From: Actinomycetota bacterium | GTDB lineage: Bacteria; Actinomycetota; Rubrobacteria; Rubrobacterales; Rubrobacteraceae | DNA length: 33,575 nt | Direction: 5' to 3' | NCBI GenBank assembly: GCA_902812425.1 | Contig: CADDZK010000004.1 | Coordinates: 1 to 33,575, forward strand | Shown here: in pieces, positions 1 to 33,575 of the stretch | Position numbering within the stretch: position 1 is the stretch's first letter | Layout of the letters: each line of letters starts with the position of its first letter | Position numbers and translations under genes: made by a program | The notes under the pieces: model-generated | Database searches by the model: none | What the model was told of the DNA's origin: nothing | Seen by the model: only the letters and a program-made list of their open reading frames with translations

Positions 1-392
1 TCGGGGTCAACGGGAAGGAGGCAGGCGGTGTCCTCTCCGGGGACGTTCGAGGCGTCCACACCGGCGTTGGCGCAGACGAAGCCGTGGTGCGTCTCCGAGA
101 TTATGATGCCGCGGTCCATGCGTACGATGCGCCGGCTCTCTCTCAGGACGACCTCGATCTGGCGTGGGTCCTTCTCGTAGCGCGTCGCGTAGCCCTTCGC
201 GAGTGCGGAGGGCGCGACCGTGCGCAGATCGACCAGCCGGCCCTCGGCCTTGCTGACGATCTTGTGCGTCACGACGAGGATGTCGCCGGGGTGCAGGTCT
301 CCTGCCACAGCGCGGGAGATCATACGCGCAAGGTCGTCGCCGGGACGGACCTCCGGGAACCCTTCGACCCCGAGTATTTCCAAAGCCTTCAC
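1..392 (-). CDS. cofE: Coenzyme F420-0:L-glutamate ligase (CofE), 3' end cut by window edge
   Basis: CofE (FbiB N-terminal domain in mycobacteria) adds L-glutamate to F420-0 using GTP in the cytoplasm. About 130 codons are visible from the start. The N-terminus reads VKALEILGVEGFPEVRPGDD, then a segment DILVVTHKIVSKAEGR near residues 39-54, and later ETHHGFVCANAGVD, both typical of the family. The GTG start at 392 overlaps the TGA of cofC in a GTGA. The gene follows cofD and cofC on the same strand, which fixes the pathway. The C-terminus lies outside the window, so it cannot be seen whether an FbiB-type nitroreductase domain is fused to it. Confidence 0.9.
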   Translation of the reverse strand, partial: MKALEILGVEGFPEVRPGDDLARMISRAVAGDLHPGDILVVTHKIVSKAEGRLVDLRTVAPSALAKGYATRYEKDPRQIEVVLRESRRIVRMDRGIIISETHHGFVCANAGVDASNVPGEDTACLLPVDP

Positions 393-991
393 GGGCGCGC
401 CGCTCCCCTAAGACGCGCCAGGTCACCCGCCGTGTCGAGGTAGAAGGCGAGGTGGGGCCGCTCGCAGACGTGTACGTTGAGGTCGCGCCTGCGGGCCGCC
501 CCGAGGTGTGCCTCGAAGCTATCGGGGCCGAACGCGAAGGGCAACACGTCGGGAGGCCTGACGAGGAGCGCGTTCGTGCCCGAACGCGCCCCGTCGGGGG
601 AGATCACCACAGAAGGCCCCTCGTCCGCCTCCTCCAGGACAGCCAGTACGTCCCCGGCCTCGAGCAGCGGCAGGTCAGCGGGGAGCACGAGCAGCGTCGA
701 GGCGCCGCGGTCGAGCGCCCTGCGACGTCCTTCTTCGAGGGCGGGATTAAGCCCGCGACTCTCCTGTACGAGGGGCGCGGCGCCGCGCCTCTGCGCCTCT
801 TCGAGGACTATTCTGTCGGGGCTCACCACACAGACGTCTTCGACCCCCGCGTCCCTGACGGCTGCCACCACGCGGCCCATCATGTACAGGGTGAGACCGG
901 CCCTGGCGCCGGGGTTGAGAACCGGAGCGAGGCGACTCTTGGTCCCCTGCAGGTCCTTCACAGGCACGACCGCGGAGATACCCTCGCTCAA
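389..991 (-). CDS. cofC: 2-phospho-L-lactate / phosphoenolpyruvate guanylyltransferase (CofC/FbiD)
   Basis: Makes the GTP-activated 2-phospholactate or PEP intermediate that CofD transfers to the deazaflavin Fo in F420 synthesis. The 200-residue protein has a nucleotidyltransferase start (AVVPVKDLQGTKSRLAPVL, residues 7-25), the metal-site stretch LVLPADLPLLE in the middle, and SGTNALLVRP and FGPDSFEAHL further on, all family hallmarks. The length is normal. It starts at TTG (991), overlapping the cofD stop in a TTGA, and ends overlapping the cofE GTG. Whether the substrate is 2-phospholactate or PEP cannot be read from sequence; known actinobacterial FbiD uses PEP. Confidence 0.93.
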   Translation of the reverse strand: MSEGISAVVPVKDLQGTKSRLAPVLNPGARAGLTLYMMGRVVAAVRDAGVEDVCVVSPDRIVLEEAQRRGAAPLVQESRGLNPALEEGRRRALDRGASTLLVLPADLPLLEAGDVLAVLEEADEGPSVVISPDGARSGTNALLVRPPDVLPFAFGPDSFEAHLGAARRRDLNVHVCERPHLAFYLDTAGDLARLRGAARP

Positions 992-1929
992 CGCGCCACC
1001 ATCCCCGCGCCGAACTCCAGCGTCTCGGAGGCGAGGCGCGCCCTGTCTTCGGCGTCGCGCATCACAGATTCCGTCACGAGGACGCGCATCCCAAGATCCT
1101 CGATGCCCGCCCGCTCCTCCTCATCTATGCGGTCGACGACCATCCCGTCCAGAAGGCCGACGTACATCTTGGCTACTCCCGTGGCCGAGACCTCGTGGCC
1201 AAGCGAGGAGAGCATCCTGTCTGCCGGTCCTTTGAGAGCCCGGCCGCCGACGATCGGGCTGACGGCCACCTTCGGGGCGGATGACGAAGCCAGGGCTTCA
1301 CGTATGCCGGGCACGGCCAGGATAGGACCCACGCTCACGACGGGGTTCGAAGGACAGAAGACGAGCGTGTCGGCTCTGGAGATCGCAGCGAGTACTGCCC
1401 CCGTCGGACGGGTGCTCTCGATGCCACGCAGCTCGACGCCGAGCACCTCGTCCCTCTGCGCGCGGCGCACGAAGTACTCCTGGAACTCGAGGCGGCCTTC
1501 CGGGGTCTCGAGCACCGTCGAGACAGGGTCGTCGCTCATCGGAAGTATGGTGCTCTCGACGCCCAAAGAGCCGGAGAGTGCGGCCGTGACCTCGGTCAAT
1601 GTCTCTGCGGAACGCAGGCGTGACGTTCTCAATATGTGCGTGGCGAGGTCCCTGTCTCCGAGCTTGAACCAGGTCTCCTCGCCGTAACGTTCGAGCATGC
1701 TCAGAGCGTCGAAAGATTCGCCGGCGAGGCCCCAACCGGTCTCGGGGTTGGAGATTCCAGCAAGCGTGTACATGACCGTGTCGAGATCGGGGCAGATGTG
1801 CAGGCCCCAGAGGTCGAAGTCATCGGCGGTATTGACGACCACCGTGAGATCCCCCGGCGGCAGCACGTCCTGCAAGCCGGCAGCCAGCTTCGCGCCGCCG
1901 ACCCCGCCAGCGAACGCGCAGACCTTCAC
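988..1929 (-). CDS. cofD: 2-phospho-L-lactate transferase (CofD/FbiA)
   Basis: Transfers the phospholactyl (or phosphoenolpyruvyl) group from the CofC product to Fo, giving F420-0 or its dehydro form. The 313-residue protein opens with [17 protein letters not shown] (residues 3-19), the CofD glycine-rich N-terminus, followed by [20 protein letters not shown] and MYTLAG. The segment [18 protein letters not shown] and [14 protein letters not shown] are also diagnostic. The start is GTG at 1929, with GGAGG six bases upstream. The Nudix gene ends 27 bases upstream, so the two are probably co-transcribed. Length is as expected for the family. Confidence 0.95.
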
Positions 1930-1956
1930 AGCGCCTCCGATCCGGGGCAGCCTCTC

Positions 1957-2517
1957 CTAGCCGGCATCTTCACCCCTTGATTGATCGAGGGCGTAGGTCG
2001 TGAGGGCGAGGACGCTGAGGGCGTCGGTGATCCTGCCGTCCATCGTCATGGCGAGGGCTTCGCGCAAGGGAAGGCGGCGCACGCCGATGACCTCAGTTCC
2101 TTCTGGCCGTTGCTCGCCGGGGACGAGCCCCGTGGCGATAAACCACACTGCATGCTCGTCCGCGACCGAGTTAGAGAGGTAAGCCTCCCCGAGCATCCGC
2201 CAGCTTCTCGCCTCGAGGCCCGTCTCTTCCCTGAGCTCGCGCTGGGCCGCGCACAGGGGTTCCTCGTCCTCGGGGCAGCCGCCCTCGGGTATCTCCCACG
2301 AGTAGCGTTCCAGGGGGTAGCGGTATTGCCCGACGAGGTAGACGTGGTCGTCCTCGACGGGCAACACGCCTACGGCCTTGTTCTTGTAGTGGACGACGCC
2401 GTAGATTCCTGGCTCGCCGTCGGGCCTTATCACCCTGTCCTCGCGGACCGAGATCCAGGGGTTCTCGTAGACACGCTTCGAATCGAGCGTCCGCCACGGG
2501 TTCTCCTCCCGCCTCAT
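1957..2517 (-). CDS. Nudix hydrolase, ADP-ribose pyrophosphatase type
   Basis: A cytoplasmic hydrolase that cleaves a nucleoside diphosphate linked to another moiety, most likely ADP-ribose or a related sugar nucleotide. The 186-residue protein carries a perfect Nudix box, GX5EX7[19 protein letters not shown] followed by REL, REETGL (mid-protein). The upstream strand segment [20 protein letters not shown] is typical of the NudF/ADPRase branch. The reading frame stays open further upstream, but the ATG at 2517 overlaps the TGA of the nucleotidyltransferase gene in an ATGA, which makes it the natural start. The exact substrate is not determined. It may be co-transcribed with the F420 genes. Confidence 0.88.
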
Positions 2518-3347
2518 GGTGCCTCCGTCCCGCGGAAGATCTCGGCGAAGCGCCCTTCGAGCCGCGCGAGCAGTTCGGCGGGCAGGGCGACGCCGTAGCG
2601 GTCCCCGAGCGAGGACATCAGCTCCCTCCCCCACTCCCATGCTGAGACGTACGCCAGGCGAAGCTCGTCTGTGTCAAGGCGGGCCATGCATGCGGCGTAG
2701 CGGGCATAGGAGGTGTCGGAGATCTCGTGTTCGAGAAACTTCGAGGAGTTGAACCAGTGCACGGTCGAGCCTTCGAGCACCCTGACCATCTGCAAGAGCC
2801 TCTCGCGCACGATCCCGAGGAGGTCGAGAGAGCGCGCAAGCTCGCCCCTGGCGAAGAGGTTCGCGCCGAAGAGAGACCAGTTGACGAAGCAGTTGCACAG
2901 GAACCGGACCTGCCCCGGCGTGTCGCGCTCCGGCTGCGGACCGACGATTTTCCGCAGGCGCGTGGTCAACTCTCCCGTGCGGTCGAGGATCAGGGTGTCA
3001 TCCAGCGAGGGAAGCCAGTCCGCGTCCCTCATCGACTCGCCGACGATCCTCTCGATATCGGAGGCGCCCTCGAAGTGGAACTCACCCCTCACGAGGTTCT
3101 CGAAGATCGCCGTCCCGTTCCCGTACTCGTTGACGAAGTACACCCCGACGGGTGAGATCCTCGCGACCCACTCCTCCTGGTCCAGACCCTTCAGGGCCTC
3201 ATCGTCGAAAAAGAGGATGAACTCGATGTCCGAGAACCCGTCCCCCTCGCCCTGGGCGAAGGAGCCGTACATCATCGCCGCCGCGAGGCGTTCGTCCTCC
3301 TGGCAGACGCGGCGTGTTCGCTCGATCATGGCTTCCTGCTGGAGCAT
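2514..3347 (-). CDS. Lincosamide nucleotidyltransferase-like protein, Lnu(B)/Lnu(F) family
   Basis: The N-terminal nucleotidyltransferase motif MMYGSFAQGEGDGFSDIEF (residues 25-43) matches the GSFxxGxxDxxSDIE signature of Lnu(B)/Lnu(F). The next segments, NEYGNGTAIFENLVRGEFHFEG and FNSSKFLEHEIS, also follow that family as I remember it. Lnu(B) and Lnu(F) inactivate lincomycin and clindamycin by adenylylation. At 277 residues it is close to the usual length, about 270. The ATG at 3347 has GGAGG just upstream and gives an N-terminus (MLQQEAMIERTRRV) parallel to Lnu(B). The host strand composition looks native, so this is probably a chromosomal relative of the resistance enzymes. Real activity on lincosamides is unproven; the true substrate could be another small molecule. 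Confidence 0.82.
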   Translation of the reverse strand: MLQQEAMIERTRRVCQEDERLAAAMMYGSFAQGEGDGFSDIEFILFFDDEALKGLDQEEWVARISPVGVYFVNEYGNGTAIFENLVRGEFHFEGASDIERIVGESMRDADWLPSLDDTLILDRTGELTTRLRKIVGPQPERDTPGQVRFLCNCFVNWSLFGANLFARGELARSLDLLGIVRERLLQMVRVLEGSTVHWFNSSKFLEHEISDTSYARYAACMARLDTDELRLAYVSAWEWGRELMSSLGDRYGVALPAELLARLEGRFAEIFRGTEAP

Positions 3348-3378
3348 CGTCCTCCGTACTATGCGGTTCTTCGGGTTG

Positions 3379-3975
3379 CTATCTTAGCATCGCGGGTGAC
3401 CCGACCCGGAGGAACGTGCGCTCCCGCAACTCGTAGCGGTACTCGTCGCTGGAGGTGCCTTTGAAAGGGTCGGCGTCCTTGTGAAAAGCGACGCGCTCGA
3501 AACCCAGCGACTCGACGAGGGCGATAGAGGCGGCGTTGCGCGTGTCTATCTCCGCCATGACCACGCTCACCCGATAGTCCTCGAAGAGGTGGGCGAGCAG
3601 ACGACTACAGCCTTCCGCGGCGAAACCCAGCCGCTGATACGGCACGAAGATCATGTAGGCGATCGTGGCTGTCAGGTTCTCGTGTACCGTGGCTTCGAGA
3701 ACTCCTGCGTACTCTCCGAAGCGACGCGTGAGCAGCGCCCAGTTCAACCACGCCTCGCGACCGTCGGGAGAGCGCCGCGAGGACAGGGCGCGGTAGCGGG
3801 CCTCCAGGGCTTGTAGCGAAGCGGGAGGATCCTGGGGGATAAACTCGTACAGTCGCTCGTCCTGCAAACACTCGTAGAGACTGGCGGCGTGGGCGGGGAG
3901 CAGGGGTTCGATCCACAACCGCGGCGTCACTAGTACAGCTTCTGTTGCGACCACAGGCATCTCGCTGGGAGGCAT
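3379..3975 (-). CDS. GNAT family N-acetyltransferase, RimJ/RimL-like
   Basis: A 198-residue acetyl-CoA-dependent transferase. The opening VLVTPRLWIEPLLPAHAASL is the usual RimJ/RimL beginning ('TPRLxLRPL'). The acetyl-CoA loop is in FVPYQRLGFAAEGCSRLLAHL, and the C-terminal half has NAASIALVESLGFERV, the standard GNAT motif B. AAAGGG lies upstream of the ATG at 3975. It ends 31 bases before the Lnu-like gene and may head the minus-strand operon that runs into cofDCE. The acceptor substrate is unknown. It could acetylate a ribosomal protein N-terminus, an antibiotic or a metabolite. Confidence 0.85.
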   Translation of the reverse strand: MPPSEMPVVATEAVLVTPRLWIEPLLPAHAASLYECLQDERLYEFIPQDPPASLQALEARYRALSSRRSPDGREAWLNWALLTRRFGEYAGVLEATVHENLTATIAYMIFVPYQRLGFAAEGCSRLLAHLFEDYRVSVVMAEIDTRNAASIALVESLGFERVAFHKDADPFKGTSSDEYRYELRERTFLRVGSPAMLR

Positions 3976-4136
3976 CAGACCCTTTCCCGACCGTAACTAC
4001 AGAGCCGGCATCTATTACGCTTGTTATCGTAGCATTGTGGAAGACCGGCCAACGCGCGTGAAAGAGCCGGTCGAGCCCAGGAGGCGAAGCGTGACGTACC
4101 CAGATCCGAACCCGTTCGTTGCCAGAAAGTAAGTAC

Positions 4137-4889
4137 ATGGAGATCCTGGTCTCAGAGCCTCTCGACGACCCGGAGGACGGCTTCGGGTTGCAACAGGCCG
4201 TACTCGAAGAGGTCGCCGCGGGCGAGCGCAGTCCCGTTGCCCTCATGTGGACCTCGTTGCGCTACGTAGGAGCTACGAGATCCGAGACGCGTCTGCCCGG
4301 CTTCGCAGCGGCGACAGGGGCGGTCTCGGACCTCGGCTTCCCCGTGCTCGTGCGGAACTCCGGTGGCGGGGCCGTCGCGGCGAACCGGGGCTCTCTGTCG
4401 TTCTCGCTAACCTTCCCCGTAGAAGACCTGCGCCACGGTCTCTACGAGCGCTACGGGGAGGGGTTGGATCTCATAGCGGCAGCCCTGCGACGGGTCGGGG
4501 TCGATGCTGAGCGCGGCGAGGTCGAAGGCGAGTTCTGTCCCGGCGCGTACTCCGTGCGCTCAGGCGGCCCGTCGGGAGTCAAGCACGCTGGGCTGGCGCA
4601 GCGGGTCACACGCCGCGCGGCGCGGCTCGAAGCACTGATTCTGGTCTCGGATACGGCGGAGATTCGCAGCGTCCTCGAGCGCTTCTACGGCCTCCTTGGG
4701 CTACCGTTCAGGCCCGAGAGCGTCGGGGACCTGACTGTGGACGTACCACGGGTGATACAGGCGCTCTCGGAGGAGGTGCGCGCGCGTTACGAGGCCGTGG
4801 AAGGTAGGATCCTGGCGAGCACCATGGACCGGGCCCGCTCGTTGCGGGGTGAGTGGCGTGCCGTCCCCGATACAGGGTCGTCATTGTGA
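4137..4889 (+). CDS. Lipoate-protein ligase A / LipM-like (BPL_LplA_LipB family)
   Basis: This family attaches lipoate or octanoate to the lipoyl domains of 2-oxoacid dehydrogenases and GcvH. From the ATG at 4137 the protein has 250 residues. It shows VRNSGGGAVAANRGSLSFSL, equivalent to the RRxGGGAVxHxxGxLN substrate loop, and VKHAGLAQRVTRRAARLEA, which carries the catalytic-type lysine followed by the AQR segment. The His of the usual loop is replaced (AAN), so the activity may differ. A TTG at 4119 would add six residues. Neither start has a clear ribosome binding site. The upstream gap to the divergent GNAT gene presumably holds both promoters. Confidence 0.82.
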   Translation: MEILVSEPLDDPEDGFGLQQAVLEEVAAGERSPVALMWTSLRYVGATRSETRLPGFAAATGAVSDLGFPVLVRNSGGGAVAANRGSLSFSLTFPVEDLRHGLYERYGEGLDLIAAALRRVGVDAERGEVEGEFCPGAYSVRSGGPSGVKHAGLAQRVTRRAARLEALILVSDTAEIRSVLERFYGLLGLPFRPESVGDLTVDVPRVIQALSEEVRARYEAVEGRILASTMDRARSLRGEWRAVPDTGSSL

Positions 4890-4905
4890 GGTAAAGTCTC
4901 GCCTG

Positions 4906-5520
4906 ATGGAGTACGTGTTCAACGCATTCGTGACGCTGCTTGTGGTCGTCGACCCGCTGGGTCTCGCCCCCATCTTCGGCGCGCTCACGCGAGGTTTCTC
5001 GGCGAAGCAGAGGCGCGAGTCGGCCATCAGGGGCACGATGCTTGGATCCCTCATCCTCATCCTGTTCGCCCTCGCAGGCGACGTGCTGCTCGACGCCCTC
5101 GGCATCGGACTCCCTGCGTTCAGGATCGCCGGCGGCCTGCTCCTCTTCTTGCTGGCCCTCGACATGGTCTTCGCGAGGCCATCGGGGATGCGCGCAACGA
5201 CGGTGCGCGAACAGGAGGAGGAATCTTACCAGCAGGACATCTCCGTCTTCCCCCTCGCCATCCCGCTCATCGCCGGGCCGGGGGCGATCACCACTGTCCT
5301 CCTGTACACGGGCGGCAGCAGCACGGGCCAGTTGGCGCTGTTCATGGGGGTGCTTCTCGCGGTCCTGGTTCTCACCCTCATCTCGTTGCTCCTCGCCCCA
5401 CGCGTCATGCAGCTCTTCGGGGAGACGGGGGCCAACGTACTCTCGCGCGTCCTCGGCGTCCTGCTCGCCGCGCTCGCCGTACAGTTCGTGCTCGACGGCC
5501 TGCACGCGAGCCTCGCCTGA
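4906..5520 (+). CDS. MarC family integral membrane protein
   Basis: A 204-residue protein with about six hydrophobic segments, including FNAFVTLLVVVDPLGLAPIF (residues 4-23), the MarC/UPF0056 signature around a conserved Asp-Pro. GGLLLFLLALDMVF and ISVFPLAIPLIAGPGAITTV match the two other family blocks. The biochemical role of MarC proteins is unsettled; the old link to multiple antibiotic resistance in E. coli was withdrawn. The frame is open 57 bases further upstream, but the family N-terminus begins at this ATG. GAGG and a TAAAGT element lie just before it. It follows the lipoate ligase gene by 16 bases. Confidence 0.9.
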   Translation: MEYVFNAFVTLLVVVDPLGLAPIFGALTRGFSAKQRRESAIRGTMLGSLILILFALAGDVLLDALGIGLPAFRIAGGLLLFLLALDMVFARPSGMRATTVREQEEESYQQDISVFPLAIPLIAGPGAITTVLLYTGGSSTGQLALFMGVLLAVLVLTLISLLLAPRVMQLFGETGANVLSRVLGVLLAALAVQFVLDGLHASLA

Positions 5521-5528
5521 GGGGCGGA

Positions 5529-5534
5529 TATACT
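5529..5534 (+). promoter_or_regulatory. Candidate -10 element of a leaderless transcript
   Basis: TATACT ends 7 bases before the ATG at 5542, which has no good ribosome binding site. In actinobacteria this TANNNT spacing usually places the transcription start at the start codon. Inferred from spacing only. Confidence 0.4.
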
Positions 5535-5541
5535 CTCGGGC

Positions 5542-6258
5542 ATGTCTGGCGCACCCATTGTTATCGTCGGTGGGGCCACCTGGTGGCCGCGTAGCTACAG
5601 GGACTTCGCCGGTATGCTGCGCGAGATCTCAGGCTCCGAGGTACACGTCGCCCCGGTTAGTCCTGTGGACTGGGCCGTGGGATACCTCCGTGGCTTCGGG
5701 CAACTCGTCTTCGAGGTGGCCAGCACGGTAGACAGAGCGCTGCTCGAGAGCGAGGCGAACAAGGCGGTGCTCGTCGGACACTCGGCCGGGGGCCTCGCTT
5801 GCAGGGTGTATATCGGGGGAGACCCTCCCTACGGAGGCAGGCGCTACTCCGGACACAGGCGGGTAGAGCGTCTGATCACACTCGGCACACCCCACAATGT
5901 CCCGGACGACGAACGCCTGGCTCCCATCAGCCGCATAAACGAACTCTTCCCCGGAACCCTCCACGCCGATGCGGGTCTGCGCTACCTCTCGGTAGCAGGG
6001 AACGCCATAGACGGCACCTCTTCCCCCAAGGTCCGCAGGCGCTACGAGCGCTTCGTCGAAGACGGAAGGGTGGCGGGAGACGGGGTTGTGCCCGTCGAGG
6101 CGGCCCTGCTCCCTGGCTCGGAGAGCCTGGTCCTCGAAGGCGTCCATCACAACCGGCGTCTCGGCCGCTGGTACGGCTCGGACAGGGAGACGATCGAGCA
6201 ATGGTGGCCCGGGGAGCTGCGTGTGGGAGGTTCGCTTGTTCGAGACACGCGTGCGTAG
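5542..6258 (+). CDS. Alpha/beta hydrolase, lipase/PGAP1-like
   Basis: A 238-residue hydrolase. The nucleophile elbow is VLVGHSAGGLACR near residues 76-88, where Ser is flanked by Gly-His and Ala-Gly-Gly. A second block, ERLITLGTPHNVP, is typical of lipases and PGAP1-like esterases. GDGVVPVEAAL carries the probable catalytic Asp, and VLEGVHHNRRLG the probable His, so the triad is complete. No signal peptide is seen; the protein starts MSGAPIVIVGGATW, so it is probably cytoplasmic. The gene begins 21 bases after marC and may have its own leaderless promoter. The substrate (lipid ester or other) is not identifiable. Confidence 0.85.
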   Translation: MSGAPIVIVGGATWWPRSYRDFAGMLREISGSEVHVAPVSPVDWAVGYLRGFGQLVFEVASTVDRALLESEANKAVLVGHSAGGLACRVYIGGDPPYGGRRYSGHRRVERLITLGTPHNVPDDERLAPISRINELFPGTLHADAGLRYLSVAGNAIDGTSSPKVRRRYERFVEDGRVAGDGVVPVEAALLPGSESLVLEGVHHNRRLGRWYGSDRETIEQWWPGELRVGGSLVRDTRA

Positions 6259-6296
6259 TAGCCTCCAGAGGGTCCTGCGTACCGGAAAGGGTGAGG

Positions 6297-6932
6297 ATGC
6301 CGCCTGGAGGTCCCAATAGTGTGAACGAGCGAGAGTATCCCTGGGAGGTTATGGGTGCCGACGCCGACGCCCTGCGTAGTGCGATGAGCCATTTTCCTAC
6401 CGGCGTTACGGTAGTGACGAGCGGGCGCGAGGAGGAGGTCGAAGGCATGACCGCGAACGCGGTGATCTCCGTCTCCCTCGACCCGCTGCTCTTCCTGGTC
6501 AGCGTACACAAGGACGCGCGCCTAAACCCCCGCATCCGAAAGGAGGGCTACTTCGCCGTGAACCTCCTCGCGGACGATCAGGAGGGACTCAGCAGGCTCT
6601 TCGCCTCGCCCGAACGCTCCAGCGGCCTGCCGGCGCTCCACTCTCTAGGCGGCGGCTATGGATCGACAGGGGCCCCGCTCGCCGCCGGCGCCCTCGCCGT
6701 CATAGAGTGCGAGCTGGCCGAGATCTACGCCGGAGGCGACCACGACCTGTTCCTCGGCAGGGTCGTCGAGGTTCGTCTGGGCGATACGCGCAAAGGCCCG
6801 CTGGTCTTCCACGAGGGCGGCTACCCCACGCTAAAGGTCATGCCCCGCCCCCAGGAGTCGGGAGCCTTCGTCGATTCCGTCAGGGGCTTCGACGTCCGCA
6901 TGAACCGCGTGCGCAACAGAAGACGCCGCTAG
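6297..6932 (+). CDS. Flavin reductase-like domain protein (FMN-binding split barrel)
   Basis: A 211-residue flavin reductase / FMN-binding split-barrel protein, the type that supplies reduced flavin to a two-component monooxygenase or acts as a small oxidoreductase. Diagnostic segments are LRSAMSHFPTGVTVVTS near residues 25-41, GMTANAVISVSLDPLLFLVSV (the flavin-binding strand) and FAVNLLADDQEGLSRLFAS, then the late DHDLFLGRVVEV. Two starts are possible: the ATG at 6297, with AAAGGG six bases upstream, and the GTG at 6321, with GGAGG ten bases upstream. The frame is open far upstream but runs antiparallel to nothing conserved. The methyltransferase follows directly. No partner monooxygenase is in the window. 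Confidence 0.85.
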   Translation: MPPGGPNSVNEREYPWEVMGADADALRSAMSHFPTGVTVVTSGREEEVEGMTANAVISVSLDPLLFLVSVHKDARLNPRIRKEGYFAVNLLADDQEGLSRLFASPERSSGLPALHSLGGGYGSTGAPLAAGALAVIECELAEIYAGGDHDLFLGRVVEVRLGDTRKGPLVFHEGGYPTLKVMPRPQESGAFVDSVRGFDVRMNRVRNRRRR

Positions 6933-7748
6933 TTGATCAACGGTGAACTGCTCCCCATAATCCGTCCCTCGGACGACGCCGGTCTCGTCTACGTCGGGGG
7001 CATCGAGGAAGACGGTATGATCCTGGAAGGTAGCGTCAACTCCCCCGCCACTGGCGAGACCTACAAGATCAAAAACGGCTACCTCGACCTCCTGAAGGCC
7101 CGCACGGGCGCACACAACGTCGCCAACCTCACCAACTTCCTGCCGGGCGCAGGACGCGCCTACGAGCCGCTCTGGCGCGTGCGCTCCCTCAGCCTGCTCA
7201 CCGGCGAGCACTTCCCTATCGAGCGAGAGCTGGAGATCATCACGGGCCTCGTCCGTCCCGTTAGCGGAGGTCGCTACCTCGACCTCGGTTGTTCGGCAGG
7301 CCTCTACACCCGCAGCCTCGCCACAGAGCCGGTCGACGCCGTCGGTATAGATATCTCCCCGTCCATGCTGAAGGAAGCGGCCAGGCGCGCACGCGATATC
7401 GGCGCGAAACCCTCTTTTATCAGGGCAAGCGCCATGAAGTTGCCTTTCGCCGGGGCCACTTTCACCGGCGCTGTCTGCGGCGGCTCCCTCAACGAGTTCG
7501 CTGACCCCTCCCTCGTCCTGCGAGAGACCCGCCGCGTCCTCGAAAGGGGGGGACGTCTCGCCATTATGGGCATCCTTCGGACCGGTACGCCGCGCGGACG
7601 CCGCCTCCAGCGCCTACTCTCCACCGGAGGCGTCAGGTTCTTAGACCCCGACGAGCTAAGGAGCCTTCTGGATCACGCGGGCTTCGAGCCCGACCCGCTC
7701 CAGAGATACGGCCCCATCTTCTTCGCAGGGGCGACCCGCAGGGCCTGA
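6933..7748 (+). CDS. Class I SAM-dependent methyltransferase with degenerate Trm112-like N-terminus
   Basis: A 271-residue methyltransferase. Motif I is YLDLGCSAGLYTRSLA near residues 113-128, followed by VDAVGIDISPSMLKEAARRA (motif II acidic residue) and ASAMKLPFAGATFTGAVCGG (motif IV region). RRVLERGGRLAIMGIL is the post-motif strand. Residues about 28-55 (ILEGSVNSPATGETYKIKNGYLDLL) look like the small Trm112-type region found before UbiE-like methyltransferases, but without the zinc cysteines. The TTG start abuts the flavin reductase TAG with no gap, so the two are translationally linked. The substrate is unknown; a small molecule, quinone or lipid is plausible. Confidence 0.85.
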   Translation: MINGELLPIIRPSDDAGLVYVGGIEEDGMILEGSVNSPATGETYKIKNGYLDLLKARTGAHNVANLTNFLPGAGRAYEPLWRVRSLSLLTGEHFPIERELEIITGLVRPVSGGRYLDLGCSAGLYTRSLATEPVDAVGIDISPSMLKEAARRARDIGAKPSFIRASAMKLPFAGATFTGAVCGGSLNEFADPSLVLRETRRVLERGGRLAIMGILRTGTPRGRRLQRLLSTGGVRFLDPDELRSLLDHAGFEPDPLQRYGPIFFAGATRRA

Positions 7749-7844
7749 TCTTCTCAGGCGTGTCCTGTCCGGCCATAAGTCCCGAACCTCGTCTGGAGCC
7801 AGAATCCAGAGGATACGGACTTCCGGGGACCTATCCAAGGAAAA

Positions 7845-7868
7845 GGCCGGGGCTTTGAAACCCCGGCC
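7845..7868 (-). terminator. Intrinsic terminator for the minus-strand secreted-peptide genes
   Basis: A perfect 8-base-pair stem, GGCCGGGG / CCCCGGCC, with an 8-base loop. Read on the minus strand it is followed by TTTT at 7844-7841, so it suits transcription arriving from the gene at 7904-8041. On the plus strand no T-run follows, although it could still slow transcription from the methyltransferase gene. Confidence 0.75.
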
Positions 7869-7903
7869 TCGCGCTAACGCGTCTCTGCGTCCCTGTGCGC
7901 TAA

Positions 7904-8041
7904 TTACCCGTGACGAAGACCGCGGTCTTCTCCCCGGTGATGATGGTGGTGGTGATGGTCTTCCAGCGCCGTGGCCGGACCAGCGACGAACATGACCGCG
8001 ACGAGACCCGCCACCAACAGAGACATTATCTTGCGCTTCAC
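7904..8041 (-). CDS. Secreted His7-rich peptide, 45 residues
   Basis: A short gene that standard size cut-offs miss. It has a textbook ribosome binding site (AGGAGGT) seven bases before a GTG start at 8041. The peptide begins with a signal peptide: a basic VKRK, then a hydrophobic core (MSLLVAGLVAVMFVAG) ending PATA, a good signal peptidase I site. The mature part would be about 20 residues, LEDHHHHHHHRGEDRGLRHG, with seven consecutive His. A terminator lies 35 bases after the stop. His runs of this kind bind Zn, Ni, Cu or Co in known proteins; the actual metal and role here are unknown. It sits beside the RTX-type gene in the same orientation. I do not recognise a named family. Confidence 0.72.
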   Translation of the reverse strand: MKRKIMSLLVAGLVAVMFVAGPATALEDHHHHHHHRGEDRGLRHG

Positions 8042-8152
8042 GTCTTTACCTCCTGAGTTTAGTGATCTCCACGCCCTCGGCACCGTCTGTGTGGGGTAGA
8101 GAGCCTCACTATGCGTTTACGGGTTTCTCTGCGTGCTCGGTCGCGAACCTCA

Positions 8153-8488
8153 CTACTTGTTGACGACCTCGCAGTTGGCCGCGATGGCGTCCTCGTTGTC
8201 CGGGTCGGCGAAGACCTTATCGCGTCCCGGGCCGCAGTCGATGCGGTCCCTCTCGCCGTCGCGTGCCTTGACGACGTCCCGGCCCGCTCCGCCGAACAGC
8301 GCGTCCTTGTCGCCCCGTCCCACTATGGTGTCGGCGCCCCCGAGCCCGCGGATCACATCGTCCTGACGGGTACCGAACAGGGTGTTGGGGCCGTCTGTGC
8401 CAACGATTGTCTTCGCCACGGCCACCCCGGCGAACAGCGCCATCATCAGCCCCATGACCGCGAGCAAGATGGCCAACCTTCTCGTCAT
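8153..8488 (-). CDS. Small secreted RTX-type calcium-binding repeat protein
   Basis: A 111-residue protein with an N-terminal signal peptide: MTRR, then a hydrophobic stretch to AVA at about residue 25. The rest is a run of glycine/aspartate nonapeptide-like repeats (GLGGADTIV, GRGDKDALF, GGAGRDVVK, and further GPGRD units), which in RTX proteins form a calcium-bound beta-roll. Two Cys (DCGPG and ANCEVV) near the C-terminus could form a disulphide outside the membrane. No catalytic domain is attached and the protein is far shorter than RTX toxins, so a structural or ion-binding role outside the cell is likelier. AAGGAGGT lies upstream of the ATG. A palindromic site is centred about 102 bases upstream of the start. 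Confidence 0.82.
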   Translation of the reverse strand: MTRRLAILLAVMGLMMALFAGVAVAKTIVGTDGPNTLFGTRQDDVIRGLGGADTIVGRGDKDALFGGAGRDVVKARDGERDRIDCGPGRDKVFADPDNEDAIAANCEVVNK

Positions 8489-8584
8489 TCGCTTACCTCC
8501 TTCAGTGTGCGGTCTCTCATGACGCCGCCAATGATGGACTCCCGGGGCGCCTTCGCCATCGTCAGGATTGTCGATCTTTCTCTA

Positions 8585-8596
8585 TATGAATTCGTA
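8585..8596. promoter_or_regulatory. Palindromic site 1, candidate operator upstream of RTX gene
   Basis: TATGAATTCGTA differs by one base from the perfect palindrome TACGAATTCGTA and is flanked by TA on both sides. The same element recurs at 9040-9051. It is centred about 102 bases upstream of the RTX gene start. A dyad of this size would suit a dimeric LuxR-type HTH protein such as the regulator encoded at 9082-9747; that link is inference. Confidence 0.45.
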
Positions 8597-8609
8597 TAGG
8601 GCGGGTACT

Positions 8610-8951
8610 TTATTCGAGCCCGAGCGGACGCGTGGCATCGTCCAGGATTGTGAGGAGGTCGCTGAAGTCCGGGCCGCCGAGAATGTAGCGTCTCCCGTCG
8701 ATGCCGCCGACAACCGCCCCTGAAGTGCCGCCTGGGTAGAGCTCTACCCAGGCGGAGGCGTCGCGCTCTACGAGCGCCGTCAGCACGCTGCATACCACGA
8801 GACGGGGCAGAAGGCGCAGGAACTCTCCATCCAGGTCTTCCGGCGCCGCGGTGAAGACCTCGACGTCGGGCCTAAGCTCCCTGAGGGCTGCGGAGATCAC
8901 TTCGCGGTATATGGTCGGCTCGTTGGCCACCAGAACCCGCACGCTCTTCAT
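8610..8951 (-). CDS. Receiver-like protein without phosphoacceptor Asp, paralog of 30656-31036
   Basis: A 113-residue protein with the start of a response regulator fold: VRVLVANEPTIYREVISAAL (residues 4-23) and LRPDVEVFTAAPEDL. The strand where a receiver has its phosphoacceptor reads RLVVCSVLTA, with Cys-Ser in place of Asp, and no acidic pair follows the first strand. The C-terminal half (SAWVELYPGG, then GGIDGRRYILGGPDFSDLLTILD) is not receiver-like. The protein at 30656-31036 shares LRPDxxVxTAxPE, AWxEL and a LLxIL ending. The start is ATG at 8951 with a G-rich stretch upstream. It lies directly after the NarL-type regulator gene. I do not recognise a named family; a phosphorylation-independent signalling partner is a guess. 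Confidence 0.75.
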   Translation of the reverse strand: MKSVRVLVANEPTIYREVISAALRELRPDVEVFTAAPEDLDGEFLRLLPRLVVCSVLTALVERDASAWVELYPGGTSGAVVGGIDGRRYILGGPDFSDLLTILDDATRPLGLE

Positions 8952-9039
8952 CCCGGCCCCCCGAGAATTCTACGACCCCATTCTATGCACGACTCTCCCA
9001 TGAGCCACTATTGTGGGGGCCGCAACTCCGGACTGCCTC

Positions 9040-9051
9040 TACGAATTTGTA
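9040..9051. promoter_or_regulatory. Palindromic site 2, candidate operator upstream of receiver-like gene
   Basis: TACGAATTTGTA, one mismatch from TACGAATTCGTA, is embedded in a 15-base block (CTATACRAATTCRTA on the minus strand) shared with the site at 8585-8596. It is centred about 95 bases upstream of the start of the receiver-like gene at 8951, nearly the same distance as for site 1. Confidence 0.45.
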
Positions 9052-9081
9052 TAGCTTGAAACCGATTCCCGTCCGAGGGTC

Positions 9082-9747
9082 TCAGGTTATCTTCACGAGA
9101 TCGTGGCGCACGGCGAAGATGAGCGCCTGGAGCCTGGAGGCGACGCCCAGCTTGGCGAGGATGTTCGTGACGTGGGAATGCACCGTGCCGGTGCCGACGT
9201 GGAGCCGCTGGGAGATCTCTCTGTCGCTCAGGCCTTCGGCGAGGGCCTGAAGGACTTCGAGTTCCCTCGGCGTCAGCTGCTGAATGGCGAGCCTGGCCTC
9301 GTGGTCCCGCTCGCGCTCGCGTACGACGAGGCGCAGCGCCTCTATTATCTCCTGCTGGGAGAGCAGCACCTCGCCTGCGTGCAGCCTGCGGACGGCCCGA
9401 ACCAACTCCTCCGTGCGCGTCGACTTGTGCATGACGCCCGTCGCACCGGCCTCTATCGCCCTGGCGATGAGCTTCTGCTCGGAGACGGCGCTCAGGACCA
9501 GCGCCGCAGCCCGTGGCCTGCGGTCGTGCAGGAGTCTTATGAAGTCCGTCCCCGGGCCGTCGGGAAGGTCGAGGTCGACTATCGCGACGTCCACAACGAC
9601 CTTGTCTTCCAGGATACTTCGCGCCTCCGAGAGGGTGCCGGCCTGGGCCACGACGACGAGGTCGGGTTCGCGTTGCAGCATAAAGGCGAGCGGCTCCCTG
9701 AAGGTCGTGTGATCGTCGACGATCATGACCCCGATCTCGCCGTTCAC
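9082..9747 (-). CDS. NarL/FixJ-type response regulator
   Basis: A 221-residue transcription factor. The receiver domain covers roughly residues 1-125, with the acidic pair in VMIVDDH, the phosphoacceptor Asp58 in VAIVDLDLPDG, Ser in LVLSAVSE and the conserved Lys in GVMHKSTR. The LuxR-type HTH fills the C-terminus: QQLTPRELEVLQALAEGLSD, then REISQRLHVGTGTVHSHVTN. The GTG start at 9747 overlaps the TGA of the histidine kinase in a GTGA, so kinase and regulator are translationally coupled and very probably cognate. Likely targets are the neighbouring receiver-like and RTX genes with their shared palindrome; this is inference. Confidence 0.95.
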   Translation of the reverse strand: MNGEIGVMIVDDHTTFREPLAFMLQREPDLVVVAQAGTLSEARSILEDKVVVDVAIVDLDLPDGPGTDFIRLLHDRRPRAAALVLSAVSEQKLIARAIEAGATGVMHKSTRTEELVRAVRRLHAGEVLLSQQEIIEALRLVVRERERDHEARLAIQQLTPRELEVLQALAEGLSDREISQRLHVGTGTVHSHVTNILAKLGVASRLQALIFAVRHDLVKIT

Positions 9748-11357
9748 GGCACCACCTCGAGGGCGAACCCGAATACGGATCCCACGCCCTGCTGCGTCTC
9801 GACCGTCAGCTCGGAGCCGTGGCTGCGAACGATGCGTCTGCTCAGGTAGAGACCGAGGCCGACGCCGGAGACCCTTCGCCCCTCCTGGTCGCGCCCCCTG
9901 CCGAACTTCTCGAAGATCCTGGCGAGGTCTTCGGGGTGGATGCCAGGACCGTGGTCTGTGACCTCTATCTTGATCCGCCGTCCTTCACGCCGGGCCCCGA
10001 TCTCGACGGGAGCACCCTCAGCCGAATACTTGGCCGCATTAGAGAGCAAATTACGGACGACCTGGCTGATTCGCTTCGGGTCCGCCAGCACCCGCTCTGC
10101 CCCATCGAGGCCGTCTTGGAGGCTGGTGTATACGGGATGATCTCCTGGAAGAGCCCTCGCGTACGCTTCGGCGTCGGCCACGATGTCCTTCAAGGGCAAG
10201 GGACGGGACTCGACCTCGAAATCTCCGCGCTCGACGGCTGCGGCTGCCCGAACGTCCCTGACGAGGACGCTCAGGGCATCGAGCTCACCCTCCATGGTCG
10301 CCGTGGCGTACCCACGAATATCGGGCTCCGCCCCTTCTGTCGACATCATCTCGTTGAGCTTTCGTATGGCCGCTATCGGCCCGTCCAACTCGTGGGCGAC
10401 CATGGCGCTGAAATCGGCCCTCAGGACGTTGAGCTCGTCCAGGCGTCGCACGCGGTTCCGCTCGCTGGCAAGGAGCGCCGCGCGCTCCTGGGCAACCCGT
10501 CGCAACTCCGCGACACCACCGACACTGACCACCACGGCGAACGCCAGGCTGAGCGCATCCGCGCTCGTCAACACCCTGCCGCCGTAGGCGGAAGGCCACA
10601 CGTACTCGTGCAGGAGCGAGCCGCCAAGGAGCACCATCGCGAAGAGCAGCCAGCCCCGCAGAAGCCCCTTGTGATTCTGCCAGAAGGCTCCGGCCACGGC
10701 CGTCATCGCGAGGCCGAGCGGCAGCGCCGAGAGCACCCAGTGCCAGGGGGTGAGCCAGCCCAGGGGCGTACCGAGCTTCACCGTCTTCTCAGGGTCCTCG
10801 ACGAGGGCCAGGGCCGGCATCCACTCCTCCGCGTGCAGGAACTCGAAGAGGATCACGTACCCGAGGAGCAGGGAGGCGGGGATGATCGTAGCAGCCCAAA
10901 CCAGGGTTCGGGGCAAGCGTTGGGGGAACAGCCCGATCGCAAACAGCGCGCAGGCGAAGGTCTCGGTGACGAACACCTCGTAGAGGGACTCGTTGAGCTC
11001 GGGGGGGTCGCCCTGGATCAGCGGCTCAAGATAACCGAAGATCAGGTGTCCCAGTCCGAGGACGGCGAACCCACACGCCACCCAGCGTGCGCGCCACCCG
11101 ACCTCCTCAACGAGGAAGAGGCCGAGCACCAGCGCGGCGAAGAGACGCGCCACCGCAGAGGCCGCCTCTTCGCTACCCATCAGCTTGTCCGAGACGAGGA
11201 TGGCGAAGCCCTCACCCCCGGCCGAAAGGTTCACGAGCGCCCATGCCACCATACCGATGGCCAGCGCGATGGCGATCAGCGCGGTCTTGCGACCCCTCAT
11301 GAAGCCCGCACCGGCTTCAGCAGCACGGCCTTCGTGTTGGTTGTGCTTACGCTTCAC
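9744..11357 (-). CDS. Membrane sensor histidine kinase with multi-pass N-terminal domain
   Basis: A 537-residue kinase from GTG 11357. About eight membrane segments (7TM/MASE-like, residues about 22-290), including IALAIGMVAWALVNL, ARLFAALVLGLFLVE and ALSLAFAVVVSVGGV, form the sensor. The catalytic part has an H-box FSAMVAHELDGPIAAIRKL, in which the usual HELRTP reads HELDGP, then the N-box NLLSNAAKYS, G1 DHGPGI, F-box FEKFGRG and G2 GVGLGLYLS. All ATP-lid elements are present. The ATG at 11300 is an alternative start; neither has a ribosome binding site, but TATCTT six bases before 11357 suits a leaderless start. The signal sensed is unknown. It is coupled to the NarL-type regulator that follows. 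Confidence 0.93.
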   Translation of the reverse strand: MKRKHNQHEGRAAEAGAGFMRGRKTALIAIALAIGMVAWALVNLSAGGEGFAILVSDKLMGSEEAASAVARLFAALVLGLFLVEEVGWRARWVACGFAVLGLGHLIFGYLEPLIQGDPPELNESLYEVFVTETFACALFAIGLFPQRLPRTLVWAATIIPASLLLGYVILFEFLHAEEWMPALALVEDPEKTVKLGTPLGWLTPWHWVLSALPLGLAMTAVAGAFWQNHKGLLRGWLLFAMVLLGGSLLHEYVWPSAYGGRVLTSADALSLAFAVVVSVGGVAELRRVAQERAALLASERNRVRRLDELNVLRADFSAMVAHELDGPIAAIRKLNEMMSTEGAEPDIRGYATATMEGELDALSVLVRDVRAAAAVERGDFEVESRPLPLKDIVADAEAYARALPGDHPVYTSLQDGLDGAERVLADPKRISQVVRNLLSNAAKYSAEGAPVEIGARREGRRIKIEVTDHGPGIHPEDLARIFEKFGRGRDQEGRRVSGVGLGLYLSRRIVRSHGSELTVETQQGVGSVFGFALEVVP

Positions 11358-11363
11358 CTCTAT

Positions 11364-11369
11364 AAGATA
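11364..11369 (-). promoter_or_regulatory. Candidate -10 element of a leaderless histidine kinase transcript
   Basis: TATCTT on the minus strand ends 6 bases before the GTG at 11357, within a local AT-rich patch (TAGATTATCTTATAGAG). No ribosome binding site precedes the start. If it is wrong, the kinase begins at ATG 11300. Confidence 0.35.
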
Positions 11370-11548
11370 ATCTACTACCCGTCTCCTCGGCAGGGATGGC
11401 TCTTCAAAGTCCTCGTGTTGCTTTGTACGCCGCCGCCGCGTCGTTCGGTTCACCCGACGCCCCGTACGAACGATACCAACGACTCTCTGACTCGAAGATC
11501 GAGATGCTTTGTGAGAGGGTGATCCCAGAGCACCTCTGGCACCGCGTT

Positions 11549-12454
11549 TTACAGGGCCTCCACCGTCTCTGGGGTCGGGAGCGCTCCCTGGGCGCCCTCC
11601 TTTGTCACCGCCGCCGCCCCGGCACGCACGGCGTAGACCACCGCGTCTTCCAGCGAGGTACCCCGGGCGAGCCGGGCGGCCAGGGCCCCGACGAAGGCGT
11701 CCCCCGCGCCGGTGGTGTCGACGACGTCTACCCTTGGGGCAGGGAGGTGCTTCGCGGACCCGCCGTCAGCGAAGACGGCGCCTGCCTCTCCGACCGTGAT
11801 CACGGCCGACTCGGGCCCGAGGGCCAGGAGCTCTCGGGCGGCCGCGCGGGCCCCGTCCACCCCTTCGACCCTCTCGCCGAGGAGGAAGGCGGCCTCGTGC
11901 TGGTTGACCACCAGGGGATCGAGCCTCTCCAGCAGCGCCCGCGGGACCTCGGACGGAGGCGCGAGGTTGACCAGCGCGCGGGTCCCGCTCGCGGAGGCGA
12001 CCTCGACAGAGCGCACGACGACGTCGAGCGGGATCTCCATCTGGGCTATGAGCACCCGCGCCTCTGCTATGGCTTCGGAGGCCGCCTCCACGTCCCCGGT
12101 GGTGAGGCGGCGGTTCGCGCCTGGGGCGACCGTGATCGCATTCTCCCCGTCCGGGGTGACGGTTATGAAGGCCGTGCCCGTAGAAGAATCGGGGGCCGCT
12201 TCGATAAGGCGTGTATCGACGCCCTTGTCGGCGAGCGCCCGAACGAGCGGCTCGCCGAACCCGTCGTCACCCACGCGGCCAAGGAGGACTACGTCCGCGC
12301 CGAGGAGGGCAGCCGCCGCGGCCTGATTGGCCCCCTTGCCACCGTTGCCCTTCGAGAGCTCGGCGTCAGTGACCGTCTCGCCAGGCTCGGGACGGCGCTC
12401 GACGTTAAGGACGAAGTCCTGGTTGATCGAACCGACGACGAAGACATCTGCCAC
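11549..12454 (-). CDS. rbsK: Ribokinase (PfkB family)
   Basis: Phosphorylates D-ribose to ribose 5-phosphate with ATP. The 301-residue protein has the N-terminal VFVVGSINQDFVLNVERRPEP, the GNGGKGANQAAAAALLGADV signature (residues 36-55), GAVFADGG and the C-terminal PfkB motif VDVVDTTGAGDAFVGALAA with the catalytic Asp in GAGD. The length is normal. It starts at GTG with GAGGAG upstream, 11 bases after the decarboxylase remnant, and probably uses the promoter in front of that remnant. No ribose transporter is nearby. Other PfkB sugar kinases are possible, but the SINQDFV and GGKGANQA blocks favour ribokinase. Confidence 0.92.
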   Translation of the reverse strand: MADVFVVGSINQDFVLNVERRPEPGETVTDAELSKGNGGKGANQAAAAALLGADVVLLGRVGDDGFGEPLVRALADKGVDTRLIEAAPDSSTGTAFITVTPDGENAITVAPGANRRLTTGDVEAASEAIAEARVLIAQMEIPLDVVVRSVEVASASGTRALVNLAPPSEVPRALLERLDPLVVNQHEAAFLLGERVEGVDGARAAARELLALGPESAVITVGEAGAVFADGGSAKHLPAPRVDVVDTTGAGDAFVGALAARLARGTSLEDAVVYAVRAGAAAVTKEGAQGALPTPETVEAL

Positions 12455-12465
12455 TCGGGTCTCCT

Positions 12466-12855
<390 letters not shown>

Positions 12856-13380
12856 CTACCTCCGGCTCGCGGCCAGTTGCCGCACGATGATCGAAGCCAC
12901 GACGAGCGCGACCGTCCTTGTCAGCCCCTTGAGGACGGCCTCCGTCAGGTCGTCTCTTATACCCCTGCGCTCGGGGATCTGCTCCCCGATGAACCTGGTC
13001 AGCGGTTGGCTGAGGCCAACGGAGATACCTATGGAAAGCAGCGTCAGAAGCCGCTTCTGGGTTTTGTCGCTCATCCCACTCCTCTCTCCCTGCGCCGCCG
13101 GGTCAACCAGCCGGCGCATCTCCCTAACCCTGTCGAAGCCTGCGATGGTGATCACGTACTCCGATGAGTTGTCACCACGCGCCTCGATGTATCCCTGGTT
13201 CACGAGGTACCTGATCGCGACCTCGCACTCTGTGGATTCAGGGTCCAGCCCCGCCCTCGGCGCAGCGCCCTGTCCCTCGGGTCCGCCTACAGGCACGGGC
13301 TGTGTGATCTTCTCTCCCGAAAGGTCGTAGAAGGCGCCGAGAAGCCGCAGCGCGTTCTCCTCTACTCCGCTCGTCGCCAA
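12856..13380 (-). CDS. Hypothetical winged-helix-like protein with C-terminal membrane segment
   Basis: A 174-residue protein of unknown function. Residues about 8-100 look like a winged helix: ALRLLGAFYDLSGE, then AIRYLVNQGYIEARGDNSSE and YVITIAGFDRVREM, where the last parts resemble recognition helix and wing. Residues about 105-170 contain RLLTLLSIGISVGL and VLKGLTRTVALVVASIIV, the second likely a membrane anchor, with an amphipathic stretch between. TTG at 13380 is preceded by GGGAGG at eight bases. It follows the coiled-coil gene by 45 bases on the same strand. A membrane-tethered regulator is one reading; I do not recognise a family. Confidence 0.65.
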   Translation of the reverse strand: MATSGVEENALRLLGAFYDLSGEKITQPVPVGGPEGQGAAPRAGLDPESTECEVAIRYLVNQGYIEARGDNSSEYVITIAGFDRVREMRRLVDPAAQGERSGMSDKTQKRLLTLLSIGISVGLSQPLTRFIGEQIPERRGIRDDLTEAVLKGLTRTVALVVASIIVRQLAASRR

Positions 13381-13425
13381 GATCCTACCCTCCCCTAACT
13401 ACGAAATGCCATCGAATAGTCTCGC

Positions 13426-13674
13426 TCAGGCGTTTCCTCCTCCGCCTTCGAGCTTCTCCAGGCGCTGTTCGAGTCTCTCAAGTCGGGCGTCCAGGCGGTC
13501 GAGGCGCTCGTGGACCCTCTCCTTGTAGCCGGGGTCCTCGTCCTGTCCCCCCTGGGCGCGGTCCTCGATGCGGCCTCTGTCGGCGAGACGGTCGGCGCCG
13601 CGGTCATGCTGGCGTCCCTGGCCCCCCTCGCGCCTGCCCGGCCTGTCTGAGTCGCCTCTACCTCTTCGTCCCAC
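13426..13674 (-). CDS. Small charged coiled-coil protein
   Basis: An 82-residue protein of unknown function. The N-terminal half is very rich in Arg, Gly, Asp and Gln and looks disordered. Residues about 50-76 (YKERVHERLDRLDARLERL, then EQRLEKLE) form a clear heptad coiled coil with Leu at a/d positions. The GTG start at 13674 has AGGAGG five bases upstream. The other minus-strand frame here is longer (to 13706) but lacks these properties. It lies divergently from the Ser/Thr kinase and ahead of the winged-helix-like gene, so it may be expressed with the latter. Oligomerisation or scaffolding is a guess. Confidence 0.7.
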   Translation of the reverse strand: MGRRGRGDSDRPGRREGGQGRQHDRGADRLADRGRIEDRAQGGQDEDPGYKERVHERLDRLDARLERLEQRLEKLEGGGGNA

Positions 13675-13815
13675 GTCGTCCTCCTGATCGGTCGTTTCTT
13701 GGGCACCCTAACCGTACCCGGCCTGGAGTCTACCTAACCCTCGCCCTTCGTAAGCCCCCAACCAGACGTGTAGAATGACGCGTATAACGTATTTGAAGCC
13801 AGACACAAGGGCAGG

Positions 13816-15378
13816 ATGCGAGACGTAAGCAAAACCGTCGTAGACAACCGCTATGACGTCGTTCGACCACTGGGTAGCGGAGGCATGGGCGAGGTGTACC
13901 TCGCCCGCGACAGGGTGCTCGGACGCGACGTGGCGTTGAAGGTCTTGAGGAGGCAGTACGCGGGGGACGACGAGTTCGCCGAACGCTTTAAACGCGAGGC
14001 CCTGAGCGCCGCGTCCCTCTCTCATCCGAACATCGTCCAGGTCTACGACAGGGGCGAGACGGAGGATGGGGCCTCCTACATCGCCATGGAGTACGTGCCC
14101 GGCGGCACGCTGAAGGAGAGGATCTCCAGGGAGGGTCCGCTCGAGGTGGCGGACGCCGCCGCGCTCGGGGCACAGGTCGCCGAGGCGCTAGGGGCGGCAC
14201 ACGAGCGGGGCATGGTCCATCGCGACATCAAACCCCAGAACGTGCTCCTCACCGCCAGGGGCGAAGCCAAGGTGGCTGACTTCGGCATCGCCAGGGCAGC
14301 CTCCTCGGTAACCATCTCCCAGACAGGGTCGGTGATGGGCACGGCGGGCTACATGTCCCCCGAACAGGCCCTCGGCGAGTCTGCTACCCCCAAGAGCGAC
14401 CTCTACTCTTTAGGCGTCGTGCTCTACGAGGCGCTCACGGGCCGGCTGCCTTTCACCGCAGACAACCCCATCGCCGTCTCCATGAAGCACGTGAACGAGC
14501 CGCTCAGGCCCCCGAGAGAGGTGAACCCCGGGATACCGGAGGGTATGAACGCGCTCGTAACAAAGCTCATGGCGAAAGATCCACAAGGCCGCTACGCGAG
14601 CGCCGAAGAGCTCGCTGACGACCTGTTGAGGGTGCATCGCGGGCTCCCGCCGGTCGCGGTGGGTACACCTCAGATGCACGGTACGCGGCCGACCGCGGTC
14701 GCGCCGGCAAATCTTGCCAGCGAGATGCCGACAGCCCGCCCAGGCCCGCCGGTGCAGCGGAGGCGTGGGTTGCCCTGGCTCTTGATCGCGCTGGTAGCGC
14801 TTCTGTTTACCCTCGGAATACTCGGCGTCCTGCAGGCCCTCGTTGGACCGGACGCCATTAACGGCTGGTTCGACGGCTCCCAGAGAGACAAGCAGTCGCC
14901 CGCCCAGCCTTCCGGCCAGCAGAAGGTGAAGGTGCCCGACGTGGCCGGGCTCACCAAGAGCGAGGCGGAGCAGAAGCTGACCGGTGCCGGGCTCAATGTC
15001 GGCCAGCTAACCTCGTTTCCGAGCGACAGCGTCGCCGCCGGCAGGGTCATCTCATCGGGCATAGAGGCGGGTACTCCGGTAGATCCAGGCACCAAGGTGA
15101 ACCTGACGATCAGCTCGGGGCCGCAACAATCCTCGTCCGCTTCTGCTTCGAGCAGTGCGTCGGCTTCTGCCACAGCCACGGCCGGCTCTTCCGCCTCGGC
15201 GCAGCCCGCCGGCGGCGCGGATCGTCCTGCGGCACAGAAGCCTGCGCCCGCACAGAAGGGGCCCAAGGTCGAGGTACCCAAGGCCAAGCAAGGACCATCC
15301 ATAAAGGTGCCGAAACCGGCAGCGCCCGCAAAGGAGCCCGGGCATCGCGGCAGGGGCCGCGGGCGCGGCGAGGATTAG
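13816..15378 (+). CDS. PknB-type Ser/Thr protein kinase with one PASTA domain
   Basis: A 520-residue single-pass membrane kinase. The kinase domain spans residues about 12-278: P-loop GSGGMGEVY (20-28), Lys42 in [14 protein letters not shown] with Asp137, DFGIA (155-159) and the TAGYMSPEQ activation segment. A membrane helix follows near 314-336 ([21 protein letters not shown]). One PASTA domain, [18 protein letters not shown] to KVNLTISSG, lies at about 375-438. The outer tail is rich in Ser/Ala, then Pro/Lys with repeated KVxVPK/IKVPKP. PASTA domains in PknB bind muropeptides; most homologs have three or four, so one is few. The ATG at 13816 has GGGCAGG upstream. It probably senses the cell wall state. 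Confidence 0.95.
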
Positions 15379-15479
15379 GTCCGGGCGGAACTCGGCCTCC
15401 CGACACCGGGCGGCGCTCCGAGCGTTACCGCTACAATGACAGGCGCGAGATTCATGTTCATAGCGCACAGGAGGGAAGC

Positions 15480-16451
15480 ATGAAGGCTGTACGGATACAC
15501 GAGTTCGGCGGCCCCGAGGTCTTGAGTTACGAGGACATCGAGGTCCCCGAGCCCGGTCCCGGCCAGGCGCGCGTGAAGCTCGCCGCCTCAGGCGTGAACT
15601 TTATAGACGTCTACCAGCGCACGGGCCAATATCCCGGCGACCTGCCCCGCCCGCTCGGACTCGAAGGCGCCGGAGAGGTGGACGCCGTGGGTGAAGGCGT
15701 CGAGGACCTCTCCGTAGGAGACTACGTCGCGTTCGCGAGCGCGCCCGGCTCCTACGCCGAGTACGTGGTCGCCCCCGCAGAGAACCTCGTGCCCTTCAAC
15801 GTCACGCTCGTCGAGGCGCGGGTGGCCGCAGCCGTAATGCTCCAGGGCATTACGGCACACTACCTGACGCACAGCACCTTCCCGCTCGAGGAGGGCCAGA
15901 CGGCGCTCGTGCACGCCGCCGCCGGTGGGGTCGGGCTCCTTCTCGTTCAGATCGCAAAGCTGAGGGGCGCCACGGTCATAGGGACCGCGGGTACGGAGGA
16001 GAAGGCGCAGCTTGCCAGGGAGGCCGGGGCCGACGAGGTCATCCTCTACACGGAGCAGGACTTCGTCGAGGAGACGAACCGCATCACGGGCGGCGAAGGT
16101 GTCCACGTCGTCTACGACTCCGTCGGTAAAGATACCTTCGACGGCGGCCTCGACGTACTGCGCCAGCGCGGCTACATGGTGCTCTTCGGGGCATCAAGCG
16201 GTCCCGTGCCCCCCTTCGACCCCCAGATCCTCAACCAGAAGGGTGGCCTCTTCCTGACCAGGCCCTCGATCGGCCACTACACCGCCACCCGCGAGGAGCT
16301 CCTGTGGCGGGCGGAGAGCCTCTTCTCCTGGATCGGGCAGGGCAATCTCAACGTTCGTATCGGCGGCACTTACGAACTCTCCGACGCAGAGCAGGCCCAC
16401 CGCGACCTCGAAGGCCGCAAGACCACGGGCAAGCTACTCCTGATCCCTTAG
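15480..16451 (+). CDS. NADPH:quinone oxidoreductase, zeta-crystallin type (MDR)
   Basis: A 323-residue zinc-free MDR enzyme that reduces quinones with NADPH. The opening [20 protein letters not shown] is the Qor N-terminus. [16 protein letters not shown] marks the substrate side, and [20 protein letters not shown] (residues about 140-159) is the nucleotide-binding loop AAxGGVG. No zinc-ligand Cys cluster is present. AGGAGG lies five bases before the ATG. It begins a plus-strand unit with the LLM oxidoreductase (4-base gap) and the RraA-family gene. The natural substrate in this unit is unknown. Confidence 0.93.
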
Positions 16452-16455
16452 CGCC

Positions 16456-17475
16456 ATGAGGCTCGACGCAGGCCTCGGGACCGAGGGCAATTACCTCAGA
16501 GACATAGACAGGACCGCCCGCGCCGCAGAGGAGCTCGGCTTCGCCTGCCTGTGGTCCAACGAGACCAAGCACGATGCCTTCCTGCCGCTTGCTGTAGCCG
16601 CGAACGGGACCAGGCGGATAGAGCTCGGTACCTCCGTAGCCATCGCCTTCTCGCGCTCGCCGATGGAGATGGCGCAGACCGCCTGGGACCTGCAGGACCT
16701 CTCGGAAGGGCGCTTCGTCCTCGGCCTCGGCACGCAGGTCAAGGCCCATGTAACCCGCCGCTTCTCGATGCCCTGGGGCCGTCCCGCCGCGCGGCTGCGA
16801 GAGTACATCCTGGCCCTGCGTGCGATCTGGAACTCCTTCCAGACCGAGGGGCCGCTGGACTTCGAGGGCGAATACTACAGACACACCCTGATGACGCCGT
16901 TCTTCAACCCAGGCCCGATAGAGCACCCCGAGGTCCCAATCTACATAGCCGGCGTCAACACCCGCCTCGCCAGGCTCGCAGGTGAGATCTGCGACGGCTT
17001 CCACGTCCACCCCTTCCACTCCCCCAAGTACGTGCGCCAGACCGTCAAACCCGCCATAACAGTGGGCGCCGAGGTAGCCGGGCGTGTCCCAGAGCAGGTC
17101 GCGCTCGCGACGAGCGTCTTCGTCGTCTGCGGGCAGAGCGAAGAGGAAAGAGAAGAGAAGCGGGAGTCCGTGCGGGCCCAGATCTCGTTCTACGCCTCCA
17201 CCCCGACCTACCGCACCGTCCTCGAAGCCCACGGCTGGGAAGAGGTAGGCGAGAGGCTCGGGAAAATGGCGCGCGAGAAGAAGTGGCGCGAGATGCCGGC
17301 CCTGATCACAGAGGAGATGCTCGCGGCCTTCGCCGTCGAGGCCGCCCCCGATGAGATCGGGGCCGCACTCAGAGAACGCTACGAGGGCCTCATAGACCGC
17401 GTCGCGCTCTACCTTCCTTTCGTGGCGGGTGAGCGGGACGCGTTCTGGCGGGCCGTGGTGGAGTCGGCGCGCTGA
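16456..17475 (+). CDS. F420-dependent LLM-class oxidoreductase (TIGR03617-like)
   Basis: A 339-residue luciferase-like monooxygenase family protein of the F420-using branch. RTARAAEELGFACLWSNETK (residues 24-43), RIELGTSVAIAFSRSPMEMA and EGRFVLGLGTQVKAHVTRRF follow the pattern of the TIGR03617 subfamily, with late VPIYIAGVNTRLARLAGEIC and DGFHVHPFHSPKY. F420H2 made by cofDCE at the left of the window is its expected cofactor. It starts four bases after the quinone oxidoreductase gene, without an obvious ribosome binding site, and its TGA overlaps the start of the RraA-family gene. The substrate is unknown. Confidence 0.9.
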   Translation: MRLDAGLGTEGNYLRDIDRTARAAEELGFACLWSNETKHDAFLPLAVAANGTRRIELGTSVAIAFSRSPMEMAQTAWDLQDLSEGRFVLGLGTQVKAHVTRRFSMPWGRPAARLREYILALRAIWNSFQTEGPLDFEGEYYRHTLMTPFFNPGPIEHPEVPIYIAGVNTRLARLAGEICDGFHVHPFHSPKYVRQTVKPAITVGAEVAGRVPEQVALATSVFVVCGQSEEEREEKRESVRAQISFYASTPTYRTVLEAHGWEEVGERLGKMAREKKWREMPALITEEMLAAFAVEAAPDEIGAALRERYEGLIDRVALYLPFVAGERDAFWRAVVESAR

Positions 17476-17975
17476 GTACGGAAGAGAGGTCCATCAAGAC
17501 GGCGGATATCTGCGACCGTTTCCCCGAGAGCGTCGAGGTCTGCGAGCCCATGTTCACCTCATACGGCGCGGTGGACGGTTTCGCAGGTCCCATCTCGACG
17601 GTGAGGGTATACGAGGACAACGTGATGGTCAGGGAGGCGTTGGAGGATCTCGCGCCTGGCAGCGTCCTCGTCGTTGACGGCGGCGGCTCCAGGCGCTGCG
17701 CCCTCCTCGGTGACAAGCTGGCCTCTATAGCCGCGTCCCGAGGCCTGGCAGGGATCATAATAAACGGGTGTGTCAGGGACTCGCGTGAGCTGGCAGGGAT
17801 AGAGGTCGGCGTTCTCGCGCTGGCCAGCCATCCTTTGAGGAGCAAGAAGGAGGGCATAGGGGAGAGGGGCGTGCCCCTGGAGTTCGGCGGCGTTACGTGG
17901 AGGCCGGGCCATCACCTCTACGCGGATAGCGACGGGATCGTCCTTGCCGCCGATGATCTCAGCAACAGTGTGTGA
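17472..17975 (+). CDS. RraA-family protein (HMG/CHA aldolase or RNase E regulator fold), CTG start
   Basis: A 167-residue RraA-fold protein. VLVVDGGGSRRCALLGDKLA and GIIINGCVRDSRELAGIEVG are the signature; the Arg-Asp of CVRDS are catalytic in the class II 4-hydroxy-4-methyl-2-oxoglutarate aldolases. Homology to RraA begins before the first ATG (17550): KTADICDRFPESV and VEVCEPMFTSYG are standard N-terminal residues. Between an in-frame stop near 17437 and 17550 there is no ATG, GTG or TTG. The CTG at 17472, overlapping the upstream TGA as CTGA with GTGGAG before it, is the best start. Aldolase activity is likelier than RNase E control in an actinobacterium. Confidence 0.85.
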   Translation: MSTEERSIKTADICDRFPESVEVCEPMFTSYGAVDGFAGPISTVRVYEDNVMVREALEDLAPGSVLVVDGGGSRRCALLGDKLASIAASRGLAGIIINGCVRDSRELAGIEVGVLALASHPLRSKKEGIGERGVPLEFGGVTWRPGHHLYADSDGIVLAADDLSNSV

Positions 17976-18052
17976 CCCCACTGCGCCGACTCGACCACGG
18001 CCCGCCAGAACATTCGTACAATACGCGGCCTCCAGAACGTTCCAGACTGAGT

Positions 18053-19021
18053 CTAGTCTATCTGCCCGGGGTCGCCGGTCTTCCCTTCGGGGTGTAGCTC
18101 TATAAAGGTCTGGGTCACTTCGGGGACTTCGGCGCGAACCTTCCGGGTGATGCGTTCGAGGAGGTCTTCGATCTCGTCCGTGGTCAGGCCGTCGACGACG
18201 TTTATCTCGGCCGTAAGTAGCGCGCTATCCGGCCCGAGGTGCATCGTGAGCAGGCGCAGGACCTCGGCGACCTCGGGGAAGGAGGTCATGATCTCCTCTA
18301 TCTTCTGGCGAGACTCGGGTGGCATCGCCTCCCCGATAAGGAGCCTCCGCGAGTCGGTCCCGAGCTCCCAGGCGACGAAGATGAGGATCACCCCGATACC
18401 TATGGAGGCCAGCCCGTCGTAGAGGTGATTGCCCGTGGTCTGGGTCAGAAAGAGCCCTGTGGCGGCGACCGCGATGCCGGTTATCGCGGCCACGTCTTCG
18501 TAGAGCGGCACCTTCATCGTGGTGTTGCGCGTGGTCCTGAAGTGTTCCCGGAAGTGCAGGTTCGCCTCGTGCGCGGTCCGCCTGAACTCGCGCGCGCTCA
18601 CGAGGAGCGCGCTGCCCTCGAACACGAAAGCTACCCCGAGAACTATGTACCCGACAAAGAACGATCCGTGCGAGTCGGAGCCGTGCAGGATCTTTGAGAT
18701 ACCCTCGTAGATCGAGAACACAGAGCCTGCGACGAAGAGCCCGACGGCGACGAGCAACGACCAGAAAAAGCGGTCCTGGCCGTGGCCGAAGGGATGCTCC
18801 TCGTCGGGGCCCTCCCTCGCCGTGCGCAGGCTGACGAGTAAGAAGACCTGGTTTATGGTATCGGCCACCGAGTGGGCGCTCTCGGCCAGAAGCGCCGCGC
18901 TACCCGAGATGATGCCCGCGATCAGCTTGGAGAGCGCGATCAGGAGGTTCGCCGTGAACGCGGCGTAGACACTGCGCTTCGTTCCCCGCTCCTCGGTGCC
19001 GCTTTTCGCCTCCGCAGCCAC
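18053..19021 (-). CDS. Cation diffusion facilitator transporter, SLC30A9-like branch
   Basis: A 322-residue proton-driven divalent cation exporter, probably for zinc or another transition metal. Membrane segments fill residues about 18-225. The metal site is in ALLAESAHSVADTINQVFLL, with HSVAD where many CDFs have HSLLD, and EEHPFGHGQDRFFWSLLVA carries the conserved HPFGHG loop. VPLYEDVAAITGIAVAATGL carries the second acidic site. The cytoplasmic C-terminal domain ends with a ferredoxin-like region. The GTG at 19021 has no ribosome binding site, but TAGAGT lies eight bases upstream. It is convergent with the RraA-family gene. Confidence 0.92.
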   Translation of the reverse strand: MAAEAKSGTEERGTKRSVYAAFTANLLIALSKLIAGIISGSAALLAESAHSVADTINQVFLLVSLRTAREGPDEEHPFGHGQDRFFWSLLVAVGLFVAGSVFSIYEGISKILHGSDSHGSFFVGYIVLGVAFVFEGSALLVSAREFRRTAHEANLHFREHFRTTRNTTMKVPLYEDVAAITGIAVAATGLFLTQTTGNHLYDGLASIGIGVILIFVAWELGTDSRRLLIGEAMPPESRQKIEEIMTSFPEVAEVLRLLTMHLGPDSALLTAEINVVDGLTTDEIEDLLERITRKVRAEVPEVTQTFIELHPEGKTGDPGQID

Positions 19022-19029
19022 GGCTGATT

Positions 19030-19035
19030 ACTCTA
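19030..19035 (-). promoter_or_regulatory. Candidate -10 element of a leaderless CDF transcript
   Basis: TAGAGT on the minus strand ends 8 bases before the GTG at 19021. No Shine-Dalgarno sequence lies between them. Confidence 0.35.
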
Positions 19036-19068
19036 CACCGATCGCCGCGCTCGCGTGTGGAGGACCGG

Positions 19069-20238
19069 CTACGGCTTCAGGACGCACTTGATGGCGCCGT
19101 CCTGCTTTTTCTGGAAGATCTCGTAGCCGTGCGGTGCTTCCTCTAGCGGAAGCTCGTGCGTCTTCAGGTCCTCAGTACCCAAAGGATCTTCGTCGCCGAG
19201 GAGCGGCATGATGTCGTCCACCCAGCGCCTGACGTTGGCCTGTCCCATACGGACCTGTATCTGCATGTCGAAGAGGTCGCCCAGAGGAAAAGCCTGGATC
19301 GGGCCTGCGTACACGCCGGAGATCGAGAGCGTCCCCCCGCGCCTGATGGCAGACATGCACTCCCTTAAAGCCGTGGCCCTGTCGAGCTGTAGCTTGGTGG
19401 CCTGCAGGATAGACCCGACCACAGAGCCGCTTGCCTCCATCCCGACAGCGTCTATCGCGGCGTCGAGCCCGCGCCCGTCGGTCAGGTCGAGCACGACGTC
19501 CCTCACGTTGTCCACGGCCGAGAAGTCCACGGTCTGGACGCCCCACTTCGAGGCGAGCGAGAGGCGCTCGGCCACGTTGTCCACCCCGATCACACGCCCA
19601 GCCCCCTGATGGAGCGCCATCCTGGCGCACATCTGCCCGATGGGTCCGAGGCCCCAGACGCCTAGAGTGCCGCCCTCGGGCACGTCGGCGTAGACGAGGG
19701 CCTGCCAGGAGGTCGGCAGGACGTCCGAGAGGTAGAGGAAGCGTTCGTCGGAGGGGCCTTCGGGAACTTTGATCGGCCCGAAGTGGGCCTGGGGGACGCG
19801 CAGGTACTCGGCCTGTCCACCCGGGACGGCGCCGTAGACGTGCGTGTAGCCGAAGAGGCTCGCGCCCCTGCCGCGTCCGAGTAGGTTCACGCTCCGGGCG
19901 AGCTTGCCCTCATCGCGCGTGTTCTCGCACTGGGAGTAGAGGTGCTGGTCGCAGAAGTAGCAGTGCCCGCAGGAGATGTTGAAGGGGACAACGACCCTGT
20001 CGCCGGGTGCGATGTGCTCGACGTCGGCGCCGACCTCCTCGACGATGCCCATCGGCTCGTGCCCGATGATGTCGCCCTCGCGCATTAGCGGCGAGAGCTT
20101 GGAGTACAGATGCAGGTCCGAGCCGCAGATCGCGGTAGATGTGATCCTGACTATCGCGTCGGTGGATTCCTGGATTATGGGGTCGGGGACGTTATCGACC
20201 CTGACGTCCTCCTTGCCGTGCCAGACGACGGCCTTCAC
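19069..20238 (-). CDS. Zinc-dependent alcohol dehydrogenase, formaldehyde dehydrogenase-like
   Basis: A 389-residue MDR enzyme with both zinc sites. The catalytic zinc is marked by STAICGSDLHLY (Cys38) and IIGHEPMGIVEEVG; the structural zinc is marked by ISCGHCYFCDQHLYSQCENT, four Cys in a short loop. The NAD loop is GVWGLGPIGQMCARMA. The insertion ASLFGYTHVYGAVPGGQAEY and the long central region are typical of the glutathione-independent formaldehyde dehydrogenase-like branch. Its GTG start overlaps the TGA of the epimerase gene in a GTGA, so the two are coupled. The substrate is not fixed by sequence. Confidence 0.92.
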   Translation of the reverse strand: MKAVVWHGKEDVRVDNVPDPIIQESTDAIVRITSTAICGSDLHLYSKLSPLMREGDIIGHEPMGIVEEVGADVEHIAPGDRVVVPFNISCGHCYFCDQHLYSQCENTRDEGKLARSVNLLGRGRGASLFGYTHVYGAVPGGQAEYLRVPQAHFGPIKVPEGPSDERFLYLSDVLPTSWQALVYADVPEGGTLGVWGLGPIGQMCARMALHQGAGRVIGVDNVAERLSLASKWGVQTVDFSAVDNVRDVVLDLTDGRGLDAAIDAVGMEASGSVVGSILQATKLQLDRATALRECMSAIRRGGTLSISGVYAGPIQAFPLGDLFDMQIQVRMGQANVRRWVDDIMPLLGDEDPLGTEDLKTHELPLEEAPHGYEIFQKKQDGAIKCVLKP

Positions 20239-21290
20239 GGCTCCCTCCCTCCCACTCCCGTGAGTATCTCGCGTATGCGCAGTGGCCCGCCGGTCTTCGG
20301 CGAGAGCGGCGGGGTGTCGAGGCCGGCGCCGGTTCTGAGTCCCTCGAGGAGGTCAAGCAGAGCCTCGTCGGCGCTGCGCCTAGGGGTCCAGCCTAGCTGT
20401 GTACGGGCCTTCGTCGTATCCATTATGGGGACGTTTCGCGAGAGGTCCAGCCAGCCCGGAGGGACGGGCTGCAGGCGCAATGCCCAGGAGAGCCCCGCAC
20501 CTGCACGGGCGAGTTGGGCCGACATCGGGACGGGACGGGCGTTCAGTATCCGTGCTATCTCCCTGCCGTCCAGGACGGGCTCGGCCGCGATGTTGAACGC
20601 TCCGCGGGCGTCCCCGTTCACGATGGCGAGCCTGAAAGCCTCTCCCACGTCGTAAGAGTGGATCACCTGCGAGCGCAGGTTCTCTATGTCGGGGACGACG
20701 TTGATGAGTGACGGGTTGGCGAGCAGACCAGGGAAGAAGGGCCCGGCGAAGAGGCGCCTTATCCCCTGGGAGGCCTCCTTCTTGAAGACGAGCCCCGGGC
20801 GCATCCTGACGACCCTCACCTCGGGAGCCTCCCGCTCGAAGCGGTCGAGCCTCCTCTCGACCTCGGCCTTGTGGCGGCCGTAGTACGAGGTTGGGACGCC
20901 GCCCGTGGGCCAGCCCTCGTCCACGCGCCTGTCTTTCGGACCCGGCGAGTACGCGCCAACTGATGACGCGTAGAGGAGCGAGGGCACTCCGGCCTCTTTG
21001 GCGGCCCGCGCGACCCGCATGCTCCCCTCGACGTTCACCATCCACTGCTTGTTCAGGTCGCGGGAGGGCTGGATGATCCAGGCCAGCAGCACAACCGCGT
21101 CGGCGCCGCGCAGGTGGGGCACGAGATCGTCGCTCACCACGTCCGCCGAGGCCCACTCGACCTTCGGCATCGTGAGATTCGGCAACCTGCGCGCCAGCCC
21201 GAGTACGGACTCTACTTCTTGCTCGTCCACTAGCGAGCGCAGCACGCTCGTCCCGATGTTGCCCGTAGCGCCTACCACAACGATTCTCAT
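20235..21290 (-). CDS. NAD-dependent epimerase/dehydratase (extended SDR)
   Basis: A 351-residue extended SDR. MRIVVVGATGNIGTSVLRSL is the Rossmann GxxGxxG start; ADAVVLLAWIIQPSRDL and SLLYASSVGAYSPG follow, then the catalytic tyrosine in TSYYGRHKAEVERRL (YxxxK). The C-terminal part (STTKARTQLGW-like TTKARTQLGWTPRRS) matches family members that act on sugar nucleotides or small ketones. The frame is open 25 codons further upstream, but the Rossmann start fits the ATG at 21290. The alcohol dehydrogenase overlaps its stop. A divergent epimerase starts 92 bases away. The substrate is unknown. Confidence 0.9.
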   Translation of the reverse strand: MRIVVVGATGNIGTSVLRSLVDEQEVESVLGLARRLPNLTMPKVEWASADVVSDDLVPHLRGADAVVLLAWIIQPSRDLNKQWMVNVEGSMRVARAAKEAGVPSLLYASSVGAYSPGPKDRRVDEGWPTGGVPTSYYGRHKAEVERRLDRFEREAPEVRVVRMRPGLVFKKEASQGIRRLFAGPFFPGLLANPSLINVVPDIENLRSQVIHSYDVGEAFRLAIVNGDARGAFNIAAEPVLDGREIARILNARPVPMSAQLARAGAGLSWALRLQPVPPGWLDLSRNVPIMDTTKARTQLGWTPRRSADEALLDLLEGLRTGAGLDTPPLSPKTGGPLRIREILTGVGGREP

Positions 21291-21382
21291 GCAGGGGCCT
21301 TTACCCCACTCTCTTGCACGCGAAACGCCCGGAGTGCTCTTGTTGTACCATCGGCCCGAAGCCATACGAGAGAGGGAGATCG

Positions 21383-22270
21383 ATGCGAGTACTCGTAACG
21401 GGGGCGCGGGGCAAGGTCGGGAGGGCGACGGTGGCGGCGCTGCAGGAGGCAGGCCACGACGTGCGGGCGACGGACCTGACCCCGCCGGTCTTCGAGCGGC
21501 CCGAGGAGGGCGAGGCCGACTACGTCCAGGCTGACCTCACCAACGCAGGCGACGCCTTCGCGGTCGTCAGGGGCGCCGAGGCCGTCGTGCACACGGCAGC
21601 CATCCCCGAGCCTACCAGCAACCCGCCGCACGTCGTCTTCCAGAACAACCTCATGGCGACGTTCAACACTTTAGAGGCGGCGATACGGTTCGGAGCGACC
21701 CGTTTCGTCAACATCTCCAGCGAGACTGTGCCAGGGTTCTTCTTCCCCGAGCGACCTTTCCTGCCCGACTACGTGCCCGTAGACGAGGAGCATCCCATCC
21801 GGCCCCAAGACCCCTACGCGACGGCCAAGTACTTCGGAGAGCTCCTGATGGACGGCGCCGTCCGGCGCTCGGACATAAACTGTATCTCGATCCGTCCTTC
21901 CTGGGTGCAGCACGAGGGCAACTACGAGCGCAATCTGGGCCCGATGGTGCGCGACCCCTCGGAGTTGAGCGCGGGCATCTGGAGCTACATCGACGTCTAC
22001 GACCTCGCCGGCGCCATCGTGCTCGCCGTGGAGAGCGACCTCCCCGGCCACGAGGTCTTCTACATCGCCTCGCCCGACAACGTCGGCGGCAGGCCCTTCG
22101 AGGCCGCCATACGCGAGCACTACGGTGACAGGATGGAGATCAAGACCCCACTCCCCCGCGAGGACGCCTCGGGCATCTCCATCGAGAAAGCCAGACGCAT
22201 GCTCGGCTACGACCCCGAACGCTCCTGGCGCGACTACCTCGACGACGAGGGCCGGTTGAAGCCGGGGTAA
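21383..22270 (+). CDS. NAD-dependent epimerase/dehydratase (extended SDR)
   Basis: A 295-residue extended SDR, related in fold but not close in sequence to the divergent neighbour. MRVLVTGARGKVGRATVAAL is the Rossmann start; AEAVVHTAAIPEPTSNPPHV and RFVNISSETVPGFF precede the active-site QDPYATAKYFGELL (YxxxK). WSYIDVYDLAGAIVLAVE and ARRMLGYDPERSWRDYL end the protein in standard family fashion. The ATG at 21383 has GAGGGAG four bases upstream. It shares a 92-base intergenic region with the minus-strand epimerase, so both promoters must lie there. The substrate, probably a nucleotide sugar or uronate, is undefined. Confidence 0.9.
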   Translation: MRVLVTGARGKVGRATVAALQEAGHDVRATDLTPPVFERPEEGEADYVQADLTNAGDAFAVVRGAEAVVHTAAIPEPTSNPPHVVFQNNLMATFNTLEAAIRFGATRFVNISSETVPGFFFPERPFLPDYVPVDEEHPIRPQDPYATAKYFGELLMDGAVRRSDINCISIRPSWVQHEGNYERNLGPMVRDPSELSAGIWSYIDVYDLAGAIVLAVESDLPGHEVFYIASPDNVGGRPFEAAIREHYGDRMEIKTPLPREDASGISIEKARRMLGYDPERSWRDYLDDEGRLKPG

Positions 22271-22296
22271 GGGGGCTGTTCTCAGGCTCCTAGGAT

Positions 22297-22950
22297 CTAC
22301 TCCTCGTAGGGGCTCTTCACGGCGACGGGCGACGACTCGACGGTGGTGACGCCGTAGCCGGCCTCTCTCAGGGACCCGACTATGCCCGCCGGTTTCGTCG
22401 TCTCCAGGCGCAGCACGATCAGGCGGTTGGCCTCGCGGCTCGCCGGACCTAGGAAGATGCTGGCTATGTTCACTTTGCGGTCCCGAATCACGTCGGTGAC
22501 GTCGGCCAGCGTCCCTGGCTCGTTAGGAACCTCTACCTCGACCCATGTCCCGATGCCGTGCGCCCCCACCATCTCTATGAGGGTACGCATCATATCCGCT
22601 GAGGTTATTATGCCGACCAGCTCGTCGTCGGCCACCACGGGGAGGCACCCTATCTTGCGGTCGTAGATCTCGCGCGCCGCGTGTTCGATGGTGTCGAGCG
22701 GGTGTATCGTAACCACGTTCCTGGTCATCATGTCGCCCAGACGCACCCACCGCGGGGTGTCTGATTCACGGTCTCCGCCCCTGACGTCCCTGAGGTCTCT
22801 GTCCGAGACCAGCCCAACGAGCCGCCCTTCCTGCATGATGGGCAGGTGGCGGATGTTGTGCTCTTTGCAGAGCGCCCAAGCCTCTGCGGCACTCGCCTCC
22901 GGTCCTAGCGTGATCACATCCCGCGTCATGGAGTCCCTAACCCTCAGCAT
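22297..22950 (-). CDS. CBS-pair and ACT domain protein, AcuB-like
   Basis: A 217-residue cytoplasmic regulatory protein. CBS1 starts VRDSMTRDVITLGPEASAAE and contains HNIRHLPIMQEGRLVGLVSD; CBS2 starts LGDMMTRNVVTIHPLDTIEH and contains KIGCLPVVADDELVGIITSA. After residue 140 an ACT domain follows (VEVEVPNEPGTLADVTDVIR, then DRKVNIASIFLG). This CBS-CBS-ACT order is that of AcuB of Bacillus, which is linked to acetoin use. CBS pairs usually bind adenosine nucleotides and ACT domains bind amino acids. The ATG at 22950 has GGAG five bases upstream; a GTG two codons earlier is possible. The partner is unknown. Confidence 0.9.
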   Translation of the reverse strand: MLRVRDSMTRDVITLGPEASAAEAWALCKEHNIRHLPIMQEGRLVGLVSDRDLRDVRGGDRESDTPRWVRLGDMMTRNVVTIHPLDTIEHAAREIYDRKIGCLPVVADDELVGIITSADMMRTLIEMVGAHGIGTWVEVEVPNEPGTLADVTDVIRDRKVNIASIFLGPASREANRLIVLRLETTKPAGIVGSLREAGYGVTTVESSPVAVKSPYEE

Positions 22951-23065
22951 AAACACTCCTGTCCTCGACTACTCTATCTACGTTTCGACGGAGCTTACCA
23001 TCCCGCCCGCACAGGCGCTGTGGTAGGCTCGAAGCCCGTGAAGAAGGCGGCAGGGAGGACCTGAC

Positions 23066-24052
23066 ATGAGAGCCTGGCAGGTGCAACGACTCGGAGACCC
23101 GGAGCAGGCGTTGGAGCTGGCGGAGGTCGAGGAACCATCGCCCGGACCGGGCGAGGTCGTGATCGAGGTAGAGGCTACGGCACTGAACTTCTTCGACATC
23201 CTGCTCTGCAGGGGCGAGTACCAGGAGAGGCCGGAACTACCTTTTACACCTGGAGGTGAGATCTCGGGCACGGTCAGCGAGGTCGGCGAAGGCGCCACGA
23301 TGCGGGCAGGCCAGCACGTAATCGCGACTCCCCCGCTCCCGCGCGGCGGATACGCAGGGAAGGTCACCGTGCCGGTATCCAGCGTCTTCCCTATACCCGA
23401 ATCTATGCCCCCCGAGAAGGCTGCGGCGCTCCCTATTACCTACCAGACGGCCCACGTGGCCCTCCATCACAGGGCGCGGCTGAAGGCTGGCGAGACCATG
23501 CTCGTCCATGCCGGCGCCGGGGGCGTCGGCTCGGCTGCCATCCAGCTAGCGAGGGCCGCAGGAGCGAGGGTCATCGCCACAGCAGGCGGTCCCGAGAAGG
23601 TCGGGATCTGCAGAGAGCTCGGCGCGGAGACCGCCGTAGATTACAGGGAGGAGAACTTTATCGAGGTCGTCAAGGAGGCGACGGATGGACGCGGCGCTGA
23701 CGTCGTCTTTGATCCCGTCGGCGGGGATACCTTCGACGGCTCGCGGCGGTGCGTCGCTTTCGAGGGACGAATCCTCATCATCGGGTTCACGGGAGGGAGG
23801 ATCTCGGACGCCCCGACGAACCACATCCTGGTGAAGAACTACTCGGTCGTAGGTGTGCACTGGGGTCTGTACGCAAGGGTGATGCCCGAACTTGTCAACA
23901 GCACCCACGAAAGGTTGATCAGCCTCTACGAAGAAGGAGAGATAGACCCGCTCATCTTCAGAACTGTCCCCTTCGGGGAACTGCCCGAGGCCCTGAAGCT
24001 ACTGGGTAGCCGGGGCACTTACGGCAAACTGGTCACGCGCCCAGGCGATTAG
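23066..24052 (+). CDS. NADPH:quinone oxidoreductase family protein (MDR)
   Basis: A 328-residue MDR enzyme, second in the window beside 15480-16451. MRAWQVQRLGDPEQALELAE starts it, and ATALNFFDILLCRGEYQERP is the NFxD motif of the quinone reductase and acryloyl-CoA reductase-like group. The NADPH loop is LVHAGAGGVGSAAIQLARAA. No zinc ligands are seen. GRGADVVFDPVGGDTFDGS and HWGLYAR are typical. GGAGG lies before the ATG. It is divergent from the CBS-ACT gene and convergent with the MetE-like gene. The substrate is unknown. Confidence 0.92.
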   Translation: MRAWQVQRLGDPEQALELAEVEEPSPGPGEVVIEVEATALNFFDILLCRGEYQERPELPFTPGGEISGTVSEVGEGATMRAGQHVIATPPLPRGGYAGKVTVPVSSVFPIPESMPPEKAAALPITYQTAHVALHHRARLKAGETMLVHAGAGGVGSAAIQLARAAGARVIATAGGPEKVGICRELGAETAVDYREENFIEVVKEATDGRGADVVFDPVGGDTFDGSRRCVAFEGRILIIGFTGGRISDAPTNHILVKNYSVVGVHWGLYARVMPELVNSTHERLISLYEEGEIDPLIFRTVPFGELPEALKLLGSRGTYGKLVTRPGD

Positions 24053-24081
24053 TTGCTGGCTCAGGGCGACGCCTTGGTACG

Positions 24082-25200
24082 CTAACCCCAGACCTTCTCC
24101 GCGGTCTCAGCTATGGTGCGGAGCTTGTACTCCTCGTCCTCGACGCTTATGGCGTTACCGATAACGGAGGTTGCGAAGCCGCACTGCGGGCTCAACGCAA
24201 GCCGCTCCAGCGGCACGAACCTCGACGCCTCCCTGAGACGTGCCTCGAGCTCTTCTTGCGTCTCGCGCCTTGGCGACTTGGTGGTGACGAGGCCGAGGAC
24301 CGCGACCTTCTCCTCGGGCACATGGACCAGTGGCTCGAAGCCGCCAGAGCGCTCGTCGTCGTACTCGAGCATCAACCTCTGTGCGTTTATGCCGCCGAAG
24401 ATACGGCGCGCCAGCGGCTCGTACGAGCCCGAGACGAGCCAACGGCTCCCCTGGTTGCCGCGGCACAGGTGGAAGGAGAACGTGACCCCCTCGTGGTCCC
24501 CGATGACGTAGTTGTCGAGCTCTATTCCACGGCTCAGCCAGCGGTCCAGGTCCCAGCCCCGCTGTTCGTAGAACGCGCGGGTCCTCGGGTCGAGCAGCAG
24601 GGGATAGTGTGGAGCGTCGAGCTGGATGTACTCGGCCCCGAGCCGTACCAGCTCCTCGACCTCCTCGCGCAGGATCTGCGCCACGTCCTCCAGGAAGAGG
24701 TCGAGCGTCGGGTAGGCCTCCGTGGATAGCTCGGGGGACCAGAGGTTCGCGTACATGCTCGGGCTCGGCAACGTTACCTTCACGGTCCTCTCGGTGCGCC
24801 CCCGCACGTAGACGAACTCCTCGGCGGAGAGGTGGCGTCTGCGGCGCAGCCTCCCGACCACCCCGAGGGTCGGCGGGCGCTCCGTCGTCTTGTCCCCCAC
24901 CGCCTCATCGCCGTGCCACTCGCCCCACAGCCAGGCGTCGATGTCGTGGTCGCCGAAGCCCTCGACGGCTTCGACCATCTGGCTCTGGAAGGACTCCCTT
25001 CGCATCTCGCCGTCGGTTACGATCGGCAGACCGGCCCGCTCCTGCAGCCCGATGGCCCAGTCCACCGCCCGGTCCTCGATGCGCTTGAACTCGGCGGCGG
25101 AGAGCCCGCCTGCGGCGTAGCGTTCGCGAGCTTCGATCAGCTCGGGAGGGCGCAGGAGGCTGCCTACGACGTCTGCGCGAGCTGTACGGATGGGCTTCAC
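24082..25200 (-). CDS. MetE-like cobalamin-independent methionine synthase family protein (catalytic domain only)
   Basis: A 372-residue protein of the MetE C-terminal (catalytic) family. Zinc ligands are visible: His244 and Cys246 in FSFHLCRGNQG, and Cys340 in LALSPQCGFAT, with an acid in LMLEYDDE as the probable fourth. IVTDGEMRRESF and EYIQLDAPHYPLL are also family blocks. The N-terminal duplicated domain of full MetE (about 750 residues) is absent, as in the archaeal-type and many stand-alone members. Those may use other methyl donors or other thiols. The frame is open up to 25272, but homology begins near the GTG at 25200, which has no ribosome binding site and has TAGACT seven bases upstream. 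It follows the 65-residue gene. Confidence 0.88.
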   Translation of the reverse strand: MKPIRTARADVVGSLLRPPELIEARERYAAGGLSAAEFKRIEDRAVDWAIGLQERAGLPIVTDGEMRRESFQSQMVEAVEGFGDHDIDAWLWGEWHGDEAVGDKTTERPPTLGVVGRLRRRRHLSAEEFVYVRGRTERTVKVTLPSPSMYANLWSPELSTEAYPTLDLFLEDVAQILREEVEELVRLGAEYIQLDAPHYPLLLDPRTRAFYEQRGWDLDRWLSRGIELDNYVIGDHEGVTFSFHLCRGNQGSRWLVSGSYEPLARRIFGGINAQRLMLEYDDERSGGFEPLVHVPEEKVAVLGLVTTKSPRRETQEELEARLREASRFVPLERLALSPQCGFATSVIGNAISVEDEEYKLRTIAETAEKVWG

Positions 25201-25207
25201 ACGGGCC

Positions 25208-25213
25208 AGTCTA
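25208..25213 (-). promoter_or_regulatory. Candidate -10 element of a leaderless MetE-like transcript
   Basis: TAGACT on the minus strand ends 7 bases before the GTG at 25200, inside the 37-base gap after the 65-residue gene. Confidence 0.4.
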
Positions 25214-25237
25214 GCACCAGCCCGCGTCCTCGGAAAA

Positions 25238-25435
25238 CTAGGCGGCGATCTCGGCGATCTCGGTGGAGGCATCCCTCTCGAAGAATGTGTCGGGGTCGAG
25301 GGGGAACACCACGTTAAGGGCGCAGCCAGGGTTCCTCTCCCCCGCGACCTCGATGGCCCGCTGTATGCTCTCGGCCCTCACGGACAGCGTGGAGCGCTCC
25401 GTGCCGCAATCTACCTCTATACGGACTCTTATCAT
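25238..25435 (-). CDS. Conserved-looking 65-residue protein of unknown function
   Basis: A small protein, MIRVRIEVDC at the start, then ERSTLSVRAESIQRAIEVAG and CALNVVFPLDPDTFFERD. The alternation of short strands with one central amphipathic helix suggests a small alpha/beta fold. Two Cys are present (VDCGTE and PGCALN). The ATG at 25435 has a GGGAGGG stretch upstream, better than the upstream in-frame start at 25510. It ends 37 bases before the MetE-like gene on the same strand and may be transcribed with it. I do not recognise a named family. Confidence 0.65.
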   Translation of the reverse strand: MIRVRIEVDCGTERSTLSVRAESIQRAIEVAGERNPGCALNVVFPLDPDTFFERDASTEIAEIAA

Positions 25436-25806
25436 GCGAGACCCTCCCTCTGCCAACGACTCAAGTCCCTTGTACACCCCTTCTATTACAGAGCGGTAAC
25501 AGGAGCGCAAAATCTAGGCAACAAAGAATACGAGCGGCCCCCGGTCTGGATCAGGTAAGCTCATGAGCCGTCTCTCTGTTCGCGCTGAGAACCCCGGTCC
25601 GGGATAGCTTGTAAAGCCGCCGGGGCGCGGTGGACGAAGGAGCAGCAGAGGGCGGGGAAGCTACATAATCCGCCTCCGGCAGTCCATCAAAAGCTCAGAT
25701 CCAATCCATCTGGCACGATGACCTCGGTACCAAGTGTTCCACCGGACAGCACGTGCTACCATTCCCCATCTCTGCAAATGGGCAAGCGTTACGGGGGGAT
25801 ATCCAG
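25436..25806. other. Intergenic stretch, 371 bases
   Basis: No coding sequence with a usable start and length is seen on either strand. On the minus strand TTGCGC, 16 bases, TAATAG (near 25490-25515) could be the promoter of the 65-residue gene. A short GC-rich hairpin (CCCCGGTCCGGG) lies near 25593. CCCAT...ATGGG near 25765-25783 is a weak stem. I do not see a recognisable cobalamin or SAM riboswitch core, but I could not fold it. Confidence 0.4.
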
Positions 25807-26241
25807 GTGAGTGCGGTGGACGATCTTGACCAGGTGATCGAGCAGTGCCAGCTTGCGTTAGACGAGTTCGTCAAAGGGAACCCCGAGCCCATGCAGGAGA
25901 TGTTCTCACATACAGAAGACGTAAGCCTTGCAAACCCCTTTGGTCCTCCCGCACGCGGATGGGACGAGGTCGCTGCGACCATGGACCGTGCCGCATCGAA
26001 TCTCAGAGAGGGCGGGATGGTTGCCTTCGAGGAGGTAGCGAAGTACGTCACCCCCGAGCTTGCCTACACCGTATGGCTGGAGCAGCAGAAGGCCAAGATC
26101 GGCGGCGGGCAGGACGTTACCCCGTTCACCCTGCGGGTTACGATGATCTATCGTCCAGAAGACGGAACCTGGAAGGTAGTGCACAGGCACGCAGACCCGA
26201 TAACCACCCCTCAGCCAGCCGAATCGGTGATACAGGAATAG
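25807..26241 (+). CDS. SnoaL-like / NTF2-fold protein (DUF4440 type)
   Basis: A 144-residue protein of the NTF2-like fold. VSAVDDLDQVIEQCQLALDE leads to a helix, FVKGNPEPMQEMFSHTEDVS matches the 'dAW..gDpe....f..D..l' start of the family, and LANPFGPPARGWDEVAATMD follows. The ending FTLRVTMIYRPEDGTWKVVH, RHAD is the standard final strand pair. The GTG at 25807 has GGGGGG-A upstream; an ATG at 25753 would add 18 residues of no family value. Members are isomerases, dehydratases or unknown; no catalytic residues can be assigned. The gene stands alone between the 65-residue gene and the aminotransferase. Confidence 0.88.
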   Translation: MSAVDDLDQVIEQCQLALDEFVKGNPEPMQEMFSHTEDVSLANPFGPPARGWDEVAATMDRAASNLREGGMVAFEEVAKYVTPELAYTVWLEQQKAKIGGGQDVTPFTLRVTMIYRPEDGTWKVVHRHADPITTPQPAESVIQE

Positions 26242-26453
26242 ATGCAGCGGGACGCGGCGCCCTCATCCACACATCACGACTCTCGGTCTCCCGCGTAACG
26301 ACCCGGGCTTTTCGAATGCCCGCCAAGGCTTTTGGGCAGCAACCACGCTCCTTGGGTAACCGCCCTTATCGGTTAAGCCCCGGATGGGCGTTCCAGTGCG
26401 AGAGCTTCAGTAGAATATCCTCGCTCCAGGCGTTCCCTTGGCGCGCCTCTCGC

Positions 26454-26481
26454 TTGACGCTCGTGGACTGTGGTGTAATGG
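26454..26481 (+). promoter_or_regulatory. Candidate promoter of the aminotransferase
   Basis: TTGACG at 26454-26459 and TAATGG at 26476-26481 are separated by 16 bases and end 32 bases before the TTG start. The -35 is one base off the TTGACA consensus; the -10 is weaker. Confidence 0.5.
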
Positions 26482-26513
26482 AAACACCTTGAAACGGATG
26501 GAGGAGTAGCGGG

Positions 26514-27692
26514 TTGAAGCTGGCGAGTCGGATGGAGCGTCTTGGGACCGAGACCGCCTTTTCGGTCCTCGCGAAGGCGAAGGCCCTCGAGGCTGAGGGA
26601 CGTGAGATCATCCACCTCGAGATTGGCGAGCCCGACTTCGGCACGCCGGCCCACATAGTCGAGGCAGGATGCCGCGCTCTGCGCGAGGGGCACACCCACT
26701 ACACTCCTACTGCGGGCATCCCCGAGCTGCGCGAGGCTATCGCGGGCGACGTCGCGCGTAGCAGGCGTATCGACGTCGGCCCCGAACAGGTCGTCGTCAC
26801 GCCGGGAGGGAAGCCGATCATGTTCTTCTCCATCCTCGCGCTCGTGGAGGAGGGAGACGAGGTACTGCTTCCCAATCCCGCCTTCCCTATCTACGAGTCG
26901 ATGGTCGATTTCGTCGGCGGAAGGCCCGTCTTCGTACCGCTGCGCCAGGAGAACGGGTTCCGCTTCGACTTAGGCGAGTTCAGAGCCGGCCTCAGCGGGC
27001 GCACGAAGCTCGTGATCCTGAACTCCCCTGCCAACCCCACGGGCGGGGTTCTGACGGCCGAGGACATCGCCGGTCTCGCGGAGATCCTGCGCGAGCGCCC
27101 CGACGTCTACGTCTTGAGCGATGAGATCTACTCTCGTCTGCTCTACACGGGCGACTTCGCGAGCATCGCCTCGGAGCGGGGACTCGGCCCTGACGGAAGG
27201 ACGATCATCCTCGACGGCTTCTCGAAGACCTACGCGATGACGGGCTGGCGGCTCGGCTACGGCGTGATGCCTGCGGAACTCGCAGAAGAGGTGGCCAAGT
27301 TGCAGGTCAACTCCAACTCGTGCACGAGCGCTGCCACCCAGTACGCAGGGCTCGCCGCCCTCGAAGGCCCGCAGGACGCCGTCGAGGAAATGCTCTCCGA
27401 GTTCAGGGCGCTCAGGGACCTTATCGTAGACGGCCTGAACGGGCTCCCCGGCGTCGAGTGCATCACGCCGCAGGGTGCTTTCTACGCTTTCCCGCGCATC
27501 GTGGGGACGGGGCGTCCCGCCGACGAGCTGGCGGATCTACTCCTCGATGAGGCCGGCGTCGCGTGTCTTTCTGGTACGGCGTTCGGCCTTCACGGAGAGG
27601 GACATCTGCGCCTCTCCTACGCCAACTCGCGCGAGAACATCAGCAGGGCGCTCGAACGCATGGGCGAGGTCCTCTCGCGGGTGGCGCTGTAG
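26514..27692 (+). CDS. Class I/II PLP-dependent aminotransferase (AspC-like)
   Basis: A 392-residue aminotransferase. Features are IIHLEIGEPDFGTPAHIVEA (residues 32-51), ALREGHTHYTPTAGIPELRE, VVVTPGGKPIMFFSILALVE, NSPANPTGGVL (substrate/PLP Asn), VLSDEIYSRLLYTG (Asp-Glu) and the PLP lysine in FSKTYAMTGWRLGYGVMP. The Arg of the C-terminal LRLSYANS binds the carboxylate. The length is normal. The start is TTG at 26514 with GGAGG nine bases before it. It is most similar to aspartate/aromatic-type aminotransferases; the amino donor cannot be told from sequence. A hairpin terminator follows, shared with the convergent RDD gene. Confidence 0.93.
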   Translation: MKLASRMERLGTETAFSVLAKAKALEAEGREIIHLEIGEPDFGTPAHIVEAGCRALREGHTHYTPTAGIPELREAIAGDVARSRRIDVGPEQVVVTPGGKPIMFFSILALVEEGDEVLLPNPAFPIYESMVDFVGGRPVFVPLRQENGFRFDLGEFRAGLSGRTKLVILNSPANPTGGVLTAEDIAGLAEILRERPDVYVLSDEIYSRLLYTGDFASIASERGLGPDGRTIILDGFSKTYAMTGWRLGYGVMPAELAEEVAKLQVNSNSCTSAATQYAGLAALEGPQDAVEEMLSEFRALRDLIVDGLNGLPGVECITPQGAFYAFPRIVGTGRPADELADLLLDEAGVACLSGTAFGLHGEGHLRLSYANSRENISRALERMGEVLSRVAL

Positions 27693-27710
27693 GCCGCCGG
27701 GAGAATAGAG

Positions 27711-27742
27711 CGTGCCGGGACTGCTCCCACAGTCCCGGCACG
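27711..27742. terminator. Bidirectional hairpin terminator
   Basis: A perfect 13-base-pair stem (CGTGCCGGGACTG / CAGTCCCGGCACG) with a 6-base loop, between two convergent genes (aminotransferase, RDD protein). T-tracts are weak on both sides, as is common for GC-rich actinobacterial terminators. Confidence 0.8.
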
Positions 27743-27762
27743 CTGGTCTAGCTCCTTCGGAT

Positions 27763-28212
27763 CTACTTGCGTACTACGAGGGTTTTCGCGAGCATGTCGC
27801 CGAGGCGCTGGTTTTTCTGGGAAGCAAGAACGGCGATGAAAGCCACCAGATAGGCCAACAGGCCGTCGATGAGCCGCATCACGGTCCTTATGGTGGCGGC
27901 CTTGAGACCGGGGACCTCGCCGTTATCCTCCCGCACTACCTTTATGCCGAGGAGCATCTTGCCTACGGTCTGCCCCAGATAGCCTTCCAGTACGATGAAG
28001 TAGGCGACGGAAAGGATGAAGAAGACCAGGGCCGCGAGGCCGCTCAGCGAGGCACCCATCTGCCCACCACCGGCCGAGGCGCCCCCGAAGAGCGCTGCCA
28101 TTACCCAGAACGCTACGCTGAGCACGATGCCGTCGACAATCGTCGCAAGCACCCTCCTGCCCGTAACGTGTACCTCTAGCGCGGCCGGGGCTCCAGATAC
28201 TCCTTGCGCCAT
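27763..28212 (-). CDS. RDD family integral membrane protein
   Basis: A 149-residue membrane protein with the RDD signature: VTGRRVLATIVDGIVLSVAF (Arg and Asp in the first segment), then GQTVGKMLLGIKVVREDNGE and LKAATIRTVMRLIDGLLAYL. About four hydrophobic segments are present. RDD proteins are small membrane proteins of mostly unknown role; one has been shown to be a Na+(Li+,K+)/H+ antiporter. The ATG at 28212 has AAAGGAG eight bases upstream; the longer frame to 28254 has no support. It is divergent from the channel gene. Confidence 0.88.
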   Translation of the reverse strand: MAQGVSGAPAALEVHVTGRRVLATIVDGIVLSVAFWVMAALFGGASAGGGQMGASLSGLAALVFFILSVAYFIVLEGYLGQTVGKMLLGIKVVREDNGEVPGLKAATIRTVMRLIDGLLAYLVAFIAVLASQKNQRLGDMLAKTLVVRK

Positions 28213-28356
28213 GACGTTTCTCCTTTCTGAGACCTGAACACTAATAAGGCCCATGATGATTCAGCAAGCGCTTGTATACATCCTGCAAATGAGTGAGTTT
28301 TCGCTACCGCGAATGTACTAGGGGTGCTGGCTTCTCTTAGGGCCGTACGAGGGCGA

Positions 28357-28362
28357 TATAAT
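28357..28362 (+). promoter_or_regulatory. Consensus -10 TATAAT for the ion-channel gene
   Basis: A perfect TATAAT, striking in this GC-rich DNA. It overlaps an in-frame ATG at 28361, so a transcript starting about 7 bases downstream could not use that ATG. The start at 28412, with GGAGGGG upstream, is therefore preferred. No clear -35 is seen. Confidence 0.55.
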
Positions 28363-28411
28363 GCACCTCTCATCCGTCTGTCGGCTGCTCTGGAGTTCTG
28401 TACGGAGGGGT

Positions 28412-30313
28412 ATGCGGAAGGTTACGCTCGCCGACCGGTTGCGATACCGGTTCGATAACACCATCTCAAAGGGCACCATGGCACTGATCGGCTGGCTCTT
28501 CCTCGTGCTCCTGGCGCTGGTCGTGGCGAGCACCCTGTTCGTCTACCTGACGGGTATAGCGCCGGCGAGCGGGGGGCACCGTCCCGGCTTCTTCCAGACG
28601 CTCTGGCTCGATCTGATGCGAACTATAGACCCCGGCAACTTGGGCGGTGACAGGGGAAGCTGGGCCTACCTGCTCTCGATGCTGACGGTCACGGCGGGTG
28701 GGATCCTCGTCTTCAGCACCCTCATCGGGGTCATATTCGCCGGCATAGACGAAAAACTGGCCGAGTTGCGCAAGGGACGCTCGTTCGTCGTGGAGCGGGA
28801 TCACACGGTCATCTACGGCTTCTCCCCCGAGGTCTTCCCCGTCGTGACCGAGCTGGTCAGGGCCAACGAGAGCCGCAACGGCAGCCGTCAGGGCGCGTGC
28901 ATCGCCATCCTGGCCGAGAACGACAAGGTCGAGATGGAGGACGAGATCCGCGAGAGGGTCGGCGACACCAAGAACACGCGCGTCGTCTGCAGGACGGGAG
29001 ATCCCATCGACATAGACGACATCGAGATCGTTAACCCCGACGAGGCGCGCTCGATCATCGTCCTTCCGCCCGAAGGAGACGAAGCCGATCTGCGGGTGAT
29101 CAAGACCATCCTCGCCCTCACCAATAACCCGAACCGGCGCTCGGGCTCGTACCACATCGTATCGAGGATAAGCGACAAGGAGAACCTCGGGGTCGCACAG
29201 ATGGTCGGACGCGACGAGCTGACGCTCGTCGCCGTTGACGATTTCATCTCGCGCATCACCGCCCAGACCTGCCGCCAGTCCGGCCTCTCCGTGGTCTATA
29301 CGGACCTCCTCGACTTCGCGGGAGATGAGATATACATCCCCCCCGATCACAACCTCGCCGGCAACTCCTTCAGCGAAGCTCTCACGGCCTACGAGACGTG
29401 CTCCGTGATCGGAGTCCGCAAAAAGGATAGCCGCATCATTCTGAACCCGCCCTCTGAAACCGGGATCTCGGCGGACGACAGGATCATACTCATCGCCGAA
29501 GACGACAGCACGATAGCGCCGTCCGAACGACCCGTCCCCGAGATCGACGCGGGGGCGATGCGCGAGCCCCTTGCGCGTGAGCCGAGGCCCGAGCGCACCC
29601 TGATCCTCGGCTGGAGCGACCGCGCGCCCACTATCGTCGCCGAGCTGGATCACTACGTCAATCCCGGCTCCGAGGTTACCGTGGTGACCCCAGAAGGCAC
29701 CGTTCCTTACCTGGGCAATCTCAGCAACCTGACCGCTCACACCCGCGAGGGCAACACGACGGATCGCCACGTCCTGAACGAGCTTCAGGTTCCCTCCTTC
29801 GACCATGTGATCGTGCTCGGCTCCTCTGACGAACCGGACCCCAACGCGGCCGACTCGAAGACCCTGGTAACGCTTTTGCACCTGCGCGAGATCGCCGATG
29901 GGTGCGACCACTGTTTCTCCATAGTCAGCGAGATGCTCGACGTCCGCAACCGCGAGCTCGCCGAGGTAACCGGCGCCGACGACTTTATCGTCAGCGATCA
30001 TTTGGCGAGCCTGCTGATGTGCCAGGTCTCGGAGGACAGGGAGCTCGCGAAGGTGTTCGAAGAGCTGATCTCTCCTGAAGGCTCAGAACTGTATCTCAAG
30101 CCCGCGTCAGACTACGTGGAGCCAGGGGTGCAGCTGAACTTCTACACCGCCGTAGAATCCGCCCGCCGCCGCGGCGAGGTGGCCGTGGGCTACCGCCTGA
30201 AGGCGGAGGTCGCAGATCCAGACGCCTCTTACGGCGTCCACCTTAACCCGAAGAAGTCACACCGGGTCACCTTCACAGAGCACGACAGGTTGATCGTATT
30301 GGCAGAGTCCTGA
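28412..30313 (+). CDS. CASTOR/POLLUX-related ion channel with RCK/TrkA-N-like domains
   Basis: A 633-residue channel-type protein, related to plant CASTOR/POLLUX ion channels and their bacterial relatives. Two membrane helices with a pore-like loop come first (GTMALIGWLFLVLLALVVAS and AYLLSMLTVTAGGILVFSTL, with LWLDLMRTIDPGNLGGDRGS between), then two RCK/TrkA-N-type regions: RDHTVIYGFSPEVFPVV near residues 125-145 and RTLILGWSDRAPTIVAELDH in the second half. SIIVLPPEGDEADLRVIKTI and HVIVLGSSDEPDPNAADSKT are the equivalent strands. Known homologs conduct K+ and/or Ca2+ under Ca2+ control; ion selectivity here is unknown. The gene has its own promoter and ends just before the AT-richer decayed stretch. 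Confidence 0.9.
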   Translation: MRKVTLADRLRYRFDNTISKGTMALIGWLFLVLLALVVASTLFVYLTGIAPASGGHRPGFFQTLWLDLMRTIDPGNLGGDRGSWAYLLSMLTVTAGGILVFSTLIGVIFAGIDEKLAELRKGRSFVVERDHTVIYGFSPEVFPVVTELVRANESRNGSRQGACIAILAENDKVEMEDEIRERVGDTKNTRVVCRTGDPIDIDDIEIVNPDEARSIIVLPPEGDEADLRVIKTILALTNNPNRRSGSYHIVSRISDKENLGVAQMVGRDELTLVAVDDFISRITAQTCRQSGLSVVYTDLLDFAGDEIYIPPDHNLAGNSFSEALTAYETCSVIGVRKKDSRIILNPPSETGISADDRIILIAEDDSTIAPSERPVPEIDAGAMREPLAREPRPERTLILGWSDRAPTIVAELDHYVNPGSEVTVVTPEGTVPYLGNLSNLTAHTREGNTTDRHVLNELQVPSFDHVIVLGSSDEPDPNAADSKTLVTLLHLREIADGCDHCFSIVSEMLDVRNRELAEVTGADDFIVSDHLASLLMCQVSEDRELAKVFEELISPEGSELYLKPASDYVEPGVQLNFYTAVESARRRGEVAVGYRLKAEVADPDASYGVHLNPKKSHRVTFTEHDRLIVLAES

Positions 30314-30345
30314 AGTCTTTGAAGCCACTTTTCCAGGGGAAGCAT

Positions 30346-30394
30346 TGTAGAGACCGTGGGGCTCGAACCCAAACTGGAAGGATTCTAAGTCCTG
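30346..30394 (-). other. tRNA 3'-half-like fragment (possible Leu, TAG anticodon)
   Basis: On the minus strand this stretch fits the lengths of tRNA positions 27-73: an anticodon stem-loop with loop CTTAGAA (anticodon TAG), 5-base variable region, T-arm with TTGGG, loop TTCGAGC and CCCAC, then seven acceptor bases GGTCTCT and A. The T-stem has one mismatch and the anticodon stem one. No matching 5' half (acceptor AGAGACC and D-arm) lies upstream, and true tRNA-Leu has a longer variable arm. It looks like a decayed or recombination-derived 3' half, not a working tRNA. Confidence 0.35.
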
Positions 30395-30655
30395 TATTGA
30401 ATGTCTATCGTTGTTCTTATAGCGAAGTGCAATGATATTGGCCCCCGCTCGTTTTCTGCCTCCGAGGTCAGCGTGCCAGGTGTCCCGACCATCCTGTGTT
30501 ATGTTTGAAGGCAAGCTTCACAGGCGTGGGTCAACTTCATTGACTACTGCTTTAGATGCTGACGTGTCGGAGGATTCCGATGTGCGTGTCATATTACCGG
30601 ATAGCCAGAAGAAGCAGCTGAGGCGAACGGACACTAAGGAGCAGCGGGTGCGCGC
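30395..30655. other. AT-richer non-coding stretch
   Basis: With the fragment before it, this is part of a 342-base gap after the channel gene. Open frames on both strands (for example up to 30514 on the minus strand) have no recognisable motif and I take them as chance. No repeat or hairpin stands out. Confidence 0.4.
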
Positions 30656-31036
30656 TCAGAGATCACTCGTTCGAGTAAGCTGCGCGACCTCTTCGATGAT
30701 CGCGAGCAACTTATCTAGCGTAGGATTGGCAACCTCCGAGTATTCTCCATCCACGTTTACTTTCGTCATCTGGGCAGGATTCAGAGAGAGTTCGATCCAA
30801 GCCGGTACGCCCTCCATGTCCTCGTTCTTGCACCGGCTGCCGATGACAAGATCTGGGCCGAAGCGTTTCGCCACCCCGCTTATCTTCTCGGGCTTAGCGG
30901 TCACCACGTCTGTGTCCGGGCGGAGTATCCTGACAGCCGCCGCGAGTGTGCCCTGGTAGGCGCGGAATTCTTGCTCGAAGGCGATTATTATTTTGATCTC
31001 GGCCGTTCTTTCTTTGTTTGCAATACTTGTACTCAC
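30656..31036 (-). CDS. Receiver-like protein without phosphoacceptor Asp, paralog of 8610-8951
   Basis: A 126-residue protein. After a short N-terminus, IKIIIAFEQEFRAYQGTLAA, then VRILRPDTDVVTAKPEKISG and FGPDLVIGSRCKNEDMEGVP follow the same plan as the protein at 8610-8951: LRPDxxVxTAxPE, PxLVxxS, AWxEL (here AWIELSLNP) and an ending LDKLLAIIEEV. Ser replaces the Asp expected after the third strand of a receiver, and the acidic pair is absent. The GTG at 31036 has no ribosome binding site but has TAAGTT six bases upstream. It lies inside the AT-richer stretch beside decayed signalling genes. Function unknown. Confidence 0.7.
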   Translation of the reverse strand: MSTSIANKERTAEIKIIIAFEQEFRAYQGTLAAAVRILRPDTDVVTAKPEKISGVAKRFGPDLVIGSRCKNEDMEGVPAWIELSLNPAQMTKVNVDGEYSEVANPTLDKLLAIIEEVAQLTRTSDL

Positions 31037-31042
31037 ACCATT

Positions 31043-31048
31043 AACTTA
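31043..31048 (-). promoter_or_regulatory. Candidate -10 element of a leaderless transcript
   Basis: TAAGTT on the minus strand ends 6 bases before the GTG at 31036. The surrounding DNA is AT-richer, so a chance match is easier here than at the other sites. Confidence 0.3.
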
Positions 31049-31231
31049 TCACAGTGTGGAATCGGCGAGCCTCTGCCACACGGCACATTCCCGAAAATTT
31101 GTAGGATGTCTCAGAGCCTTTCCTTGGTCGCTGAACGGTTCACCAACGCGGGACCTCATAATCTTCCCCAACCGGGCCACTTCGGGATGTAGAGTCGTCA
31201 AGAGAGCCTGGCTAAACGCGAGGTGTCTCGG

Positions 31232-31330
31232 ATGCGCAACGCGCTCATGGTAGCCAACGATCCGACAGTGTGCCGGAGTACGCCGCCTCGACCCACTGGA
31301 CACTATCCTGCAAACACCTCGGTAGCATGA
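31232..31330 (+). pseudogene. Fragment of a third receiver-like paralog
   Basis: The 32-codon frame starts MRNALMVANDPTVCRS, which lines up with MKSVRVLVANEPTIYR at the N-terminus of the protein at 8610-8951 (VAN, acid, PT, V/I, x, R shared). After that the similarity is lost and a stop follows, so only the first strand and part of the first helix remain. GAGGTG lies upstream of the ATG. The match is short and could be chance, but the family is already present twice in the window and the neighbouring genes are clearly decayed. Confidence 0.4.
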
Positions 31331-31697
31331 CGATGCCCCTGATGTCTGAAGCCGGGGCTATGATACGTCTGTTGCTCGTAGCGTGCCGCCAAATTCCGAA
31401 AGTTACCGCTCCAGGCAAACACGCCTGTCTGTGTGCCAGAGTGCACTATCACTGCAATCAAGAGGCAGTAGGCACTTCCAGCGCTGCATCTGGTGACTTA
31501 TGGGAGGCTCGTGCGTCCAAAGATACTTCATTTGGGTGATGCAGTCGGCGACGGAGTCGTCAATTATACGTGTTGGTAGCTTGCGGAAGCCATACGATGA
31601 AGAGAGAATGAGCATGAAGAGAAGCGCCTCGGAACGGACGGTCGAGGTAACAGATGCGCTTCTGCCAATGCGGAAGAGTGCGAAGGCACAGATTAGC
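31331..31697. other. AT-richer decayed stretch, no intact gene
   Basis: Between the receiver-like fragment and the histidine kinase remnant I find no frame with recognisable protein sequence. The longest frames on both strands here overlap the remnant and lack motifs. Parts may be the lost upstream half of the kinase whose end is at 31697-31819, but I could not recover it by eye. Confidence 0.4.
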
Positions 31698-31819
31698 TCG
31701 CCAGCGTGCGACATATGGTCGACCACTACGCAGGACGAATGTGCGCGGAAGGTCGTGTGGGGAAAGGCGCCACCTTCTACTTCTCGCTTCCGCGATGCGC
31801 GGAGAACAGGGATAGATGA
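31697..31819 (+). pseudogene. 3' end of a sensor histidine kinase, remnant
   Basis: In this frame, directly after an in-frame TAG at 31694, the sequence reads VRHMVDHYAGRMCAEGRVGK, then GATFYFSLPR. This is the last part of a histidine kinase ATPase domain: the helix after the G2 box and the final 'GKGATFYFxLP' strand. No catalytic part precedes it in frame, so the rest is lost or scrambled. The stop overlaps the start of the decayed receiver gene that follows, which matches the usual kinase-then-Rcp1 order. Confidence 0.65.
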
Positions 31820-32212
31820 TAGCGATACTATTTTACTGGTAGAAGACAACGAAAACGATGTCCAGTTGATCCTCGCTGCGCCTGACGGACAGGAGGCTCT
31901 GGATTATCTCTACAGCTGGGCGGTGCGAGGGAGAACCCCAAGATGATGCTATTCGATATCAAACTACCCAAAGTAGACGGATTGGAAATCCCACAATGGA
32001 TCAAGCCCGATCCAAACCCGAAGGCGAGGCCGGTCGTGACGCTCACGTCTTCTCGCGAGGGGCGAGACCTGTTGAGAAGCTACAACTTCGGCACGAACGC
32101 CTATGTAGTAAAGCCGATGAGTTTCCGATTCTTTACCGAGACCGTCGAAAAAGTCGGGCTCTTCTGGGGAGCCCTCAATAAGCCACCTAGCACCGCAGAG
32201 CGGGAATCATGA
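31812..32212 (+). pseudogene. Frameshifted Rcp1-type response regulator
   Basis: The first frame reads DDSDTILLVEDNENDVQLIL, then PDGQEALDYLY, and stops at 31946. A second frame, shifted near 31910-31920, continues ARENPKMMLFDIKLPKVDGL (phosphoacceptor Asp kept), VVTLTSSREGRDLLRSYNFG, TNAYVVKPMSF and VGLFWGALNKPP. Together they make an Rcp1-type single-domain receiver with about 12 residues missing after LIL and one frameshift. No ATG/GTG/TTG fits the N-terminus; the ATA at 31812 stands where a start would be expected. The final TGA overlaps the ATG of the intact gene downstream as ATGA. Sequencing error is possible for the frameshift but not for the deletion. Confidence 0.75.
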
Positions 32213-33575
32213 AAGTCTTGCCCGGCCCTGAAGGGCAAGACCGCAATAAATCGGGTGTGCTACGCATCCTACTCCTCGAAGATAGCGCATTGGACGCAGA
32301 ACTCATCGGAGCTCAACTGTCGGACGGCGGGATCGTCTGCGAGCTAACACGGGTGCAGGACCGCAGCGCTTTCGTCGCAGCGCTGGAGGAAGGAGGTGCC
32401 GCTCTCATCCTAGCGAACTACAGCCTACCGGGCTTCGATGGCCTCTCGGCGCTACGGCTGGCCAGAAAGACCCGTCCCAGGGTACCGTTTATCTTCGTCT
32501 CAAGCACACTCGGTGAAGAGGTGGCGATCGAAACCCTGAAGAGCGGAGCCACGGATTATGTGCTGAAGGATAGATTGGAACGTCTCCTGCCGGCGATCCG
32601 AAGGGCTATGCGTGAGGCCGAGGAGAGTAGCGAGCGCGAGCGTGCTGAGGAAGCGCTGCGAAGAAGCGAAGATGAATACCGAGCCATGTTCGAGCTCGCC
32701 AGTGTGGGAAAGGCACAAACCGACCTTGCCACGGGACGATTCTTGCGCGTCAACCGAAAACTGTGCCGGATCACCGGCTACTCCGAAGACGAGCTGCTAA
32801 GTATGACGTTCGCGGAACTCGTGCACCCCGATGACCGCGAAGAGGACCTCGCACGCTTTCGAAGAATGACGCGTGGTGAGACCGCCGAGTACACGGTCGA
32901 GGAGCGCTACGTCTGTAAGGACCGGGAGGTTATATGGGTAAGCGTTAACGCTGCGCTCATCCGAAATGCATCCGGCCAGCCATGGGGCGCGGTCGCCACG
33001 ATCCTGGACATCACGAAGCGCAAGCGAACCGAGGAAGAGCTCGCCCGGTTGGCATCCTTCCCAACTCTCAACCCGACTCCAATCGTGGAGACTGCTGTCG
33101 CCGGCGAACCAACTTTTATCAGTCCCGCAGCCCGGGAACGGTTTCCGGACCTGGTCACGCTGGGTCAACGCCATCCGATCCTCGCGGACTTGGTGTCGAT
33201 TGAACATGACATAAGAAAATCTGGTGGCCAGCCAATCAGCAGCGAGGTGTGGATCGACGACGTTCTCTATCAGCGTCTAATCTACGCGGTTCCGGGGAGC
33301 GATCTCTTGCGTCTCTACGCCATCGATGTAACCGAGCGCCGCCGGGTGGAAGAGGCCCTCAAGAGGAGCGAAGAGAGGTTCCGCTCTCTCGTACGGTACG
33401 CCACTGACATAATAATGATCCTCGACGCCGAAGGCGTCATACTCTACGAAAGCCCTGCGGTAGAGCGCGTACTTGGTTTTCGCCCCGATGAGAGGTTTGG
33501 TACCGACTCCTTTGCTTACGTACACCCGGACGACCTCGAAACGGTAAGGAGCAGGTTCGCAGAGCTCAGGGAGGT
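32209..33575 (+). CDS. Receiver-PAS-PAS-PAS signalling protein, runs off the right edge
   Basis: 455 codons are visible. A receiver domain comes first (residues about 18-135): VLRILLLEDSALDAELIGAQ has the acidic pair, FIFVSSTLGEE the Ser/Thr and DYVLKDRL the Lys, but the phosphoacceptor position reads ILANYSLPGFDG, with Asn70 (codon 32416-32418) where SDYSLP is usual. PAS 1 (about 160-270) includes GYSEDELLSMTFAELVHPDD and ends in DITKRKR. A second PAS-like region runs to AIDVTERRRVEEAL, and a third starts RSEERFRSLVRYATDIIMIL, then ends at the window edge. A histidine kinase or GGDEF output is likely beyond it. The ATG overlaps the stop of the decayed receiver. Confidence 0.88.
   Translation, partial: MKVLPGPEGQDRNKSGVLRILLLEDSALDAELIGAQLSDGGIVCELTRVQDRSAFVAALEEGGAALILANYSLPGFDGLSALRLARKTRPRVPFIFVSSTLGEEVAIETLKSGATDYVLKDRLERLLPAIRRAMREAEESSERERAEEALRRSEDEYRAMFELASVGKAQTDLATGRFLRVNRKLCRITGYSEDELLSMTFAELVHPDDREEDLARFRRMTRGETAEYTVEERYVCKDREVIWVSVNAALIRNASGQPWGAVATILDITKRKRTEEELARLASFPTLNPTPIVETAVAGEPTFISPAARERFPDLVTLGQRHPILADLVSIEHDIRKSGGQPISSEVWIDDVLYQRLIYAVPGSDLLRLYAIDVTERRRVEEALKRSEERFRSLVRYATDIIMILDAEGVILYESPAVERVLGFRPDERFGTDSFAYVHPDDLETVRSRFAELRE

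Follow-up and report, generated by a model that had tools for sequence, protein, structure and literature searches.

A family of small proteins partly derived from NarL-type receivers, with an erased phosphorylation site, encoded beside response regulators in Rubrobacteraceae and Chloroflexota

The stretch of DNA analysed here (the window, 33,575 nucleotides of contig CADDZK010000004.1 from a Rubrobacteraceae assembly) carries two small genes whose products resemble response-regulator receivers and have serine at the position of the phospho-acceptor aspartate. The question raised by this locus is what such a protein may do beside two-component genes. A preliminary description, made from the sequence alone, suggested a lineage-specific signalling partner that has lost phosphorylation. 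The reading that we prefer, with a probability of about one half, is that these proteins, whose ancestry lies partly in a NarL-type receiver, belong to response-regulator modules as a dedicated third component and probably bind the neighbouring receiver. The features of the window that are used below are the following:

8610..8951, minus strand: family member 1 (P0001, 113 aa), with a receiver-derived N-terminal half without phospho-acceptor (Ser55) and a rebuilt C-terminal half
8980..8989, minus strand: extended -10-like element TGCATAGAAT, 28 bases before the start codon of P0001, within the 130-base gap between regulator gene and family gene
9082..9747, minus strand: NarL/LuxR-type response regulator with an intact phospho-site (DD, D, S, K), belonging to the regulator clade that precedes family genes
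9744..11453, minus strand: membrane histidine kinase (HisKA and HATPase_c), whose gene shares 4 bases with that of the regulator
30656..31036, minus strand: family member 2 (P0002, 126 aa), of a second clade (2-residue insertion, FEQEFRAY), with the same predicted fold
31943..32212, plus strand: C-terminal portion of what appears to be a broken single-domain receiver, the nearest receiver to member 2 and on the opposite strand
32209..33573, plus strand: receiver-PAS-PAS signalling protein, running off the window

The broken receiver is CheY-like and appears split over two frames at 31500-32212 of the plus strand (ILLVEDNENDVQL... then MMLFDIKLPKVDGLE...); its beta1-alpha1 region is shortened, and either the gene has decayed or the assembly is in error here. 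Between about 30 and 33 kb the G+C content of the window (0.56) is lower than in the remainder. The next gene downstream of member 1 on the same strand (8153-8488, minus) encodes a small protein whose N-terminus is hydrophobic and which carries calcium-binding repeats of the RTX/hemolysin type (PF00353), and three genes at 3-1929 (minus strand), judged by reading alone, resemble those for coenzyme F420 biosynthesis (cofE, cofC and cofD type).

Both open reading frames exist as first described and are true homologues. A single BLASTP comparison gave 30% identity over 107 amino acids (E 6e-13), which is homology over the whole length, and P0001 as query against the whole genome retrieved P0002 at E 1.5e-8 together with further paralogues. 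The shared strings LRPDxxVxTAxPE, PxLVxxS and AWxEL are present in the two proteins, but the ending given as LLxIL holds for only one of them (LLTIL), the other having LLAII. The family had been reported as found twice intact; it is far bigger, as a profile search gave 9 matches in the host genome alone (4.16 Mb in 565 contigs). A fragment at 31232 had also been counted as a third copy. The string MRNALMVANDPT is indeed found there, yet the resemblance of 12 residues is at chance level: the family profile gives it E 5.4, with the register shifted and the score below that of unrelated frames of the window, and the fragment was dropped.

The profile scan of contigs was built on the closer of two family alignments. 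When 397 genomes of the phylum were searched with the family profile, 33 of the 39 Rubrobacteraceae genomes had matches, with up to 17 copies per genome (17 in R. marinus and 12 in R. tropicus, the species names being inferred). Matches were found in five of the remaining 358 genomes, all of them response-regulator receivers and none a family member. The family is not restricted to one lineage as had been thought, since 19 of 150 genomes from one class of Chloroflexota carry 1-3 copies, in the same cassette that is described below. One of the Chloroflexota copies sits on a contig of 984 kb, which argues against contamination. Three Thermomicrobiales/Chloroflexia assemblies (L049, L064 and L065) carry the kinase-regulator-family cassette or family members, which suggests transfer between phyla.

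Family proteins had no match in Pfam or NCBIfam. Among 27 members, Pfam matches up to E 1 included neither Response_reg (PF00072) nor any of the minor pseudo-receiver models PF06490, PF21155, PF21194, PF21695, PF21714 and PF22368, and a sequence search of the PDB gave nothing significant. Annotated plasmid copies are labelled merely as hypothetical protein, and a look through papers on Rubrobacter two-component systems gave nothing on the family, which is unnamed.

Descent from receivers was examined by comparison of profiles. Using hhalign, the family matched NarL-type receivers with a probability of 89% (E 2.3e-6) over beta1-alpha1-beta2-alpha2-beta3, and the more diverse family alignment did so at E 2.6e-6. 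The match stops after beta3 and leaves the receiver's second half uncovered. Within the 397 genomes the profile hit five proteins outside the family, with per-genome E-values between 2e-4 and 1e-3; chance alone should give about 0.4 such hits. All five are receivers, of which four align in that N-terminal region and one along its full length. The F-R-[EQ] at the start of alpha1 in NarL receivers corresponds to Y-R-[ED] in the family. On this sequence evidence the family and the receivers share common descent, for the first half only. A GlnR-type pseudo-receiver was rejected as a relative (hhalign with GlnR_1st, probability 0.4%), and no member of the TadZ-like atypical receiver family (PF21194) was found in the genomes searched or in control genomes.

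In the alignment with receivers, the acidic pair D-D corresponds to N10-E11 of P0001 and the phospho-acceptor aspartate to S55. Both window copies have serine at the acceptor position as had been noted; the acidic pair, described as absent, is not fully gone, as the N-E of copy 1 keeps one acid. Across 94 distinct members the acceptor position holds S in 64, D in 11, N in 10 and G in 6, the acidic pair is usually N-E, and all three acidic positions occur together in a single member. No counterparts of the Thr/Ser and Lys of receivers were found, because the receiver match ends at beta3. The family has a strict signature of its own, N-E-P-R-x-Y-R, R-P, C-S-R, W-[VI]-E-L-Y-P, G and D-L-L, with Y15 in 90 of 93, P28 in 93 of 93 and W68 in 83 of 94 sequences. 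Conservation is strongest at the ends of beta1, beta3 and beta4, which is where the active site is located in receivers, and this means that the site has been rebuilt and not merely lost. Four orthologue pairs gave dN/dS values of 0.22-0.36, i.e. purifying selection.

Structures of both copies were predicted with AlphaFold2 from 27 family sequences, giving pLDDT 94.2 and pTM 0.87 for P0001, and pLDDT 89.9 and pTM 0.83 for P0002. The order of elements is the same in both models, b1 a1 b2 a2 b3 a3(short) b4 b5 b6 aC, where b5-b6 is a hairpin, so that a strand, a beta-hairpin and a C-terminal helix stand where a receiver has alpha4-beta5. The predicted fold is accordingly no canonical (beta-alpha)5 receiver. 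The models and the profile comparison agree with the earlier remark that the C-terminal half is not receiver-like; as to whether the fold is unrelated to receivers, the first half is related and the domain as a whole departs from the canonical fold. Foldseek superposed many receivers over about 50-60 residues, for most of them at about 1.4-3 A. Among the listed hits of P0002 the highest TM-score (0.57) was obtained for PDB 3fkq, described as an NtrC-like two-domain protein, which we take to be a TadZ-like atypical receiver protein. It shares the overall three-layer fold and the absence of a canonical phospho-site with the family, at 16% identity to copy 2 and a Foldseek E-value of 0.025; TadZ is fused to an ATPase.

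Gene order provides the link to signalling. Copy 1 ends a cassette of kinase (9744-11453), NarL regulator (9082-9747) and, after a gap of 130 bases, the family gene. Of 100 listed NarL-type regulators of Rubrobacteraceae, 46 belong to the clade of the window regulator; 17 of these directly adjoin a family gene, 16 of them with the family gene downstream, against 0 of the 54 NarL regulators outside the clade (p 2.6e-7). Regulators that stand without a family gene make up over half of this partner clade. On the regulator tree the presence of a partner is clustered (5 changes, where the shuffled mean is 13.5), and the Chloroflexota regulators nest inside a branch of partner-carrying regulators from Rubrobacter MAGs, as if the cassette travelled whole. 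Kinase, regulator and family gene in this order are the rule in those Chloroflexota loci that have enough flank, and nine loci have two family genes in tandem behind the regulator. The family is thus encoded together with a kinase and a regulator in the manner of an accessory protein, both by linkage and in the Chloroflexota loci. That all copies lie near two-component genes, as stated originally, is true of the two window copies and of about two thirds of the family: a receiver is found within two genes for 63 of 94 members. In two complete genomes the figure is 17 of 29 members, compared with 5 of 102 control genes. The larger sample of linked loci is biased towards P0001-like members.

The family falls into three clades, the forks among which are partly weakly supported. 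Members of clade I lie behind NarL regulators that keep an intact phospho-site. P0002 belongs to clade II (31 rows, support 99), whose members often follow single-domain receivers, some of which are without the Lys or the acidic pair, and have no neighbouring kinase. In clade III the family gene lies tail-to-tail with a NarL regulator that has Gln (MQVQMP) for the phospho-acceptor Asp, in 6 of 6 readable loci (L041, L039, L044, L084, L093 and L081). Within clade II, R. marinus and R. tropicus each have a fusion of receiver and family domain in a single open frame; the two fusions are orthologous, and the acidic pair of their receiver half is altered. Some members are instead preceded on the same strand by genes for PAS-GGDEF-EAL (c-di-GMP) proteins:

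L098:10072-10842, minus strand: receiver-family fusion
L076:5959-6882, minus strand: receiver-family fusion
L052:2266-5580, plus strand: PAS-GGDEF-EAL protein upstream of a family gene
L068:4107-5987, plus strand: PAS-GGDEF-EAL protein upstream of a family gene, with a gap of 13 bases

The receiver is the element that these neighbourhoods share, kinases being typical of clade I only, and from this we infer that a receiver rather than a kinase is the partner. As about a third of the members have no receiver within two genes, other partners, for instance some of the GGDEF-EAL proteins, are possible for them.

The gap between regulator and family gene measures 95-170 bases in most clade I loci, with a median of 142 bases. 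An extended -10-like element (TGCTAGAAT-like) occurs in 9 of 29 such gaps, whereas shuffled gaps gave a mean of 0.27 and a maximum of 3; the pattern was picked by eye after the sequences had been seen, and the loci are related to one another. The element at 8980..8989 is therefore a hint, no more, of a separate promoter for the family gene. A terminator and promoter scan of 8400-9200 gave nothing above chance, and no common 7-mers were found in the gaps above the level of shuffles. The family gene may carry its own promoter, and cotranscription with the regulator is only putative.

The preferred reading can be set out as follows. The family protein would be a small single domain, partly taken from a NarL-type receiver, from which the phosphorylation site was erased and whose output half (alpha4-beta5) gave way to one more strand, a beta-hairpin and a helix at the C-terminus. 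It would be unable to accept phosphate and would serve as a dedicated third component of a regulator module, most likely by binding physically to the receiver domain of the regulator encoded alongside. Binding might then change the lifetime of the phosphorylated regulator, or its dimerisation and the release of its DNA-binding domain, with an effect on signalling that could go in either direction. The original suggestion, a signalling partner no longer open to phosphorylation, has good support from the receiver-derived N-terminal half, the erased site, the purifying selection and the conserved linkage to NarL regulators and kinases, for a family that is expanded in the lineage but not confined to it, and with no copy at 31232.

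Other readings of the same data have to be weighed. The family protein could be the output of the system, its expression being raised by the phosphorylated regulator and a constitutively active pseudo-receiver then acting on targets elsewhere. This we regard as rather unlikely: it is one published model for CmrT in CmrRST (PMC12632262), and it agrees with the -10-like element in the gap and with those members that adjoin GGDEF-EAL proteins and other signalling genes, but the family has neither a DNA-binding nor a catalytic domain, and both the fusions and the pairing with single-domain receivers indicate contact with a receiver. Somewhat less probable still is a ligand-sensing domain, where the old active-site face has become a conserved pocket and the ligand tunes the neighbouring receiver. 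The pocket would be lined by N10-E11-P12-R13, Y15-R16, C54-S55-R56 and W68-x-E70-L-Y72-P73, in agreement with the peak of conservation at the strand ends, the position beside GGDEF-EAL proteins of some members would fit, and the c-di-GMP-binding pseudo-receiver of ShkA is a precedent (PMC7010744). Against this, no homologue has a known ligand, and these residues could also be conserved for folding or for contact with another protein.

The models bring in a further candidate, as the best whole-chain Foldseek E-values of both were for the anticodon-binding domains of histidyl-tRNA synthetases (E about 1e-3; TM 0.44 and 0.51), whose chain runs along a similar path, C-terminal hairpin and helix included. 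The family might then be a relative of this class II synthetase domain, hence RNA-binding, and its receiver likeness would reflect a common Rossmann-like N-terminal half. We find this highly improbable: the TM-scores are near the limit for random folds, the gene context is signalling and not translation, and profile comparison with HGTP_anticodon (PF03129) gave probabilities of 0.1 and 0.6%, compared with 89% for receivers. The low profile scores lead us to read the structural likeness as convergence of the second half, which is an interpretation. The loss of the phospho-site and the high copy number could, lastly, be those of functionless, decaying paralogues of response regulators; the dN/dS values, the signature residues and the same gene order in two phyla refute this for the family as a whole.

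Compared with known systems, the proposed third component resembles NarL/FixJ receivers (PF00072) in the profile and fold of beta1-alpha1-beta2-alpha2-beta3 and in gene neighbourhood, and differs from them by having no Pfam match, by missing the phospho-acceptor, T/S and K, and by its replaced alpha4-beta5 part. With the described pseudo-receivers it has in common a relationship to receivers without the residues for phosphorylation. The six minor types of these (PF06490, PF21155, PF21194, PF21695, PF21714 and PF22368) all keep the (beta-alpha)5 topology, and nearly all pseudo-receivers studied are orphans (PMC12632262), whereas the present family departs from that topology and follows a kinase-regulator pair. 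A precedent for the partner idea is given by the mechanisms discussed for CmrT in CmrRST and for the WhiI/BldM heterodimer (PMC12632262). CmrT of Clostridioides difficile is likewise a receiver relative deficient in phosphorylation, the product of a third gene whose operon also encodes a kinase and a regulator that are otherwise normal; it is described as an OmpR-family regulator, while the family here is a lone domain of 110-130 aa without a DNA-binding domain. The kind of system is not new, as receiver relatives that work without phosphorylation, and proteins accessory to two-component systems, are already known; it is the architecture that is unusual, and the place in the cassette that is unusually consistent.

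How pseudo-receivers switch is an open question (PMC12632262). Nature offers many cassettes of kinase, regulator and pseudo-receiver here, together with fusions to receivers and sister regulators of which some have a partner and others do not, and the action of a pseudo-receiver on the receiver of its neighbour thereby becomes directly testable. Tentatively, the family would be the first type of pseudo-receiver without a (beta-alpha)5 fold, half receiver and half newly built; by direct action on a receiver it would extend ordinary kinase-regulator pairs of two phyla to three components, and in one clade it would have pseudo-receivers as partners, both proteins of such a signalling pair lacking a canonical phospho-acceptor.
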